Shown here: positions 1-64,000 of the stretch, piece after piece
Layout: every line of letters begins with the position of its first letter
Position numbering within the stretch: position 1 is the stretch's first letter
From: Kocuria palustris
GTDB lineage: Bacteria > Actinomycetota > Actinomycetes > Actinomycetales > Micrococcaceae
NCBI RefSeq assembly: GCF_007666205.1
Contig: NZ_VDOR01000001.1
Coordinates: 248,001 to 312,000 of the forward strand
Direction of reading: 5' to 3'
Length of the DNA: 64,000 nucleotides
The notes under the pieces: model-generated
Databases searched by the model: none
What the model saw: only the letters and a program-made list of their open reading frames with translations
What the model was told of the DNA's origin: nothing
Translations under genes and position numbers: made by a program

Positions 1-121
1 CGATGTTGTCGACGGTGCCGTTCTCGCGGGTGACGACCTCGAGGAACTTCTTCAGGGTCGGCTCGACCGCGCGGTCGTCCACCTCCGGGTTGATGATGAC
101 CATCAGCTCGTATTCGCGCAT
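1..121 (-). CDS. rpsF: 30S ribosomal protein S6, N-terminal part (cut by window edge)
   Basis: Only the first 40 codons are present, on the minus strand, starting at the ATG at 121. The protein begins [20 protein letters not shown], the typical S6 N-terminus (first beta strand and helix). S6 sits in the small-subunit platform, paired with S18. A strong ribosome-binding site, AAGGAGGT, lies just upstream (about 129-136). The gene follows the GT87/unknown-protein chain on the same strand; in actinobacteria rpsF normally leads into ssb, rpsR and rplI, which would lie beyond position 1. The 167 bp between this start and the upstream gene's stop can hold its promoter. Confidence 0.95.
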
Positions 122-288
122 GGAAAGAACCCACCTCCTTCGGGCTGGAACGGCTGCGGTCTCTCCGCAGCAGGAGGTTCAATGCGTGTCCGTCGCCGCC
201 CGCCCCGACGGGGCTGCGGGCGCACAGACTGGCCGACTCTACACCATCGCAGGCCGCACGGTCGATGGCCCGGGCGGCATGCGCTGCC

Positions 289-1452
289 TCACTCCAGGGC
301 GACGTCGATCTCCGCATCGCTGCCGTCCGATCGGACCTCCGCGCGCACCGGGAAGCGGACGATCTCCTCGACCTGCTGGTCGCCCTCGAGGTAGCTCAGC
401 CGCGCCTCGGCGGTCCCGTGATCGCTCGCGACCCAGTCCAGCGGGGAGTCCGTGGAGTCGTCGGGGACCAGCAGGAGCGAGGGCCGCGAGACCAGCTCCC
501 ACTCGATCTCGCTGATGCTCGCCCCGGCCTCGGGCTCGTCGAGCCCGTCCTCGGGCGACTCGATCTCGGCCTCGTCCCCCGCCTCGGCGCGCGGGACCCC
601 GCCCTCGGCCCAGCGTCGGGAGACGGGGCAGTCGTCGGGGCTGACAGAGGAGGCCCGCATGCAGCCCTCGATGCGCTGGGCGATGGCCTCGTCCGTCTTC
701 GCCCACAGCCGGGGGGAGGGCTCGACACCCACGCTCACCCGCTGCGGCTCGGGGTCCTGGAGGCTGACCTCGGCGGGCTCGATCGGCCCGGACGGGATGT
801 AGTCCCCGTCCTCGGGCAGGCCCACCGCGAAGCGCCCGGGCATGGCCTCCCAGACCCACTGCCCGCCGCCCCCCTCGGCCACCGCCCGGTCCTCGGGGTC
901 CAGGGACATCTCCTCCCCGTTGAGGGTGATGTCCCGGATGCCCGGAGCCTCCACCGTCAGGGTCGTGGCATCGACGCGGTCCAGCTCCCACCGGTCGTTG
1001 AGCGGCCCGGTGCGGGACACCCGGTGCACGCTCCACGTGTGCTCCTCGCCCTGCTGGGCCCCCTCCGGCACCTCGCCCTCGGGCCAGCGCACGGAGGCGG
1101 TGACCCGCGCGGTGTCGCCGTCGCGCTGGACATCGACGATCTCCCATCCGTCGATCCGGCCGCCGGCCTGGCGATATGCCGAATTCGGCATGGCCGCGTT
1201 CCCCGTGCCGCCCGTCGGGTCGGCGGTCAGCGCGAGACCCTGGCGCGAGCGTCCGTCGGCGACAGCGTCCAGCCATCCCTCGACGGGGTCCTCGGGGTCC
1301 CGGTCCACGAAGACCCAGTTCAGGGCGGTCCCGGCGCCCGAGACGAGCACCACGACGACGAGCAGCCACAGCAGCAGGGATCGGCGCAGGCGGCGCGAGT
1401 GCTCGCCGCCTGCCGACCGGCCGAGGCCGGAGGTGCGGCCCGTCGTCGTCAT
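289..1452 (-). CDS. Membrane-anchored protein of unknown function
   Basis: Encodes 387 residues from the ATG at 1452, which overlaps the stop of the upstream GT87-like gene in an ATGA, so translation is probably coupled. Residues about 24-48 form one strong hydrophobic segment after an Arg-rich start, consistent with a type II anchor and an extracytoplasmic body of about 340 residues. The first exported part (about 50-160) resembles small secreted substrate-like domains only in general composition; the C-terminal half is acidic. I recognise no catalytic motif. Its position between the glycosyltransferase-like genes and rpsF suggests a cell-envelope role, but this is inference only. Confidence 0.75.
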   Translation of the reverse strand: MTTTGRTSGLGRSAGGEHSRRLRRSLLLWLLVVVVLVSGAGTALNWVFVDRDPEDPVEGWLDAVADGRSRQGLALTADPTGGTGNAAMPNSAYRQAGGRIDGWEIVDVQRDGDTARVTASVRWPEGEVPEGAQQGEEHTWSVHRVSRTGPLNDRWELDRVDATTLTVEAPGIRDITLNGEEMSLDPEDRAVAEGGGGQWVWEAMPGRFAVGLPEDGDYIPSGPIEPAEVSLQDPEPQRVSVGVEPSPRLWAKTDEAIAQRIEGCMRASSVSPDDCPVSRRWAEGGVPRAEAGDEAEIESPEDGLDEPEAGASISEIEWELVSRPSLLLVPDDSTDSPLDWVASDHGTAEARLSYLEGDQQVEEIVRFPVRAEVRSDGSDAEIDVALE

Positions 1453-2705
1453 GCGTTCCTCGCCGCCACGCCGATCTGCGTGGCGCGCCGACCCCGCTGC
1501 ATGTCGACGGCCACGACCACGATGAACCAGAGCAGGAAGAGGTAGCGCGCCGCGGCGAGGATCTCCTGCGGGGCCCAGCCCCAGTCGCCGAACAGCGGCT
1601 GGGTCTCCCATGCTCCGGCCGGCGCGTTCATGGTGGCCCAGTAGCCGATCTCGACGGCCTGCCACAGGAAGAACTCGAGCCAGCTGCGCCGGGCGAGGAT
1701 CACGAGCGGGACCAGCCACACGGACTGCAGCAGCGACCAGTCGCGGGCGAAGAGCAGGAAGACCGCCAGGAGCATGAGCAGCACCTGCACGATGCTGGGC
1801 TCCTTGCCCGCCAGGACCGTCACCAGCAGCACCGCGACCACGCCGAGCAGGATCGCGATCATGGAGACCTGATCCAGATTGGCGGGATCGATCGACAGGC
1901 CGGTGCGCGGAGCTCCCAGAGCGCTCCACACGGTCCACCCCGAATCGCCCTGGACGGGGGCATCCACGGTCTGGGTGATGCGGTCGCGCCAGCGGTCGAA
2001 CTCCGAGACCATGAACGGCCCGTTGACCATGGCGAAGACGATCAGGGACACGACGAGCGCGCTCAGGAAGTCGCCGATGTAGCGATAGCGCGCCGCCAGG
2101 AACAGGATCGCCGCGAGCACGAGCAGCGGCAGGAAGTTCACGGTGGCGCCGAGCCCGATCCACACGCCCGCGACGCCCGGGGCGCCCCGGATGTACGAGC
2201 TCACCGCCAGCATCATGAACATCACGGCCCACAGGTCCCAGGACGTGAACCCCACGAGCAGGACGGTGGGCGCGAAGGCCAGCACCGCGGGGTTCGAGGG
2301 CTGCCGGCCGGACAGCGAGGCGACCGTCGTGATCGTCACGACCCACACGAGCGCCGTGAGGAAGACCGTGAGGTCCAGGACCGTGTCCGGAGTGATCTCG
2401 AAGCCGAAGGCCTCGGCCAGCCCGGCGGTCATCCAGCCGAGGACCGAGGTGAACATCCCGACGACGATCGGCTGATCGCCCGTGGGCCCGCCCGTGAAGA
2501 ATCCGGAGAGCATCCCGCTCGGCGTGACCGACAGATCGCCGGGCTGCAGCTCTGCGACGCACAGGCCCGGGAGGCGCTGGTCGATGCTCCACTCCGGCAC
2601 GCGGCACGGCACGCGCAGCAGGAAGGACAGCAGCACGGCGAGGATGCCGAGCACGAAGAGCACGAGCCCGTTGGTCCCGCGCCTGCCGGGGCGTCCGTCA
2701 GCCAT
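1449..2705 (-). CDS. GT87-like polytopic membrane protein, third tandem copy
   Basis: 418 residues from the ATG at 2705. About ten hydrophobic segments are visible. It shares the layout of its two upstream neighbours: an N-terminal membrane helix ending in an R-P-C-R stretch, a short extracytoplasmic loop, and a W-D-L-W motif (FTSWDLWAV) in the middle. It is the most diverged of the three and lacks the LEYP loop motif of the others. GT87/DUF2029 proteins are polyprenyl-phosphate-mannose-dependent transferases, and a related gene (Rv0051) lies next to rpsF in Mycobacterium. The start overlaps the upstream gene's stop by 8 bp. Membership of the family is likely; substrate unknown. Confidence 0.7.
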   Translation of the reverse strand: MADGRPGRRGTNGLVLFVLGILAVLLSFLLRVPCRVPEWSIDQRLPGLCVAELQPGDLSVTPSGMLSGFFTGGPTGDQPIVVGMFTSVLGWMTAGLAEAFGFEITPDTVLDLTVFLTALVWVVTITTVASLSGRQPSNPAVLAFAPTVLLVGFTSWDLWAVMFMMLAVSSYIRGAPGVAGVWIGLGATVNFLPLLVLAAILFLAARYRYIGDFLSALVVSLIVFAMVNGPFMVSEFDRWRDRITQTVDAPVQGDSGWTVWSALGAPRTGLSIDPANLDQVSMIAILLGVVAVLLVTVLAGKEPSIVQVLLMLLAVFLLFARDWSLLQSVWLVPLVILARRSWLEFFLWQAVEIGYWATMNAPAGAWETQPLFGDWGWAPQEILAAARYLFLLWFIVVVAVDMQRGRRATQIGVAARNA

Positions 2706-4200
2706 GGCGTCCTGCCCCTCCCGCGTCGTCGTCCCGCGCCTCCGTGTCTGGGTCCCCGGTGCGGCTCGGCGGCCACGCGGGAGCGGATCGGGCACTGCGA
2801 TCCGCGCTCAGGATAGCCGGGGCGCCGGATCGCTCCGCGCGCTCCGACCCGGGCGCGGTGCCGCAGCGGGGTGCGTGACGCCCGGTGTCGCCCGGGCCTC
2901 CGGCATCCTCGGAGCCGGGGGCCGCGACGGGCTGCTGCATCTGCAGGACGACGGCGCCGCACAGGTAGAGCAGAGCGGCCGTGTGCAGGCCGACGGCCAG
3001 GACGTAGAGCCCGGTCGCAGAGGCCACCCAGGGGGTGTCCCAGGAGCTGGCGTGCAGCCACAGGGAGATCGAGACCCAGTGCAGGGCCTCGACGAGCTGC
3101 CACCCCAGGAAGCCACGCAGCCGCGGCCGGGCCAGCAGGACCAGGGGGATCAGCCACAGCACGAACTGCGGCGAGTACACCTTGTTGGTCAGCACGAACG
3201 CCGCGACGATCAGCAGGGCGAGCTCCTCGAGCCGAGGCTCGCGCCGGGCGGCGAGCCCGATGGCCAGGATCATGACGCACAGGACGGTGAACAGACCGTA
3301 GGCCAGCAGGTTCACCGCACCGCCGGAGAGCGGGGGCAGCCCCGCCAGCGGCCCGAGCGCGGTGTTCCACACGTGGTAGATGGACGAGAAGCCCGCACCC
3401 CGCTGGCCGGAGAAGCCCCAGAAGTATCCCCACTGGAGCGGATCGGCCAGCGCGAAGGGCAGGTCGAGCACGATCCACACGACCGCCGCGGCGGCGGTCG
3501 CCCGGATCGCGGGCGCGGCGTCGCGCCGGCGGATCGCCAGGACGATCACCGCCCCGAGCACGATGAACGGCCACAGCTTCAGCGCCGTGCCGAGCCCGAG
3601 CAGCGCTCCGCCCAGCACCCAGTGCCGCCCGCGGAACGCCCACAGCGCGGCCACGACCGTCAGCACGGGCCACAGATCCCAGTTGATGACCCCCGTGGCG
3701 ATGAGCCCCGGCGCGACCGCCATGACGGCGGCGGCAGGCCGGGAGGCCATGCGCGCGACCAGCAGGACCGTCACTGCCCAGACGCCCGCGAGCAGGAGGA
3801 CATTCACGTCGAAGTACATGCTCTGCGCGACATGCACCGAGGTCGCACCGGTGATCAGATGGGTGAGAAGGCCCGTGGCCGTGGCGATCAGGGTCTGCAG
3901 CACCGGGTACTCGAGCAGCGCCTCGGGGGACAGGTACGGGAAGTGCCCGTAGGCCATCCCCGTGGTCCGGTAGAGCGTCGGCGGATCGGAGAAGCACATC
4001 CCCATGGCCGGCAGCTCCCCGTTCCAGCCCAGCTGCCGGCAGGGCAGGCGCAGCAGCCAGGAGGCCAGCATCCCGAGCAGCGCCAGCCCCACGAGCGCTG
4101 CATCCGACGGCCGGGCGTCCGGCTTCTCGCGCACTGCGGCCGAGCGCTGCCGCCCCGCGGCCCTCGCTCCGCTCATGCCGGCCATGGCCGCTGTGCTCAC
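2698..4200 (-). CDS. GT87-like polytopic membrane glycosyltransferase, second tandem copy
   Basis: 500 residues from the GTG at 4200, whose GTGA overlaps the stop of the upstream copy; internal ATGs at about residues 6 and 9 are alternative starts. Visible features are an N-terminal helix ending LLRLPCRQLGWNG, the loop LSPEALLEYPVLQTLIA, the motif INWDLWPVLT, and about ten membrane helices. Close similarity to the 4197-5639 product shows a tandem duplication. A hydrophilic, Pro/Gly-rich C-terminal tail of about 70 residues is extra. GT87 enzymes transfer sugars from polyprenyl-phosphate carriers outside the membrane. The acceptor cannot be told from sequence. Confidence 0.75.
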   Translation of the reverse strand: MSTAAMAGMSGARAAGRQRSAAVREKPDARPSDAALVGLALLGMLASWLLRLPCRQLGWNGELPAMGMCFSDPPTLYRTTGMAYGHFPYLSPEALLEYPVLQTLIATATGLLTHLITGATSVHVAQSMYFDVNVLLLAGVWAVTVLLVARMASRPAAAVMAVAPGLIATGVINWDLWPVLTVVAALWAFRGRHWVLGGALLGLGTALKLWPFIVLGAVIVLAIRRRDAAPAIRATAAAAVVWIVLDLPFALADPLQWGYFWGFSGQRGAGFSSIYHVWNTALGPLAGLPPLSGGAVNLLAYGLFTVLCVMILAIGLAARREPRLEELALLIVAAFVLTNKVYSPQFVLWLIPLVLLARPRLRGFLGWQLVEALHWVSISLWLHASSWDTPWVASATGLYVLAVGLHTAALLYLCGAVVLQMQQPVAAPGSEDAGGPGDTGRHAPRCGTAPGSERAERSGAPAILSADRSARSAPAWPPSRTGDPDTEARDDDAGGAGRHG

Positions 4201-5639
4201 GCCGGCCGTCGCGGCGTGCGGTTCTGACGCCCCTCGCGGCCCACCGCGGGCGCGGCGGAGGCGCCCGGCTCCACGGCCGTCAGGACCGCGGCTGTCGGGA
4301 CTGCGGCGTCCGGGATCGCGGGGTCCGGGTCTGCGGCGCCCGGCGCCGTGGCCCCCGCGACCGCGGGATCCGGGTCGTAGAGGGGCTCCCCGCGCACCAG
4401 GCGCACGACCACGCGGGCACACAGCCACAGCACCGCGACCATGTGCAGCACGACGGCCAGCGCGTACATGCCGCTCAGGGCATCCTCGTTCGGCTGCCCG
4501 GTGATCAGGGCGTGCAGCCAGGTGAAGACCGCGATCCAGTGGAAGACCTCGACGGCCTGCCATGCGACGTACTCCCGCAACCGGGGCGCGGCCAGGATCA
4601 CGAGCGGAACCAGCCACAGCACGAACTGCGGCGAGTACACCTTGTTGGTCAGCACGAACGCCGCCACGATCAGCAGCGAGAGCTCTGCAGGCGTCGGCTC
4701 GCGGCGCGCCAGGAGCCCTAGCACCAGGACGCCGACGCAGCACAGGGCGAAGACCCCGTAGGCGATCACGTTGAGCGCATCGGCGGACAGCGGCTGCGCG
4801 CCGAGCTCCGGGGCCCAGACGACGTTCCACACGTGGTAGATCGACGAGAAGCCGGCCCCCCGCTCGCCCGAGAATGTCCAGAAGTGGCTCCACTGCTCCC
4901 GGTCGGCCAGCGCGAACGGCACGTTCACGACGAGCCACGCGACGACCGCTCCCGCGAAGGCCGCGAGCGCCGGACGGGCCCGGCGCCACCGGATCGAGAG
5001 CACGATCACCGCGCCGAGCATGACGAACGGCCAGAGCTTCAGGGCCGCGCCGATCCCCAGGGCGGCCCCGCCCGCGGCCCACCGTCCGCGCTGGAAGAGC
5101 AGCAGCCCCGCCACAGCGGCCAGCACGGGCCACAGATCCCAGTTGATGAGCCCGGTCGCGGCCACCGCCGGGGAGAGGGCCAGGGCCAGGGTGTGCAGCC
5201 GCGGGGCGCCCATGGCGGCGACCGCCAGGACCACGGCCAGCCACACGAGCAGCAGCAGCACGGCATTGAGGTCGAAGTAGATGTTCTGGACCGTCGGAGT
5301 GGCCAGGCCCTCGCCGAGCCCGTAGGCCGCACGGCCCGTGACCGTCGCGATCAGGCTCTGCAGCAGCGGGTACTCGAGCAGCGCGGCCGGATCCTGCGAC
5401 AGGTACGCGAAATGCCCGTCCGACATCCCCCGGGTCGTGTAGAGATAGCCGATGTCCGAGTAGCACACGAGCTGCTGCGTGTGCGGGCCGTTCCAGCCGA
5501 GCCGGTGGCACGAGAAGCGCAGCAGCCAGGACACGAGCATGGTCCAGGCGCCCAGTCCGATGAGCAGCCACAGCCACTGCCCCCGCCGCATGCCCGCGGG
5601 GATCCGCAGGCCCGTCCGCTCGACCGCCGGTGTGCTCAC
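4197..5639 (-). CDS. GT87-like polytopic membrane glycosyltransferase, first tandem copy
   Basis: 480 residues from the GTG at 5639, which overlaps the pcnA stop in GTGA. It shows the shared family layout: LLRFSCHRLGWNG after the first helix, ALLEYPLLQSLIATVTG in the first outer loop, INWDLWPVLAAV, then NKVYSPQFVLWLVPLV near the C-terminal helices (identical in the neighbouring copy). The tail of about 60 residues is Ala/Pro-rich and probably cytoplasmic or disordered. Membership of the GT87/DUF2029 family is inferred from these motifs and hydrophobicity. Three successive paralogues are more than the single gene usually found near rpsF in actinobacteria. Confidence 0.75.
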   Translation of the reverse strand: MSTPAVERTGLRIPAGMRRGQWLWLLIGLGAWTMLVSWLLRFSCHRLGWNGPHTQQLVCYSDIGYLYTTRGMSDGHFAYLSQDPAALLEYPLLQSLIATVTGRAAYGLGEGLATPTVQNIYFDLNAVLLLLVWLAVVLAVAAMGAPRLHTLALALSPAVAATGLINWDLWPVLAAVAGLLLFQRGRWAAGGAALGIGAALKLWPFVMLGAVIVLSIRWRRARPALAAFAGAVVAWLVVNVPFALADREQWSHFWTFSGERGAGFSSIYHVWNVVWAPELGAQPLSADALNVIAYGVFALCCVGVLVLGLLARREPTPAELSLLIVAAFVLTNKVYSPQFVLWLVPLVILAAPRLREYVAWQAVEVFHWIAVFTWLHALITGQPNEDALSGMYALAVVLHMVAVLWLCARVVVRLVRGEPLYDPDPAVAGATAPGAADPDPAIPDAAVPTAAVLTAVEPGASAAPAVGREGRQNRTPRRPA

Positions 5640-7057
5640 GTGGCCTCCCACCATTCGAGGAGACGGCGCCGCGCCTCGTCCTGACCCAGCGCCCCCTCGT
5701 CGAGGCGCAGCTCGAGCAGATGCTTGTAGGCCCTGCCGACCTGCGGTCCCGGCGGGATCCCGAGGATCTCCATGATCTGCTGCCCGTCGAGATCCGGGCG
5801 CATGGCGTCCAGCTCCTCCTGCTCCGCCAGGTCCCCGATGCGCCGCTCGAGCTCGTCGTAGGAGCGGGCCAGCCGGGCGGCCTTGCGGCGATTGCGGGTC
5901 GTGACGTCCGCTCGGGTCAGACGGTGCAGGCGCTCGAGCTGATCGCCGGCGTCGCGCACGTAGCGGCGCACGGCCGAATCCGTCCACTCGGCATCGCCGT
6001 AGCCGTAGAAGCGCATGTGCAGCTCGACCAGGCGGGCGACGACCGCGATCGTCTCGTTGTCGAAGCGCAGCGCCTTCATGCGCTTCTTCACGATCTTGGC
6101 GCCCACGGTCTCGTGGTGCCGGAAGGTCACGGCGCCGTCGGGCCCGAAGCGACGGGTGGCCGGCTTGCCGACGTCGTGCATCAGGGCCGCGAAGCGCAGC
6201 GCGAAGTCCGGGGAGGGCACGGGCCCCTCGTCGTCGCTCTCCAGGTCCGCCGCCTGCTGCATGACGGTCAGCGAGTGCTGGTAGACGTCCTTGTGGTGAT
6301 GGGCCTCGTCGGTCTCCAGCTTCAGGGCGGGCACCTCGGGCAGCACGACGTCGGCCAGCCCGGTGTCCACCATGATCTCGATGCCCCGGCGGGGAGCGCG
6401 GCCGCGCACGAGCTTGATCAGCTCCTCGCGCACGCGCTCGGCGGAGACGATCTCGAGGCGCTGGGCCATCTCCGTCATGGCGGCCAGCACCTCCGGGGCG
6501 ACCCGCAGGTCGAGCTGCGAGGCGAAGCGGGCCGCACGCATCATGCGCAGCGGGTCGTCGTCGAAGGACGACTGCGGGGAGCCCGGCGTGCGCAGGACGC
6601 CCGCCGCCAGATCCCGCACGCCCCCGTGCGGATCCACGAGCTCCAGCGACGGCAGCCGCAGGGCCATAGCATTGATCGTGAAGTCGCGGCGGACCAGGTC
6701 GTCCTCCAGGCTGTCGCCGAAGGCCACGACCGGCTTGCGCGAGGACGGATCGTAGGCCTCGGCCCGGTACGTCGTGATCTCGAGCTGCTGATCCCCGCGG
6801 CGCAGGCCGATCGTCCCGAAGTCGCGGCCGATCTCCCACGTGGCATCGGCCCACCCCTTCACGGCCGCCAGCGTCTGATCGGGGGTCGCATCCGTGGTGA
6901 AGTCCAGGTCCGCGGCCAGCCGGCCCAGGAAGAGGTCGCGCACGGGGCCGCCCACGAGCGAGAGGTCGTGGCCGGCCTCGGCGAAGCGCCGTCCGGCGTC
7001 CAGGACGACGGACGGGACGGCGGAGGTGTCGAGCTGCTGGGTCATCGCGCCCATCAT
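5636..7057 (-). CDS. pcnA: CCA-adding tRNA nucleotidyltransferase
   Basis: 473 residues. Family proteins (class II nucleotidyltransferases, Rv3907c-like) add or repair the 3' CCA end of tRNA in the cytoplasm. The N-terminus holds LVGGPVRDLFLGRLAADLDF (about 36-55), the GG and D-x-D signature that binds metal and nucleotide. Next come the NAMAL region, the RFA/E-R-V-R-E-E template-recognition segment, and an HD-type domain with HHHKDVYQHSL and LMHDVGKPATRRF. Both tRNA genes in this window lack an encoded CCA, so the enzyme should be essential. Starts at 7057, 7054 or 7045 are all possible. It is divergent from the Nudix gene and heads the GT87 chain. Confidence 0.93.
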   Translation of the reverse strand: MMGAMTQQLDTSAVPSVVLDAGRRFAEAGHDLSLVGGPVRDLFLGRLAADLDFTTDATPDQTLAAVKGWADATWEIGRDFGTIGLRRGDQQLEITTYRAEAYDPSSRKPVVAFGDSLEDDLVRRDFTINAMALRLPSLELVDPHGGVRDLAAGVLRTPGSPQSSFDDDPLRMMRAARFASQLDLRVAPEVLAAMTEMAQRLEIVSAERVREELIKLVRGRAPRRGIEIMVDTGLADVVLPEVPALKLETDEAHHHKDVYQHSLTVMQQAADLESDDEGPVPSPDFALRFAALMHDVGKPATRRFGPDGAVTFRHHETVGAKIVKKRMKALRFDNETIAVVARLVELHMRFYGYGDAEWTDSAVRRYVRDAGDQLERLHRLTRADVTTRNRRKAARLARSYDELERRIGDLAEQEELDAMRPDLDGQQIMEILGIPPGPQVGRAYKHLLELRLDEGALGQDEARRRLLEWWEAT

Positions 7058-7180
7058 TCCAGACCGCAGGACCGGACTCGCGGGCCTCGCCGAGCACCGC
7101 GCGGGATGCCTCGGCCGCCCGGCCCGGGGGCTCTCCCGGTCACCCGCCGGTTCCCAGGAGAAGCCGTTACTGTTGACGGC

Positions 7181-7681
7181 ATGGCTTTCCCCGTACCCAG
7201 CGCACCCAAGAGGCGGCCCTCCGGGCCCGTCGCTGCGCTGCCCACGGTGGAAGAGATCTCAGCCGGCGGCATCGTCGTCGACTTCGATGCACCGGACCTC
7301 CCTGTGGCGATCATCGCCCGCATCAACCGCGGCGGGCGCCTCGAGTGGTGCCTCCCCAAGGGCCACCCGGAGAACGAGGAGTCGGACGGCGTCGCGGCCG
7401 TCCGCGAGATCGAGGAGGAGACCGGCATCGCCGGGAGGGTGATCTCTCCGCTGGGCAGCATCGACTACTGGTTCTCCGTCTCCGGGCATCGCGTGCACAA
7501 GACCGTCCACCACTTCCTCCTGGAGGCCGTGGGCGGAGACCTGACCACCGAGAACGATCCCGATCACGAGGCCGTCGACGTCGCCTGGGTCAAGATCGAC
7601 GACCTCGGCCGTCGCCTGTCGTTCCCCAACGAGCGGCGCATCGCGGACATCGCCCGCGAATTCATCATCCACCAGCTCTGA
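7181..7681 (+). CDS. Nudix hydrolase (MutT4-like)
   Basis: 166 residues from the ATG at 7181. The Nudix box is complete: a Gly followed by the Glu and then REIEEETGI (residues about 67-90), which binds metal and hydrolyses nucleoside-diphosphate derivatives. The core is preceded by SAGGIVV and followed by a YWF segment and a VHKTVHHFL strand. The position next to pcnA and before murJ matches Rv3908 (mutT4) of Mycobacterium. The precise substrate (8-oxo-dGTP, ADP-ribose or another) cannot be read from sequence. A 14-bp GC-rich hairpin follows the stop at 7690-7721. Confidence 0.9.
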   Translation: MAFPVPSAPKRRPSGPVAALPTVEEISAGGIVVDFDAPDLPVAIIARINRGGRLEWCLPKGHPENEESDGVAAVREIEEETGIAGRVISPLGSIDYWFSVSGHRVHKTVHHFLLEAVGGDLTTENDPDHEAVDVAWVKIDDLGRRLSFPNERRIADIAREFIIHQL

Positions 7682-7689
7682 ACCGCACC

Positions 7690-7721
7690 GGCCGGGGCCG
7701 TCCGCCGGGACGGCCCCGGCC
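7690..7721 (+). terminator. GC-rich hairpin after the Nudix gene
   Basis: A perfect 14-bp stem (7690-7703 with 7708-7721) and a 4-base loop lie 9 bp after the stop codon. There is no long T run, which is common for actinobacterial terminators. It lies between the Nudix gene and murJ, so it may separate the two or only weaken read-through. Confidence 0.6.
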
Positions 7722-7768
7722 CCTGCCTGCGGGCCGCTCCGGCGCCCGAGATCCTCGAAGGAGACCAC

Positions 7769-9424
7769 GTGGCACGATCCGGTGCGATGTCCAGCGCCAT
7801 CATGGCCTCGGGAACGCTGGTCTCTCGCGTCCTCGGCTTCGTGAAGACGATCCTGATCACGGTCGCGATCGGCTCGCTGACCTCGGTCGCGGACATCTTC
7901 CAGATCGCCAACAACCTGCCCAACTACATCTACGTGCTCGTGGCGGGCGGCGTGTTCAACGCGGTGCTGGTCCCGCAGGTCATCAAGGCCTCCCGTGCCT
8001 CCGCGGACGACGGCGCCGACTACATCTCCCGGCTGCTGACCCTGGCCGTGATCGGGCTTGCCGGCGTCACGCTGGTCGTGGTCGCCTGCACGGTGCCCAT
8101 CATCCGCGTCATGACGCAGGACTGGTCGGATCAGCAGCTCGCCCTGGGCGTCACGTTCGCGCTGTTCACGTTCCCGCAGATCTTCTTCTACGGCCTCTAC
8201 ACCGTCGTGGGACAGGTGCTCAACGCCAAGGGCGCGTTCGGCTGGTACATGTGGGCGCCCGTCGTGAACAACCTCGTGGCCATCGCGGGCCTGCTCGTGT
8301 TCATCCAGCAGTTCGGCAGCTTCGCCGAGTCGGAGCACTCGCTCGAGTCGTGGACCAGCACGCAGACCCTGCTGCTGGCCGGGGTCTCGACGCTGGGCGT
8401 GGCGCTGCAGGCCCTCGTGCTCTTCTGGCCCCTCAAGCGCCTCGGGCTGGGCCTGCGCCCCAAGTTCGGCTGGCGCGGCATCGGCCTGTCGCAGGCGGCC
8501 AAGCTCTCCATGTGGACCCTCGCCACGGGCGTCGTCGCCAACCTCGCCTTCCTGGCGCTGACCCGCACGGCCTCGATCCCCACCGGGTATCGCGACGAGT
8601 ACCTGGCCATGGACCCGCCGCAGCACATCGCCGGCAGCGCGTCCCTGGACCAGGCGTCCATGCTCTACTCGCTGCCCCACGGCGTCATCGGGCTGTCCAT
8701 CGCCACGGTGCTGTTCAACTCCATGGCAGCGGCCTCCGCCGAGGGCGACGACGAGACCCTCAAGCTCTCCCTGTCCAAGGCCCTGCGCTACTCGGGCATC
8801 GCCACGGTCTTCTGCACCATGGCGATGATCGTGTTCGCCGGCCCCCTGGGCATGCTGTTCTCGGGCGGCGTCGCCGAGTCGGGCGCGGTGATCGGCCAGG
8901 TCTTCGCGGTCATCGCGATCGGCGCCCCGTTCATGACCACCGCCTTCATGCTCGGACGCCTCTTCTACTCCCGCGAGGACGCCCGCACGCCCTTCTTCGT
9001 CCAGCTGGTCGTCTCCGTCCTGACGGTCCTCGCGGCCGTCGTGATCAGCCGGACCATGCCCCCGCACCTCGTCGTGTTCGCGGTCGCGGCCTGCTACGCC
9101 GGGCAGAACATCGTCTCCACGCTGATCTACCACGTGATCGCCGTGCGCACGGTCGGCGACTACCGCATCTCCGAGATCCTCGACACCCACGTGCGGGCCA
9201 TCGCGGCGGCGATGGTCACGGCCGTGATCGCGACCGTGCTCCTCTACTTCCTGGGCGGCTGGGATCCCGAGGGCTGGCCGTGGACCTCTCAGCTCACGGC
9301 CATCGGGACCCTGGCCGTGGGCGGCGTCGTCAGCGCGATCGTCTACCTGCTCATGCTGCGGGTCGTCAGGCTCAAGGAGCTGCCCGAGCTGATGGGCCCG
9401 GTCATGGCGCGGCTGCGCCGCTAG
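7769..9424 (+). CDS. murJ: Lipid II flippase MurJ (MviN core)
   Basis: 551 residues from a GTG at 7769, preceded by GGAG. The protein starts with the family motif MASGTLVSRVLGFVKTI and has about 14 membrane helices of the MOP exporter superfamily. MurJ moves lipid-linked peptidoglycan precursor across the membrane. The protein ends at residue 551 just after the last helices (LRVVRLKELPELMG). It therefore lacks the cytoplasmic pseudokinase and extracellular carbohydrate-binding-like domain fused to MviN in Mycobacterium tuberculosis; a homologous domain set is encoded by the next gene. The usual DUF6049-type gene between Nudix and murJ is missing here. Confidence 0.95.
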   Translation: MARSGAMSSAIMASGTLVSRVLGFVKTILITVAIGSLTSVADIFQIANNLPNYIYVLVAGGVFNAVLVPQVIKASRASADDGADYISRLLTLAVIGLAGVTLVVVACTVPIIRVMTQDWSDQQLALGVTFALFTFPQIFFYGLYTVVGQVLNAKGAFGWYMWAPVVNNLVAIAGLLVFIQQFGSFAESEHSLESWTSTQTLLLAGVSTLGVALQALVLFWPLKRLGLGLRPKFGWRGIGLSQAAKLSMWTLATGVVANLAFLALTRTASIPTGYRDEYLAMDPPQHIAGSASLDQASMLYSLPHGVIGLSIATVLFNSMAAASAEGDDETLKLSLSKALRYSGIATVFCTMAMIVFAGPLGMLFSGGVAESGAVIGQVFAVIAIGAPFMTTAFMLGRLFYSREDARTPFFVQLVVSVLTVLAAVVISRTMPPHLVVFAVAACYAGQNIVSTLIYHVIAVRTVGDYRISEILDTHVRAIAAAMVTAVIATVLLYFLGGWDPEGWPWTSQLTAIGTLAVGGVVSAIVYLLMLRVVRLKELPELMGPVMARLRR

Positions 9425-9519
9425 AACCCGCATCGCTTCGCATCCGCCCGCGAGTACACTGCGACAGACCCGCCGACCACCCCGTACCCCCGCGCACTCA
9501 CAGATCCACAGGAGGCCCC

Positions 9520-11004
9520 GTGGCCCAGCCGATCAGCCTCGGAACCGTCCTCGGCGGCCGCTACGTCGTCCTCGACGAGGTGCAGACCACCGCCGAGGGA
9601 GATCATGTCCTCGGCGGCAAGGACCAGATCCTGGGCCGTGAGGTGACGATCCTGGTGCCGTCGGAGGCGCACACCTCCCGCGTGGTCGAGAACGCGCGCA
9701 CCATGGCCATCGGAGCCGTCGACGCCGACCTCCACATCCTGGACCTCGGGCAGTCCGGCGCCACCCCCTACCTGGTGACGTCCTTCGCCGCGCCCGCGGT
9801 GCTGCTCGGAGAGCTGCTGGCCGATCCCGGCACGATCGACGACGACACCCTCTCCGACGACCTGTTCGGACGCCCCCGCTCCTCCGGGGGCTCGAGCCAG
9901 TACGTGGTCGACGACGGCGAGCCGACCGCTCCCCAGTACGAGGACACCGCCGAGGAGGACTACGGCCGCTGGGGGGAGGACGACATCAGCTCCGCCCCCG
10001 CCGCGCCCAAGGTCGAGCGGCGACTGGGCCGGCCCCGCCGGGCCCCGGAGGAGTCCACGCGTGCCACGCTGTTCGACCGCGCCGCCGCCGGCCACGGAGC
10101 AGGGCCGCAGCAGCGTCCCCAGTCCTCGGACCGGGTGATCGATCCCAGCTACGACGGCGACAACCGCTACGACTCCTATGAGTCCTATGAGCACGACCGC
10201 CGGAAGGCGCCGACCGGCGGCCCGCGGCCCCAGGGCGGCGACGGCCGGACCCGCCATCAGCGCAGGTCCCTCGGCTCGTCCCGGGCGGCAGGAGCAGCCG
10301 GCGCGGCGGGAGCCGGCGCCGCTGCCGGCGGCGGCTCCTCCCCGGCCCGGGGCGGCTCGTCCGGAGCGCGGACGTCCTCGGGCGCGGGCTCCAAGTCGCG
10401 CCTGGGTCTGCTGCTGCTCCTGCTGACGCTCGTGCTCCTGCTGGGCGCAGGCATCATCTTCGGCGGACTGGGGCGGATCTTCGACTCCGGACGCGTCTTC
10501 GGCCCGACCCAGGACCCCACGACCGCCTCTCCCACCCAGCAGCCGGTGGCCGCGCCCGCCAACGTGACGCGCCTCGTGCCGGATCAGCCCACGCTGATGG
10601 CGGATCAGGACGGCACGCTGACCCAGACGATCGACGGGGATCCCGCGACCAGCTGGGTCAGCTACGGCTTCTCCGGCCCGGACTACGGTCAGCTCGTCTC
10701 CTCGACCGCCCTGGCCGTGCGCTTCGAGGAGCCCACGCCCATGAACGAGCTGACGATCGTGCAGGACAGCGGCAGCGGCGGCGCCTTCACCGTCCATGCC
10801 GCGGACAGCCCGTCGCTCGACGGCGCCGTCGAGGTCGGCCAGGGCACCTTCGACGGTCCCGAGACCACGGTCGAGCTCTCCGAGGAGGCCTCCGCCGACG
10901 ACCACGAGTACCTCATCGTGCAGTGGACGGAGCTGCCGAGCCTCGAGCAGCCCATCGCCGGATACGACTACGGCCTGCGCATCGCCGAGCTCGAGGTCTC
11001 CTGA
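9520..11004 (+). CDS. Free-standing pseudokinase N-lobe plus extracellular discoidin-like domain protein
   Basis: 494 residues from a GTG at 9520 with AGGAGG at 9510-9515. Residues 1-95 look like a kinase N-lobe: LGTVLGGRYVVLDEV (beta 1-2), GREVTILV where an AVK lysine would be expected but is absent, and [18 protein letters not shown] (hinge and helix). No catalytic loop, DFG or C-lobe follows. Residues about 100-290 are disordered and Gly/Ala/Arg-rich. One membrane helix lies at about 294-317. The outer part (about 345-494) has an F5/8-type-like fold signature (IDGDPATSWVSYGF, ALAVRFEEP). Same domain order as the C-terminal part of mycobacterial MviN, which binds FhaA when phosphorylated. 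It follows murJ by 95 bp. Confidence 0.75.
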   Translation: MAQPISLGTVLGGRYVVLDEVQTTAEGDHVLGGKDQILGREVTILVPSEAHTSRVVENARTMAIGAVDADLHILDLGQSGATPYLVTSFAAPAVLLGELLADPGTIDDDTLSDDLFGRPRSSGGSSQYVVDDGEPTAPQYEDTAEEDYGRWGEDDISSAPAAPKVERRLGRPRRAPEESTRATLFDRAAAGHGAGPQQRPQSSDRVIDPSYDGDNRYDSYESYEHDRRKAPTGGPRPQGGDGRTRHQRRSLGSSRAAGAAGAAGAGAAAGGGSSPARGGSSGARTSSGAGSKSRLGLLLLLLTLVLLLGAGIIFGGLGRIFDSGRVFGPTQDPTTASPTQQPVAAPANVTRLVPDQPTLMADQDGTLTQTIDGDPATSWVSYGFSGPDYGQLVSSTALAVRFEEPTPMNELTIVQDSGSGGAFTVHAADSPSLDGAVEVGQGTFDGPETTVELSEEASADDHEYLIVQWTELPSLEQPIAGYDYGLRIAELEVS

Positions 11005-11064
11005 GCCGCCGCGCCGACTAGACGTCCGGCCCGAGGGGCGTCAAGTCTGGTTCCATCGGTTGCC

Positions 11065-11090
11065 GGAATAGCCTGTGCTGTCGCCCCGTT
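11065..11090 (+). promoter_or_regulatory. SigR/SigH-type promoter for trxBA
   Basis: GGAAT at 11065-11069 is followed by exactly 18 bases and GTT at 11088-11090. This matches the thiol-stress sigma factor consensus (GGAAT, 18-19 bases, GTT) known for trxB promoters in Streptomyces and Mycobacterium. It lies about 110 bp upstream of the trxB start, and no competing match was seen in the same gap. Confidence 0.7.
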
Positions 11091-11199
11091 GTGACAGTCG
11101 AACGGCGGGGCCGCCGCGCCGGCGCCGATCCCGCCCCACAGCCCGCTCGGCTGCCACCGGGCGGCCCGCACCGGAACCGATGGAAGAAGGACTGCGAAC

Positions 11200-12225
11200 G
11201 TGAGCCCAGACTTCAGCCCCGCGATCGATCTCGATCTCTCCAGGACCACGGCGGAGACCTCGGCGGCCGATCCCGTGCCGGCGGATGCGGACGATGCTCT
11301 GCACGAGCTCGTCATCGTGGGCTCGGGGCCTGCCGGGTACACGGCAGCCATCTACGCGGCCCGCGCGAACCTCCGCCCGATCGTGCTGGCCGGGTCGGTG
11401 ACCGCCGGCGGCGAGCTCATGAACACGACCGACGTCGAGAACTTCCCGGGCTTCCAGGACGGCATCATGGGGCCCGAGCTCATGGGCACCATGCAGGCCC
11501 AGGCCGAGCGCTTCGGCGCCGACGTCCGCTTCGAGGACGCGCTGTCGCTCCAGCTCGAGGGCGACGTCAAGGAGATCACGGTCGAGGGCGGCGAGGTCCT
11601 GCGCGCCAAGGCCGTCATCCTGGCCACGGGCTCCGCCTACCGCGAGCTGGGCCTGGAGGACGAGAAGCGCCTGTCCGGCCACGGCGTCTCCTGGTGCGCC
11701 ACGTGCGACGGCTTCTTCTTCCGCGAGCAGAGCATCGCAGTCGTCGGCGGCGGGGACTCCGCGATCGAGGAGGCCACCTTCCTCACCAAGTTCGCCTCCA
11801 AGGTCACGATCATCCACCGCCGCGACGAGTTCCGCGCCTCCGAGATCATGCAGCAGCGCGCCTTCGAGGATCCCAAGATCGAGATCCTGTGGAACAAGGA
11901 GGTCATCGGGATCTCCGGCGAGTCCAAGGTCGAGCAGCTGACCCTGCGGGACACCGTCACCGGCGAGCCCTCGTCGCTGCCCGCGACGGGCCTGTTCGTG
12001 GCGATCGGGGCCGATCCCCGCACGGACCTGTTCAAGGACCAGATCGAGCTCGACGCCGACGGCACCGCACGGGTCGAGGGCCGATCGTCCCGGACCTCCC
12101 TGCCGGGCGTCTTCGCCGCCGGCGATGTCCTGGACCCCACGTACAAGCAGGCCATCACGGCCGCCGGCTCGGGCTGCGTCGCGGCCATCGACGCCGGGCA
12201 CTACCTGGACGCCCGCGCCGGCTGA
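11200..12225 (+). CDS. trxB: Thioredoxin reductase
   Basis: 341 residues from the GTG at 11200, preceded by AAGAAGGA. This NADPH-dependent flavoenzyme reduces thioredoxin. It shows the FAD motif GSGPAGYTAAIYAARA (about residues 42-57), the redox-active CATCDG (about 167-172), the NADPH motif GGGDSAIEEA (about 184-193), and the C-terminal FAD-contact GVFAAGDVLD. An N-terminal extension of about 30 acidic residues precedes the usual start, so a later start is possible, though no strong internal one is visible. It is followed 46 bp later by trxA; a SigR-type promoter precedes the pair. Confidence 0.96.
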   Translation: MSPDFSPAIDLDLSRTTAETSAADPVPADADDALHELVIVGSGPAGYTAAIYAARANLRPIVLAGSVTAGGELMNTTDVENFPGFQDGIMGPELMGTMQAQAERFGADVRFEDALSLQLEGDVKEITVEGGEVLRAKAVILATGSAYRELGLEDEKRLSGHGVSWCATCDGFFFREQSIAVVGGGDSAIEEATFLTKFASKVTIIHRRDEFRASEIMQQRAFEDPKIEILWNKEVIGISGESKVEQLTLRDTVTGEPSSLPATGLFVAIGADPRTDLFKDQIELDADGTARVEGRSSRTSLPGVFAAGDVLDPTYKQAITAAGSGCVAAIDAGHYLDARAG

Positions 12226-12271
12226 GCGCCCGCCGCACAGAACCCCACCCACCCACCGAGAGGAGCTGTCC

Positions 12272-12601
12272 ATGAGCAGCGCAGCAGATGTCACCGAGTC
12301 CACCTTCGAGGCGGAGGTCCTGAACTCCGACAAGCCCGTCATCGTCGACTTCTGGGCCGAGTGGTGCGGGCCGTGCCGCATGGTCGGCCCGGTCCTGGAC
12401 TCGATCGCCGAGGAGCACGACACCGTCAAGGTCGTGAAGGTCAACGTCGACGACAACCAGGCCATCGCCGCGAAGTACGGCATCACGTCCATTCCGGCCG
12501 TGTACGTCTTCAAGGACGGCGAGGTCGCCAAGCAGTCCATCGGCGCCAAGCCCAAGTCGGCGCTCGAGAAGGAGTTCGCCGAGTTCCTCGGCGCGAACTG
12601 A
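12272..12601 (+). CDS. trxA: Thioredoxin
   Basis: 109 residues from the ATG at 12272, with AGGAG upstream. It has the classical active site WAEWCGPCRM (about residues 29-38) and the cis-proline region TSIPAVYVFKDG. The reduced protein is a general dithiol donor in the cytoplasm, regenerated by the trxB product just upstream. Length is normal for TrxA. It corresponds to trxC (Rv3914) in the same conserved order. A stable hairpin at 12623-12662 ends the pair. Confidence 0.97.
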   Translation: MSSAADVTESTFEAEVLNSDKPVIVDFWAEWCGPCRMVGPVLDSIAEEHDTVKVVKVNVDDNQAIAAKYGITSIPAVYVFKDGEVAKQSIGAKPKSALEKEFAEFLGAN

Positions 12602-12622
12602 TCCGCTCCCGCCGCTGCCGTC

Positions 12623-12662
12623 GGCCCCCGGGCCTCCTGTCCCGTCAGGACGTCCGGGGGCC
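12623..12662 (+). terminator. Terminator hairpin after trxA
   Basis: The outer stem pairs 12623-12631 with 12654-12662 (9 GC-rich bp). A second small stem (TCCTG with CAGGA) sits inside it. It begins about 20 bp after the trxA stop. Confidence 0.6.
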
Positions 12663-12762
12663 CTTGCGGTCCGCGCCGGCCGCCGCTCGAGGTGCGCGCG
12701 GCCACCGATGCGCTCTAGGATTCACAGCACTTCCGCCGTACCGACGACACCGTAAGGCCGAC

Positions 12763-13977
12763 ATGACCGACTCCACTCCCGCCCCCCTCGGCCGGGACGA
12801 CAGCGACCGACGAGTGCGCGGTCTGCGCGAGCGCCTGATGCGCGCCGGTCAGCTGCCCGAGGGAGCCGATCTGTCCCGCCCGGAGGCCTCCGACTTCGAC
12901 GCGACGCTCGAGCATGCGGTCAAGAGCTTCCAGCAGTCCCGCGGCCTGATCGCCGACGGCATCGTGGGTCCGGAGACCGAGCGCCGTCTCAGCGAGGCGC
13001 AGTACACGCTCGGGGACCGCCCCCTCCAGTGGGACCGCGGCGAGCCCATGCGCGGCGACGACGTCGAGCAGCTCCAGCAGAACCTCTCCCTCCTGGGGCT
13101 CTACTACGGCCATCTCAATGGCTCGTTCGAGGAGCGGACCCATCTGGCAGTCCTGGAGCTGCAGCAGAACCTGGGGCTCGAGCGGACGGGCCGAGTGGAT
13201 CACCGCACCATCGAGGCACTGGCCCGCATCAACAAGAACATCACCGACTCCAAGGCGTTCTCCCTCCGGGACTTCCACAATCTGGAGTCGGCCAACGGCG
13301 CCGTGCGCTCACGCAGCATCGTGCTGGTGCCCAAGACCATGCTCGAGGAGCATCCCCGCCCAGCTGAGGCCCCCCAGGATGCCGTGCAGCAGGCGCACGA
13401 GTGCTCCCTCGACGTCGCCGCCCGCGCCCACGAGCTCCTGAGCGACATCGGCGCGCACCCCACCGTCGTCGCGGACCGGCCCCTGAGCGCTGCGGACGGC
13501 ACCAGGATCGAGACGCCCAGGAGCCTCTCCGAGGCCCTCGAGGGCCTCGACCGCCCCGTGGTCATCGTGATCGGCTGCGAGTGGAACGCCTCCCAGCGCG
13601 CCAACGGCGTCGCCGCGTTCTACTGGGGCGATTCGGGCGACAAGCAGGAGACGCTGTCGCCGATCGGACGGCGAGGTGCCTCGCTCATCGTCCGCGAGAT
13701 GGTCGCGCGCACAGGTGCGCTGGACCTCGGCTGCCATGGACGGGAGTGGACCATCCTGCGCGGCACGCCTGCCGCCACGATCGCCCTGGACATCGGGTAC
13801 CTGTCGAACGCCGGGGAGGCCGCGGATCTGGCCCGAGGGGAGTACCGAGCGCACATCGCCCAGGCGATCGCGGTCGGGCTGCAGCGCATGTTCGCACGGG
13901 CGCCGCAGGACCACCCCACGGGGACGCTGAGCACGGACGAGATCGCCCGGGAGCTGCAGCGGAACGCTCGGGGCTGA
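12763..13977 (+). CDS. cwlM: CwlM-like protein: two peptidoglycan-binding domains plus degenerate amidase domain
   Basis: 404 residues from the ATG at 12763. Two peptidoglycan-binding-1 repeats are visible (about 30-85, with SFQQSRGLIADGIVGPETE; about 100-155, with LQQNLGLERTGRVD), then an Amidase_3-like domain to about residue 385. The zinc-binding His positions of real amidases are missing: the first site reads IVLVPKTM and the second IGCEWNAS. Mycobacterial CwlM is also degenerate and acts as a phosphorylation-dependent regulator of MurA and lipid II export. The genomic position (after trxA, before parB) is the same as Rv3915. A regulatory role is therefore more likely than cell-wall cleavage. 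Confidence 0.85.
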   Translation: MTDSTPAPLGRDDSDRRVRGLRERLMRAGQLPEGADLSRPEASDFDATLEHAVKSFQQSRGLIADGIVGPETERRLSEAQYTLGDRPLQWDRGEPMRGDDVEQLQQNLSLLGLYYGHLNGSFEERTHLAVLELQQNLGLERTGRVDHRTIEALARINKNITDSKAFSLRDFHNLESANGAVRSRSIVLVPKTMLEEHPRPAEAPQDAVQQAHECSLDVAARAHELLSDIGAHPTVVADRPLSAADGTRIETPRSLSEALEGLDRPVVIVIGCEWNASQRANGVAAFYWGDSGDKQETLSPIGRRGASLIVREMVARTGALDLGCHGREWTILRGTPAATIALDIGYLSNAGEAADLARGEYRAHIAQAIAVGLQRMFARAPQDHPTGTLSTDEIARELQRNARG

Positions 13978-13989
13978 GACGGCCCAGAC

Positions 13990-14035
13990 CGACAAGGAGC
14001 CGCATGTGATATGCATCACATGCGGCTCCTTGTCG
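13990..14035. terminator. Bidirectional terminator hairpin with a CRP/GlxR-like palindrome at its tip
   Basis: A perfect 21-bp stem (13990-14010 with 14015-14035) with a 4-base loop lies 12 bp after the cwlM stop and faces convergent parB. Its top half contains TGTGATATGCATCACA (14005-14020), which fits TGTGA-N6-TCACA. Termination is the simplest role. A regulator site is possible because a near-identical palindrome lies upstream of parA. Confidence 0.7.
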
Positions 14036-14166
14036 CTCTCCCGGATTTCCAGGAAAGCGCCCGCACCTGCTGCTCAGGCAGCAGGCGGCGTACGTCGCAC
14101 GACGGTGTCTCACCGGCCTGACGGTCCAGGGACCCGCATCGGACGCCGCGCCTCTCTCTCGATGGA

Positions 14167-14182
14167 TGTTCCACGTGAAACG
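14167..14182. other. parS site 1 (downstream of parB)
   Basis: TGTTCCACGTGAAACG: 15 of 16 bases fit the ParB-binding consensus TGTTNCACGTGAAACA. Its right part forms one arm of the hairpin at 14172-14219. Confidence 0.85.
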
Positions 14183-14219
14183 ACCCGAGGCCTCCACTGG
14201 ACTCGGGTCGTTTCACGTG
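14172..14219. terminator. parB terminator hairpin built from two parS copies
   Basis: A perfect 18-bp stem (14172-14189 with 14202-14219) and a 12-base loop lie 22 bp beyond the parB stop. Both arms start or end in CACGTGAAAC/GTTTCACGTG, i.e. parS core sequence, extended by CGACCCGAG and its complement. Confidence 0.75.
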
Positions 14220-14224
14220 ATGCT
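14209..14224. other. parS site 2 (half-degenerate)
   Basis: CGTTTCACGTGATGCT keeps the central TTTCACGTGA but has a degenerate right end. It is the second arm of the parB hairpin, so its sequence may be kept by base-pairing with site 1 as well as by ParB binding. Confidence 0.55.
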
Positions 14225-14240
14225 GATCAGCCAGCCCCGG

Positions 14241-15860
14241 TCATGACGACGCGCCCTCGCTACCCGACTGCGGATCCAGGACCGAGATGATCCGATTGAG
14301 ATCCTCCACGGACGCGAACTCGATGGTCATCCGCCCCTTCCGCGCACCCAGATTGATCTTGACGCTCGTGTCGAGCTTGTCGGAGAAGGCGTCGGCGATG
14401 TAGTCGAGGCGCTCCCGGTGTCGCTCCTGAGCCCTGGACGGGGTCCTGCGAGCCGGGCCTGTGCGCTTGGCCAGGGATGCGGTTTCCTCCGCGGCCCGCA
14501 CTGACAGGCCCTCCGCCACGATCCGCTGGGCGAGCCGCTCCATCTCCGCCGGATCCTCGAGGGAGAGCAGGGCACGTGCGTGACCGGCCGAGAGCAAGCC
14601 GGCCGCCACTCGGCGCTGTACGAGCGGTGGGAGACGCATCAGGCGCAGGGTGTTGCTGATCTGGGGCCGCGATCGGCCGATCCGCTGCGACAGCTCCTCC
14701 TGTGTCGCCCCGAACTCCTCCATGAGCTGCTGGTAGGCTGCGGCCTCTTCCAGCGGATTCAGCTGACTGCGGTGCAGGTTCTCCAGGAGCGCATCCCGCA
14801 GCAGATCGTCATCGGAGGTCTCGCGGACGATGGCGGGAACGGTGTCCAGCCCCGCTCGCTGCGTGGCACGCCAGCGCCGCTCACCCATGACGAGCTCGTA
14901 GGTGGGCCCACCCGTTTCACGTGACGGGCGGACCACGATCGGCTGGAGAACCCCGAGCTCGCCGATGGAGTAGGCGAGCTCCGCGAGCTCGTCCTCGTCG
15001 AAGACCTGGCGCGGCTGCTTCCGGTTCGGATGGATGTCGTCGACAGAGATCTCGGTGAACGTCGCCCCTGGAACAGCTGCCAGACCCGAGGACTCCGTCT
15101 CCGGCGTGTCCGCGCCCCCAGAAGCGCTGGACGACTCCGGCGTCACATCAGTCCCGGAGCCACCCGACGTTTCACGTGAAGCAATCCGAGATGCCGGCGG
15201 CTCGTCGGGTGCCTTCAGCTCCCCGGCTTCATCCGGGGAGTCCGCCGACTCGGGTGTTGCCGGCGTGGGCGTGAAGAACATGTCCGAGGGGCGAGCGGAG
15301 CCCCCACGTTGACGAAGAGCCTCGCCCATATCCAGTCGAGACCGCATAGCGCTCTGCCGTGCCTCAGGACTCACCACCCGTCGCTTTGCGCCTGTTCCAC
15401 GTGAAACATCCGCGGCTGCAATGCTCGTCGACGCGTCTTCGGCTGCGGGGGACTCTCCGGGCGAGCGCCGCCGCGCTGACAAGGTGGCGTCGCTTTCGGC
15501 CACCGAGGTGGATCCTGCATCAGCAGCCCGATCAGCATCGGTCGGCTCTGCGGCCGCTGCCCTCTTCCCGGTCGACGAGGATGCCTTCGAACCGGGGCTC
15601 TTCTCGATGGACTTCGACGTGCCACGCCCTCTGCCCGCCTTCTTCGCCGAAGAATCCGAGGTCTTCGATGAGCTGCTGGTGGGCTGGTCCTTCTTCTTTC
15701 GAGTCGAACTCCTCGTCACGTCAGATCCGGCATCGGTGGGTGCCGTGCTCTCCACGCCCTCCTCCGCCGTGCTCGAAGCCGGGACTGATTCCTCCTGCGC
15801 CGGGGCACTGGGAATCAGGGCTCCGAGCCCCCTGCCGAGGCCCCTCTTGCGCTCCGCCAT
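14241..15860 (-). CDS. parB: Chromosome-partitioning protein ParB with an unusually long linker
   Basis: 539 residues from the ATG at 15860 (GAGGAGTG upstream). The N-terminal ParA-stimulating motif [13 protein letters not shown] (about 4-16) is present. Residues about 18-266 are low-complexity (Ser, Ala, Glu, Lys) and probably disordered. The conserved part begins at about 267: CTP-binding N-domain with [13 protein letters not shown], a helix-turn-helix ([18 protein letters not shown]), and a C-terminal dimer domain. ParB clamps load at parS and recruit SMC. Typical ParB is about 300-380 residues, so the linker is the anomaly. Three parS sites lie inside the coding sequence. parA is 970 bp upstream rather than adjacent. 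Confidence 0.95.
14913..14928. other. parS site 3 (inside parB, half-degenerate)
   Basis: CGTTTCACGTGACGGG. The left half and core match the consensus; the right end does not. It falls in the conserved part of ParB and encodes the SRET stretch there. Confidence 0.5.
15168..15183. other. parS site 4 (inside the parB linker region)
   Basis: CGTTTCACGTGAAGCA has 14 of 16 consensus positions. It lies in the low-complexity linker of ParB, where protein constraint is weak. Confidence 0.75.
15393..15408. other. parS site 5 (perfect, inside the parB linker region)
   Basis: TGTTCCACGTGAAACA matches the 16-bp consensus at every position and lies within linker codons of parB. Confidence 0.9.
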
Positions 15861-15921
15861 GGACGACACTCCTCTTCTCGACGACCCGGACAGTCTACGG
15901 AGTCGACCCTCTACATTCCGG

Positions 15922-15937
15922 TGTTCCACGTGAAACA
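15922..15937. other. parS site 6 (perfect, just upstream of parB)
   Basis: TGTTCCACGTGAAACA, perfect 16-bp consensus, 62 bp upstream of the parB start. ParB bound here could affect its own transcription. Confidence 0.9.
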
Positions 15938-16096
15938 CGCGGTGATGCCCGTGAGTCACGGCCCCCGTGGTCGATTCCGGGGGGCCAGCTGACATCTGCC
16001 GACGCACTATGCGGGAAGTCAGCAGCGCTCCACAGGGTCGACCGGCTGTGCTGGAACCCGCGGGCGGCCCTCCGGAGTCTGCCTTCCCAATCGGGT

Positions 16097-16112
16097 TGTT
16101 TCACGTGAAACG
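16097..16112. other. parS site 7
   Basis: TGTTTCACGTGAAACG, 15 of 16 consensus bases, in the parA-parB spacer. Confidence 0.88.
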
Positions 16113-16460
16113 ACGCAGGTATCCCGCGAGACCGAACCCGATCCTGGAACAGGACCCGCGAAACCGGTGCACCTATTCGAGAGATCAGGGCCGTCGGAAA
16201 CCCGTGAACCAGGCCCATCGATGTTTCCCATGGATCATCTGGAGCGTGGGACGACGCCTGCGACACCGCATCGGTCCTCCGTCGCCCGCGCCTGCTGCCT
16301 GCACCGTCGTTCCTCTGCGACCCCTGAACCCGGCCTTGACTGCGGCGAACCACGCACCAGGACGACGTGCTCCCGTCCGGTGGAGCGCGGGATGTCATCT
16401 CAGCGACGGGCACAGGAGGTCACCCAGCAGGTGGTTCGCTGCCCGTTCCGCAGCGTCCGA

Positions 16461-16476
16461 CGTTTCACGTGAAACA
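16461..16476. other. parS site 8
   Basis: CGTTTCACGTGAAACA, 15 of 16 consensus bases, in the parA-parB spacer. Confidence 0.88.
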
Positions 16477-16768
16477 GCGTCGCGCGCCGACGCGACGACG
16501 ACCCCGACCGCCGCGCCCCGTCGGGAGGTCATCGTCGGGTCCTTACCTGCGACTGAAGCAAGGGGCACAGCCGCGGCCCGGGCCGCCGTCGCAGACGCAG
16601 GCGACCGACCTCGAGGCATGGTCATCGAGGGCGCCCGGTTCCGGGCGGCAGGCCCCGGGCCATCTCCGTCGCCATCAGACGACCTGTGCGCGACCCGCAC
16701 CGATCGTCGGTCCACAGACCCGGTGGTCGCAGCCCTTTCGTCTCCTCTGCCCGGGCCTTGATCAGCAC

Positions 16769-16800
16769 AACGGCCCCGTTTCACGTGAAACGGGGCCGTT
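16769..16800. terminator. 32-bp perfect palindrome with parS core, downstream of parA
   Basis: The two 16-base halves (16769-16784 and 16785-16800) are exact reverse complements. The centre is parS; the flanks are AACGGCCC and its complement. It starts 30 bp after the parA stop, where a terminator would be expected. As RNA it would form a stem limited only by the turn at its centre. Confidence 0.7.
16777..16792. other. parS site 9 (core of the parA terminator palindrome)
   Basis: CGTTTCACGTGAAACG, a perfect palindrome with 14 of 16 consensus bases, centred in the 32-bp palindrome downstream of parA. Confidence 0.85.
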
Positions 16801-16830
16801 CGCCAGCCATGGGTCATCGCGCGCGCATCG

Positions 16831-17859
16831 TCAGGAAGCGGTCGGCACACCTCGTGCGGCGATCTCTGCGGCCGCCTCGAGGTAGGAGAGCGCGCCGGTG
16901 GACTGCGGATCGTAGGTGATCACCGACTGCTGATAGCTCGGCGCTTCCGAGATGCGCACCGAGCGAGGGATCATCGTCTCCAGGACCTTGTCGGGGAAGT
17001 GCTGCCGCACCTCGTCCGCGACCTGCGAGGACAGGTTCGTGCGGCCGTCGTACATGGTCATCAGGATCGTCGAGACGTGGAGATCCGGGTTCAGGTGCTT
17101 CTGGATCATCCCGATGTTGTTGAGCAGCTGGCTCAGGCCCTCGAGGGCGTAGTACTCGCACTGGATGGGGATGAGCACCTCCGTCGCCGCGACGAAGGCA
17201 TTGATCGTCAGCAGCCCGAGGCTCGGGGGGCAGTCGATGAAGACGTAGTCCAGTCGCTCCAGACCCGCAGCCTCACGAGCCTTGGCGTACTGGGCGATCG
17301 CACGCGACAGTCGCTGCTCGCGGGCCACCATGGAGACCAGCTCGATCTCCGCGCCGGCGAGGTCGATGGTGGCCGGCGCGACCACGATGCGCTCGGACTC
17401 CGGAGACGGTGCGACGACCTGCTCGAGCTCCATCTCATCCACGAGGACGTCGTAGACGCCATCCACCTCGGAGCCGTGCGGCACACCCAGGGCGGTCGAG
17501 GCGTTGCCCTGCGGGTCGTTGTCGACCACCAGGACATGGAGGCCCTGCTCGGCCAGGGCGACAGCGAGGTTCACAGCGGTGCTGGTCTTGCCCACTCCGC
17601 CCTTCTGGTTGCTCACCGTGACGATGCGGGTCTGCTCGGGCCGCTCGAGCTGCACGCGCTGGAGTCGCCGCCGTCGCTGGTTCTCTTCCACGAGCTTCCT
17701 TCCGAGCGGGGTGTCTCCCGCACCTTGTGCCGCCGGAGCGCCGGCGTCCTGACCTGCCGTCATCCGCGATCCGCGATCGGGCTGCACGGCCGTGGGCTGA
17801 GCGACCGGATCCGGGGGGAGTCCGAAGTCGTAGCCCCGGGACGACGTGTTCTGCGGCAT
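16831..17859 (-). CDS. parA: Chromosome-partitioning ATPase ParA
   Basis: 342 residues from the ATG at 17859, preceded by AGGAGGGTGG. ParA/Soj proteins are deviant-Walker ATPases that bind DNA non-specifically as dimers and move ParB-parS complexes. Visible: NQKGGVGKTSTAVNLAVALA (about 84-103, signature Lys of the deviant P-loop), VVDNDPQGNAST (switch I), FIDCPPSLGLLTINA (Walker B), and a DNA-binding C-terminal Arg/Lys segment. The first 80 residues are an extension without known domain, common in actinobacteria. The upstream gap holds a GlxR/CRP-like palindrome; downstream lies a parS-centred terminator. Confidence 0.97.
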   Translation of the reverse strand: MPQNTSSRGYDFGLPPDPVAQPTAVQPDRGSRMTAGQDAGAPAAQGAGDTPLGRKLVEENQRRRRLQRVQLERPEQTRIVTVSNQKGGVGKTSTAVNLAVALAEQGLHVLVVDNDPQGNASTALGVPHGSEVDGVYDVLVDEMELEQVVAPSPESERIVVAPATIDLAGAEIELVSMVAREQRLSRAIAQYAKAREAAGLERLDYVFIDCPPSLGLLTINAFVAATEVLIPIQCEYYALEGLSQLLNNIGMIQKHLNPDLHVSTILMTMYDGRTNLSSQVADEVRQHFPDKVLETMIPRSVRISEAPSYQQSVITYDPQSTGALSYLEAAAEIAARGVPTAS

Positions 17860-17881
17860 CGAGCCACCCTCCTGGACCTGA

Positions 17882-17897
17882 TGTGATGTACATCACA
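17882..17897. promoter_or_regulatory. CRP/GlxR-like palindrome upstream of parA
   Basis: TGTGATGTACATCACA is a perfect palindrome that fits the GlxR consensus TGTGA-NNTANN-TCACA. It lies 23 bp upstream of the parA start and downstream of a possible -10 (TAGTGT on the minus strand, 17938-17933), a position that would favour repression. No regulator gene of this family is in the window. Confidence 0.55.
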
Positions 17898-17979
17898 CCG
17901 CAAGAGGCCGTGGCCTCCGGCGGACCAGGCCAACACTACCCAAGGGGGCTCCCGCGCCGCCCAGCCGGAGCCGTACGGG

Positions 17980-18693
17980 TCAGAGCGCCACGCGGACCAC
18001 GGTCGTGGGCTCCTCGAGCAGCTCCTGCCCGAGGGAGAGGACCTCCGTCCGCGAGACTCGATGGCGCTTGAGCTGCTTGCGGGCCTTCTCGACCTCGGCC
18101 TCCGCCGAGCGGCCCTTGAGCGCCAGCAGCTCCCCGGACCCGTGCAGCAGCGGGAGGGTGAAATCCAGCAGCCCGCTGAGCGCCGAGACGGCGCGTGCCG
18201 TGACCACCTGCGGGGCCTCCCCTCCGGGCAGCTCCTCGACCTGTTCGCCTCGGGCGCGGAGGACCTGGACGTTGTCGAGCTGCAGGTCCTCGATGACCTC
18301 GTTCAGCCACGTGACGCGCCGCTCGAGCGGCTCGATCAGCGTCAGCCGCAGATCGGGGCGGGCGATGGCCAGGCAGAGCCCGGGCAGTCCCGCACCCGAA
18401 CCCACATCCGCCACCCGGGCGTCCTGGGGGATCAGGGATTCCACCACCGCGCAGTTGAGCACGTGGCGCCCCCACAGCCGCGGGGCCTCCCTCGGACCGA
18501 TCAGACCGCGCACGATGCCCGACGACGCCAGGTGCCCCACATACCGCTGGGCCAGGGGCAGCCGGTCGCCGAAGAGCGTGCGCGCGGCCCGGGCCTCCTG
18601 GCCCTCGAGCTCGGGGGCCGGCTGCGCGACCGCTCCGCCGGCCCCGTCCTCCGCCGCACCGCCGGGAGCGCGATCAGGCGTCTGCTCAGCCAC
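17980..18693 (-). CDS. rsmG: 16S rRNA (guanine-527-N7)-methyltransferase
   Basis: 237 residues from a GTG at 18693, only 3 bp after the jag stop. RsmG (GidB) uses SAM to methylate G527 of 16S rRNA; loss gives low-level streptomycin resistance. The SAM motif is VADVGSGAGLPGLCLAIARP (about 95-114) followed by LIEPLERRVTWLNEV. The N-terminal RYVGHLASSG and WGRHVLNCA segments are typical of the family. The first 40 residues (Ala/Glu/Pro) are an unconserved extension. Same gene order as Rv3919c. Confidence 0.95.
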   Translation of the reverse strand: MAEQTPDRAPGGAAEDGAGGAVAQPAPELEGQEARAARTLFGDRLPLAQRYVGHLASSGIVRGLIGPREAPRLWGRHVLNCAVVESLIPQDARVADVGSGAGLPGLCLAIARPDLRLTLIEPLERRVTWLNEVIEDLQLDNVQVLRARGEQVEELPGGEAPQVVTARAVSALSGLLDFTLPLLHGSGELLALKGRSAEAEVEKARKQLKRHRVSRTEVLSLGQELLEEPTTVVRVAL

Positions 18694-18696
18694 GCC

Positions 18697-19347
18697 TCAG
18701 CCGTTCGCGGAGACGACGATGTGACGGCCGGGGCCCTCGCCCTCCGACTCCGAGTGCATGCCCTCCTCGGCCACGACGTCGTGGACGATCTTGCGCTCGT
18801 ACGGCGTCAGCGGCTCCAGGTGCACCGGCTCGCCGGAGTCGCGCACCTGCTGCACCGTGCGGCGCGCCATCTCCCGGAGCTCCTCCGCCCGGGCCTTCCG
18901 GTAGCCGGCGACGTCCAGGACGAGACGGCTGCGCTGCTCGGTGCCCGCGAGCACCGCCAGGCGGACGAGCTCCTGGAGAGATTCGAGGACCTCGCCGTCC
19001 TGCCCCACGAGCATGTCGAGGCTGTCGTCGTCGTCCTCGGTCACCACGGAGAGATAGGTGCGTCCGTTGCGGACCTCGATGTCGATGTCGCCGTCGAGAT
19101 CGGCGAGATCGAGCAGCTCCTCGATGTAGTCCGCCGCGACCTCGCCCTCCTCCTCGAGGAGATCGACCTGGTCGCCGTCGGAGTCGGGGGACCCGCCCTG
19201 CGCGGCGGCACCGGTCTGGTCCGCGGGGACGTCGACGCCCGCGGCGACCGCGCCGGCGTCGACCTTCCGGCCCGGCTCGAGGTCGCTGACGTCGATCCCC
19301 TCGGGGGCCGCGTCCTGCGACGGATCGCTGCTCTGGTTCTCGCTCAT
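18697..19347 (-). CDS. khpB: Jag/KhpB-type KH-R3H RNA-binding protein
   Basis: 216 residues from the ATG at 19347 (AGGAGAG upstream). A disordered acidic N-terminus (about 1-70) precedes a type-II KH domain with its GxxG loop in LDMLVGQDGEVLESLQ. An R3H domain follows, with the RxxxH signature in LTPYERKIVHDVV. Family members bind RNA and affect cell elongation in Firmicutes. It sits between yidC and rsmG as in most actinobacteria. The classical Jag_N domain is absent, as usual in this phylum. Confidence 0.93.
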   Translation of the reverse strand: MSENQSSDPSQDAAPEGIDVSDLEPGRKVDAGAVAAGVDVPADQTGAAAQGGSPDSDGDQVDLLEEEGEVAADYIEELLDLADLDGDIDIEVRNGRTYLSVVTEDDDDSLDMLVGQDGEVLESLQELVRLAVLAGTEQRSRLVLDVAGYRKARAEELREMARRTVQQVRDSGEPVHLEPLTPYERKIVHDVVAEEGMHSESEGEGPGRHIVVSANG

Positions 19348-19423
19348 GAATCTCTCCTGACGACGGGGTGCACAGGCCGTTCCCGACAGTATGGCGAATG
19401 CGGCTGCCCTGTGGGCGGCGGTG

Positions 19424-20560
19424 TCAGGCCCTGGAGCTGCCCTTGCCCTTGCCCGACTTCCGCTTCCCCGACGAGGCCCCCTTGGAGATCGGCGAGGAGC
19501 TGCCGCTGGCCGGCTCGTGCTCCGCTGCGCCCGCGCCCTTCCGAGCAGCGTCAGCGGCACCGCCGCCGACGCGTGCTTGCGGCTCGTTCTTGACGCCCTT
19601 GGCCTTCTGGCGCTTCTTGCTCATGGGCTGCTGGCGCTGACCGGCCGCGGCCTTGGCACGCGCCTCCTCGATCTCGGCCTCGTGCTCCTCCTGGGTCTTG
19701 CCCAGCGGCGGCAGGCCCTTGGCGGCGCGGCGCTCGTTGAGCTCCCGCTCGGCCTGCGATCCGGGGGTCGGATTGTTGCGGATGGTCCAGTACTGCTGCC
19801 CCATGGACCAGACGTTGGAGATCGTCCAGTAGACGAGCACGCCGATCGGGAAGTTGATGCCCGTGATCAGGAAGATGATCGGGAAGATGTAGATGATCAT
19901 CTGCTGCTGGCGGTACATCGGCGAGTTCTTGGTCGCCTCGGAGACGTTCTTGGACGCCAGCTGCTTCTGCGAGATGAACATGGTGACCGTCATGGCCAGC
20001 ACGAGCAGTGCGGCGATGATGATGGTCGCCGTGTGGTTGCCGTCCCCGGGGGAGCGCAGCGTCGAGAACAGCGGAGCGCCGAAGAGCGTGCCCTCGTAGA
20101 ACTGGTGGATCTTGTCCGAGGACAGGACCAGGATTCCCTCGTTGTTCTCAGCGGCCTGCGGGACGCCGTTGAGCACCTGGAACAGGCCGAAGAAGATCGG
20201 CATCTGGGCGAGGATCGGCAGGCACGAGGCAAGCGGGTTGACGCCGTGGTCCTTGTACAGCGCCATCTGCTCCTCGGCCATGGCCTGCCGCGACACCTGG
20301 TCGGTCTTGCCCTTGTACTTGGCCTGCAGCTTGGTCATCTGCGGCTGGATCTCCTGCATGCCGCGCATCGAGCGGATCTGGCGCAGGAACAGCGGGATGG
20401 TCAGCGTGCGCATCACGAGCGTCAGGCCGACGATCGCCAGGACCCAGGTCCAGCCGCTCGCGGCATCCAGGCCGATGAGCGTGAACAGCTCGTGGAACAG
20501 CCACAGGATCGCGGAGACGATCCATTTGAAGGGCCAGAGGATGATGTCGAAGATGTTCAT
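19424..20560 (-). CDS. yidC: Membrane protein insertase YidC
   Basis: 378 residues from the ATG at 20560. That ATG overlaps the yidD stop (ATGA), so the two are coupled. YidC inserts proteins into the membrane with or without SecYEG. The sequence has five membrane segments, with the groove Arg in GLTLVMRTLTIPLFLRQIR (about 52-70) and the cytoplasmic hairpin MRGMQEIQPQMTKLQAKYKG. The periplasmic domain of the Gram-negative type is absent, as in Gram-positive YidC1. The C-terminal tail of about 90 residues is rich in Lys, Gly and Ser and probably contacts ribosomes. Confidence 0.96.
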   Translation of the reverse strand: MNIFDIILWPFKWIVSAILWLFHELFTLIGLDAASGWTWVLAIVGLTLVMRTLTIPLFLRQIRSMRGMQEIQPQMTKLQAKYKGKTDQVSRQAMAEEQMALYKDHGVNPLASCLPILAQMPIFFGLFQVLNGVPQAAENNEGILVLSSDKIHQFYEGTLFGAPLFSTLRSPGDGNHTATIIIAALLVLAMTVTMFISQKQLASKNVSEATKNSPMYRQQQMIIYIFPIIFLITGINFPIGVLVYWTISNVWSMGQQYWTIRNNPTPGSQAERELNERRAAKGLPPLGKTQEEHEAEIEEARAKAAAGQRQQPMSKKRQKAKGVKNEPQARVGGGAADAARKGAGAAEHEPASGSSSPISKGASSGKRKSGKGKGSSRA

Positions 20561-21054
20561 CGGGTGGAAGCTCCTTGAGCCGTCGGCGCGGCGGGCTGGT
20601 CAGCGCCGTCCTGGCGCCCGGACGTGTTCTCGGCTGCCGGATCGCGCGGCGTCAGCACCGCGGCGCGATCGGCGGGCGTGGGGTGGTTCAGCAGGATGAT
20701 CCGCGGCAGCTCGGCCTCCGTGGAGAACCGGCGACCGCCCTGCGGCACCCTGTCGATGCCGCCGGCCGCCCAGGGATGGCATCTGAGGAGACGTCGCACG
20801 GTCAAACCTAGGCCCCGCACCGCGCCGTGGCGAACCACGGACTCCAGCCCGTAGGCCGAGCACGTGGGGAAGTGCCGGCAGACGTCGCCGTAGAGCGGAG
20901 ACACCAGCAGGCGATAGAGCTTCAGGCCCGCGATGAGCAGGTTCTGCGGCAGCAGCCACAGCGCCTGCACCGGTCCCGTCGGGCGCACGAAGTCGGAGGG
21001 CGCCTCCTCCCAGAGCCGCTCCTCGGCCGTCCGGGGCGCGTCCGGGGCGCTCAC
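20557..21054 (-). CDS. yidD: Membrane protein insertion efficiency factor YidD
   Basis: 165 residues from the GTG at 21054, whose GTGA overlaps the rnpA stop. The core (about 45-115) has the family signature LLVSPLYGDVCRHFPTCSAY followed by GLESVVRHG and RCHPWAAGGIDRVPQ. Both Cys residues of CRHFPTC are present. YidD is a small membrane-associated helper of YidC-dependent insertion. The N-terminal 40 and C-terminal 45 residues are extra relative to the family's usual 70-90, with no known domain. It is part of the chain rnpA-yidD-yidC, joined by 4-bp overlaps. Confidence 0.93.
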   Translation of the reverse strand: MSAPDAPRTAEERLWEEAPSDFVRPTGPVQALWLLPQNLLIAGLKLYRLLVSPLYGDVCRHFPTCSAYGLESVVRHGAVRGLGLTVRRLLRCHPWAAGGIDRVPQGGRRFSTEAELPRIILLNHPTPADRAAVLTPRDPAAENTSGRQDGADQPAAPTAQGASTR

Positions 21055-21404
21055 GCCGGGACCTCCGCCTTGGCGGCCGCCTTGCGCCACGCGGACTCCC
21101 AGTCGCGGCGCAGCTCGTCGAAGCCCGCCTCGGCGGAGGGCGGCAGCGCTCGCACCACGACGTCGAAGCCGTCGGGCCGCCGCTCGATCGTGGTGCCCAC
21201 GAGCTCGCGCAGGCGGCGCTTCACCCGATTGCGGCACACGGCATTGCCGACCCGCTTGGAGACGACGAAGCCCGCCCGGGCCGGCTGGCCCGCGGCGGTG
21301 GCGCGCACATAGACGACGACGTTCCGGCGCCCCTGCCGGGCACCGGAACGTGTGGTCGCTGCGAAGTGCGTGGAGGTGCGCATCCTGTGCTGTGCGGGAA
21401 GCAC
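21051..21404 (-). CDS. rnpA: Ribonuclease P protein component
   Basis: 117 residues from the GTG at 21404, chosen because it gives the usual VLPAQHRMR start and has AAGGGGGTG just upstream; an ATG further upstream at 21449 only adds poorly conserved residues. It holds the RNase P signature RVGNAVCRNRVKRRLRELV (about 60-78). The protein assists the RNA subunit in trimming tRNA 5' ends. Its gene follows rpmH by 90 bp and is coupled to yidD by a GTGA overlap. Confidence 0.95.
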   Translation of the reverse strand: MLPAQHRMRTSTHFAATTRSGARQGRRNVVVYVRATAAGQPARAGFVVSKRVGNAVCRNRVKRRLRELVGTTIERRPDGFDVVVRALPPSAEAGFDELRRDWESAWRKAAAKAEVPA

Positions 21405-21494
21405 GCGCTCACCCCCTTCGAGCTCGGCGGCGTCCGAGGCCGCGGGCATCCCGGTGGGGGAGGCCGCCGCGGCCGTCGATGGCGACGAGAGGTC

Positions 21495-21632
21495 TCAGGC
21501 CGAGAGGGAGGCGCGGCCCTTGGCGCGGCGCGCCGAGAGGATGCCGCGGCCGGCGCGGGTGCGCATGCGGGCGCGGAAGCCGTGCTTCTTGGCGCGGCGG
21601 CGATTGTTCGGCTGGAACGTGCGCTTGCTCAT
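21495..21632 (-). CDS. rpmH: 50S ribosomal protein L34
   Basis: 45 residues from the ATG at 21632. The sequence [20 protein letters not shown] followed by [20 protein letters not shown] is the standard L34. It is highly basic and buried in 23S rRNA. It is the first gene of the minus-strand chain rpmH-rnpA-yidD-yidC-jag-rsmG and diverges from dnaA across the 520-bp intergenic region, where its promoter must lie. Confidence 0.98.
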
Positions 21633-22152
21633 GGTTCTTCTCCGGATGCAGGACGGGCGTGCCCCTGTGCGCTGCGGACCAGGCGCACGCTGCCCGTGCA
21701 GCACGGGCGCGCAGCAGGCCTGCCGCGGGCGAGGGGTCCACCGCTGTGGTGGTCGATGGCTGTGCCGCCGCGGAGCGCATGAGCGCAGGACGCAGCTCGG
21801 ACACAGGACTGACCGATTGTAGGCGCGCAGGCAGGGGCGGTCAACCGAAGCCGTGATGACCGTCCCTCGCCCACATGCTGTGAACTCGCTGCCGAGAATC
21901 CTGTGGATAACCGGATTCGCGCGCTTGCCGCCAACGGCGCGCTCTCGCACGTGTAACTACACAACTGTAGTTCCCGAGGGCCCGGATCGAGGCTAGGCCG
22001 CCGCTTCGAACGTGCTCTAGGCTGACCTTCGCGCTCGACCCCCGGAGCAGCTGTCCACCGCTGTGAACAACTCTGTGGATGACCGGTCGTCAGAGCCCTC
22101 CAGGACCCTGCGTCCGGAGCCGAATCGCCCCCGATCCCGGAGTCCCCAGACC
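21633..22152. other. rpmH-dnaA intergenic region with DnaA boxes and palindromes
   Basis: This divergent control region contains a perfect DnaA box TGTGGATAA at 21902-21910 and a one-mismatch box TGTGGATGA at 22074-22082. It also has an inverted repeat GTGTAACTACAC at 21951-21962, overlapped by ACTACA/TGTAGT arms (21956-21961 and 21966-21971). DnaA autoregulation of its own promoter is well known and fits these boxes. No small gene is evident. If dnaA starts at 22063, the last 90 bp are coding. Confidence 0.65.
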
Positions 22153-23871
22153 GTGAGTCCTCAGCAGAACCCGGAGCTCGACGCCCAGTGGGCCCAGTGC
22201 GTGAGCGCCATGTCCGAGGACCCGCAGATCTCCCCCCGGCACCGGGGCTTCCTCCGCCTGGCCCAGCCGCGGGGCCTGATGGGCACCACGCTGCTGATCG
22301 CCGTGCCGAACGAGCTGACCCGTGAGGTCCTCCAGTCCAAGATCGCGCCGGCCTTCAACGCAGCGGTGACGCGGTCCTTCGGCCAGGACACGCTCGTCGC
22401 GCTCGTCGTGGACACCGATCTGGAGGAGGTCTCCGAGCAGGAGATCGAATCCGCTTCGCGCGCCTCCCTGCCGCCGCTGAGCGAGCTCGAGGCCGAGCGC
22501 GGCCGCACCGCCGCCCCGGCCCCGGATCGGCCGGACGACCAGCTCTCCACCACGAGCTCGGAGTACTCCGGGGCCGTCGACTCGTTCCGCTCGCCGTCGC
22601 CGCGCCCGGCCCCCCAGCGATCCGCGGAGCCCGAGCCCGCTCGCCGACCCGACCCCGAGCCGACGGCGGCGCCCGTCCAGGACCTCCGCCCGGAGACCCC
22701 GCCCCAGGACGCCCCGCGCCCCGCGGCGCCGCGCTACGAACGGGGTCGGCAGGACACCTTCGCGCCGATCTCGCCGAGCGCCCCCTCCGCCGCGGAGGAC
22801 CACGGGACCGCCGGCGCCGAGTCCGCGGAGTGGAACTCGAGCGCGCGCCTGAACCCCAAGTACGTCTTCGAGTCCTTCGTGATCGGGCAGTCCAACCGCT
22901 TCGCCCATGCGGCCGCGTTCGCGGTCTCCGAGACGCCCGCCAAGGCATATAACCCGCTGTTCATCTACGGCGACTCCGGGCTGGGCAAGACGCACCTGCT
23001 GCATGCGATCGGCCACTACGCCAAGCGCCTGTACCCCGGGATCTCGGTGCGGTACGTGAACTCGGAGGAGTTCACGAACGACTTCATCAACTCGATCCGC
23101 GACGACGAGGGCTCCTCCTTCAAGGAGATCTACCGCAACGTCGACATGCTGCTGATCGACGACATCCAGTTCCTGGCCGGCAAGGAGCACACGCAGGAGG
23201 AGTTCTTCCACACCTTCAACGCGCTGCACAATCACGAGAAGCAGATCGTGATCACCTCGGACCTGCCGCCCAAGCAGCTCACGGGGTTCGCCGACCGCAT
23301 GCGATCGCGCTTCGAGTGGGGGCTCATCACCGACGTCCAGCCGCCCGAGCTCGAGACCCGCATCGCGATCCTGCGCAAGAAGGCCCGCTCCGAGGGAACC
23401 CAGGCCCCGCCCGAGGTGCTGGAGTACATCGCCTCCCACATCTCCACGAACATCCGCGAGCTCGAGGGCGCCCTGATCCGCGTGACGGCCTTCGCCTCGC
23501 TGAACCGCCAGGACGTCGATCTGCCGCTGGCCGAGCTCGTGCTCAAGGACCTGATCACGGACGACGACGGCGAGATCACCGCCGCCACGATCCTCGGCCA
23601 GACCTCCGCCTACTTCGACATCTCCCTCGAGGAGCTCAAGTCCAAGTCGCGCACGCGCACGCTGGTGACCGCCCGCCAGATCGCCATGTACCTGCTGCGC
23701 GAGCTCACGGACATGTCGCTGCCCAAGATCGGCCAGGAGCTCGGCGGCCGCGATCACACCACGGTCATGCACGCCGACCGCAAGATCCGCACGCTCATGG
23801 CCGAGCGCCGGCAGATCTTCAACCAGGTGACCGAGCTGACCAACCGGATCAAGCAGCAGCGCGGCGGCTGA
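22153..23871 (+). CDS. dnaA: Replication initiator DnaA
   Basis: 572 residues from the GTG at 22153 (GGAG 10 bp upstream). A GTG at 22063 would add 30 unconserved residues over DnaA-box-like DNA, so I prefer the later start. Domain I is at about 8-90. A long Pro/Ala/Arg-rich domain II follows (about 110-230). Domain III has Walker [18 protein letters not shown], Walker [14 protein letters not shown] and the AAA+ sensor motifs. Domain IV has the DnaA-box helix [15 protein letters not shown]. DnaA-ATP melts oriC to start replication. A strong hairpin follows at 23895-23932, then the candidate origin. Confidence 0.96.
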
Positions 23872-23894
23872 GCCGGCTCCCGCCCCCCCTTCGG

Positions 23895-23932
23895 AAGGCC
23901 CCGAGGCCCCGCTCCAGCGGCCTCGGGGTCTT
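23895..23932 (+). terminator. dnaA terminator hairpin
   Basis: A 14-bp stem (23895-23908 with 23919-23932, one G-T pair) and a 10-base loop, 23 bp after the dnaA stop. The downstream arm ends in TCTT. Confidence 0.75.
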
Positions 23933-24583
23933 CTGCCATCCGTGCCCGACCCCTCTGTCCACAGGAGTCCGCGGCTCGCTGCCGCCTGTCGACCGGACTT
24001 CTCCACAGCTGTGGGAAGGCCTGTGGACGGTCTGTGCACGAGCGGATTCCACCGGCTGTGGACAACTCTGTGGAGTTCTGCCGGATCCCGGTGGAAAACG
24101 GCCCGTGATCCGGGGACCGGCCTGTGCACGCACCGCAGATGACATCCATGTGATTACACAGCCGACGGAGGATCCGTGGACGGCGGTGCACAGTCCTCCC
24201 ACAGCCGGGATCCGCGTCAGTTCAGCGATCCGGGCTCTTTTCCACAAGATCCACAGAGGTTATGAACACTACTGACCATTAACTCCTCCGCCGGACAACG
24301 AATGCCCTGCTGCCCGCACCGGGCCCGCCGAGCTCGTGTAATTACACGTTCCGAGCGGGCCGACGGTCGTCCGGACCCGATCCCGGAGCCTCCACATCCG
24401 GCGGATTCCTGGAATTACAGGAGTCCCGAGCCTCGACACCCCGCGTCCCCCCTCGCGGCGCCGCTGCGCGCCGCCCGGTGAATGGCACAGGGCACACCGC
24501 GCCGATAGCATGCAGACGTCGTCTGTCCGGACTCCGCCCGGACTTCGCGCGGACGGCATCTGCGAACGAAAGGCGCTCACACC
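23933..24583. other. oriC: Probable chromosomal origin of replication (oriC)
   Basis: The dnaA-dnaN intergenic region is the standard actinobacterial oriC position. Core DnaA-box motifs TCCACA or TGTGGA occur at 23958, 24002, 24022, 24057, 24069, 24241 and 24250, in both orientations, mostly with one or two deviations from TTATCCACA. The stretch after the last two boxes (about 24256-24300, TTATGAACACTACTGACCAT onward) is the least GC-rich part and could be the unwinding element. Two further palindromes lie between it and dnaN. No open frame of substance was seen. Confidence 0.85.
24322..24361. promoter_or_regulatory. Interrupted palindrome between oriC boxes and dnaN
   Basis: CGTGTAATTACACG (24335-24348) is a perfect palindrome, and a second pair of arms, GGCCCGC/GCGGGCC (24322-24328 and 24355-24361), shares the same centre. 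Related sequences occur at 21951 (GTGTAACTACAC), 24149 (TGTGATTACACA) and 24407-24422 (TCCTG/CAGGA around GAATTA). It may be an operator for dnaN or a replication-control site. No known consensus was matched. Confidence 0.4.
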
Positions 24584-25708
24584 GTGAAGTTCTCCGTCGA
24601 ACGGGACGTCCTGGCCGAGGCCGTGACCTGGACCGCCCGGTCCCTGTCGCCCCGCCCTCCCGTGCCGGTGCTGTCCGGCCTGCTGCTCAAGGCCGAGTCC
24701 GGGCAGGTCTCCCTGGCGGGCTTCGACTACGAGATCTCTTCTCGCGTGTCCATCGACGCCCGCATCGAGGAGGAGGGCACCGCTCTCGTCTCGGGACGCC
24801 TGCTCGCGGACATCTGCCGCTCCCTGCCTTCGGCCCCGGTCGACGTCGTGACCGATGAGGGCAAGCTGACGCTGATCTGCCGGTCGTCGCGGTTCAACCT
24901 CGCGGCCATGCCGGTCGAGGACTACCCCGAGCTGCCCGGGCTTCCCGAGGTCTCCGGAATCGTGGACGGCGCCGAGTTCGCCCAGGCCGTCGCTCAGGTG
25001 GGCATCGCCGCCTCCAAGGACGACACCCTTCCGATCCTCACGGGCGTGCGGATCGAGATCGACGGCGAGCGCATGACCCTGCTGGCCACCGACCGCTACC
25101 GCCTGGCCATGCGCGAGCTCACGTGGCGCCCCAACAGCAGCTCGCTGCAGACCGCGGCGCTCATCAAGGCCAAGACTCTCAGCGACGTCGCCAAGACCCT
25201 CGGGCCGGCCGGCGAGCTCAACCTCGCCCTGTCCGACAGCACGGAGCTCGTGGGCTTCGAATCCGGCGGCCGCCGGACCACGTCGCTGCTCATCGACGGC
25301 GAGTACCCCAAGATCCGCTCCCTGTTCCCGGAGTCGACTCCGATCACGGCCGCCGTGCGCACCTCGGAGCTCGTCGAGGCCGTGCGCCGCGTCTCGCTGG
25401 TCGCCGAGCGCAACACCCCGGTCCGCCTGGCCTTCTCCGAGGGGCAGGTCGCCCTGGACGCCGGCACGGGCGAGGACGCCCAGGCATCCGAGGTCATCGA
25501 GGCGAACCTGCAGGGCGAGGACATCACCGTGGCCTTCAACCCCACGTACCTCTCCGAGGGCCTGCACGCGTTCCACTCGGAGTACGTGCGCTTCTCGTTC
25601 ACCGCTCCGCCCAAGCCCGCCGTGCTCTCCGCTCAGGAGGAGCAGGACGGCGACGACTCCGTGGCCTACCGGTACCTGCTGATGCCGGTGCGCCTGCCGA
25701 GCTCCTGA
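24584..25708 (+). CDS. dnaN: DNA polymerase III sliding clamp (beta subunit)
   Basis: 374 residues from the GTG at 24584. The start MKFSVERDVLAEAVTWTARS is standard for actinobacterial clamps. Three repeated clamp folds of about 120 residues are visible, each ending near an L-L-A-T-D-R-Y or D-Y-P-type motif (DNFxxLP region VEDYPELPGLPE at about 110; TDRYRLAMRELTW at about 170; YRYLLMPVRL at the C-terminus). The dimeric ring tethers the polymerase to DNA. It is followed 13 bp later by recF. Confidence 0.97.
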   Translation: MKFSVERDVLAEAVTWTARSLSPRPPVPVLSGLLLKAESGQVSLAGFDYEISSRVSIDARIEEEGTALVSGRLLADICRSLPSAPVDVVTDEGKLTLICRSSRFNLAAMPVEDYPELPGLPEVSGIVDGAEFAQAVAQVGIAASKDDTLPILTGVRIEIDGERMTLLATDRYRLAMRELTWRPNSSSLQTAALIKAKTLSDVAKTLGPAGELNLALSDSTELVGFESGGRRTTSLLIDGEYPKIRSLFPESTPITAAVRTSELVEAVRRVSLVAERNTPVRLAFSEGQVALDAGTGEDAQASEVIEANLQGEDITVAFNPTYLSEGLHAFHSEYVRFSFTAPPKPAVLSAQEEQDGDDSVAYRYLLMPVRLPSS

Positions 25709-25721
25709 GTCCCGGGCCTGC

Positions 25722-26921
25722 GTGCACGTCGACTCGCTGTCGCTGGCGGACTTCCGCAGCTATGAGCGCCTCCAGCTCGAGCTGAGCCCGGGCATCACCG
25801 TCATGCTCGGCCCCAACGGCGTCGGCAAGACCAACATCGTCGAGGCGATCGACTACGCCGCGACGCTGACCTCGCACCGGGTCAGCGGCAATGCCCCGCT
25901 GCACCGGGCCGGGACCGAGCGCGCCGTGATCCGCACGGGGGTCCGCCGCGCCGGGCACCGAACCGCACTCGAGTTCACGCTCGCGGAGGGCCGGACCCCG
26001 ACCGTGCGCCTCAACCGCGGCGGGACCGTGCGCGCCCGCGAGGCCCTGGGCGTGCTGCGCACCGTGCTCTTCTCCCCGGAGGACCTGGCCCTCATCAAGG
26101 GCGAGCCCTCGGGGCGCCGCAGCTTCCTCGACGTGCTCGGGGCCTCGATGCGCCCCGCGCTGGCTGGCGTGATCGCGGACTACGAGAAGACCGTGCGCCA
26201 GCGCAATGCGCTGCTGAAGTCCGCACGGCGGAGCGGGAGATTCACCGAGGCCCATGAGGCCACGCTCTCGGCCTGGAACGACCAGCTGGCGACGTACGGC
26301 GCCGCGGTCCTGCAGTCCCGGCTGCAGCTCGTGCTCGCCCTCGAGCCAGAGGTCCGCCGCGCCTACGGGCAGCTCGCCGACGGCCCCCGGGCCCCGGCGC
26401 TGCGCTACCGCTCCTCGATCCTCCCCGAGGCCGCCGACGGACGGATCGATCAGCTCGCCCACTTCACCGCCGCGGACCTGCGCGAGCTGATGCTCGAGGC
26501 CTGCACGCAGCTGCAGGAGCAGGAGGTCGAGCGCGCCGTCTCGCTGGTCGGCCCGCATCGCGATGAGCTCGAGATCCTGCTGGGCGACCTCCCCGCCCGC
26601 GGCTACGCCTCCCACGGCGAGATGTGGTCGTGCGCGCTCTCCCTGCGCCTGGGCTCCTGGTACGTCCATCTGGACGACGACCGCTCCGAGGGCTCCTCCC
26701 CCGTGCTGATCCTGGACGACGTCTTCGCCGAGCTCGACGCCCGCCGTCGCAGCCGCCTGGCGGCGATGGTCTCCGATGCTGAGCAGGTCCTGGTCACCGC
26801 CGCCGTCGAGGAGGACGTCCCCCGGGAGCTGCTCGACTCCGACTCCGGCCTGCACATCGTCCGGGTCACGCCGGGCGCCGCCGTCGTCGAGCGCGGATCG
26901 GACAGGGAGCGGGACTCATGA
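25722..26921 (+). CDS. recF: DNA repair ATPase RecF
   Basis: 399 residues from the GTG at 25722 (product starts with MHVDSLSLADFRSYE). RecF is an SMC-like ABC ATPase that loads RecA at single-stranded gaps. Walker A is GPNGVGKTNIVEAIDYAA (about 29-46); Walker B and D-loop are VLILDDVFAELDARRRSRL (about 329-347). Length is normal. Its stop overlaps the next gene's ATG (ATGA at 26918), and it lies between dnaN and the DUF721 gene as in nearly all actinobacteria. Confidence 0.97.
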   Translation: MHVDSLSLADFRSYERLQLELSPGITVMLGPNGVGKTNIVEAIDYAATLTSHRVSGNAPLHRAGTERAVIRTGVRRAGHRTALEFTLAEGRTPTVRLNRGGTVRAREALGVLRTVLFSPEDLALIKGEPSGRRSFLDVLGASMRPALAGVIADYEKTVRQRNALLKSARRSGRFTEAHEATLSAWNDQLATYGAAVLQSRLQLVLALEPEVRRAYGQLADGPRAPALRYRSSILPEAADGRIDQLAHFTAADLRELMLEACTQLQEQEVERAVSLVGPHRDELEILLGDLPARGYASHGEMWSCALSLRLGSWYVHLDDDRSEGSSPVLILDDVFAELDARRRSRLAAMVSDAEQVLVTAAVEEDVPRELLDSDSGLHIVRVTPGAAVVERGSDRERDS

Positions 26922-27523
26922 TCCCCGCCCAGCGGCCGCGCTCGGAGCGCGACCGGGACGTCGTCGACCCCGCGGCCGCCGCGCTCACGCGGGTCCGCCG
27001 CGCCGCCGAGGCGCGCGGGGAGGGGCGCTTGCACGGTGCGGCCGCCAAGGCGAACCTGCGCAGCTTCGGCGCGGCGATGGAGGCGGCGACCGCCTCTCCC
27101 GTGCGACGCCGCGACGCCGAGCGGGATCCCCGTCAGCTCGGCGGCTACTCCGGCGCCGGCGCCTCCCCCCGCGATCCGCAGGGCATCGGCAGCGTCATGG
27201 ACCGCTTCGTGGCCGGGCGCGGGTGGCGCACGCCGGTGGCTGTCGGCTCGGTCATGACCCTGTGGCCCGAGCTCGTGGGCCCCTACGTGGCCGAGCACTG
27301 CGTTCCGGAGTCCTTCGAGGACACGGTCCTGCGGGTGCGCTGCTCCTCGACCGCCCAGGCGGCGAACCTCAGGATGCTCCAGTCGCAGGTGCTGACCGCG
27401 ATCGAGAAGCGGCTGGGCTCGGGGATCGTGACCCGGCTGGAGATCGTCGGCCCGGTCGCCCCGAGCTGGCGCAAGGGCCGCCGCGCCATCCGCGGAAGGG
27501 GCCCGCGCGACACCTACGGCTGA
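26918..27523 (+). CDS. DUF721 (DciA-like) protein
   Basis: 201 residues from the ATG at 26918, coupled to recF by ATGA. The conserved DUF721 core lies at about 100-175: VGSVMTLWPELVGPYVAEHC, then LRVRCSSTAQAANLRMLQSQ and IEKRLGSGIVTRLEIVGP. The N-terminal 95 residues are Ala/Arg-rich and variable. Homologue of Rv0004, which belongs to the DciA family of replicative-helicase operators. A role in loading DnaB during replication is the best inference and fits its neighbours. Confidence 0.9.
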   Translation: MIPAQRPRSERDRDVVDPAAAALTRVRRAAEARGEGRLHGAAAKANLRSFGAAMEAATASPVRRRDAERDPRQLGGYSGAGASPRDPQGIGSVMDRFVAGRGWRTPVAVGSVMTLWPELVGPYVAEHCVPESFEDTVLRVRCSSTAQAANLRMLQSQVLTAIEKRLGSGIVTRLEIVGPVAPSWRKGRRAIRGRGPRDTYG

Positions 27524-30051
<2,528 letters not shown>

Positions 30052-30058
30052 TCGCACA

Positions 30059-30088
30059 CGGTCATATGTCATCTACGGCATATGACCG
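30059..30088. promoter_or_regulatory. Inverted repeat in the gyrB-gyrA gap
   Basis: CGGTCATATG (30059-30068) and its exact complement (30079-30088) are separated by 10 bases, starting 8 bp after the gyrB stop. It could be an operator, an attenuator or an RNA-processing site that sets the GyrB/GyrA ratio. Each arm contains CATATG, which is AT-rich for this genome. Confidence 0.45.
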
Positions 30089-30205
30089 GCGGGCGCCGTC
30101 GCGGGCGCCCGCCCAGGAGCGGATCAGGCAGCAGCGGAACGGCCCAGCGGCCGACCGAGAGCACAGACGCCCGCGGGCGTCCGGAGAAGGACGGAAAGCG
30201 CACGT

Positions 30206-32845
30206 ATGAGCGACGACACCCAGGGCTCGCCCGAGGAGCCGGAGAACCAGCCGGGCACCGAGGCCGAGGCCCCGACCCTCACGGGCGACCGCGTCGAGCA
30301 GGTGGATCTCCAGACGGAGATGCAGCGCTCCTACCTCGACTACGCCATGGCGGTGATCGTCGGACGCGCCCTGCCGGACGTCCGCGACGGCCTCAAGCCG
30401 GTCCACCGCCGCGTGATCTACACGATGTACGACGGCGGCTACCGGCCGGACCGCGCCTTCAACAAGTCGGCCCGCGTGGTCGGCGACGTCATGGGCCACT
30501 ACCACCCGCACGGCGACTCCGCGATCTACGACGCCCTCGTCCGCCTGATCCAGGACTGGGTCCAGCGCTACCCGCTGGCCCTGGGGCAGGGGAACTTCGG
30601 CTCGGCCGGCAACGACGGCGCGGCCGCCCCGCGGTACACCGAGACCAAGATGGCCCCGCTGGCCATGGAGATGGTCCGGGACATCCACGAGGAGACCGTC
30701 GACTTCCAGGACAACTACGACGGCAAGTCGCAGGAGCCCGCGGTCCTGCCGGCGCGGTTCCCGAACCTCCTGGCCAACGGCTCCTCCGGCATCGCGGTGG
30801 GCATGGCCACGAACATCCCGCCGCACAATCTCCGGGAGCTCGCCGACGGCGTCCAGTGGTACCTGCAGCATCCGGACGCCTCGCGCGAGGAGCTGCTCGA
30901 GGCGCTGCTCCAGCGCGTGAAGGGCCCGGACTTCCCCGGCGGCGCGCAGATCCTGGGGCACAAGGGCATCGAGGAGACCTACCGGACGGGTCGCGGCTCG
31001 ATCAAAATGCGCGCGGTCGTCTCCGTGGAGGAGATCCACGGCCGCACGTGCCTCGTGGTCACCGAGCTGCCGTACATGGTCAATCCGGACAACCTGGCCA
31101 TCAAGATCGCGGACCTGGTCAAGGAGGGCAAGGTCGGCGGCATCGCCGACATGCGCGACGAGACCTCGGGACGCACCGGCCAGCGCCTGGTCATCGTGCT
31201 CAAGCGCGACGCCGTGCCGAAGGTGGTGCTCAACAACCTCTACAAGCACACGCCGCTGCAGGAGAACTTCTCCGCGAACATGCTGGCCCTGGTCGACGGC
31301 GTGCCGCGCACGCTGTCGCTGGACGCGTTCATTTACCACTGGGTGCGGCACCAGATCGAGGTCATCGTCCGGCGCACCAGGTTCCGGCTGCGCCAGGCGC
31401 AGGAGGAGGCCCACATCCTGGTGGGACTGCTCAAGGCCCTGGACGCCCTGGACGAGGTCATCGCCCTGATCCGCCGCTCGCCGACCCCCGACGAGGCGCG
31501 CACGGGGCTGATGGAGCTGCTCGGGATCGACGAGGAGCAGGCCCAGGCCATCCTCAACATGCAGCTGCGCCGCCTGGCGGCCCTGGAGCGGCAGAAGATC
31601 CAGGACCGCTATGCCGAGCTCGAGCAGATGATCGCCCGCTTCGAGGCGATCATCGCCTCGGAGGACCTGCAGCGCCAGATCGTCTCCGAGGAGCTCGAGG
31701 AGACCGTCGACAAGTACGGCGACGACCGCCGCACCGAGATCCTGTACGGCTACGACGGCGACATGTCCATGGAGGACCTGATCCCCGAGGAGGACGTCGT
31801 CGTCACGATCACCCGCGGCGGCTACGTCAAGCGCACGCGGATCGACCAGTACCGGGCTCAGCACCGTGGGGGGAAGGGCATCCGCGGGGCCAACCTGCGC
31901 GGCGACGACGTCGTCGAGCACTTCTTCACGACCACCACGCACCACTGGATCCTGTTCTTCACGACCCACGGCCGCGTGTACCGGACCAAGGCCTACGAGC
32001 TGCTCGAGGCCGGGCGCGATGCCAAGGGCCAGCACGTCGCCAACGTCATGGCCTTCCAGCCGGGCGAGCAGATCGCCCAGGTCATGGAGCTGTCCACCTA
32101 CCAGGACGCCCCGTACCTCGTGCTGGCCACCCGCAGCGGCCTGATCAAGAAGTCGCGCCTCGAGGACTACGACACCAACCGCACCGCCGGCGTCATCGCG
32201 ATCAACTTGCGCGACGGCGACGAGCTGGTCTCGGCCAAGCTCGTGGATGCCGACGACGACGTCTTCCTGGTCTCGCGCAACGGCCAGTCGCTGCGCTTCC
32301 GCGCCGACGACGACGCCCTGCGCCCCATGGGCCGTGCGACCTCCGGCGTGACCGGCATGAAGTTCCGCGGCGACGACGAGCTGCTGGCCGCCGACGTCGT
32401 CGAGGAGGGCTCCCAGAGCTACGTCTTCGTCGTGACCGAGGGCGGCTATGCCAAGCGCACCGCCGTCGAGCAGTACCGGCGCCAGGGCCGCGGCGGACTG
32501 GGGATCAAGGTCGCCAAGGTCGGCGACGAGCGCGGCAGGCTGGCCGGCGCGCTGATCGTGGGAGGATCCGACGAGGTCATGGTCGTCATGGCCTCGGGCA
32601 AGGTCGTGCGCTCCGCGGTCTCCGAGGTCCCGGCCAAGGGACGCGACACGATGGGCGTGATCTTCGCCAAGCCGGCACCCAAGGACGCGATCGTCGGCAT
32701 GGCGTGGAACGCGGATCGGCACATCGAGGACGCGGTCGAGGAAGCAGTCGAGAGCGGCGCGGTTACCATTGCGGATCCAGCAGCGGATCCGGCGGACGAG
32801 GATGCCGTACCGTTGGACGAAGTCAACGACGGAGGTAACGCATGA
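30206..32845 (+). CDS. gyrA: DNA gyrase subunit A
   Basis: 879 residues from the ATG at 30206. The winged-helix region has [17 protein letters not shown] and the DNA-cleaving Tyr144 in [11 protein letters not shown]. The quinolone-resistance region reads [14 protein letters not shown] with Ser105 and Asp109, i.e. the usual susceptible-type residues. The C-terminal beta-pinwheel carries the GyrA box in the segment [10 protein letters not shown] (about 552). An acidic tail closes the protein. The stop overlaps the DUF3566 ATG (ATGA at 32842). Confidence 0.97.
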
Positions 32846-33390
32846 GCCCCGAGGCACGCACCAGCGCGGCCGGACGATCGACGTCCTCGTCGACCACCGG
32901 CGGCGCTGATCGGGGGACCTCGCCCAGCCAGGCCCGGAAGGTCGGCGACGCAGCCAAGGCGCAGGGCGGCGGCCGCACTCCCCAGCGGGCCTCGACCAAG
33001 GGCCTGGTCCGCCCCGCCCCGCGCGCCAAGGTCCGCCGCGCGCGCCTGGTGGTCTCGCGGATCGACACCTGGTCGGTGCTCAAGCTCGCGTTCCTGCTCT
33101 CGGTCGCCCTGGGCATCGTGCTCGTCGTCGCCTCCGTGCTGAGCTGGATCCTGATGGACATCACGGGCCTGTTCAACGGCATCAACGAGCTCGCCTCCAT
33201 GCTGGCGGGCCCCGACGGCAGCGCAGAGGTCCAGGACCTGGTCTCCCTGGGGCAGGTCGCGATCTTCGCGACGATCCTCTCGGTCATCAACGTCATCCTG
33301 CTGACGCTGCTCTCGGTCCTGGCGGCCATGCTCTACAACCTCGCCGCAGGACTGATCGGCGGCATCGGGGTCACCCTCACCGACGACTGA
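32842..33390 (+). CDS. DUF3566 membrane protein
   Basis: 182 residues, ATG at 32842 within the gyrA stop overlap, with a strong GGAGGTAA site. About 60 disordered residues precede the DUF3566 domain, which begins near [20 protein letters not shown] and has two membrane helices (about 77-99 and 138-165). It is homologous in position and layout to Rv0007, a gyrA-linked membrane protein of unknown function. Co-transcription with gyrase is very likely; the reason for this conserved link is not known. Confidence 0.9.
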
Positions 33391-33411
33391 GCCGCTTCCG
33401 GCTCCCGCGCT

Positions 33412-33444
33412 CGCCGCGGCCGCGGATTGGTCCCGGCCGCGGCG
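33412..33444 (+). terminator. Terminator hairpin after the gyrase operon
   Basis: An 11-bp GC-only stem (33412-33422 with 33434-33444) and an 11-base loop, 22 bp after the DUF3566 stop. It overlaps the -35 region of the tRNA promoter. Confidence 0.6.
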
Positions 33445-33456
33445 ATCGTGTAGAGT
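33427..33456 (+). promoter_or_regulatory. Promoter for the tRNA genes
   Basis: TTGGTC (33427-33432), an 18-bp spacer and TAGAGT (33451-33456) form a good sigma-70-type promoter about 65 bp upstream of tRNA-Ile. Confidence 0.6.
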
Positions 33457-33521
33457 CCTTACTCGTTCCGGCAGGAGTGACCGCATGGTCGCAGCCGGAC
33501 GTGACCGGCACCGCCGGTCAC

Positions 33522-33595
33522 GGGCGTATAGCTCAGACGGTTAGAGCGCTTCGCTGATAACGAAGAGGTCCCAGGTTCAATTCCTGGTACGCCCA
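33522..33595 (+). tRNA. tRNA-Ile (anticodon GAT)
   Basis: 74-nt cloverleaf: acceptor GGGCGTA pairs with TACGCCC, the D-arm contains AGCTCAGACGGTTAGAGC, the anticodon loop is CTGATAA with GAT, and the T-arm is CAGGTTCAATTCCTG. The discriminator is A, and CCA is not encoded. Its place after gyrA and DUF3566 matches ileT in Mycobacterium. Confidence 0.97.
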
Positions 33596-33630
33596 CGGTT
33601 CACAGGCATCCCAGTGCATCGGAGACCGGC

Positions 33631-33759
33631 ATGAGGAACGCTCTGACGGCGATCGTGCTCGTCGCCGGCGCGGCCGGTGCGGGAGCGGCCGCATGGCGGC
33701 TGCGCTCCGCGGATGCCGATCGCGCCGCCTGGCGCGACGCCGTGGATCCCGTCGACTGA
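33631..33759 (+). CDS. DLW-39-like miniprotein between the tRNA genes
   Basis: A 42-residue frame from the ATG at 33631, with GGAG 7 bp upstream. It starts MRNALTAIVLVAGAAGAGAA, one short membrane helix, followed by a charged tail ADADRAAWRDAVDPVD. Actinobacteria often encode a DLW-39 family miniprotein of about 40 residues at this place near gyrA/tRNA-Ile, with a membrane helix and a D-L-W motif in the tail; here the matching residues are A-A-W. Function of the family is unknown. Short length makes the call uncertain, but location, layout and ribosome-binding site agree. Confidence 0.6.
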   Translation: MRNALTAIVLVAGAAGAGAAAWRLRSADADRAAWRDAVDPVD

Positions 33760-33781
33760 CAGATCGCACGGGCACCCTTCC

Positions 33782-33854
33782 GGGGGCGTGGCGCAATTGG
33801 TAGCGCATCTGCTTTGCAAGCAGAGGGTTAGGGGTTCGAGTCCCCTCGCCTCCA
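33782..33854 (+). tRNA. tRNA-Ala (anticodon TGC)
   Basis: 73-nt cloverleaf: acceptor GGGGGCG pairs with CGCCTCC (one G-T pair), the anticodon loop is TTTGCAA with TGC, and the T-arm is AGGGGTTCGAGTCCCCT. The discriminator is A and CCA is not encoded. It follows tRNA-Ile as alaT follows ileT in Mycobacterium. Confidence 0.97.
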
Positions 33855-33863
33855 CCCGATCTT

Positions 33864-33904
33864 CGACAGAGGCCCCGCCGGGCGCACCGGCGGGGCCTCT
33901 GTCG
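33864..33904. terminator. Bidirectional terminator between tRNA-Ala and the EthD-like gene
   Basis: A perfect 18-bp stem (33864-33881 with 33887-33904) and a 5-base loop lie between converging transcripts. Confidence 0.75.
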
Positions 33905-33936
33905 TTCTCGGGCGCTGCCGGCCCGGCGGCAGCGCC

Positions 33937-34533
33937 TCAGACGGCGGGCCAGCCCTCGGGGGCGATCATCTGAACGGCGTCCACGATCGCCGCACGTCCG
34001 CCGGCCGCCTGCGCGACCTCCTGGGCGACGTCGCGACCGCGCGTGAACACGGACAGGAGCTTGTCGCCGCCGCCCTCGACCGGCACGGCCGAGTCCAGGG
34101 AGATCTCGTGGATCGCCCCGACGCGATCGCTCTCCGGGACCGCCGCGGCATCGGCGCCGAGCAGCAGGACGCGGGTGCGCGTCACCTGGCCGCCGCGGAT
34201 CTCGCGGACCCCGGTGACGAGGGCGGAGAAGCCGTTGTCGACATCGAACATGTAGTCCTCGTCGGGCCGCAGCTTCTCGTTCCAGGCCGGGTGCTCCCAG
34301 GCCTTCTCCTCCTGCTCGGGGGACTCGAAGAACAGCTCCGCGATGCCGTGGAACTGGTCCCAGTGCCACTGGTGATCGACGGGGCGGTCCTGCACGTAGC
34401 CGACGACCTGCTCGACGGGCATGATGAACTCGCCGTGATCGTCGTTCCAGTGCTCGTGGAACTCGTCGAGCTTCGAGGCGGGGAAGTTCTCGGCGTGGGG
34501 GATCAGGAACGCGATGCGGTGGTGCAGGGACAT
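33937..34533 (-). CDS. EthD-like dimeric alpha/beta-barrel protein, copy 1
   Basis: 198 residues from the ATG at 34533 (AGGAAG upstream). The N-terminal half (about 4-115) looks like an EthD/ferredoxin-like barrel: HHRIAFLIPH, the helix FHEHWNDDHG, VVGYVQDRPVDHQWHWDQFHG, IAELFFESPEQEEKAWE. The second half (about 115-198) may be a second, degenerate copy. Paralogue of the next gene upstream. EthD-type proteins serve as accessory factors or small enzymes in the breakdown of organic compounds. Specific role unknown; see the MerR locus. Confidence 0.55.
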   Translation of the reverse strand: MSLHHRIAFLIPHAENFPASKLDEFHEHWNDDHGEFIMPVEQVVGYVQDRPVDHQWHWDQFHGIAELFFESPEQEEKAWEHPAWNEKLRPDEDYMFDVDNGFSALVTGVREIRGGQVTRTRVLLLGADAAAVPESDRVGAIHEISLDSAVPVEGGGDKLLSVFTRGRDVAQEVAQAAGGRAAIVDAVQMIAPEGWPAV

Positions 34534-34576
34534 GGTGCTTCCTCTCGTGCGATGGCGGATCGGGGCGGGTGCGGTG

Positions 34577-35158
34577 TCAGAGGTAGGGGCTCACCGGCGG
34601 GGTGATGATCGGCGACGGCGTGACCACGAGGGAGTCGATGCCCTCCGACTCCCCGCCCAGCGCGTCCTTGACCGCGAAGGCGTCGGGCTCGCCGGCGGTC
34701 CACACCGACAGGACCGTGCGAGCTCCGGTATGGGTCTCCGGCGCGTCGAGGTGCAGCGTGCTCACGCGCACGGCCAGCCCCTCGGGGATGCGGGACGAGT
34801 CGCCGTCGAAGACCAGGACGCGGTGGGCGGTCTGGCGGCCTTCGAGAGCGACCTCCTCCTGGACCAGCGCCGAGAAGGTCTCCTCCTCGACCATGAACGA
34901 GTGCTCGTGCTCCCGGATCACCTTCGACTGGTGCGAGTCGAAGGCCTGCTGCTCCAGCGCGGCATCGTCGTAGTAGAGCTCGGCGACGCCGTCGTAGGTG
35001 CCGCGGCCCCACTGGGCCGCCACCGGCCGGTTCTGGACGTAGCCCTTGAGATTGACCGTGGGGGTCAGCAGCAGGGCGTGGACCATCTGCCAGTCCAGGT
35101 GGAACTTCTCGTACGTGGCGGATTCGATCTTCCGGATGAACACGATGCGATGGTGCAC
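34577..35158 (-). CDS. EthD-like dimeric alpha/beta-barrel protein, copy 2
   Basis: 193 residues from the GTG at 35158, with GAGGAGGAG just upstream. It shares with copy 1 the start HHRIVFIRK, the stretch LKGYVQNRPVAAQWGRGTYD, GVAELYYDDAALEQQAF, the central FSALVQEEV, and a C-terminal half that repeats the barrel pattern. It is the first gene of a two-gene minus-strand operon (42 bp to copy 1), divergent from the MerR regulator. No catalytic residues can be assigned. Family placement rests on pattern recognition only. Confidence 0.55.
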   Translation of the reverse strand: MHHRIVFIRKIESATYEKFHLDWQMVHALLLTPTVNLKGYVQNRPVAAQWGRGTYDGVAELYYDDAALEQQAFDSHQSKVIREHEHSFMVEEETFSALVQEEVALEGRQTAHRVLVFDGDSSRIPEGLAVRVSTLHLDAPETHTGARTVLSVWTAGEPDAFAVKDALGGESEGIDSLVVTPSPIITPPVSPYL

Positions 35159-35221
35159 AGCACTCTCCTCCTCGTCAGCAGCGGGGCCCTCTGGGCCTGC
35201 TCGTGCTGCGAGCGTAGAGTC

Positions 35222-35242
35222 TGACGTCGACGTCAAGGTCAA
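35222..35242. promoter_or_regulatory. MerR-type operator between EthD-like and merR genes
   Basis: TGACGTCGACGTCA (35222-35235) is a perfect palindrome. On the minus strand it directly follows TTGACC (35242-35237), a good -35. MerR activators bind such palindromes in the long spacer between -35 and -10. The matching -10 would be near 35212-35218 (CTACGC-like, weak), which fits an activator-dependent promoter for the EthD-like genes. Confidence 0.6.
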
Positions 35243-35290
35243 GGACCGACGGCTGGGAGACCGGTGCGTCCGAGGGCAGGGGAGCGGACC

Positions 35291-35668
35291 ATGAAGATCG
35301 GAGAGCTCGCGCGGCGGGCCGGAGCGACCACGCGGCAGCTGAGATACTACGAGGAGCAGGGTCTGATCGCTCCGGACCGCACGCACAGCAACTACCGGGA
35401 CTACGGCGAGGACGCGATCGAGCGCGTCCGGCAGATCCGCCGACTGATCGAGGCCGGCATGCCGACCCGGGTGATCAGGGTCCTGCTGCCCTGCGTCGAC
35501 GGGCCCGGCGCGGAGCTGCCGCATCACGACAATCCGGAGATGGCGGCCCTGCTCGAGGCCGAGCGCGAACGCCTGCATGAGCAGATCGAGAAGCTCACGC
35601 GCAGCCAGCAGCAGGTCGAGTGCTACCTGGACCGGGTCAGGGAGGCCCGCGCCCAGCAGCCCGCCTGA
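35291..35668 (+). CDS. MerR-family transcriptional regulator
   Basis: 125 residues from the ATG at 35291. The winged helix-turn-helix is at the N-terminus: MKIGELARRAGATTRQLRYY, then EEQGLIAPDRTHSNYRDYGEDAIERV. A coiled coil for dimerisation lies at about 90-120 (ERERLHEQIEKLTRSQQQVE). The linker contains one Cys and DGPGAELPHHDN but no metal-binding Cys cluster, so it is probably an organic-ligand or stress sensor. It is divergent from the two EthD-like genes and is the first gene of merR-ureohydrolase-PIG-L. Likely regulates both via the 35222 palindrome. Confidence 0.88.
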   Translation: MKIGELARRAGATTRQLRYYEEQGLIAPDRTHSNYRDYGEDAIERVRQIRRLIEAGMPTRVIRVLLPCVDGPGAELPHHDNPEMAALLEAERERLHEQIEKLTRSQQQVECYLDRVREARAQQPA

Positions 35669-35705
35669 GCACCGGCCGTCGAGAACGAGTGAGGAGAAGG
35701 ACACC

Positions 35706-36620
35706 ATGACGAGCGAGAGCATCCCGATGGACGACGCGCTGACTCTGCGCCTGGTCTGGCCCCAGTGGCAGGGGGCCGGGGCGGACATGGCCGACTCCTC
35801 GGTCCCGGAGGTGCGCCGGGAGCGGGCCCGGCGCGGGTACGAGGTCGGCTCCCGGGTCCTGGACGCCGTGCTGCCCGCCCACTCCGGGCCGACGGAGATC
35901 GTCTCCGTCGACGCGGGCGACGCGGAGGAGGGCTCGACCGGCGGGATCGAATCCCGCTCCGCGATCCTTTCCTCGCTGCGCTCCGGCCTGGCCGCCCTGG
36001 CCAGGACCGAGTGGGACCGCGTCCTGACCCTCGGCGGGGAGTGCGCCGTCGGCGTGGCTCCGGTCGCCGAGCTGGCGCGCAGGCACGGCGACGACCTGGC
36101 CGTGATCTGGATCGACTCCCACCCCGATGCCGACACCCCGGACACCGGCTACGACGGCTTCCACGCCATGGCCGCCTCGGTCCTGCTCGGCCACGGCGAT
36201 CAGGAGGTGCTCGACCTGCTGCCGGCGACCGTCGGCGCCGATCGGTTCGCCTATGCCGGGCTGCACGACGGGGAGGACGACGCCCTGGGCAATGTCCGCG
36301 ACTGGGGGCTGCCCGTCTTCGCCCCGGAGGACCTGCGGAAGACCACGCAGCCGCTGCTCGACTGGCTGGCCGCCACGGGCGCGAGTCGCGTCGCACTCCA
36401 CCTGGATGTGGACGTGGTGGACAGCGACGAGGCGGCCCTGGGCCTGGGCCGGGTGCCCGGCGGCCTGACCCGCGAGCAGGTCCGGAGGGTGATCGCGGAC
36501 CTCGGCGCCCGGGCGGACATCGTGGGGCTCACGATCGCGGAGTTCGTCCCGCGGAGCCTGCTCCAGCTGCAGGAGATGCTCGACGGCCTGCCGCTCGTCG
36601 GGTCGGACGGGCTGGACTGA
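35706..36620 (+). CDS. Arginase/agmatinase-family (ureohydrolase) protein
   Basis: 304 residues from the ATG at 35706 (GGAGAAGGAC upstream). Metal-site motifs in order: LGGECAV (about 115), where family enzymes usually have GGDH; WIDSHPDADTPDT (D-x-H-x-D, about 137); FHAMAASVL; HLDVDVVD (D-x-D, about 233); and TIAEFVP (about 276). The His of the first motif is replaced by Cys, which occurs in several uncharacterised members, so the true substrate may not be arginine. It lies 37 bp after merR and 8 bp before the PIG-L gene, so one operon. Confidence 0.82.
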   Translation: MTSESIPMDDALTLRLVWPQWQGAGADMADSSVPEVRRERARRGYEVGSRVLDAVLPAHSGPTEIVSVDAGDAEEGSTGGIESRSAILSSLRSGLAALARTEWDRVLTLGGECAVGVAPVAELARRHGDDLAVIWIDSHPDADTPDTGYDGFHAMAASVLLGHGDQEVLDLLPATVGADRFAYAGLHDGEDDALGNVRDWGLPVFAPEDLRKTTQPLLDWLAATGASRVALHLDVDVVDSDEAALGLGRVPGGLTREQVRRVIADLGARADIVGLTIAEFVPRSLLQLQEMLDGLPLVGSDGLD

Positions 36621-36628
36621 GCCGCCGC

Positions 36629-37435
36629 GTGTCCGTCATCGTCTTCCTCCATGCCCACCCCGACGACGAGTCGTCGCAGACGGCCGGCACCATGGCCCGG
36701 GCGGTCGCGCAGGGCCACCGGGTCGTCGAGATCTTCGCGACGAACGGCGACTTCGGCACCCCGCTCGAGGCCTCGGACGAGGCCCAGGAGGTGCTCTCCG
36801 TGGCCGAGCACCGCCGCACGGAGGCTGCCGCGGCCGCCCGGGTGCTCGGCATCTCGCGCGTCGAGTGGCTCGGCTACCACGACTCCGGGATGACCGGCTG
36901 GTCGCAGAACGACGGGCAGAGCTGCTTCCACCGCGCGGACGTCGAGGAGGCGGCCCGGGCCGTCGCGGCCGTCCTGGACGACGAGGGCGCCGATGTCCTC
37001 GTGGGCTACGACTGGCACGGCGGCTACGGCCACCCCGATCACGTCAAGGTCCACCACGTGGCCCACCGCGCCGCGGCACTGGCCGCCGACCGGCCGCGGC
37101 TGATCGAGCAGTCGATGGACCGCGACCGCATCCGCGGACTGCGCGATGAGGCCCTGGCCGCCGGGGCATCGCCCGATGAGGTCCTGGACCCCGACGGCCC
37201 CGGCGACGACGGCAACGGCTTCGGGATCCCCGCCTCCGAGCTGCACTGGCAGGTCGATCTGGACGACGAGCTGCTCGAGCGGAAGCGGCAGGCCATGCAG
37301 TGCCACGGCTCGCAGGCCGACGTCCAGGGGATGCTGCGGATGCCCCCGGAGCAGTACCGCGCCTTCTTCGGCGTCGAGTCCTTCCGGGAGCCGGGTCTGG
37401 ATCAGCGGCTCCGGAGGGCCTGGCCCTTCGACTGA
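36629..37435 (+). CDS. PIG-L family deacetylase (MshB/Mca-like)
   Basis: 268 residues from the GTG at 36629. Zn-binding motifs: VFLHAHPDDESSQTAGTMAR (about 4-23, HPDDE) and YDWHGGYGHPDHVKVHHV (about 130-147). PIG-L enzymes hydrolyse N-acetyl or amide bonds, for example in mycothiol synthesis (MshB) and conjugate breakdown (Mca). The GHPDH motif and length fit that subgroup, but the gene is placed in a MerR operon rather than a mycothiol cluster. A role in deacetylating or de-conjugating a stress compound is inference. Confidence 0.85.
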   Translation: MSVIVFLHAHPDDESSQTAGTMARAVAQGHRVVEIFATNGDFGTPLEASDEAQEVLSVAEHRRTEAAAAARVLGISRVEWLGYHDSGMTGWSQNDGQSCFHRADVEEAARAVAAVLDDEGADVLVGYDWHGGYGHPDHVKVHHVAHRAAALAADRPRLIEQSMDRDRIRGLRDEALAAGASPDEVLDPDGPGDDGNGFGIPASELHWQVDLDDELLERKRQAMQCHGSQADVQGMLRMPPEQYRAFFGVESFREPGLDQRLRRAWPFD

Positions 37436-37518
37436 GCCCTGTCTGTCAGCTCGTGCTCAGGACCTGAGTGCGACCTGTGATAGTCATGACGCACGTCACT
37501 GCTGCGGAAGGCGGAGTC

Positions 37519-38829
37519 ATGACCAGATCGACGGAGGTCCTGGGGCCCATGCCCCATATCGACCCCGATGAGCAGCTCACGGCGATCCGCCGCTGGAAGA
37601 TCATCGGACCCGGCCTGGTGGTGGCCGGCACGGGGGTGGGTGCGGCCGACCTCGTGGCCACCCTGACGGCGGGCTCGCGCTACGGCTACGCCCTGCTGTG
37701 GGCCGTCATCCTGGGCACCGTCGTGAAGATCGTGCTCGTGGAGGGCGCCGGCAGGTACTCGCTGTCCACCGGCCGCACGATCTTCGAGGGCTGGCGCTCC
37801 CTGGGGCGCTGGACGGCGATCTACTTCGCGCCGTACATCATGATCTGGGGCTTCGTGTACGGAGCCACCGCGATGTCCTCGGCCGCGCTGCCGATCGTCG
37901 CCCTGTTCCCGGACACGCTCCCGCTGCCCGCCTGGGCCATCCTGATGGGCCTGGCCGGCTTCGCCATGGTGTGGTTCGGCAAGTACGCGCTCGTGGAGAA
38001 GCTGACGGCCGTGATGGTCGGCGTGATGTTCGTCGTCGTCGTGGGCCTGGCGATCATCGCGGTCCCGAACATCCCGGAGATGCTCAAGGGCCTCATCCCC
38101 ATGATCCCGGAGGGCGGGCTGGTCTACACGCTCGCGCTGTCCGGCGGCATCGGCGGCACGATCACCCTGGCGGCCTACGGCTACTGGCTGCGCGAGAAGG
38201 GCTGGGCGAGCCCCAGGTGGATGCGAGTCATGCAGCTCGACAACGCGGTGGCCTACGTGGTCACCGGCATCTTCGTGCTGTCCATGCTGATCGTGGGCGC
38301 GGAGGTCCTCCACGCCGCAGGTGTCTCCATCTCCGCCAGCGACGAGGGTCTGCTCGACCTGGCCGACGTGCTCGAGGACCGCTACGGCCAGGCCATCGGC
38401 ACGGCGTTCCTGATCGGCTTCTTCGCGGCGTCGTTCTCCTCCGTGGTGGGCGTGTGGTCGGGCGTCTCGCTGATGTTCGCCGACTTCTGGGGCCATCACC
38501 GCGGGCTGCCCTCGGGCCATCCGGACACCCGCCCGGGCGGGAAGTACGTGAAGTTCTACCTGCTGTGGATCACGTTCCCGCCCATGCTGCTCCTGCTGCT
38601 GGGGCGCCCGATCTTCCTGATCCTGCTCTACGGCGTCCTGGGTGCGCTGTTCATGCCGTTCCTGGCCATCACGCTGCTCGGACTGCTGAACACCGAGCGC
38701 ACGCCGAAGCGCTGGCGCAACGGCTGGGTGACCAACGGCGTGCTGCTCATCTGCGCGATCCTGTTCACGATCCTGGGCGTCTACCAGGTGTGGGACACGA
38801 TCCAGGACGTGATCGGCTCCTTCGGCTGA
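37519..38829 (+). CDS. Nramp-family divalent metal transporter, divergent type
   Basis: 436 residues from the ATG at 37519 (GGAG upstream); a GTG at 37468 is less likely. About eleven membrane helices are visible. The canonical metal-binding DPGN in helix 1 reads TGVGAAD here (about residue 40), and the MPH of helix 6 is replaced by SGGIGGTITLAAYGYW (about 212). The rest of the family pattern is intact (GTGVGAADLVATLTAGSRYG, FFAASFSSVVGVWSGV). Canonical Nramps import Mn or Fe with protons. Loss of both motifs suggests other ions (for example Mg, as in Nramp-related Mg transporters) or another substrate. Confidence 0.8.
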   Translation: MTRSTEVLGPMPHIDPDEQLTAIRRWKIIGPGLVVAGTGVGAADLVATLTAGSRYGYALLWAVILGTVVKIVLVEGAGRYSLSTGRTIFEGWRSLGRWTAIYFAPYIMIWGFVYGATAMSSAALPIVALFPDTLPLPAWAILMGLAGFAMVWFGKYALVEKLTAVMVGVMFVVVVGLAIIAVPNIPEMLKGLIPMIPEGGLVYTLALSGGIGGTITLAAYGYWLREKGWASPRWMRVMQLDNAVAYVVTGIFVLSMLIVGAEVLHAAGVSISASDEGLLDLADVLEDRYGQAIGTAFLIGFFAASFSSVVGVWSGVSLMFADFWGHHRGLPSGHPDTRPGGKYVKFYLLWITFPPMLLLLLGRPIFLILLYGVLGALFMPFLAITLLGLLNTERTPKRWRNGWVTNGVLLICAILFTILGVYQVWDTIQDVIGSFG

Positions 38830-38846
38830 TCCTGGACGACGCACGA

Positions 38847-38883
38847 CGAAGGCCCCCTCACCGACTCGGTGAGGGGGCCTTCG
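38847..38883. terminator. Bidirectional terminator hairpin
   Basis: About 16-18 bp of perfect stem (38847-38864 with 38866-38883) between the converging Nramp gene and the 38936 gene, with AAGG at one side and CCTT at the other. Confidence 0.75.
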
Positions 38884-38935
38884 CGGTCCATGCGGGAGCC
38901 TCAGGGGCTCAGCCGCAGGAAGCCGGGGGTCAGGC

Positions 38936-39838
38936 TCAGGCGTTGCCCTGGTGCTTGCCGCCCTGGGCGCCGTTCTTGCCGCCCTGGGTGCCGTTGATCT
39001 GGTCCTTGATCTCGTTGACCGTGCTCTTGGCATCCTCGGTGACCGACTTGGCGGTCTGCTTGACGCCCGAGTCGCCCTTGGCGTCGTCGACCTTGACGCC
39101 CTGGCCCGCGGCGACCGTGGTGGTCGAGTCGACCGGCGAGGCGGTGACGCGCGGGGAGGTCGAGGCCGGGGTCTTCCAGGGATCCTGGACCGGGCGCGAC
39201 GCCTTGAAGGCGGCGGCGCCGGCGATCGCGCCGGTCACCACCAGGCCCACGACGAGCAGGCCGCGGCCGTTGCCCTTCTGCGCCTTCTTCTGCTGCTTGG
39301 CGTAGTCCTTGGACATGCGCGCGGCGGCCTTCTTGGCGTTCTTGACGGCCTTCTTGTCGCCGGTCAGGCGGACGACGGCGGCCTCGAGCTGCTCGGGGGT
39401 GTCCGCATCCGCGAAGCGCTGGGCGAGCTGCGCGGCGGTCGAGTTGTAGCGCTCGGAGACGGCCTGCTTGCCGTCGTTGGCCGCCTTGAGGGCCTTGGCG
39501 GCCTGCGGGGTGGCCTTGACGGCCGCGCCGACCGGGGTGACCTTGGCGGCCACCTTGGCGAACTGCGGGGCGGCCTTGGCGGCCTGCAGCGCGGCGCGGG
39601 TGCGCAGCTGGGACGAGGTGCCCTTGGCGCGGGCAGCGCCCTGCTCGACGTACGGGGCGGCCGTGTGGAGGCCGCCGGCGACCGAGTTGGCCCCGGAGCG
39701 CACGGTGCTCTGCAGGCGCGGCGCCAGGACGCCGATCCCGTCGGCGATCCAGTCGCCGACGCCGACGACGCGGTTCTCGACGGCGGCCTGACGCGCCGCG
39801 GCGGCCTTGGCGGCCTTCTTCTCTGCCCTCTTGCTCAT
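38936..39838 (-). CDS. Ala/Lys-rich single-pass membrane protein, function unknown
   Basis: 300 residues from the ATG at 39838 (GAGGGAG upstream). The N-terminal 200 residues are highly Ala/Lys-rich and probably mostly helical, similar to DNA- or envelope-associated Lys/Ala proteins only in composition. One membrane helix is visible at about 202-222 (GLLVVGLVVTGAIAGAAAF). The C-terminal 75 residues are polar, with repeated GGKNGAQGGKHQ near the end. No domain is recognised. Similar proteins with an anchor and a long basic helix are common in Micrococcales next to ppiA, but none has a known function to my knowledge. Confidence 0.7.
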   Translation of the reverse strand: MSKRAEKKAAKAAAARQAAVENRVVGVGDWIADGIGVLAPRLQSTVRSGANSVAGGLHTAAPYVEQGAARAKGTSSQLRTRAALQAAKAAPQFAKVAAKVTPVGAAVKATPQAAKALKAANDGKQAVSERYNSTAAQLAQRFADADTPEQLEAAVVRLTGDKKAVKNAKKAAARMSKDYAKQQKKAQKGNGRGLLVVGLVVTGAIAGAAAFKASRPVQDPWKTPASTSPRVTASPVDSTTTVAAGQGVKVDDAKGDSGVKQTAKSVTEDAKSTVNEIKDQINGTQGGKNGAQGGKHQGNA

Positions 39839-40040
39839 GGAAGCTCCCTCTCTCATGGGGTATGTATCTCGGGCCAGCATACGGGGTGAGTCCTGGATGG
39901 CCCATGGCAGAACCGGGGTCCTCGCCCAGCATCCAGGGAGTTTTCAGCAGATCGCTGAGCTTTTTCACTCCCGGCGGAACGGCGGGCGTCGTCCTGCGTC
40001 GCCGGTCGACTCCGGGGCCCTGCGTGGGATACTGGCGTCC

Positions 40041-40583
40041 ATGACTTCTCTTGCCACTGCAAAGGCGACCATCCACACGAACCACGGCGACATCGTCGTG
40101 GAGCTCTTCGGCAACCACGCTCCGAAGACCGTCAAGAATTTCATCGGCCTGTCCGACGGCTCCCAGGAGTGGGTGGACCCGAACACCGGCTCCAAGGGCG
40201 AGGGCCCGCTCTACCAGGACGTCATCTTCCACCGCATCATCAAGGACTTCATGATCCAGGGCGGCGATCCGCTGGGTCAGGGCGTCGGCGGCCCCGGCTA
40301 CATGTTCGACGACGAGATCCACCCCGAGCTCAGCTTCGACAAGCCCTACCTGCTGGCCATGGCCAATGCCGGCAAGCGCGGCGGCCAGGGCACCAACGGC
40401 TCGCAGTTCTTCATCACCACCGCGGCCACCCCGTGGCTCAACGGCAAGCACACGATCTTCGGCGAGGTCGTCGACGACGAGTCCAAGAAGGTCGTCGACG
40501 AGCTGAACAACGTGCGCACCGGCGGCATGGACCGCCCGGTCGAGGACGCCGTGATCTCCTCGATCGACATCGAGCAGCTCTGA
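40041..40583 (+). CDS. ppiA: Cyclophilin-type peptidyl-prolyl isomerase
   Basis: 180 residues from the ATG at 40041. The protein catalyses cis-trans isomerisation of proline bonds. Active-site segments: VIFHRIIKDFMIQGGDP (catalytic Arg, Phe, Met, Gln), MANAGKRGGQGTNGSQFFIT and WLNGKHTIFGEVV (Trp, His). No signal peptide, so cytoplasmic. Rv0009 of Mycobacterium occupies the same position downstream of gyrA and the tRNA genes. A strong hairpin follows at 40701-40731. Confidence 0.96.
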   Translation: MTSLATAKATIHTNHGDIVVELFGNHAPKTVKNFIGLSDGSQEWVDPNTGSKGEGPLYQDVIFHRIIKDFMIQGGDPLGQGVGGPGYMFDDEIHPELSFDKPYLLAMANAGKRGGQGTNGSQFFITTAATPWLNGKHTIFGEVVDDESKKVVDELNNVRTGGMDRPVEDAVISSIDIEQL

Positions 40584-40700
40584 TCCGCAGCGCTGCCCCG
40601 ATGGACCGCCCGCATCGGCGGTCGTCGACCCGGCTCGGAGCCCGTGCCGGCGCATGAGCCCGGACCAAGAGCCCGGACCAAGAGCCGCCGCAGCGGACCG

Positions 40701-40731
40701 CAGGAGCCCGACCGATCCGGTCGGGCTCCTG
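40701..40731 (+). terminator. ppiA terminator hairpin
   Basis: CAGGAGCCCGACCG (40701-40714) pairs with 40718-40731, 14 bp with a 3-base loop. The downstream arm is followed by TGCTGTCTC. Confidence 0.75.
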
Positions 40732-40816
40732 TGCTGTCTCCGGGCTCGGCGCAGTTCCCGGGTGCCGCTCGACGACGGCGGGCACCACCCCCCATCAGCA
40801 CGTCAGGAGCACAGCG

Positions 40817-41614
40817 ATGACGCAGGGACACGACGAGAGCGCCCGGGGCGGCGACGGCCGCCGCGAGCCGGAGCTGCCGCAGTTCGGGCGGATGGCCGAC
40901 CCCTCGCAGGCCCCGCCCGAGCCTCGGGAGATGGGCCGCGGGCAGACGGATCCCCTGCAGGGAGCCGCGTGGCAGAGCGGCCGCCCGGAGGCCCGGCAGG
41001 ACCCGGGCCGGGGGCCGCGGCCGCCGCGGCGGCGCGCCCGCCGACGCGGATCGGACATGGCCGTGACCTGGGTGCTGATCGGCGCCTGCGTCGTCGTCTA
41101 CGCCCTGCAGTGGCTGCTGACGCTGATCGGGATCGATCCCGTCGTGCTGCTGGGCCTGGCCCCCGGCCGCGTCTCCCAGGCCCCGTGGACGGTCGTCACG
41201 AGCGGCTTCGCGCATTCGATGGGCAATCCAGCGCACCTGGCGCTGAACATGTACACGCTGTGGATCTTCGGGCGCATGCTCGAGCCCGAGATCGGACGCG
41301 GCCGCTTCCTGGCCGTGTACCTGCTCTCCCTGCTGGGCGGCTCCGCGGCGGTTCTGCTGCTGTCCCCAGCGCTGACCTTCACCGTGGGGGCCTCCGGGGC
41401 GATCTTCGGGCTGTTCGGCGCGGTGCTGGCCCTCGCGCTGTGGGGCGGCCGGCACCACCGGGAGAACCTCGCCGGGATCGTGCTGCTGATCGTGATCAAC
41501 ACGGCGTTCGGGCTCTTCGTGCCGGGCATCTCCTGGCAGGGGCACCTGGGCGGGCTCGTGACGGGCCTGGTGGTCATGGCTGCGCTGACGGCCATGCGCC
41601 GACGCCGGGCATGA
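40817..41614 (+). CDS. Rhomboid-family intramembrane serine protease
   Basis: 265 residues from the ATG at 40817. A hydrophilic, Arg/Pro-rich N-terminus of about 75 residues precedes six membrane helices. The catalytic Ser lies in TVGASGAIFGLFGAV (about 190-204) and the catalytic His in QGHLGGLVTGLV (about 240-251). The upstream HLALNMYTLWIFG supplies the oxyanion-hole His/Asn. Rhomboids cut membrane proteins within or near the membrane. Substrates unknown. It lies in the conserved ppiA-rhomboid order of actinobacteria. Confidence 0.92.
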   Translation: MTQGHDESARGGDGRREPELPQFGRMADPSQAPPEPREMGRGQTDPLQGAAWQSGRPEARQDPGRGPRPPRRRARRRGSDMAVTWVLIGACVVVYALQWLLTLIGIDPVVLLGLAPGRVSQAPWTVVTSGFAHSMGNPAHLALNMYTLWIFGRMLEPEIGRGRFLAVYLLSLLGGSAAVLLLSPALTFTVGASGAIFGLFGAVLALALWGGRHHRENLAGIVLLIVINTAFGLFVPGISWQGHLGGLVTGLVVMAALTAMRRRRA

Positions 41615-41631
41615 GGCCCTCCCACAGCTTC

Positions 41632-41783
41632 TCCACACCCCCTGTCCACAGCGGTGGACGAACATCATCCGTGTAGTTCCACAGATGTGAACAAGCCTGT
41701 GGATACGGATCGAGGCGGATGGGGGCGATCGGGTTCGCACGGATGTTCGATATCTTCACAGCTTTCTCCACACCTGTGGATAA
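41632..41783. other. Second cluster of DnaA-box-like motifs
   Basis: Within 152 bp there are TCCACA or TGTGGA cores at 41632, 41645, 41678, 41698, 41767 and 41775. One of them is a perfect DnaA box, TGTGGATAA (41775-41783), and one is TGTGGATAC (41698-41706). The density equals that of the oriC candidate 17.5 kb away. The segment lies in the 374-bp rhomboid-hmp gap and has no open frame of interest. It may be a DnaA titration or regulation site, or remains of an origin module. Confidence 0.6.
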
Positions 41784-41841
41784 CTTCTGACCACCGGGTG
41801 GGGACGACGTCGGGGCCGACGGGGCCGGGGCCGACCAGAGT

Positions 41842-41875
41842 GGCAACCGGTTGCCCGTCCTTGACCCGCGTCAAG
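41842..41875. promoter_or_regulatory. Operator-like palindromes upstream of hmp
   Basis: GGCAACCGGTTGCC (41842-41855) is a perfect palindrome. CTTGAC (41860-41865) and GTCAAG (41870-41875) form a second inverted repeat that includes a TTGACC -35-like hexamer. They lie about 115-150 bp before the hmp start. A repressor site plus promoter is plausible; no clear NsrR or NorR consensus is seen. Confidence 0.45.
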
Positions 41876-41988
41876 ATCGGCCCCGGATCCGCGTGCCACG
41901 ATCGACGGTGCGACCGGAACCGGCCGTCGGCACGGCGTGCTCGCGAAGCGACGCCGTGCGTCCGCACATCGCAGAGGAAGAGGAGCAC

Positions 41989-43185
41989 ATGCTCTCCGAG
42001 TCAGCCCGTCCGCACATCGAAGCGACCGCGCCCGTCATCGCCGAGCGGCTGCCGGATATCGCGCCGAAGTTCTACAAGTCGATGTTCGAGGCCGAGCCGC
42101 AGCTGATCGAGGAGGGCATCTTCAGCCGCGCGAACCAGCGCACCGGCGAGCAGCCGCTGGCCCTGGCGGGCTCCGTCGTCGCCTTCGCCACGCACATCCT
42201 CAACCACCCGGACAGCTACCCCGACCAGCTGCTCTCGCGCGTGGCCCACAAGCACACGTCGCTGGGCATCGTGGAGGGGCAGTACCCGATCGTGGAGAAG
42301 CATCTGCTGGGGGCGATCGCCGACGACCTCGGCGAGGCCCTGACCCCCGAGGTCGCCGCCGCCTGGACCGAGGTCTACTGGCTCATGGCCGATGCCCTGA
42401 TCAAGCTGGAGAAGGGCCTGTACTCCGAGCAGGCCAACGACAGCGCGTTCAGCGAGTTCACGCTCGTGGACAAGCGCGAGAGCGGCGAGGGCACCTACGT
42501 CCTCACGTACGAGCCCGCCGACGACACCCCCATGACCGATGCCGTGGCCGGGCAGTACGTCTCGATCAAGGTCACGCTGCCCGAGGGCATCGAGCAGTCG
42601 CGCCAGTTCACGCTGATCCCCGCCGACTCCGCGAACCAGCGCCGGCTGGCGGTCAAGAAGGACATGGACGGCGAGGTCTCGCCGGTCGTCACCGACATGG
42701 AGGTCGGCGACAAGGTGAAGCTGTCCAACCCCTATGGCGACGTCGTGCTCACCGGCTCGACCGCTCCGCTCGTGCTGATCTCCTCCGGCATCGGCGTCAC
42801 GCCCATGATCGCGTTCCTGGACCGTCTGGCGACTGAGCGCTCGCAGCGCCAGGTCACCGCCTTCCGCGTGGACTCCTCCGACGCCAAGGCACCGCTGCTC
42901 GAGGAGCAGAAGGCCCTCATCGAGCAGCTGCCCGACGCCCGGTACGAGCGCTGGACCGTCGAGGAGGGCGAGGCCGACCACATCGGCCGCGCGGACTTCG
43001 GCTCCCTGGGAGTGGACTCCAGTGCGGAGGTGTACCTCTGCGGCAGCCTGGACTTCATGAAGGAGACGCGCTCGGCGCTGATCGGCGCCGGCGTCCCCGG
43101 CCGCCAGATCCGCTACGAGATCTTCGGCCCGGACCTGTGGATGCTCCACGACGACGCCGTGGAGTACCACGCCGACGCCGAGTGA
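41989..43185 (+). CDS. hmp: Flavohemoglobin, NO dioxygenase
   Basis: 398 residues from the ATG at 41989 (AGAGGAAGAGGAG upstream); the frame extends further up without support. Globin domain (about 1-140): FYKSMF with the distal Tyr, NQRTGEQPLAL, and the proximal His in VAHKHTSLGI. FAD domain: QYVSIKVTLPEGIEQSRQFTL. NAD domain: ISSGIGVTPMIAFLDRL and CGSLDFMKETRSAL. Hmp oxidises nitric oxide to nitrate with O2 and NAD(P)H. It is monocistronic, ending in the shared terminator with benE. Confidence 0.95.
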   Translation: MLSESARPHIEATAPVIAERLPDIAPKFYKSMFEAEPQLIEEGIFSRANQRTGEQPLALAGSVVAFATHILNHPDSYPDQLLSRVAHKHTSLGIVEGQYPIVEKHLLGAIADDLGEALTPEVAAAWTEVYWLMADALIKLEKGLYSEQANDSAFSEFTLVDKRESGEGTYVLTYEPADDTPMTDAVAGQYVSIKVTLPEGIEQSRQFTLIPADSANQRRLAVKKDMDGEVSPVVTDMEVGDKVKLSNPYGDVVLTGSTAPLVLISSGIGVTPMIAFLDRLATERSQRQVTAFRVDSSDAKAPLLEEQKALIEQLPDARYERWTVEEGEADHIGRADFGSLGVDSSAEVYLCGSLDFMKETRSALIGAGVPGRQIRYEIFGPDLWMLHDDAVEYHADAE

Positions 43186-43240
43186 TCTCAGCCGGCGCAC
43201 CCGCTGCGCGGGTGAGCGGCGCTCGACGCTGAGCCGGGTG

Positions 43241-43288
43241 ACGAGGGCGGGCACCGGCCGGGATCTGCCGGCCGGTGCCCGCCCTCGT
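43241..43288. terminator. Bidirectional terminator between hmp and benE
   Basis: A perfect 21-bp stem (43241-43261 with 43268-43288) and a 6-base loop, between two converging genes and ending 10 bp before the benE stop. Confidence 0.8.
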
Positions 43289-43298
43289 CCGCGCGGCG

Positions 43299-44540
43299 TC
43301 AGTCGTCCAGACCCAGATGGTCCTCGGGCTCCACCAGGCGGGAGATGGCGTAGCCGAAGAGGATGCCCCAGAACGCCGCGTGGATGTTGAACAGGTCCAG
43401 GCCGGAGACGGTCACGACGAAGGTGACCAGCGCGCCGAACGTGAACCGGGTGGAGAAGGCGGTCACGAACGCCCCCTGCAGGGCCTTGATCATCGCGATG
43501 CCGCCCAGAGCCAGCACGAACGCCTCGGGCGTGCCGAGCAGGAACCGGGTGAACAGCGGCGCGAAGAGCGCGAAGACCAGGGACAGCACGGCGTAGACCA
43601 CGGCGGCCGTGTACTGGCGCTCCTTCTGCCCGGAAGCGGTCAGCAGCACGTTCGTGGGGCCGGTGACGCAGGCGGAGACACCGCCCACCGAGGCGTTGAC
43701 GAGGGAGAAGAAGCCGGAGGAGACCGCGAACGCGTTGATCGGCGGATCGTGCTGGGCCTGGCGCAGCACGGCGATTCCCTGGCCGTTCTGCACCACCAGG
43801 ACCGTGATCGCCAGCGGCACGAGCAGCTCGAGCTGGGCGGCGAGCGTGAACTCGGGAGCGGTGAACACGGGCTGGGCGAAGACGGGGCCTCCCGTCTCGA
43901 AGCGGAACTGCCCGGTTGCGATCACCGCGATCAGCCCGATCAGCAGCGTTCCCAGCACCGGCGGCATCCGCTTGCCGAGAGCGGGGACCCCAGTCAGCAC
44001 GATGAACACGATGACCATCGGCAGGGCGATGGCCGGTGCGGACGTGGAGGCATCGACGATGTCCGTGCCGAAGCGCAGGAAGATGGCCGCGACCATGGCC
44101 ATCACGATCGGCATGGGGATCGCGGCCATGGCCCGCCGGACCACGCCGGTCATCCCCAGCGCCATGACCAGCACGCCCGTCGTGAAGAAGGCGCCCACGA
44201 CCTCCGGGAAGGACAGGTGCTGCAGCGACGGGCCCAGCAGCACCGTTCCGGGGATCGACCACGCGAAGCCGAAGGGACGCCGGAACAGCAGCGACATGAA
44301 CAGGGTGGCCAGTCCCGCCGAGAGGAAGATGCCGAAGACCCACGAGGCGATCTGCTCGTCGGACAGGCCGCCGGCGGCCCCCACGGCCAGCGTCACGGCG
44401 ATCGGCCCGGAGGCCGAGAAGATCAGGCCGATCACGCCGTTGACCGCGTACTCGGGGCTCAGATCCCGCAGCAGCTGACGCGGGCCGGCCGGGGAGACGT
44501 CCGGCCGCTCGAGGATCGGAGCGCGCTGCGACGATGACAT
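43299..44540 (-). CDS. benE: BenE-family (benzoate/H+ symporter type) transporter
   Basis: 413 residues from the ATG at 44540. About twelve membrane helices with family segments: LSPEYAVNGVIGLIFSASGP, WIFG-like SWVFGIFLSAGL, GFAWSIPGTVLLGPSLQHLS and, later, VVQNGQGIAVLRQAQHDPPI and GGVSACVTGPTNVLLTASG. BenE proteins import aromatic acids or have related roles; no benzoate-degradation gene lies nearby, so the substrate is uncertain. It is divergent from an MmyB-like regulator, with a strong inverted repeat between them. Confidence 0.88.
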   Translation of the reverse strand: MSSSQRAPILERPDVSPAGPRQLLRDLSPEYAVNGVIGLIFSASGPIAVTLAVGAAGGLSDEQIASWVFGIFLSAGLATLFMSLLFRRPFGFAWSIPGTVLLGPSLQHLSFPEVVGAFFTTGVLVMALGMTGVVRRAMAAIPMPIVMAMVAAIFLRFGTDIVDASTSAPAIALPMVIVFIVLTGVPALGKRMPPVLGTLLIGLIAVIATGQFRFETGGPVFAQPVFTAPEFTLAAQLELLVPLAITVLVVQNGQGIAVLRQAQHDPPINAFAVSSGFFSLVNASVGGVSACVTGPTNVLLTASGQKERQYTAAVVYAVLSLVFALFAPLFTRFLLGTPEAFVLALGGIAMIKALQGAFVTAFSTRFTFGALVTFVVTVSGLDLFNIHAAFWGILFGYAISRLVEPEDHLGLDD

Positions 44541-44631
44541 GGGACCCCCTGCGCGGTCGGACGGGATGGGCGCGATGCCGGACAGTCCACCAGAGCGGGG
44601 ACCCGGGCGCACCTGGATGCCCGTGCCCACT

Positions 44632-44660
44632 TGATCCTGGGTACGGCATGCCCAGGATCA
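44632..44660. promoter_or_regulatory. Operator-like inverted repeat between benE and its divergent regulator
   Basis: TGATCCTGGG (44632-44641) and CCCAGGATCA (44651-44660) are perfect 10-bp arms 9 bp apart, extended with one mismatch on each outer side. The repeat is 91 bp from the benE start and 84 bp from the regulator start, so it could act on both promoters. Confidence 0.65.
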
Positions 44661-44743
44661 GGTGTGCCGCTCCCGCCTCGGCGACGGCATGATGGGGGCC
44701 AGACCGCCGCGGGGCCTCAGGACCGGGGCGGGGATCAGGAGGG

Positions 44744-45628
44744 ATGACGGACATGACGGCAGGCAACGAGTTCGGGGACTTCCTCAAGGCCCGTCGAGCG
44801 GCCCTGGATCCCGGCGACGACGGATCCCGACGACGCGTCCCGGGCCTTCGGCGCGAGGAGGTCGCCGCGCGGGCCGGCGTCAGCGCGGACTACTACACGC
44901 GCCTGGAGCAGGGCCGGCACAAGCGCCCGTCGGAATCGGTGCAGCTCGCCCTGGCCGAGGCCCTCGAACTGGACGTCATGGGCACCCGGCATCTGCAGGA
45001 TCTGGCCCGCGCCCTGGCGCTGCCGCAGCGGGCCCGCGCGAACGTCCCGGAGCAGCAGCGCCTCAAGCCCTCCCTGCTGGCCCTGCTCGAGACCTTCACC
45101 GATCACCCCGCCTTCGTGCGGGGGAGGCGCACCGAGGTCCTGGCCATGAACCCGCTGGCGGCCTCGCTGCTGGCCGACATCCCCGCCCGCCCGGCCGGGC
45201 AGCGCAGCCTCATCCACTGGGCCTTCCTGGATCCGCATGCGCGCGAGAAGTACGTCGACTGGGAGAAGATCGCCTCCTCCATGGTCGGGACCCTGCGGCT
45301 GGATGCAGGGCGCCACCCCGATGACCCGCAGCTCGCCCAGCTGGTGGGCGAGCTGTCCCTGCGCAGCGAGGAGTTCCGCACCTGGTGGGCGGACCACCGG
45401 GTGACCGAGCGCCGCGACGGGCTCAAGCGCCTGGACCACGAGATCGTGGGACGCATCGACGTGCGCTACGAGGCCCTCGAGGTCACGGGCGCCGAGGACC
45501 AGATGCTGTTCCTCTACTCGACCGAGAAGGGCTCGGAGTCCGAGGCCCGGCTGCGGACGCTCGCCTCATGGCTGACCGAGGATGCCGCCGGACAAGGCAG
45601 TATGCCGGAATCGGAATCCCTGGGCTGA
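44744..45628 (+). CDS. XRE-family regulator with MmyB-like ligand-binding domain
   Basis: 294 residues from the ATG at 44744. The N-terminal helix-turn-helix (about 9-75) contains RVPGLRREEVAARAGVSADY followed by YTRLEQGRHKRPSESV, the classic start of MmyB-type proteins. The C-terminal PAS-like MltR domain (about 105-270) shows RTEVLAMNPLAASLLADIP and WADHRVTERRDGLKRLDHEIVG with LFLYSTEKGSES near the end. It probably senses a lipid or small organic ligand and controls the divergent benE through the 44632 repeat. Confidence 0.88.
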   Translation: MTDMTAGNEFGDFLKARRAALDPGDDGSRRRVPGLRREEVAARAGVSADYYTRLEQGRHKRPSESVQLALAEALELDVMGTRHLQDLARALALPQRARANVPEQQRLKPSLLALLETFTDHPAFVRGRRTEVLAMNPLAASLLADIPARPAGQRSLIHWAFLDPHAREKYVDWEKIASSMVGTLRLDAGRHPDDPQLAQLVGELSLRSEEFRTWWADHRVTERRDGLKRLDHEIVGRIDVRYEALEVTGAEDQMLFLYSTEKGSESEARLRTLASWLTEDAAGQGSMPESESLG

Positions 45629-45629
45629 G

Positions 45630-45650
45630 CTCCCCGTCGCGACCGGGGAG
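45630..45650. terminator. Short hairpin between converging genes
   Basis: CTCCCCG (45630-45636) pairs with CGGGGAG (45644-45650), and GTCGCGAC extends the symmetry between them. It is located just after the regulator stop and before the SMP-30 stop. Confidence 0.45.
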
Positions 45651-45709
45651 TGCTCGGACCTCGGCTCCACCGAGGCGCCGACCCGGGGGGGCGACGCGTC
45701 GGGCGCGGC

Positions 45710-46567
45710 TCAGCCGGCGAAGGGCTGGGGCTCGAGGCCGCGCACGCCCGGTTCGACCGCGTAGATCGAGCCTGCGGCGGGCTCCTCGTGGTCGGGCAGG
45801 TTCTCCCGGGACGACGTCATGTAGAGCCGGTCCAGATCCGGGCCGCCGAAGGTGCAGGCGGTGATCTGCCGGACGGGCAGCTCGATGACCTGCGTGAGCT
45901 CGCCCTCGGGGGAGTAGCGGTGCACGGCGGATCCGTGGTTCATGGCCACCCAGATGCCGCCCTCGGCATCCACGGTCAGGCCGTCGGGATGCCCGGTCTG
46001 CTCGGGCACGCGCACGAGCGGGCGGGGATCGACGGGCCCGCGCTCGGGGTCGTGGTCGAAGACCGTGACCTGCCCCGTGGGGGTGTCGTTCCAGTAGGCC
46101 AGGGCGCCGTCGGGGCTCCAGGCGATGCCGTTGCTGATCGAGGCGCCGTCCCACCCCGTCTGCGGCTCGCTGCCGGGGCCGTCCCAGCGGTAGACCGTGG
46201 CGTCGCCCTCCGTCTTCTCGTAGGCCATGTTCCCGAGCCACAGCCGCCCCTGGGGGTCGCAGCCGCCCTCGTTGTTGCGCAGCCGCGGATCGTCGAACAG
46301 GGTCACGGCCTCGGCCAGATCCGAGAGGTCGTCCTGCCGGGCCAGAGCGATCCCGGACTCCGTGGCCACGACGGCGCCGCCGTCGACGCGCGGGCGGATC
46401 ATGGCCGCGATCTTCGACGGGACCTCGAGACGGCGGTGCTGATCGCCGTCGAGCTCGATGATCGCCCCGTGGAGCATGTCCACGAACCGCAGACGGCCCG
46501 TGGCCGGCCACCAGCAGGGGCCCTCCGCGTGGTGGGCGATCGACTCCGTGATGCGCTCTGCCTTCAT
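45710..46567 (-). CDS. SMP-30/gluconolactonase-family hydrolase
   Basis: 285 residues from the ATG at 46567, chosen because AAGGAG lies 8 bp upstream; the ATG at 46573 is too close to it. Six-bladed beta-propeller with metal ligands in HHAEGPCWWP (Glu), RNNEGGCDPQGRLWLG (Asn), ISNGIAWSPDG (Asn) and HPDGLTVDAEGGIW (Asp). Members hydrolyse sugar lactones. There are no sugar dehydrogenase genes next to it, so the substrate is open. It is transcribed after the SDR gene but is separated from it by a terminator. Confidence 0.87.
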   Translation of the reverse strand: MKAERITESIAHHAEGPCWWPATGRLRFVDMLHGAIIELDGDQHRRLEVPSKIAAMIRPRVDGGAVVATESGIALARQDDLSDLAEAVTLFDDPRLRNNEGGCDPQGRLWLGNMAYEKTEGDATVYRWDGPGSEPQTGWDGASISNGIAWSPDGALAYWNDTPTGQVTVFDHDPERGPVDPRPLVRVPEQTGHPDGLTVDAEGGIWVAMNHGSAVHRYSPEGELTQVIELPVRQITACTFGGPDLDRLYMTSSRENLPDHEEPAAGSIYAVEPGVRGLEPQPFAG

Positions 46568-46587
46568 GGTCATGCTCCTTCGGGTAG

Positions 46588-46627
46588 GACGACGGGCCGG
46601 AGCCCGTGAGGGATCCGGCCCGTCGTC
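46588..46627 (-). terminator. Terminator after the SDR gene
   Basis: GACGACGGGCCGG (46588-46600) pairs with 46615-46627 (13 bp), 14-base loop, in the gap between the SDR stop and the SMP-30 start. It suggests that the two minus-strand genes are separate transcripts. Confidence 0.65.
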
Positions 46628-46657
46628 ATGGTGCGTCGTGCTGCGTCTCGGCGTCGA

Positions 46658-47575
46658 TCAGGCGACCGGGGAGCCGCCGTTGACGTTGAGGACGTCGCCG
46701 GTCACGTAGCTGGACTCGGGCGAGGCCAGGTAGACGTAGGCCGGGGCGAGCTCCGTGGGCTGGCCGGCGCGGCCGATCGGGGCCTGGCGGCCGAACGAGG
46801 TCAGCTGGTCCTCGGTCTTGTTGTCCGTGACCTGCAGCGGGGTCCAGATGGGGCCCGGGGCCACGGCGTTGACGCGGATGCCGCGCTCGACGAGCTGCTG
46901 AGCCATCGCCTGGGTGAAGGCGTTGATGGCGCCGTTCGAGGAGGCGTAGTCCACCAGGGTCTCCGAGGGCTTGTAGGCCTGGACGGAGGTCGTGTTGATG
47001 ATCGACGAGCCCGCCGGCATCACGTTCAGCGCCGCCTGCGTGACGCGGAACATCGAGAACAGCTTGATGTCGAAGGTGTTCTCGAACTGCTCGTCCGTGA
47101 TCGCCTCGATGCTCTCCCAGTGGTACTGGCGACCGGCATTGTTGACCAGGATGTCCAGGGCGCCGAGCTCATCGGCGACCTTGCCGGGCAGCTTGCGGGC
47201 GAAGTCCTTGTCGCGCAGGTCGCCGGGCAGCAGCAGGGCCTTGCGGCCGGCGCCCTCGATGAGCTCGCGGACGTGCTGGGCGTCCTGCTCCTCCTCGGGG
47301 AGGTAGCTGATGGCCACGTTCGCGCCCTCGCGGGCGAAGGCGATGGCCACGGCTGCGCCGATCCCGGAGTCGCCGCCGGTGATCAGGGCCGTGCGGCCCT
47401 CCAGACGACCGGTGCCGCGGTAGGTCTCCTCGCCCAGGTCGGCGCGCGGCTCGAGGTCGCGATCCAGCCCGGGAGCCTCCTGGGACTGCACCGGCGGGTC
47501 GATCTGGACGTAGCGGTTCGTGGGGTTCTGGAACGTGAGCTGGTCGTTCTTCTCGTTGTTCGTCATGTCCCCCAT
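46658..47575 (-). CDS. Short-chain dehydrogenase/reductase with altered active site (YASSN)
   Basis: 305 residues from the ATG at 47575 (an ATG at 47566 is an alternative). The N-terminal 60 residues match the YghA/YhxC-type stress SDRs (QNPTNRYVQIDPPVQSQEAPG). Coenzyme motif TALITGGDSGIGAAVAIAFA, VNNAG at about 145, and catalytic Ser in INTTSVQAYKPS. The catalytic Tyr is followed by ASSNGA, so the conserved Lys of YxxxK is Asn. This could lower dehydrogenase activity or mark a special subgroup. A typical length otherwise. Confidence 0.88.
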   Translation of the reverse strand: MGDMTNNEKNDQLTFQNPTNRYVQIDPPVQSQEAPGLDRDLEPRADLGEETYRGTGRLEGRTALITGGDSGIGAAVAIAFAREGANVAISYLPEEEQDAQHVRELIEGAGRKALLLPGDLRDKDFARKLPGKVADELGALDILVNNAGRQYHWESIEAITDEQFENTFDIKLFSMFRVTQAALNVMPAGSSIINTTSVQAYKPSETLVDYASSNGAINAFTQAMAQQLVERGIRVNAVAPGPIWTPLQVTDNKTEDQLTSFGRQAPIGRAGQPTELAPAYVYLASPESSYVTGDVLNVNGGSPVA

Positions 47576-47584
47576 TTTAGATGA

Positions 47585-48622
47585 TCAGTCCCCTGACTGT
47601 CTCCGGGGATGCCGACCACCGGGCCTCGGTTCGCTGTGGGCGTGATGACCGCCCGCCTCCGGCTCCGGGGCCCGGAAGAGCCACGAGAACGGAGCGCCCC
47701 GCCGGGACAGGCGGACCAGGATCCAGCTGCCCAGCAGCGCGGCGGCCGAGCCGATCGCCCAGTGCGCCCAGAAGGACTCGATGCCCGCGGTCGCCAGGAC
47801 CCGGCGCACGACCAGCAGGATCGGCACGTGGGCGACGTACCAGATCATCGACGTGCGCCCGATGGCTCGCACCGCGCTCAGGCGCTCCTGCGGCAGGGCC
47901 GCGATGCCGGCGATCAGGGCCAGGATCCCCATGAGCGCGAAGACGGCGAACTCGGCCCGGTACTCGAGCTCGGGCGGCCCGTCGATCCCGTAGGCGGCGA
48001 AGCCCAGGCCGATCACCGCGAAGAACCCCGCGGGCACGGGCCGGGTCAGCCGTCGCAGCACCTCGGGGTGGCGGGACAGCAGCTGGCCGAGGAAGAACCA
48101 GCCGGCGAAGTACGTGAGCTGGCCGGGCAGGGACCCGTCGGGCAGCAGCAGGGAGGCTCCCCACATCACCGGGATCACGACCCCGGCCGGCAGCGGGCGC
48201 AGCGGGATCGCGACGGCGTAGTAGATCAGCAGGAAGAACAGGAACCACAGGTACGACGTGGCGATCCACGCCGTGGGATCGAGCCAGCTGTCCCCGCCGT
48301 CGTTGAGGCCCAGGAAGATGAACGCCCAGATCAGATACGGCCACAGCAGGCCGCGCACCTTGCCTCGGGCGTAGCGGGGCAGCCCCTTGGCCAGGGAGCG
48401 GTCCAGCAGCATCCCCGACAGCAGCATGAGCGACGGCATGCGGAACGGGACGAGGAACTCGTGCACGTTGCGGAACCACTCGGGCGCGTCGATCCCGAAC
48501 TCGACGGGCACGGTCGTGGCGTGGCGCAGGACCACCAGGACGATCGCGATGCCGCGCACCGCGTCCATCCACTCGAAGCGCCCGCCCTGGGCGGAGCTCC
48601 GGTCGGCGGCGAGGGCGGGCAT
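47585..48622 (-). CDS. Membrane-bound acyltransferase 3 (OafA-like)
   Basis: 345 residues from the ATG at 48622 with AGGAGCAG upstream; the frame extends further but without support. Ten or so membrane helices. The family signature is seen at the start, FEWMDAVRGIAIVLVVLRHA, and in EFLVPFRMPSLMLLSGMLLD; a later GQLTYFAGWFFLGQLLS is also typical. Such enzymes transfer acyl groups to sugars or peptidoglycan at the outer membrane face. C-terminal 30 residues are His/Pro-rich and cytoplasmic or disordered. Lies 9 bp from the SDR start, but no clear promoter or terminator is seen between them. Confidence 0.85.
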   Translation of the reverse strand: MPALAADRSSAQGGRFEWMDAVRGIAIVLVVLRHATTVPVEFGIDAPEWFRNVHEFLVPFRMPSLMLLSGMLLDRSLAKGLPRYARGKVRGLLWPYLIWAFIFLGLNDGGDSWLDPTAWIATSYLWFLFFLLIYYAVAIPLRPLPAGVVIPVMWGASLLLPDGSLPGQLTYFAGWFFLGQLLSRHPEVLRRLTRPVPAGFFAVIGLGFAAYGIDGPPELEYRAEFAVFALMGILALIAGIAALPQERLSAVRAIGRTSMIWYVAHVPILLVVRRVLATAGIESFWAHWAIGSAAALLGSWILVRLSRRGAPFSWLFRAPEPEAGGHHAHSEPRPGGRHPRRQSGD

Positions 48623-48955
48623 GCTGCTCCTGGGGGTGGAGGTCTGGGGAAGCGCACAGTCTGCACCGCCGATCCCTGTGCCCGCCCGAGCACGCGCCGG
48701 GCGGCAGCTGATGACCTCTGCGGCCGTTCTATGCAGGACCATCATCTCTCGCCGGGGTGGCCGTCGGGTGTCCGCCGCCTCTCCGGGCGGTGTCTGCCCA
48801 GGTCCCGACGGGGTCTCGGCGGACGATATGCCGATACCGCCGTCGGACGGGAGGGAGGACGCCGAGGGGGTGCGCCGCTGAACGCGCCCAGACTGCTCCC
48901 ACGACCCTCCCAGGAGGCAGCGAGGTCATCCGGGGAGGGGCGAGCCGCCCGGGGA
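48623..48955. other. Intergenic gap with no identified feature
   Basis: 333 bp between the OYE stop and the acyltransferase start, both minus strand. I see no gene, no strong hairpin and no clear promoter; weak inverted repeats exist, as expected for GC-rich DNA. The acyltransferase promoter presumably lies here. Confidence 0.5.
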
Positions 48956-50074
48956 TCAGGGCCGGGTCATCGCGGGACCCTCCGGAGCGGCGGTCCCGGA
49001 CACGGCCATCGGGTAGTCGGTGTAGCCCGCGGCGTCGTGCGTGTAGAACGTGCTCGGATCGGGCTCGTTGACCGGCAGCCCCTCCGCCCAGCGCCTCACC
49101 AGATCCGGATTGGCGATCAGGGAGCGGCCCACGACGGCGGCGTCGCCGGCCCCGCTCTCCACGATCTCGCGGGCGGCCGCGAGATCCGTGATCTGCGTCC
49201 ACCCGGTGTTGAGCAGCAGCGGGCCGTCGAACAGCTCGCGCACGACCGCGACCGCCGGGTGCTCCGGGTCCGCTGCGAACAGCGAGATGTAGGCCAGCCC
49301 CAGCCCTCCGATGTCCTCGAGCAGGGCCCGGTAGGCGGCCTCGGTCTCCTGGGGATCGGTCTCCGCCGTCCCCTGCGCCCCGTTGCCGGGGGAGAGGCGG
49401 ATCGCCGTGCGATCGGCTCCGACCTCGTCGACGACGGCGCGCACCACCTCCGCCGGGAACGCCGCGCGGGCTGCGGCCGAGCCGCCGTAGTCGTCCGTGC
49501 GCTGATTCGCCCCCGGGGACAGGAACTGGTGGAGGAGATAGCCGTTGGCGCCGTGCAGCTCGACCAGGTCGATCCCGGCGTCGACGGCCCGCCGCGCAGC
49601 GGCCGCGAAGCCGTCGCGGATCTCGGCCAGCTCGTCCGTGCTCAGCTCCCGCGGCACGGGGATCTCCTCCTTGCCGCCGTCGGGCAGATGCAGAGACGTG
49701 CCCGGGGCGATGGCGCTGGGCCCGACGGGCTGCTCGCCGCCGTTGACCGCGGGGTGCGAGACGCGCCCGCCGTGCATGATCTGCAGGGACAGGCGGCCGC
49801 CCTCGGCATGCACCGCCTCGGCCACACGGGCCCAGCCGGCGGCGTGCGCGTCGTCGACGATGCCCGCCTGGCCCGGGTAGGACTTCCCGACCGTCGCGGG
49901 GTAGGTCCCCTCCGTGGTCAGCAGACCCACCGAGGCGCGCTGGGCGTAGTACTCGATGTTCAGCTCCGAGGGCGTGCCGTCGGCCTGGGCCCGCAGACGG
50001 GTCAGCGGCGCCATGACGACGCGGTTGGGGGCCTGGACGGCTCCGAGGATGAGCGGGTCGAAGAGCGTGGGCAT
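48956..50074 (-). CDS. NADH:flavin oxidoreductase, old yellow enzyme family
   Basis: 372 residues from the ATG at 50074. FMN TIM barrel: LFDPLILGAVQAPNRVVMAP, SLQIMHGGRVSHPAVNGGEQ, VDLVELHGANGYLLHQFLSP (substrate His-Asn pair) and GWTQITDLAAAREIVESG with VVGRSLIANPDLVRRW. The usual Tyr in the active site lies in YLLHQF. Members reduce activated alkenes, nitroesters or enones with NADPH. The similarity to E. coli NemA suggests detoxification. It diverges from the fructose PTS gene across 196 bp. Confidence 0.9.
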   Translation of the reverse strand: MPTLFDPLILGAVQAPNRVVMAPLTRLRAQADGTPSELNIEYYAQRASVGLLTTEGTYPATVGKSYPGQAGIVDDAHAAGWARVAEAVHAEGGRLSLQIMHGGRVSHPAVNGGEQPVGPSAIAPGTSLHLPDGGKEEIPVPRELSTDELAEIRDGFAAAARRAVDAGIDLVELHGANGYLLHQFLSPGANQRTDDYGGSAAARAAFPAEVVRAVVDEVGADRTAIRLSPGNGAQGTAETDPQETEAAYRALLEDIGGLGLAYISLFAADPEHPAVAVVRELFDGPLLLNTGWTQITDLAAAREIVESGAGDAAVVGRSLIANPDLVRRWAEGLPVNEPDPSTFYTHDAAGYTDYPMAVSGTAAPEGPAMTRP

Positions 50075-50270
50075 GGGGAGTCCTTCTCGGTGGGCGGGCG
50101 ACGACACTGCAGGTCAAGCATCCGCAGCTGCCAGGTATTCCGCGTCCGCGAGGGTCGCAGAGCCCCGGCGGCAGTAGAGTTCGCCATGCGAACAGATGAG
50201 GGGGAGGGGTGGACGGCCAGGGTGTCCGACGCCCCGCCGCCTTCGACGCAGTACGACGAGAAGAGGCGTC

Positions 50271-52346
50271 ATGTCCGGCCGCAAGAGGATCCTGGCCATC
50301 ACCGCGTGCCCCACGGGCATCGCCCATACCTTCATGGCGGCGGAGAAGCTCGAAGAGGCCGCCCGCGACCTGGGGTACGACATCGCGATCGAGACGCATG
50401 GATCCATCGGGGTGGAGGGCGCCTTCACCGATGAGCAGATCGCGGAGGCCGACGCGGTCGTCGTGGCGGCGGACAAGCAGATCGAGATGACGCGATTCGC
50501 CGGGCTGCCCGTGGCCTCGGCCGGGGTGGCCGAGGGCATCCATCACCCGCGTGACCTGATCGAGCGGGCCCTCGGCAGCGAGGTGCTGCAGGGCGAGCGG
50601 GCCGTGAACGAGACCGCCGGTGTCGGGAGCGGGCGCATGAGCCCGCTCCAGAGCGTCTACAAGGCGCTCATGAATGGTGTCTCCCACATGATCCCGTTCG
50701 TGGTCACGGGAGGCCTGCTGATCGCGATATCGCTGACGCTGGGCGGCGATGCCACTGCGGAAGGACTGGTGATCCCGGAGGGGACCTTCTGGTGGACGAT
50801 CAATCAGATCGGGGTGCTGGGCTTCACCGTCATGGTCCCCGTGCTGTCGGGGTACATCGCCTACGCGATCGCCGACAGGCCCGGTCTCGCACCAGGGATG
50901 ATCACCGGCTTCATCGCCGTGACCGGCAGCCTCTACGGCTCCGAGGCGGGCGCAGGATTCCTCGGGGGCATCCTCACGGGCTTCGCGTGCGGATACGTGG
51001 CGCTCGCGCTCAAGCGCATCCCCGTCCACAAGTACATCCAGCCGATCATGCCGATCATCGTGATCCCGGTGGTCACATCGGTCGTCGTCGGCCTCCTGTT
51101 CGTCTATCTCGTGGGGGCGCCGGTGGCGTCCTTCTTCGGCTTCCTCACGGACTGGCTGGCGGGCATGGACGGCACCAGCGCCGTCGTCCTCGGCGTGATC
51201 CTGGGAGCCATGATCGGCTCCGACATGGGAGGGCCGATCAACAAGACGGCCTTCCTGTTCGGCGGCGGCCTGATCGCCGCCGGCAATCCCGGGCCGATGG
51301 GCATGGCGGCAGCGGCGATCGCCGTTCCGCCGCTGGGCATGGGGCTCGCGACGCTGCTGAGGCGCGCCTGGTTCACGCCTCAGGAGCGGGAATCGGGGAT
51401 CGCCGCTCTGTTCATGGGCTTCTTCGGCATCACCGAGGGCGCCATCCCGTTCGCCGCGGCACGGCCGCTCCAGGTCATCCCCGCGAACATGATCGGGGGC
51501 GCCGTCGCCGGCGGCCTCGCTGGTCTGGCGGGGGTCGGCGACCACGTCATGCACGGCGGCCCCATCGTGGCCGTGCTCGGCGCTGTCGACAACACGGTCA
51601 TGTTCTTCGTCAGCGCGCTGCTCGGCACCGCAGTCACCGCAGGGGCGGCCCTCGCCCTGATGGGAGTGCAGCGGAGGCGGATGCTCCGCTCGGCCGAGCA
51701 GACGGCCGCGGAGTCCCCGTCGTCGCCCGACGGCGAACCTGCGCAGGAGAGCGGATCCGGACCTGGGGGCTCCACGGCGCTGACCTCGGACGACCCGGTC
51801 AGGACCGCGTCGTCCTCTGACCCCCAGAGCCACGGCGGGGTCGCGACGGCTCCCCGGCAGACGGGGGAGAAGTCCTCGCGACGGGCCATTCCGCTGCGCG
51901 AATACCTTCGGGAGCCCTCGGTCCTGCTGGACGAGGACCTCAGGACGCGGGACGACGTGCTCAGGGCCCTTGCGGCCAGAGGCGCTGCGTCGGGGCAGAT
52001 CGCCGATGTCGAGCGGGTGGTCGCCTCAGCCCTCTCCCGTGAGGAGCAGGGCTCCACGGGGGTCGGGAGCGCCATCGCGATCCCGCATGCCAAGTCCGAC
52101 GGCGCAGCATCGCCGTTCATCGGATTCGCCCGGCTCGCCGACCCGATCGAATGGAGCGCAGCAGCCGCAGAGCCGGTGCGCCTGGTCTTCCTGATCGCCG
52201 TTCCCGAGCACGCCGCCGGGACGGAGCACCTGAAGATCCTGGCCAACCTGTCGCGGTCCCTGGCCCGCACGGAGGTCAAGGAACGGCTGGTGTCGGCGTC
52301 CACCGCAGAAGAGGTCATCGCCGCTCTGGAGATGCCCAAGCGCTGA
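50271..52346 (+). CDS. fruA: Fructose-type PTS permease, EIIBCA fusion
   Basis: 691 residues from the ATG at 50271. EIIB at the N-terminus: ILAITACPTGIAHTFMAAEK with phosphocysteine Cys13. EIIC from about 122 to 465: MSPLQSVYKALMNGVSHMIP, ADRPGLAPGMITGF, MGGPINKTAFLFGGG and FFGITEGAIPFAAA. A disordered linker (about 470-545). EIIA at the C-terminus with phospho-His606 in AIAIPHAKSDGA. This order (B-C-A) differs from the common A-B-C arrangement. It imports and phosphorylates a ketose, probably fructose. No fruK, HPr or regulator gene flanks it. Confidence 0.9.
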   Translation: MSGRKRILAITACPTGIAHTFMAAEKLEEAARDLGYDIAIETHGSIGVEGAFTDEQIAEADAVVVAADKQIEMTRFAGLPVASAGVAEGIHHPRDLIERALGSEVLQGERAVNETAGVGSGRMSPLQSVYKALMNGVSHMIPFVVTGGLLIAISLTLGGDATAEGLVIPEGTFWWTINQIGVLGFTVMVPVLSGYIAYAIADRPGLAPGMITGFIAVTGSLYGSEAGAGFLGGILTGFACGYVALALKRIPVHKYIQPIMPIIVIPVVTSVVVGLLFVYLVGAPVASFFGFLTDWLAGMDGTSAVVLGVILGAMIGSDMGGPINKTAFLFGGGLIAAGNPGPMGMAAAAIAVPPLGMGLATLLRRAWFTPQERESGIAALFMGFFGITEGAIPFAAARPLQVIPANMIGGAVAGGLAGLAGVGDHVMHGGPIVAVLGAVDNTVMFFVSALLGTAVTAGAALALMGVQRRRMLRSAEQTAAESPSSPDGEPAQESGSGPGGSTALTSDDPVRTASSSDPQSHGGVATAPRQTGEKSSRRAIPLREYLREPSVLLDEDLRTRDDVLRALAARGAASGQIADVERVVASALSREEQGSTGVGSAIAIPHAKSDGAASPFIGFARLADPIEWSAAAAEPVRLVFLIAVPEHAAGTEHLKILANLSRSLARTEVKERLVSASTAEEVIAALEMPKR

Positions 52347-52385
52347 GCATTCCGCCCGCCGAGGCGGTGATCGCCGTGGGCAGGA

Positions 52386-54362
52386 TCAGTCGTCGGCGCC
52401 CTTGGCCGAGAGGTACTCGTCGAGCACCGCCGAGCCGAGGTCGTCGGGGTCCACCGTCACGACGCGGCCGTCCGCACGGCGGGCCATGGCATTGAGGAAG
52501 CGGGTGAGCCCGGGGTCGTCGCCGAGCTGGAAGAACGTGGTCTGCGCTCCCGTGCGGGTGACGCGGTCCAGCTCGGAGACGGTCGCGTGCAGGGTGGGGG
52601 CCGAGGTCGGCCAGTCGAAGTGGGCGTCGCCGCTGGGCAGCAGATGGGCGGTGGGCTCGCCGTCGGTGACCACCAGGAGCACGGGCTGCATGGACGGGTG
52701 CTTCCGGAAGAACCGCGCGGCCAGCAGCAGGCCGTGATGCAGGTTGGTGCCCTGCTCGTGGACCGGCGGCAGCGCCGTCAGCTCGTTCTCGTCCAGGCTG
52801 CGCGCCCAGCGGCCGAAGGAGATCAGCTCCAGGGAATCGCCGCGGAAGCGCGTGGAGATCAGGTGGTGCAGCGCCAGAGCGGTCTGCTTCATGGGCAGCC
52901 ACCGGCCCTCGGCGGCCATGGAGAAGGACGTGTCGACCAGCAGGGCGACGGCCGCCTGGGTGCGGTCCTCGGTCTCCTGGACCTCGACGTCCTCGACCCG
53001 CAGCCGCACGCCGCCGGAGGGGTCGCCGCCCTCGCCGACGGTGCGCTGCACCGCGTTGGTGATCGTGCGGGTCACGTCCCACGGCTCCATGTCGCCGAAC
53101 TGCCACTGGCGGGTCGAGCCGGTGGCTTCGCCGGAGGCCCCCGTGCGACGGGTGTCGCGGGCGCCGGAGCGCCCGGAGAGCTGCCGGGCGGTGTCGCGCA
53201 GCAGGGACCTGCCCAGCTGGCGCACGGCGCGCGGCGAGAGCCGCAGGGTGCCGTCGGTGCCGCGCTGGAGCATCCCGGACTCGCGCATGGCTCGTTCCAG
53301 CTCGCTGAGCGTGCGGGCGTCCACGGCGGCGTCGTCGCCGAGCTGGCGGCCCAGGGCCTCCAGGTCGATGTCGTCGAGCGCCGCGCCCTGGTGGCTCTGG
53401 GAGAGCTGATCGGCCAGGGCGTCCAGATCCGCGATGTCCTGCAGGGCTCCGGTGCCGTCGCCCAGGCCGAGGCCCTCCTGCCCCTCGAAGCGCTCGGAGC
53501 CGGTCCAGTCCTCCCCGGGGCGCAGCGCCTGCAGGTGGGAATCCAGCCGGCTGAGCTGGTCCATGAGCTGGGGCGAGCCGAAGGCCTGGGCGGAGAGCTC
53601 CATCAGCTCCTGGCGCTGCTCGGGGGTCATGGAGTTCATCATCCGAGCGGCGGCCGCGGAGCGCTTGGCCATGGCGTCGATCAGCTCGTCGACGCTGCCG
53701 GGGTTCTCCGGGAAGTGCTCCCCGTGCTCATCCATGAACCGGCGGAAGTCCTCGTCGGTGTCCTCGCCGCGCGCGTGCGCGGCCAGCAGGTCGTTGAGGT
53801 CGCCGAGCATCCGCGAGATCTGCTCGCGGTCCTCGTCGGTGGCGCCCTCGAGCGCCTGCTTCATGCCGGCGAAGCGCTGATCCAGCACCTCGCGCCCCAG
53901 CTTGTCCCTGATCTGCTCGAAGGCCTCCCGGGCCCGCTGGGACTGCCAGTCGTAGTCCGCGAGCTCGTTGACGGCCGCGGCCGTGGACGACGGCAGTCCG
54001 TCCAGCTGCATCTCGCGCAGCTGACGGTCCGTGGGATCCATCCGGGCATCGCGCAGGAACTGCTCGCGCTCCAGGCGCAGGGCCGTGTCCAGCAGCTGCC
54101 GGACCTCGTCCAGGGTGCCGCCGAGGCTGTGGCGGCTCAGCAGCTCCCGGCGGCGCTGATGGACGCGACGGGACAGGTCGTCCAGGCCCCTCTGGCCGCG
54201 ACCGCCCCGGCGCAGGTGCTCGCGCAGGGCGTCCTGGGGGGAGTAGCCCTCCATGACGTCGCGGCCGATGGCCTGCAGCGCCTGGGAGATGTCCGGCGGC
54301 GGGGCCAGGGGGTCCGGGCCGCCGCGATAGCGGCCGTAGCGGCTGTTGCGATAGGCGGGCAC
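52386..54362 (-). CDS. VWA-domain protein (chelatase-D-like partner)
   Basis: 658 residues from the ATG at 54362. The N-terminal 380 residues are helical, starting with RNSRYGRYRGGPDPLAPPPD and SPQDALREHLRRGGRG. The C-terminal von Willebrand A domain has the MIDAS site LLVDTSFSMAAEGRWLPMKQ with the later Thr/Asp motif LVVTDGEPTAHLLPSG. Usually paired with a BchI-type AAA ATPase, as here 84 bp upstream. Such pairs act as cofactor- or protein-remodelling machines; the client is unknown. Confidence 0.85.
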   Translation of the reverse strand: MPAYRNSRYGRYRGGPDPLAPPPDISQALQAIGRDVMEGYSPQDALREHLRRGGRGQRGLDDLSRRVHQRRRELLSRHSLGGTLDEVRQLLDTALRLEREQFLRDARMDPTDRQLREMQLDGLPSSTAAAVNELADYDWQSQRAREAFEQIRDKLGREVLDQRFAGMKQALEGATDEDREQISRMLGDLNDLLAAHARGEDTDEDFRRFMDEHGEHFPENPGSVDELIDAMAKRSAAAARMMNSMTPEQRQELMELSAQAFGSPQLMDQLSRLDSHLQALRPGEDWTGSERFEGQEGLGLGDGTGALQDIADLDALADQLSQSHQGAALDDIDLEALGRQLGDDAAVDARTLSELERAMRESGMLQRGTDGTLRLSPRAVRQLGRSLLRDTARQLSGRSGARDTRRTGASGEATGSTRQWQFGDMEPWDVTRTITNAVQRTVGEGGDPSGGVRLRVEDVEVQETEDRTQAAVALLVDTSFSMAAEGRWLPMKQTALALHHLISTRFRGDSLELISFGRWARSLDENELTALPPVHEQGTNLHHGLLLAARFFRKHPSMQPVLLVVTDGEPTAHLLPSGDAHFDWPTSAPTLHATVSELDRVTRTGAQTTFFQLGDDPGLTRFLNAMARRADGRVVTVDPDDLGSAVLDEYLSAKGADD

Positions 54363-54446
54363 GCGGTGCCTTCCTTCCGTGGGCAGGTCGCGGAGCAGGG
54401 GCGCCCTGATCGGCTCCGCCGGGAGCGATCCCGGCGCAGTCCCCGC

Positions 54447-55841
54447 TCAGCCGTAGATGGTGCCGTCGTCGTCGGCGTCCTTGGAGATCTTCTGCGCCAG
54501 GAACAGCCACTCGAGCGCCAGCTCGACGGCCGCCGCGCGCTCGCCGGGGGACTGCGCTCCGAAGGCGTCGGCGATCCGTTCGTAGAGATCCTGTCCGTCC
54601 TCCGGCAGCTCGGGCAGGCCGTCCAGGAACTCGTGGGCGGGGATGTCCGAGCCGGTGGTGACGGTGACGGTGCCGTCCAGGGCCTCGATCAGCGGGTCCA
54701 GGTCGACGTCGTGCAGGCGCGCGGCCAGCGTCTCGGCGGTGGCCCGGCGCAGCAGGTGGTCCAGGACGGCCTGCTCGCGGCCCTCCTCTCCGGCCTCGAA
54801 CTCGATCTTGCCGGCCAGCACGTCCACCGCGGCGTCGATGTCCACGAGCCGCGCCACCGCGGAGTCCTCCCGGTAGACCGTGGCCCGGCGCAGGGCGGCG
54901 GCAGCCGTGGTCTCCGCCCCGGCGATCGAGAAGCGGGCGGAGACGCCCGAGCGCTGATCCACCGCGGGGGACTCGCGCAGCAGCCGGGTGTAGCGGGCCA
55001 GGATCTCCAGCAGGGCCTCCGGGACCTCCGCCGCCAGATCGGCCTCCTGCCGTATGACGGCCATCTCATCGACCAGCTCGATCGGGTAGTGGGTGCGGAT
55101 CTCGGCGCCGAAGCGGTCCTGCAGCGGCGTGATGATGCGGCCGCGGTTGGTGTAGTCCTCCGGGTTGGCCGAAGCGACCACCAGCACGTCCAGGGGCAGG
55201 CGCAGGACGTAGCCGCGGATCTGGACGTCGCGCTCCTCCATCACGTTGAGCATGGCCACCTGGATGCGCTCGGCCAGATCGGGCAGCTCGTTGATGGCCA
55301 CGATCCCGCGATGGGCGCGGGGGATCAGCCCGTAGTGGATGGTCTCCGGATCGCCCAGGCGCCGCCCCTCGGCCACGCGCACGGGATCGACGTCGCCGAT
55401 CAGATCGGCCACGGACGTGTCCGGGGTGGCCAGCTTCTCCACGTAGCGCTCCGAGCGGTGCCGCCACACGACGGGCAGGGCATCGCCCTCGGCCTCGATG
55501 CGGGCGCGGGTGGCGGCCGTGAGCGGCTCCAGGGGATGCTCGTGCAGCTCGGAGCCCTCGACCTCCGGGGACCATTCGTCGAGCAGGCCCGCCAGGGTGC
55601 GCAGCAGGCGGGTCTTGCCCTGCCCGCGCTCGCCGAGCAGGACGATGTCGTGCCCGGCGATCAGGGCCCGCTCCACCTGGGGCAGGACGGTGCGGCTCAG
55701 GCCGTGCAGCCCGGGCCAGGGGTCTCGCCCCTCCGCCAGGGCGGAGAGGAGGTTGGCCCGGATCTCCTGGCGGAGCGTGCGGACGGGATGGCCGGCGGCG
55801 AGCAGCTCGCCGAGGGTGCTGATGTCAGGGCGATCGGTCAC
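54447..55841 (-). CDS. BchI/MoxR-like AAA+ ATPase
   Basis: 464 residues from the ATG at 55841. Walker A GERGQGKTRLLRTLAGL (about 70-86), Walker B IVAINELPDLAERIQVAML, sensor VVASANPEDYTNRGRIITP and the C-terminal helical lid. The sequence is of the magnesium-chelatase ChlI/MoxR class, and no other chelatase subunit genes lie nearby. With the downstream VWA protein it would form a motor-plus-adaptor complex. The order ATPase-VWA in an operon is widespread in actinobacteria, with unknown targets. Confidence 0.85.
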   Translation of the reverse strand: MTDRPDISTLGELLAAGHPVRTLRQEIRANLLSALAEGRDPWPGLHGLSRTVLPQVERALIAGHDIVLLGERGQGKTRLLRTLAGLLDEWSPEVEGSELHEHPLEPLTAATRARIEAEGDALPVVWRHRSERYVEKLATPDTSVADLIGDVDPVRVAEGRRLGDPETIHYGLIPRAHRGIVAINELPDLAERIQVAMLNVMEERDVQIRGYVLRLPLDVLVVASANPEDYTNRGRIITPLQDRFGAEIRTHYPIELVDEMAVIRQEADLAAEVPEALLEILARYTRLLRESPAVDQRSGVSARFSIAGAETTAAAALRRATVYREDSAVARLVDIDAAVDVLAGKIEFEAGEEGREQAVLDHLLRRATAETLAARLHDVDLDPLIEALDGTVTVTTGSDIPAHEFLDGLPELPEDGQDLYERIADAFGAQSPGERAAAVELALEWLFLAQKISKDADDDGTIYG

Positions 55842-55967
55842 GTCTTCACGCTAGACCCGTGGCGCGACAGCACAAGGGCCGGGGCACCCCCCGGCCGCCC
55901 GCTTTCGCCGTGAGCGCACCGCCGCCGGAGCTCTTCAGCCCGTGCGGCGCGGCGGTACCGTGGGCGG

Positions 55968-56624
55968 GTGACCGACAGATCTGCTGACACCGCGACCGAC
56001 CGACCGACGCTCGTCCTGATGGTCCGCCATGGGCTCACCCCGACCACCGGCAAGGTCCTGCCGGGCCGCGCCCCGGGCCTGCACCTCTCCGAGAAGGGGC
56101 TCGCCCAGGCGCAGCGGCTGGCCGAGCGCTTCGAGGGCCTGTCCGTCGATGCCCTCTACTCCTCCCCGCTCGAGCGCACGCGCGAGACGGCCGAGCCGAT
56201 CGAGCAGGCCACCGGCCTGACGCTCGAGGTCGAGCCGGACCTGCTCGAGTGCGACTTCGGCGAGTGGACCGGCGAGAAGCTCAAGCGCGTGGCCAAGCTG
56301 CCCGAGTGGACCACCGTGCAGCACGCCCCGTCGACCTTCCGCTTCCCGGACGGCGAGAGCTTCTCGGAGATGCAGCACCGCATGATCCAGGGCGTCCAGC
56401 GCATCCGCGATCGGCACCCGGGGCAGACCGTCGTGTGCTTCTCGCACGCCGACCCGATCAAGGCCCTGCTCAACCACGCGCTGGGCTCCCACCTGGATCA
56501 CTTCCAGCGGATCGCCGTCGACCCCTGCTCCGTGTCCGCCATCTCGTATCCGACCGGTCAGGCTCCGTCGGTCCTGCGGGTGAACACGACCGACGGCTTC
56601 CTGGCCGACCTGCTCGCGGACTGA
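55968..56624 (+). CDS. Histidine phosphatase (MSMEG_4193-type phosphomutase family)
   Basis: 218 residues from the GTG at 55968. The phosphohistidine motif is VLMVRHGLTPTTGKVLPG (RHG at about 18-20), and ALYSSPLERTRETAEPIEQA and VVCFSHADPIKALLNHAL supply the other catalytic Arg and His. Acts on small phosphoesters; substrate unknown. The next gene, 17 bp downstream, is its usual actinobacterial partner (SCO1664 family). In several genomes this pair stands next to the mycothiol ligase gene mshC; no such gene follows here. Confidence 0.9.
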   Translation: MTDRSADTATDRPTLVLMVRHGLTPTTGKVLPGRAPGLHLSEKGLAQAQRLAERFEGLSVDALYSSPLERTRETAEPIEQATGLTLEVEPDLLECDFGEWTGEKLKRVAKLPEWTTVQHAPSTFRFPDGESFSEMQHRMIQGVQRIRDRHPGQTVVCFSHADPIKALLNHALGSHLDHFQRIAVDPCSVSAISYPTGQAPSVLRVNTTDGFLADLLAD

Positions 56625-56640
56625 ACGGGCCCTTCCCGCC

Positions 56641-57363
56641 ATGACTGCGCGCAGCGGCGACGCCCCCGGTGACGAGGCCGTCCTGCAGACCGGCGCCATC
56701 GAGCTCGTGGGGCTGTTCCGGGAGTCGTCGAACTCCGCGCTGCTCGTCGACGTGAGCGACGACGGCCGCACCGTCCGCGGCGTCTACAAGGCCGAGGAGG
56801 GCGAGCGGCCCCTGCGCGACTTCCCGCCCCGGATCTACCGGCGCGAGCGGGCCGCCTACGTCCTGTCGGAGGCGCTGGGCTGGGACCTGATCCCCGCCAC
56901 CGTCCTGCGCGACGAGGGCCCGTTCGGTCCCGGGTCGATCCAGCGCTTCGTGGACCACGACCCGAGCGAGCACTACTTCACGCTCTACGACTCCCGTCCC
57001 GAGACGCACGACGCCCTGCGGCGGATGGCGGTCTTCGACGTCATCGCCAACAACACGGACCGCAAGGCCGGCCACGTGCTGCGCGGGACCGACGGGCACC
57101 TGTGGGGGATCGACCAGGGGCTGTGCTTCTCGGCCCCGGACAAGCTGCGCACCGTGATCTGGGAGTTCGCGGGCGAGCCCGTGCCCGATCCCCTGCTGGC
57201 GGATCTGGCCCCGCTGCTCGAGCGGCTGCCCGCAGAGCTCGAGGAGCTGCTCTTCCCGGTCGAGCAGCTGGCGCTGCAGCTGCGCGTGGAGATGCTGCTG
57301 GCGACCCCGGTCCTGCCGTTCGACGAGACCGGCGGGTACCGCATCCCGTGGCCGCCGCTGTAG
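56641..57363 (+). CDS. SCO1664-family kinase-like protein
   Basis: 240 residues from the ATG at 56641, 17 bp after the phosphatase. PI3/PI4-kinase-like fold, with ALLVDVSDDGRTVRGVYKAE (N-lobe), RRMAVFDVIANNTDRKAGH (catalytic-loop-like D-N-x-D-R-K) and LWGIDQGLCFSAPDKLRT (D-x-G-like). The family is widespread in actinobacteria, often coupled with the preceding phosphatase. Activity has not been assigned. The tail TGGYRIPWPPL is typical of the family. Confidence 0.87.
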   Translation: MTARSGDAPGDEAVLQTGAIELVGLFRESSNSALLVDVSDDGRTVRGVYKAEEGERPLRDFPPRIYRRERAAYVLSEALGWDLIPATVLRDEGPFGPGSIQRFVDHDPSEHYFTLYDSRPETHDALRRMAVFDVIANNTDRKAGHVLRGTDGHLWGIDQGLCFSAPDKLRTVIWEFAGEPVPDPLLADLAPLLERLPAELEELLFPVEQLALQLRVEMLLATPVLPFDETGGYRIPWPPL

Positions 57364-57443
57364 CCGCCGCGAGGCGCCGGACTGAGGCGCCGCACCCAGG
57401 CGCTGGACCGGGGCGCGCCACCGGGGCCCGCACCGCAGTCCTG

Positions 57444-57494
57444 GGGGCAAGTTGCCAGGTGAGGTTGCCCCGTGCCGTCGAGGCGGCTTAGATT
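57444..57494 (+). promoter_or_regulatory. Promoter of the beta-glucoside operon
   Basis: TTGCCC (57465-57470), 18-bp spacer and TAGATT (57489-57494) form a fair sigma-70-type promoter. An inverted repeat, GGGGCAA (57444-57450) and TTGCCCC (57465-57471), covers the -35 and may be a binding site for a repressor or activator. The start of transcription would be about 30 bp before the RAT element. Confidence 0.6.
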
Positions 57495-57530
57495 CGAGGC
57501 ACAGCGACGGCGGTCACACGTCGTCGCACA

Positions 57531-57581
57531 GGATTGTTACTCCCGCACGACGACCCGCTCGTCGTCGCCCGAGGCAAGACC
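57531..57581 (+). promoter_or_regulatory. RAT: ribonucleic antiterminator of the LicT/BglG type
   Basis: GGATTGTTACT (57531-57541) and GGCAAGACC (57573-57581) are the classic outer strands of a RAT. The element is 51 nt instead of about 30 because an apical stem, ACGACGA (57547-57553) with TCGTCGT (57559-57565), is inserted. Its 3' end overlaps the terminator at 57576-57616, so binding of the LicT-type protein encoded downstream would allow read-through. Confidence 0.85.
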
Positions 57582-57616
57582 TGAGGAGCGCTTCCGCGCG
57601 CCTCGGGTCTTTTTTC
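57576..57616 (+). terminator. Leader terminator overlapping the RAT
   Basis: AAGACCTGAGG (57576-57586) pairs with CCTCGGGTCTT (57601-57611), 11 bp with one G-T pair, followed by six Ts (57610-57615). It shares its first arm with the RAT 3' strand, the mutually exclusive layout of beta-glucoside antitermination. Confidence 0.85.
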
Positions 57617-57685
57617 ATATCCGGGCTCGGGAGCACGATCTGCGCCCCGCACGGAGTGCGCGGGGCCGGTGACGAGAAGAGGACG

Positions 57686-61271
<3,586 letters not shown>

Positions 61272-61332
61272 GTCCTCGGACGGCGGGTTCCGGACGGCGC
61301 ACGATCGCCGGCTCGGGGCCCGCCGTCGCCTC

Positions 61333-61355
61333 GGCCCGCTCGATGCGAGCGGGCC
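61333..61355 (+). terminator. Hairpin between bglA and the antiterminator gene
   Basis: GGCCCGCTCG (61333-61342) pairs with CGAGCGGGCC (61346-61355), 10 bp, 3-base loop, no T run. Possibly a partial terminator or processing site; the following start is at 61378. Confidence 0.45.
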
Positions 61356-61377
61356 CCCAGACAGAAAGCGAGAGTCC

Positions 61378-62229
61378 GTGGAGATCCTGCGGGTCTTCAA
61401 CAACAACGTGGTGCTCGCGCGCCGCGACGACGGCACGGAGGCGGTGCTGACCGGCCGAGGGCTGGGCTTCCAGGCCAAGCCCGGCGGGGCCGTCGACGAG
61501 TCCAGGATCGCGCGCACCTTCGTGCCGGTCGACGGCCGCGACCCCGACCACATGGGCGAGCAGCTGGCCGCCGTCTCGCCGGAGCGCGTGCAGCAGGCCG
61601 AGGCCGCGCTGGGCGAGGCCGGGCTGGGGGCGCTCGCGAGCCGCAGCCCCTGGCTGCTCATCGCGCTGGCCGATCACCTCGAGTTCGCGATCCGCCGCCA
61701 GCGCGAGTCCATCCCCCTGCAGTACCCCCTCGAGGAGGAGGTCAGCCAGCTCTATCCCGAGGAGTTCGCGCAGGCCGGCATCGTGCTCGCCGCCTTCGAC
61801 CGCGCCGCCGGGGTCGAGCTGCCCGAGGCTGAGCGGGTGGCGATCGCCCTGCACCTGGTCAACGCCGGGTTCTCGACGGGCGATCTGTCCCAGACGTACA
61901 CCATGACGGGTCTGATCCAGCAGGTGCTCGACGTGATCGGGCGGACCTACGACCGGCCGCTGCAGCGCTCGTCCCTGGGCGTCGCGCGCTTCATCACCCA
62001 CCTGCGCTACCTCTTCGTGCGGGTGAGCTCCGGGCGCCAGCTGCAGGGCGAGCGATCGAGCATCGGCGAGGCCATCCGCACCACCTACACGGAGGCCCAC
62101 CGCTGCGCCCTGCGGGTCGCCGCGCTGCTCGAGCTGCGCCTGGACTCCCGGATCAGCGACGACGAGGTCGCCTACCTGGCCCTGCACATCGCGCGGGTCA
62201 CGACGGACCCGCGCGTCCAGGCCCCCTGA
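61378..62229 (+). CDS. licT: LicT/BglG-type transcriptional antiterminator
   Basis: 283 residues from the GTG at 61378. The RNA-binding CAT domain (about 1-55) starts MEILRVFNNNVVLARRDDGT. PRD1 (about 65-165) contains LADHLEFAIRRQRESIPL and IALHLVNAGF (His residues). PRD2 (about 170-280) contains FITHLRYLFVRVS and LALHIARVT. Without sugar the PRDs are phosphorylated by the PTS, inactivating it; with sugar it binds the RAT at 57531 to block the terminator at 57576. It thereby autoregulates its own operon. Confidence 0.94.
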   Translation: MEILRVFNNNVVLARRDDGTEAVLTGRGLGFQAKPGGAVDESRIARTFVPVDGRDPDHMGEQLAAVSPERVQQAEAALGEAGLGALASRSPWLLIALADHLEFAIRRQRESIPLQYPLEEEVSQLYPEEFAQAGIVLAAFDRAAGVELPEAERVAIALHLVNAGFSTGDLSQTYTMTGLIQQVLDVIGRTYDRPLQRSSLGVARFITHLRYLFVRVSSGRQLQGERSSIGEAIRTTYTEAHRCALRVAALLELRLDSRISDDEVAYLALHIARVTTDPRVQAP

Positions 62230-62319
62230 ATCTGATCCCCGGACCCGAACGGAGCCGGGGCTCCCGCGCTCCTGGCATGCTGGGAGCAGCACCGAATCCG
62301 TCCCAGCACAGGAGACCCC

Positions 62320-63198
62320 ATGACCTTCCGCCTCGTCGCCTTCGACATCGACGGCACCCTGCTGGGCAGCGACCGCCAGCTCCAGCCCGGCACGCGCCTG
62401 GGACTGCAGGCCATCCGCGAGAGCGGCGCCCAGATCATGCTGGCCTCCGGGCGCCCGATCCCCGGGCTGAGGGAGCTGGCCGGGCAGTTGGAGATCGGCC
62501 AAGACCTGGTCCTGGCCGGGATGAACGGCTCGATCATCGTGGACCAGGCCTCCGGGGAGGTCATCGCCCGCCGCGAGATCGACGAGCCGACCGCGCAGGA
62601 GATGATCGACCGCGTGCTGGCCCGCGGCCTCATCGTGATGATCCCCCTCGGGGAGGACCTCTTCGTCTCGGACCCCGAGCACCCGCAGGTCCACCACGAG
62701 GCCACCGGCAACGCGCTGACCGTGCACCCGCTGCCCCGGGTGGCCGATCTGCCCGAGCCGCCCACCAAGCTGCTCTTCACGGGCGAGCGCCCCGATCTGC
62801 TGGAGCTGCAGAAGGAGTTCGACGCCGACTTCGCCGACCGCGCCGAGTGCACCTTCTCCTCGCCCATCTACTACGAGGCCACCGCCCCCGGGGTGGACAA
62901 GTCCTCGGCGATCGCCGACTACTGCGCCGCCCGAGAGATCCCGCTCGAGCAGGTGATGGCCTTCGGCGACAACGGCAACGACGTCACCATGCTGCGCACG
63001 GCGGGCCTGGGCGTGGCCATGGGCAACGGCATCCCGGAGGCCCAGGAGGCCGCCGACGTGGTCACGGCCACGAACGACGACGAGGGCATCGCCCGCATCC
63101 TGGAGCAGCACTTCCCGTTCTCGCTGGCCGAGGTGGACGCGCAGGACGAGCGGCGCGAGGAGCACACGGACACCCCGCACCCCACGGCCCGCAGCTGA
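62320..63198 (+). CDS. Cof-type HAD phosphatase
   Basis: 292 residues from the ATG at 62320. HAD motif I is LVAFDIDGTLLGSDRQL (about 4-20), motif II in ASGRPIPGLRELAG, motif III Lys in FDADFADRAE/VDKSSAI, and motif IV FGDNGNDVTMLRTAGLGVAM (about 213-232). A C2B-type cap lies between. Such enzymes dephosphorylate sugar phosphates or cofactors. It follows the antiterminator by 90 bp and may be read with the bgl operon, where it could remove excess sugar phosphate. Confidence 0.9.
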   Translation: MTFRLVAFDIDGTLLGSDRQLQPGTRLGLQAIRESGAQIMLASGRPIPGLRELAGQLEIGQDLVLAGMNGSIIVDQASGEVIARREIDEPTAQEMIDRVLARGLIVMIPLGEDLFVSDPEHPQVHHEATGNALTVHPLPRVADLPEPPTKLLFTGERPDLLELQKEFDADFADRAECTFSSPIYYEATAPGVDKSSAIADYCAAREIPLEQVMAFGDNGNDVTMLRTAGLGVAMGNGIPEAQEAADVVTATNDDEGIARILEQHFPFSLAEVDAQDERREEHTDTPHPTARS

Positions 63199-63207
63199 GG
63201 CCCGCGC

Positions 63208-64000
63208 TCACAGCGCGGCTGCGACCTCCACGCCCTGCTTGATCGCGCGCTTGGCATCGAGCTCGGCGGCCACATCGGCGCCGCCGATGATGTGCACCGG
63301 GACGCCCGCCTGCTCCAGGGGCTCGGCCAGCTCGCGCTGCGAGACCTGCCCGGCGCACAGGATCACCGAGTCGACGGCCAGGACCAGGTCCTCGCGCGGG
63401 GCCTCGGCCGCCTGGCTCCCGGTCTCGCCCGGAACGGTGAGGTGCAGGCCGTCGTCGTCGATGCGCACGTACTGCGCCCCGGTGATCTGCCGGACGCCGC
63501 GGGCCCGCAGCGCGGCGCGGTGGACCCAGCTGGTCGTGGGGCCCAGGTCCTTGCCGATCTTGGTGGTGCGGCGCTGGATGAGATGCACCTGGCGGGCTGC
63601 CGCCTGCGGCTCGGGCCGGCGCAGAGCGCCGATCTGCGCCTCCGGGCCGGTCAGGGGCGCGACGCCCCATTCCCGCTGCCACTGCTCCACCGGCGTGGGC
63701 TGCGGCCCGGCGTGGGTGAGGTACTCGCACACGTCCACGCCGATCCCGCCGGCGCCGATCACCGCGACGCGCTCGCCGGCGCTGCGGCGGCCGCTGATCA
63801 GCTCCGGGTAGGGGATCACCGACGGGTGGTCGAGGCCGTCGATCTCGGGGACGCGGGGCTCCACCCCGGTGGCCAGCACCACGTGGTCCCAGCCGCCGTC
63901 GATCAGCTCCTGCGCGCCCACCCGGCGGCCCGTGTGCACCGCCACGCCCAGGTCCTCGAGCCGGCGGGTGAAGTAGCGCAGCGTCTCCGCGAACTCCTCC
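63208..64000 (-). CDS. fadH: 2,4-dienoyl-CoA reductase (NADPH), C-terminal part
   Basis: At least 264 residues on the minus strand, cut by the right edge. The visible part is the FAD/NADPH half: EEFAETLRYFTRRLEDLGV, then WDHVVLATGVEPRVPEIDGL, the NADPH Rossmann motif VAVIGAGGIGVDVCEYL, and SVILCAGQVSQRELAEPL with VHIIGGADVAAELDAKRAI. FadH reduces 2,4-dienoyl-CoA in unsaturated fatty acid oxidation; its FMN barrel and Fe-S site would lie beyond 64000. Converges on the HAD gene, 9 bp away. Confidence 0.92.
   Translation of the reverse strand, partial: EEFAETLRYFTRRLEDLGVAVHTGRRVGAQELIDGGWDHVVLATGVEPRVPEIDGLDHPSVIPYPELISGRRSAGERVAVIGAGGIGVDVCEYLTHAGPQPTPVEQWQREWGVAPLTGPEAQIGALRRPEPQAAARQVHLIQRRTTKIGKDLGPTTSWVHRAALRARGVRQITGAQYVRIDDDGLHLTVPGETGSQAAEAPREDLVLAVDSVILCAGQVSQRELAEPLEQAGVPVHIIGGADVAAELDAKRAIKQGVEVAAAL

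Follow-up and report, generated by a model that had tools for sequence, protein, structure and literature searches.

The parAB locus of Kocuria palustris raises the question of why a centromere site for ParB (parS) should form the centre of a long perfect palindrome lying directly behind parA, and of whether the same arrangement is found at other gene ends. The window referred to below is the whole stretch of DNA that was analysed, 64,000 nucleotides (64 kb) in length. It contains the following features at this locus:

16831..17859, minus strand: parA (NCBIfam match)
16769..16800, minus strand: 32-bp perfect palindrome and putative transcript-end hairpin with a parS tip (sequence, RNA fold, comparison with relatives)
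16778..16791, no strand: exact parS core GTTTCACGTGAAAC at the hairpin tip, the central 14 bp of the palindrome (match to the consensus)
16462..16475, no strand: exact parS in the parA-parB gap, without palindromic arms (internal control; fold z -0.65)
16098..16111, no strand: exact parS in the parA-parB gap, without palindromic arms (internal control; fold z +0.37)
15923..15936, no strand: parS copy with 1 mismatch, directly upstream of parB (motif match)
15394..15407, no strand: parS copy with 1 mismatch, inside parB (motif match)
15169..15182, no strand: parS-like copy with 1 mismatch, inside parB (sequence)
14241..15860, minus strand: parB (NCBIfam match)
14208..14221, no strand: partial parS copy GTTTCACGTGA, second arm of the parB-end hairpin (sequence)
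14171..14220, minus strand: parB-end hairpin, its stem formed by two parS copies in inverted orientation, the first with 1 mismatch and the second partial (fold z -6.79)
14168..14181, no strand: parS copy GTTCCACGTGAAAC with 1 mismatch, forming the first arm of the parB-end hairpin (motif match)

The palindrome and the parS copies of the window

The palindrome, AACGGCCCCGTTTCACGTGAAACGGGGCCGTT (16769-16800), is identical to its own reverse complement and is flanked by two unpaired bases, C and C. It is the longest loop-free perfect palindrome of the 64-kb window and the sole one of at least 32 bp, the longest palindromes in 20 mononucleotide shuffles of the window measuring 16-26 bp. Its core (16778-16791) is an exact copy of GTTTCACGTGAAAC, which we take to be the parS 14-bp consensus, and a preliminary description of this DNA, which had reported a perfect 32-bp palindrome with a parS core behind parA, is thus confirmed. 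The parA stop codon lies 30 nt ahead of it. The RNA of positions 16755-16815 is predicted to fold with -35.4 kcal/mol, versus -20.0 kcal/mol (sd 3.2) for shuffled sequences (z -4.87); the two arm-less exact parS copies of the parA-parB gap fold no better than shuffles. The stem is not followed by a U-tract (the tail is GTGCTGATCAAGG), so the window copy is called terminator-like rather than a canonical intrinsic terminator; a scan of 13800-18000 for terminators with a T-tail returned 0, with a mean of 1.0 in shuffles, and the term terminator is therefore applied here on the strength of the comparison with relatives. A promoter scan found none at the locus. In Rfam, at E up to 1, the palindrome and the parB-end hairpin have no match; the two matches obtained, both to miRNA families and far below gathering scores, both fall on the neighbouring hairpin at 13986-14039.

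The loose parS pattern TTNCACGTGNAA has 6 matches genome-wide, all of them at 14169-16790 of the window, a stretch that takes in the end of parB, its coding sequence and the gap up to parA, and this clustering at parAB is that of parS sites. The hairpin that had also been claimed behind parB is present at 14171-14220, with arms that consist of a one-mismatch parS copy and an inverted, partial one. Within the parB coding sequence, parS-like or partial copies lie at 14914-14927, 15169-15182 and 15394-15407, where the protein reads SRET, SRET and SRGT, respectively.

Another type of site was observed around parAB. The neighbouring hairpin (13990-14035; z -10.1), located behind a convergent amidase-like gene, carries at its tip TGTGATATGCATCACA, a CRP-type site, and a further site of this type lies upstream of parA (17882-17897). 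Exact TGTGA-N6-TCACA sites number 3 in the genome, 2 of which flank parAB. Among the 81 loci compared below, a comparable long hairpin with a CRP-type tip is found only in L129, the nearest relative of the window.

Hairpins at the ends of parA and parB in the Micrococcaceae

The parA-parB regions of 80 relatives were compared, 25 from the genus and 55 from other Micrococcaceae, i.e. 81 loci with the window. The 55 were taken in handle order (G027-G064, G066-G082) from the 140 further genomes of the family in which ParA was matched, 85 being left out, as were G015 and G129, which have no ParA match. The parB end could be scored in 79 of the 81 loci (not in L191 and L193), and gap measurements are missing for 6 of the 81. 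Each parS 14-mer, with at most 1 mismatch, was scored by the complementarity of the nine base pairs flanking it; the arm counts by position (68, 34 and 410 sites) used parB stops of L147 and L174 that were later revised, and gene context comes from a crude ORF caller. Over the stretches compared, the locus L189 has the same sequence as the Arthrobacter mobilis locus L002, which identifies the family as Micrococcaceae, and a scan of named ParA genomes contained no close relative of the window. As the compared species are related, the p-values given below overstate independence and are too small.

Behind parA, 13 of the 26 genus genomes (window included) have a hairpin with a parS tip, 11 have a plain hairpin and 2 have neither; a parS tip is found behind parA in 0 of the 55 other family members. 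Among 34 parS copies situated within 160 nt behind parA, 13 have at least 7 of 9 complementary pairs and 21 are without long arms. In 9 of the 22 genus genomes with a parS within this distance, the copies are exclusively arm-less (L129, L143, L144, L146-L148, L151-L153), and all nine possess a separate, parS-free hairpin behind parA. In the window's own clade in the tree (seven genomes), five of the six other members have a parS-tipped hairpin behind parA with different arms; the earlier description would have been refuted had such palindrome flanks been missing from close relatives with parS. In the closest relative, L129, the tip behind parA reads GTTCCTCGTGGAAC, with three parS letters changed and the hairpin pairing kept. 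The distance between parA and parB in the genus is about 170-1500 nt, and none of the 27 loci whose gap to the ParB start motif is below 170 nt has a strong parA hairpin, versus 36 of 48 loci with a gap of at least 170 nt (13 of these 36 being parS-tipped), a dependence that is in part due to lack of room. No strong hairpin stands behind parA in L142, where units resembling GCTGTAGG are repeated in tandem.

Behind parB, the 81 loci comprise 40 exact parS tips, 7 decayed tips (1-2 mismatches), 11 hairpins that overlap or abut parS, the window's among them, 14 hairpins without parS, 7 weak or absent hairpins and 2 loci without data. Among 68 parS copies within 160 nt behind the parB stop codon, 41 have 8 or 9 of the 9 flanking pairs complementary. 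At five parB ends (L130, L131, L135, L138 and L164), the GTTT of parS comes after the 3' arm of an ordinary hairpin or forms the end of that arm, in the place of a U-tract; as four of these loci belong to one clade, this may represent one event. In L161, L188 and L208, the hairpin behind parB is kept and the parS is decayed. In 12 of the 26 genus genomes, window included, the hairpins behind parA and parB alike contain parS or are in contact with it; of the earlier proposal that both genes end in parS-derived terminators, the hairpins are therefore retained, and termination itself is suggested by the comparison. A quick ParA tree, which is approximate, with long branches and open forks, gives at least 10 changes of the parB parS tip among 72 scored loci (3 of them forced by well-supported branches) and 3 changes of the parA tip among 24 genus genomes.

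Arms, gene context and wider occurrence

The arms vary by species with complementarity kept: G020, for example, has AAGGCTCCC where the window has AACGGCCCC, beside an identical core. Because the 50 hairpins aligned were picked for complementarity, their covariation count is partly a matter of construction, and only the three outer pairs, which lie outside the selection, are independent; these form standard pairs in 37, 39 and 45 of the 50 rows, versus 6/16 expected of random bases. Elsewhere in the loci, i.e. not behind parA or parB, this complementarity reaches 8 or 9 pairs in 7 of 410 parS copies. In 48 of 59 cases a long-armed copy follows the 3' end of a gene by no more than 120 nt, versus 45 of 431 for copies with 5 pairs or fewer (Fisher p 7e-30, a test that leaves out 21 sites with 6-7 pairs, 5 of which are behind a 3' end). 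Of the same 59 family sites, 2 are inside genes and 1 is in a divergent gap; of the sites with 5 pairs or fewer, 181/431 are inside genes. A stable hairpin situated behind genes, and rarely in gene bodies or divergent gaps, is the placement of an intrinsic terminator.

The parA hairpins are furthermore asymmetric between strands. In 13 of them, there are 67 T on the 3' side versus 24 mirrored A on the 5' side (p 1e-4), and where Watson-Crick pairing is broken, within the arms or at their ends, G.U occurs 12 times and C.A once (p 0.0017); in-arm wobbles pooled over 54 parA and parB hairpins, with 6 G.U, 4 C.A and 5 others, do not settle the matter. Runs of at least four T are present behind 15 of the 54 long-armed sites of the window and its relatives, and mirrored A-runs at 8 of 54; the same test on the other sites gave T-runs at 3 of 410 and A-runs at 9 of 410. 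Some of the hairpins, in L133, L136 and L138, look like textbook terminators.

With an E-value cut-off of 0.001, a covariance model built from the 50 hairpins matches at least 39 of 296 genomes of the phylum, among them that of the window, and these belong to 25 of 199 genera; with at most 22 candidates scored per genome and strict filters, this count is a lower bound. G034, the only other family member in this draw of 296 genomes, has no match to the model. The exact parS 14-mer itself is present in 194 of the 296. In the loci of the best covariance matches, window excluded, 20 of 31 long-armed sites are within 120 nt behind a 3' end, versus 4 of 28 sites with 5 pairs or fewer (p 1.5e-4). The genes preceding ten such hairpins include those for ParB (two genomes of one genus, in another family), citrate synthase, thioredoxin, KhpB and RsmG, and one gene product without a Pfam match; the hairpin behind the citrate synthase gene in L215, with its long T-run, is a textbook case. 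In 80 named ParA loci, mostly from other families, 8 or more of the 9 pairs are complementary in 9 of 174 parS copies, one each in Microbacterium, Leucobacter, Bifidobacterium, a Cellulomonadaceae bacterium, Alkalihalobacillus, Acetobacterium and a Halanaerobiaceae bacterium, and two in Actinomadura; only 1 of the 13 copies behind parB is so well paired. Outside the Micrococcaceae, the nesting is thus real, sparse and not tied to parB.

Two other arrangements of parS were observed in the phylum. In L211, L212 and L214, which are large-genome members, two parS-tipped hairpins lie 43-84 bp apart between convergent genes. Two genomes of family f26, G308 and G437, contain 114 and 110 exact parS 14-mers, respectively, many with symmetric flanks, and one ParB match each, and the 7 other f26 genomes in the draw contain 3-14. 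For G308, 43 sites that differ from the search pattern by no more than one base are listed, and 1 of them is located beyond 2.34 Mb. Noc sites are dispersed, and the pattern of G308 and G437 resembles them.

Possible functions of the nested parS

Judging from the sequence and its comparison, the palindrome is probably a dual-use element, i.e. a transcript-end hairpin with a nested parS that serves, as DNA, for the loading of ParB. As DNA, it would be one of the ParB loading sites of the parAB cluster; as RNA, it would form a hairpin ending the parA transcript, in which parS makes up the upper stem and an ACGU loop, and the species-specific, GC-rich arms make up the lower stem. RNA polymerase leaving parA would transcribe the palindrome, the RNA would fold, and the transcript would end or be protected there. 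The hairpin would separate parA from parB, with the same nesting behind parB and other genes. We infer that RNA polymerase stops at the palindrome and that ParB binds the window copy. The two uses would occur together since each requires an inverted repeat outside coding sequence, and not because ParB regulates termination. This reading draws on the complementary arms, their strand asymmetry at parA, the T-runs, the concentration of long arms at gene 3' ends, the relation of parA hairpins to gap length and the hairpins kept where parS has decayed. Speaking against it are the missing U-tract and the negative T-tail scan of the window, the pooled wobble count, the arm-less parS copies behind parA, the lack of a parS tip there in half of the genus and in the 55 other family members, and the scarcity of long arms behind parB in the named ParA loci.

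Several other explanations were considered. The hairpin could be no terminator by itself and could instead cap or stabilise mRNA 3' ends resulting from Rho or nuclease trimming, with parS at its tip. The window copy, devoid of a U-tract and negative in the T-tail scan, would fit such a role, as would the 39 of 54 long-armed hairpins without a run of at least four T, but the remaining 15 do have such runs, some hairpins are textbook-like (L133, L136, L138; L215) and plain hairpins replace the parS-tipped ones in other genomes, so that we regard it as unlikely. A control of termination by ParB, in which the protein bound at the nested parS pauses RNA polymerase, aids the hairpin and thereby exerts feedback on transcription that continues past parA into parB, is quite unlikely as well: parS does sit where RNA polymerase must pause, its GTTT occupies the hairpin tail position at five parB ends and the parA hairpin is positioned between parA and parB, but hairpins persist without parS, the same nesting exists behind unrelated genes and ParB of B. 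subtilis was no block to E. coli RNA polymerase in vitro, although long pauses increased (PMC10681803). It is likewise doubtful that the parS-tipped hairpins constitute a ParB-sensing switch, in which ParB loaded at the nested parS would set the amount of transcription from parA into parB and past parB, the occupancy of the partition complex thus controlling the supply of its own proteins; ParB altering termination is possible but unsupported.

An exclusively DNA-level function, with arms that enlarge the site recognised by ParB or favour cruciform formation, would agree with the element being a perfect DNA palindrome. It is nevertheless very improbable, as the arm sequences are not conserved and the arms are strand-asymmetric at parA; an extended ParB site as the main reading was rejected because most parS copies in the same loci are arm-less and long arms concentrate at gene 3' ends. 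Many parS copies are present in the region, which would give room for a chance extension of one of them into a longer palindrome, but the arm complementarity, the 3'-end context, the per-locus counts and the shuffles all oppose it, leaving it hardly any probability; the earlier argument against chance is borne out by the shuffles and by the comparison with relatives.

The probable dual-use element shares traits with three known types of sequence. It resembles chromosomal ParABS parS sites in sequence, in its clustering at parAB and in the usual ParA and ParB families; such sites are known as ParB loading sites, whereas here parS would also be the tip of a transcript-end hairpin. With intrinsic terminators it shares a GC-rich hairpin located a few tens of nucleotides past a stop codon and, in some relatives, a T-tail, but it differs by its constant 14-bp tip, a site for protein binding, and, in the window copy, by the lack of a U-tract. 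The DNA uptake sequences (DUS/USS) that occur in terminators of Neisseria and Pasteurellaceae, Haemophilus among them (PMC1852404, PMC2397512), are the closest parallel to parS nesting. In both cases a short DNA signal of another system would be co-opted into transcript-end hairpins, and at the parB end of the window (14171-14220) two inverted signal copies make up the stem arms, as they do in uptake-sequence terminators. However, the signal is here the centromere site of the ParB system and, in most cases, forms the tip as one palindromic copy, and 6 parS copies stand against hundreds or more serving uptake; with 6 copies only, the element is not classified as a composite terminator of the uptake-signal type.

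No parS inside a terminator was found in the open literature, among the matches listed, and none is described in the available parts of PMC12779278, PMC4949633, PMC10954446 and PMC7414963. For C. glutamicum, 9 of 10 parS are intergenic, and the word terminator is absent from the text (PMC7083940). The preliminary statement that no such system has been described can be kept to that extent, with the qualification that uptake-sequence terminators are a close parallel (PMC1852404).

If the dual use is true, one and the same sequence is the centromere site of a bacterium and a signal for transcript ends, in roughly half of the Micrococcaceae sampled and, in scattered fashion, across the phylum. This would tell where many intergenic parS copies sit, and would offer a concrete place to test the mutual effects of transcription and ParB loading. 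Terminator prediction and parS prediction in actinobacteria could, in turn, each make use of the other.
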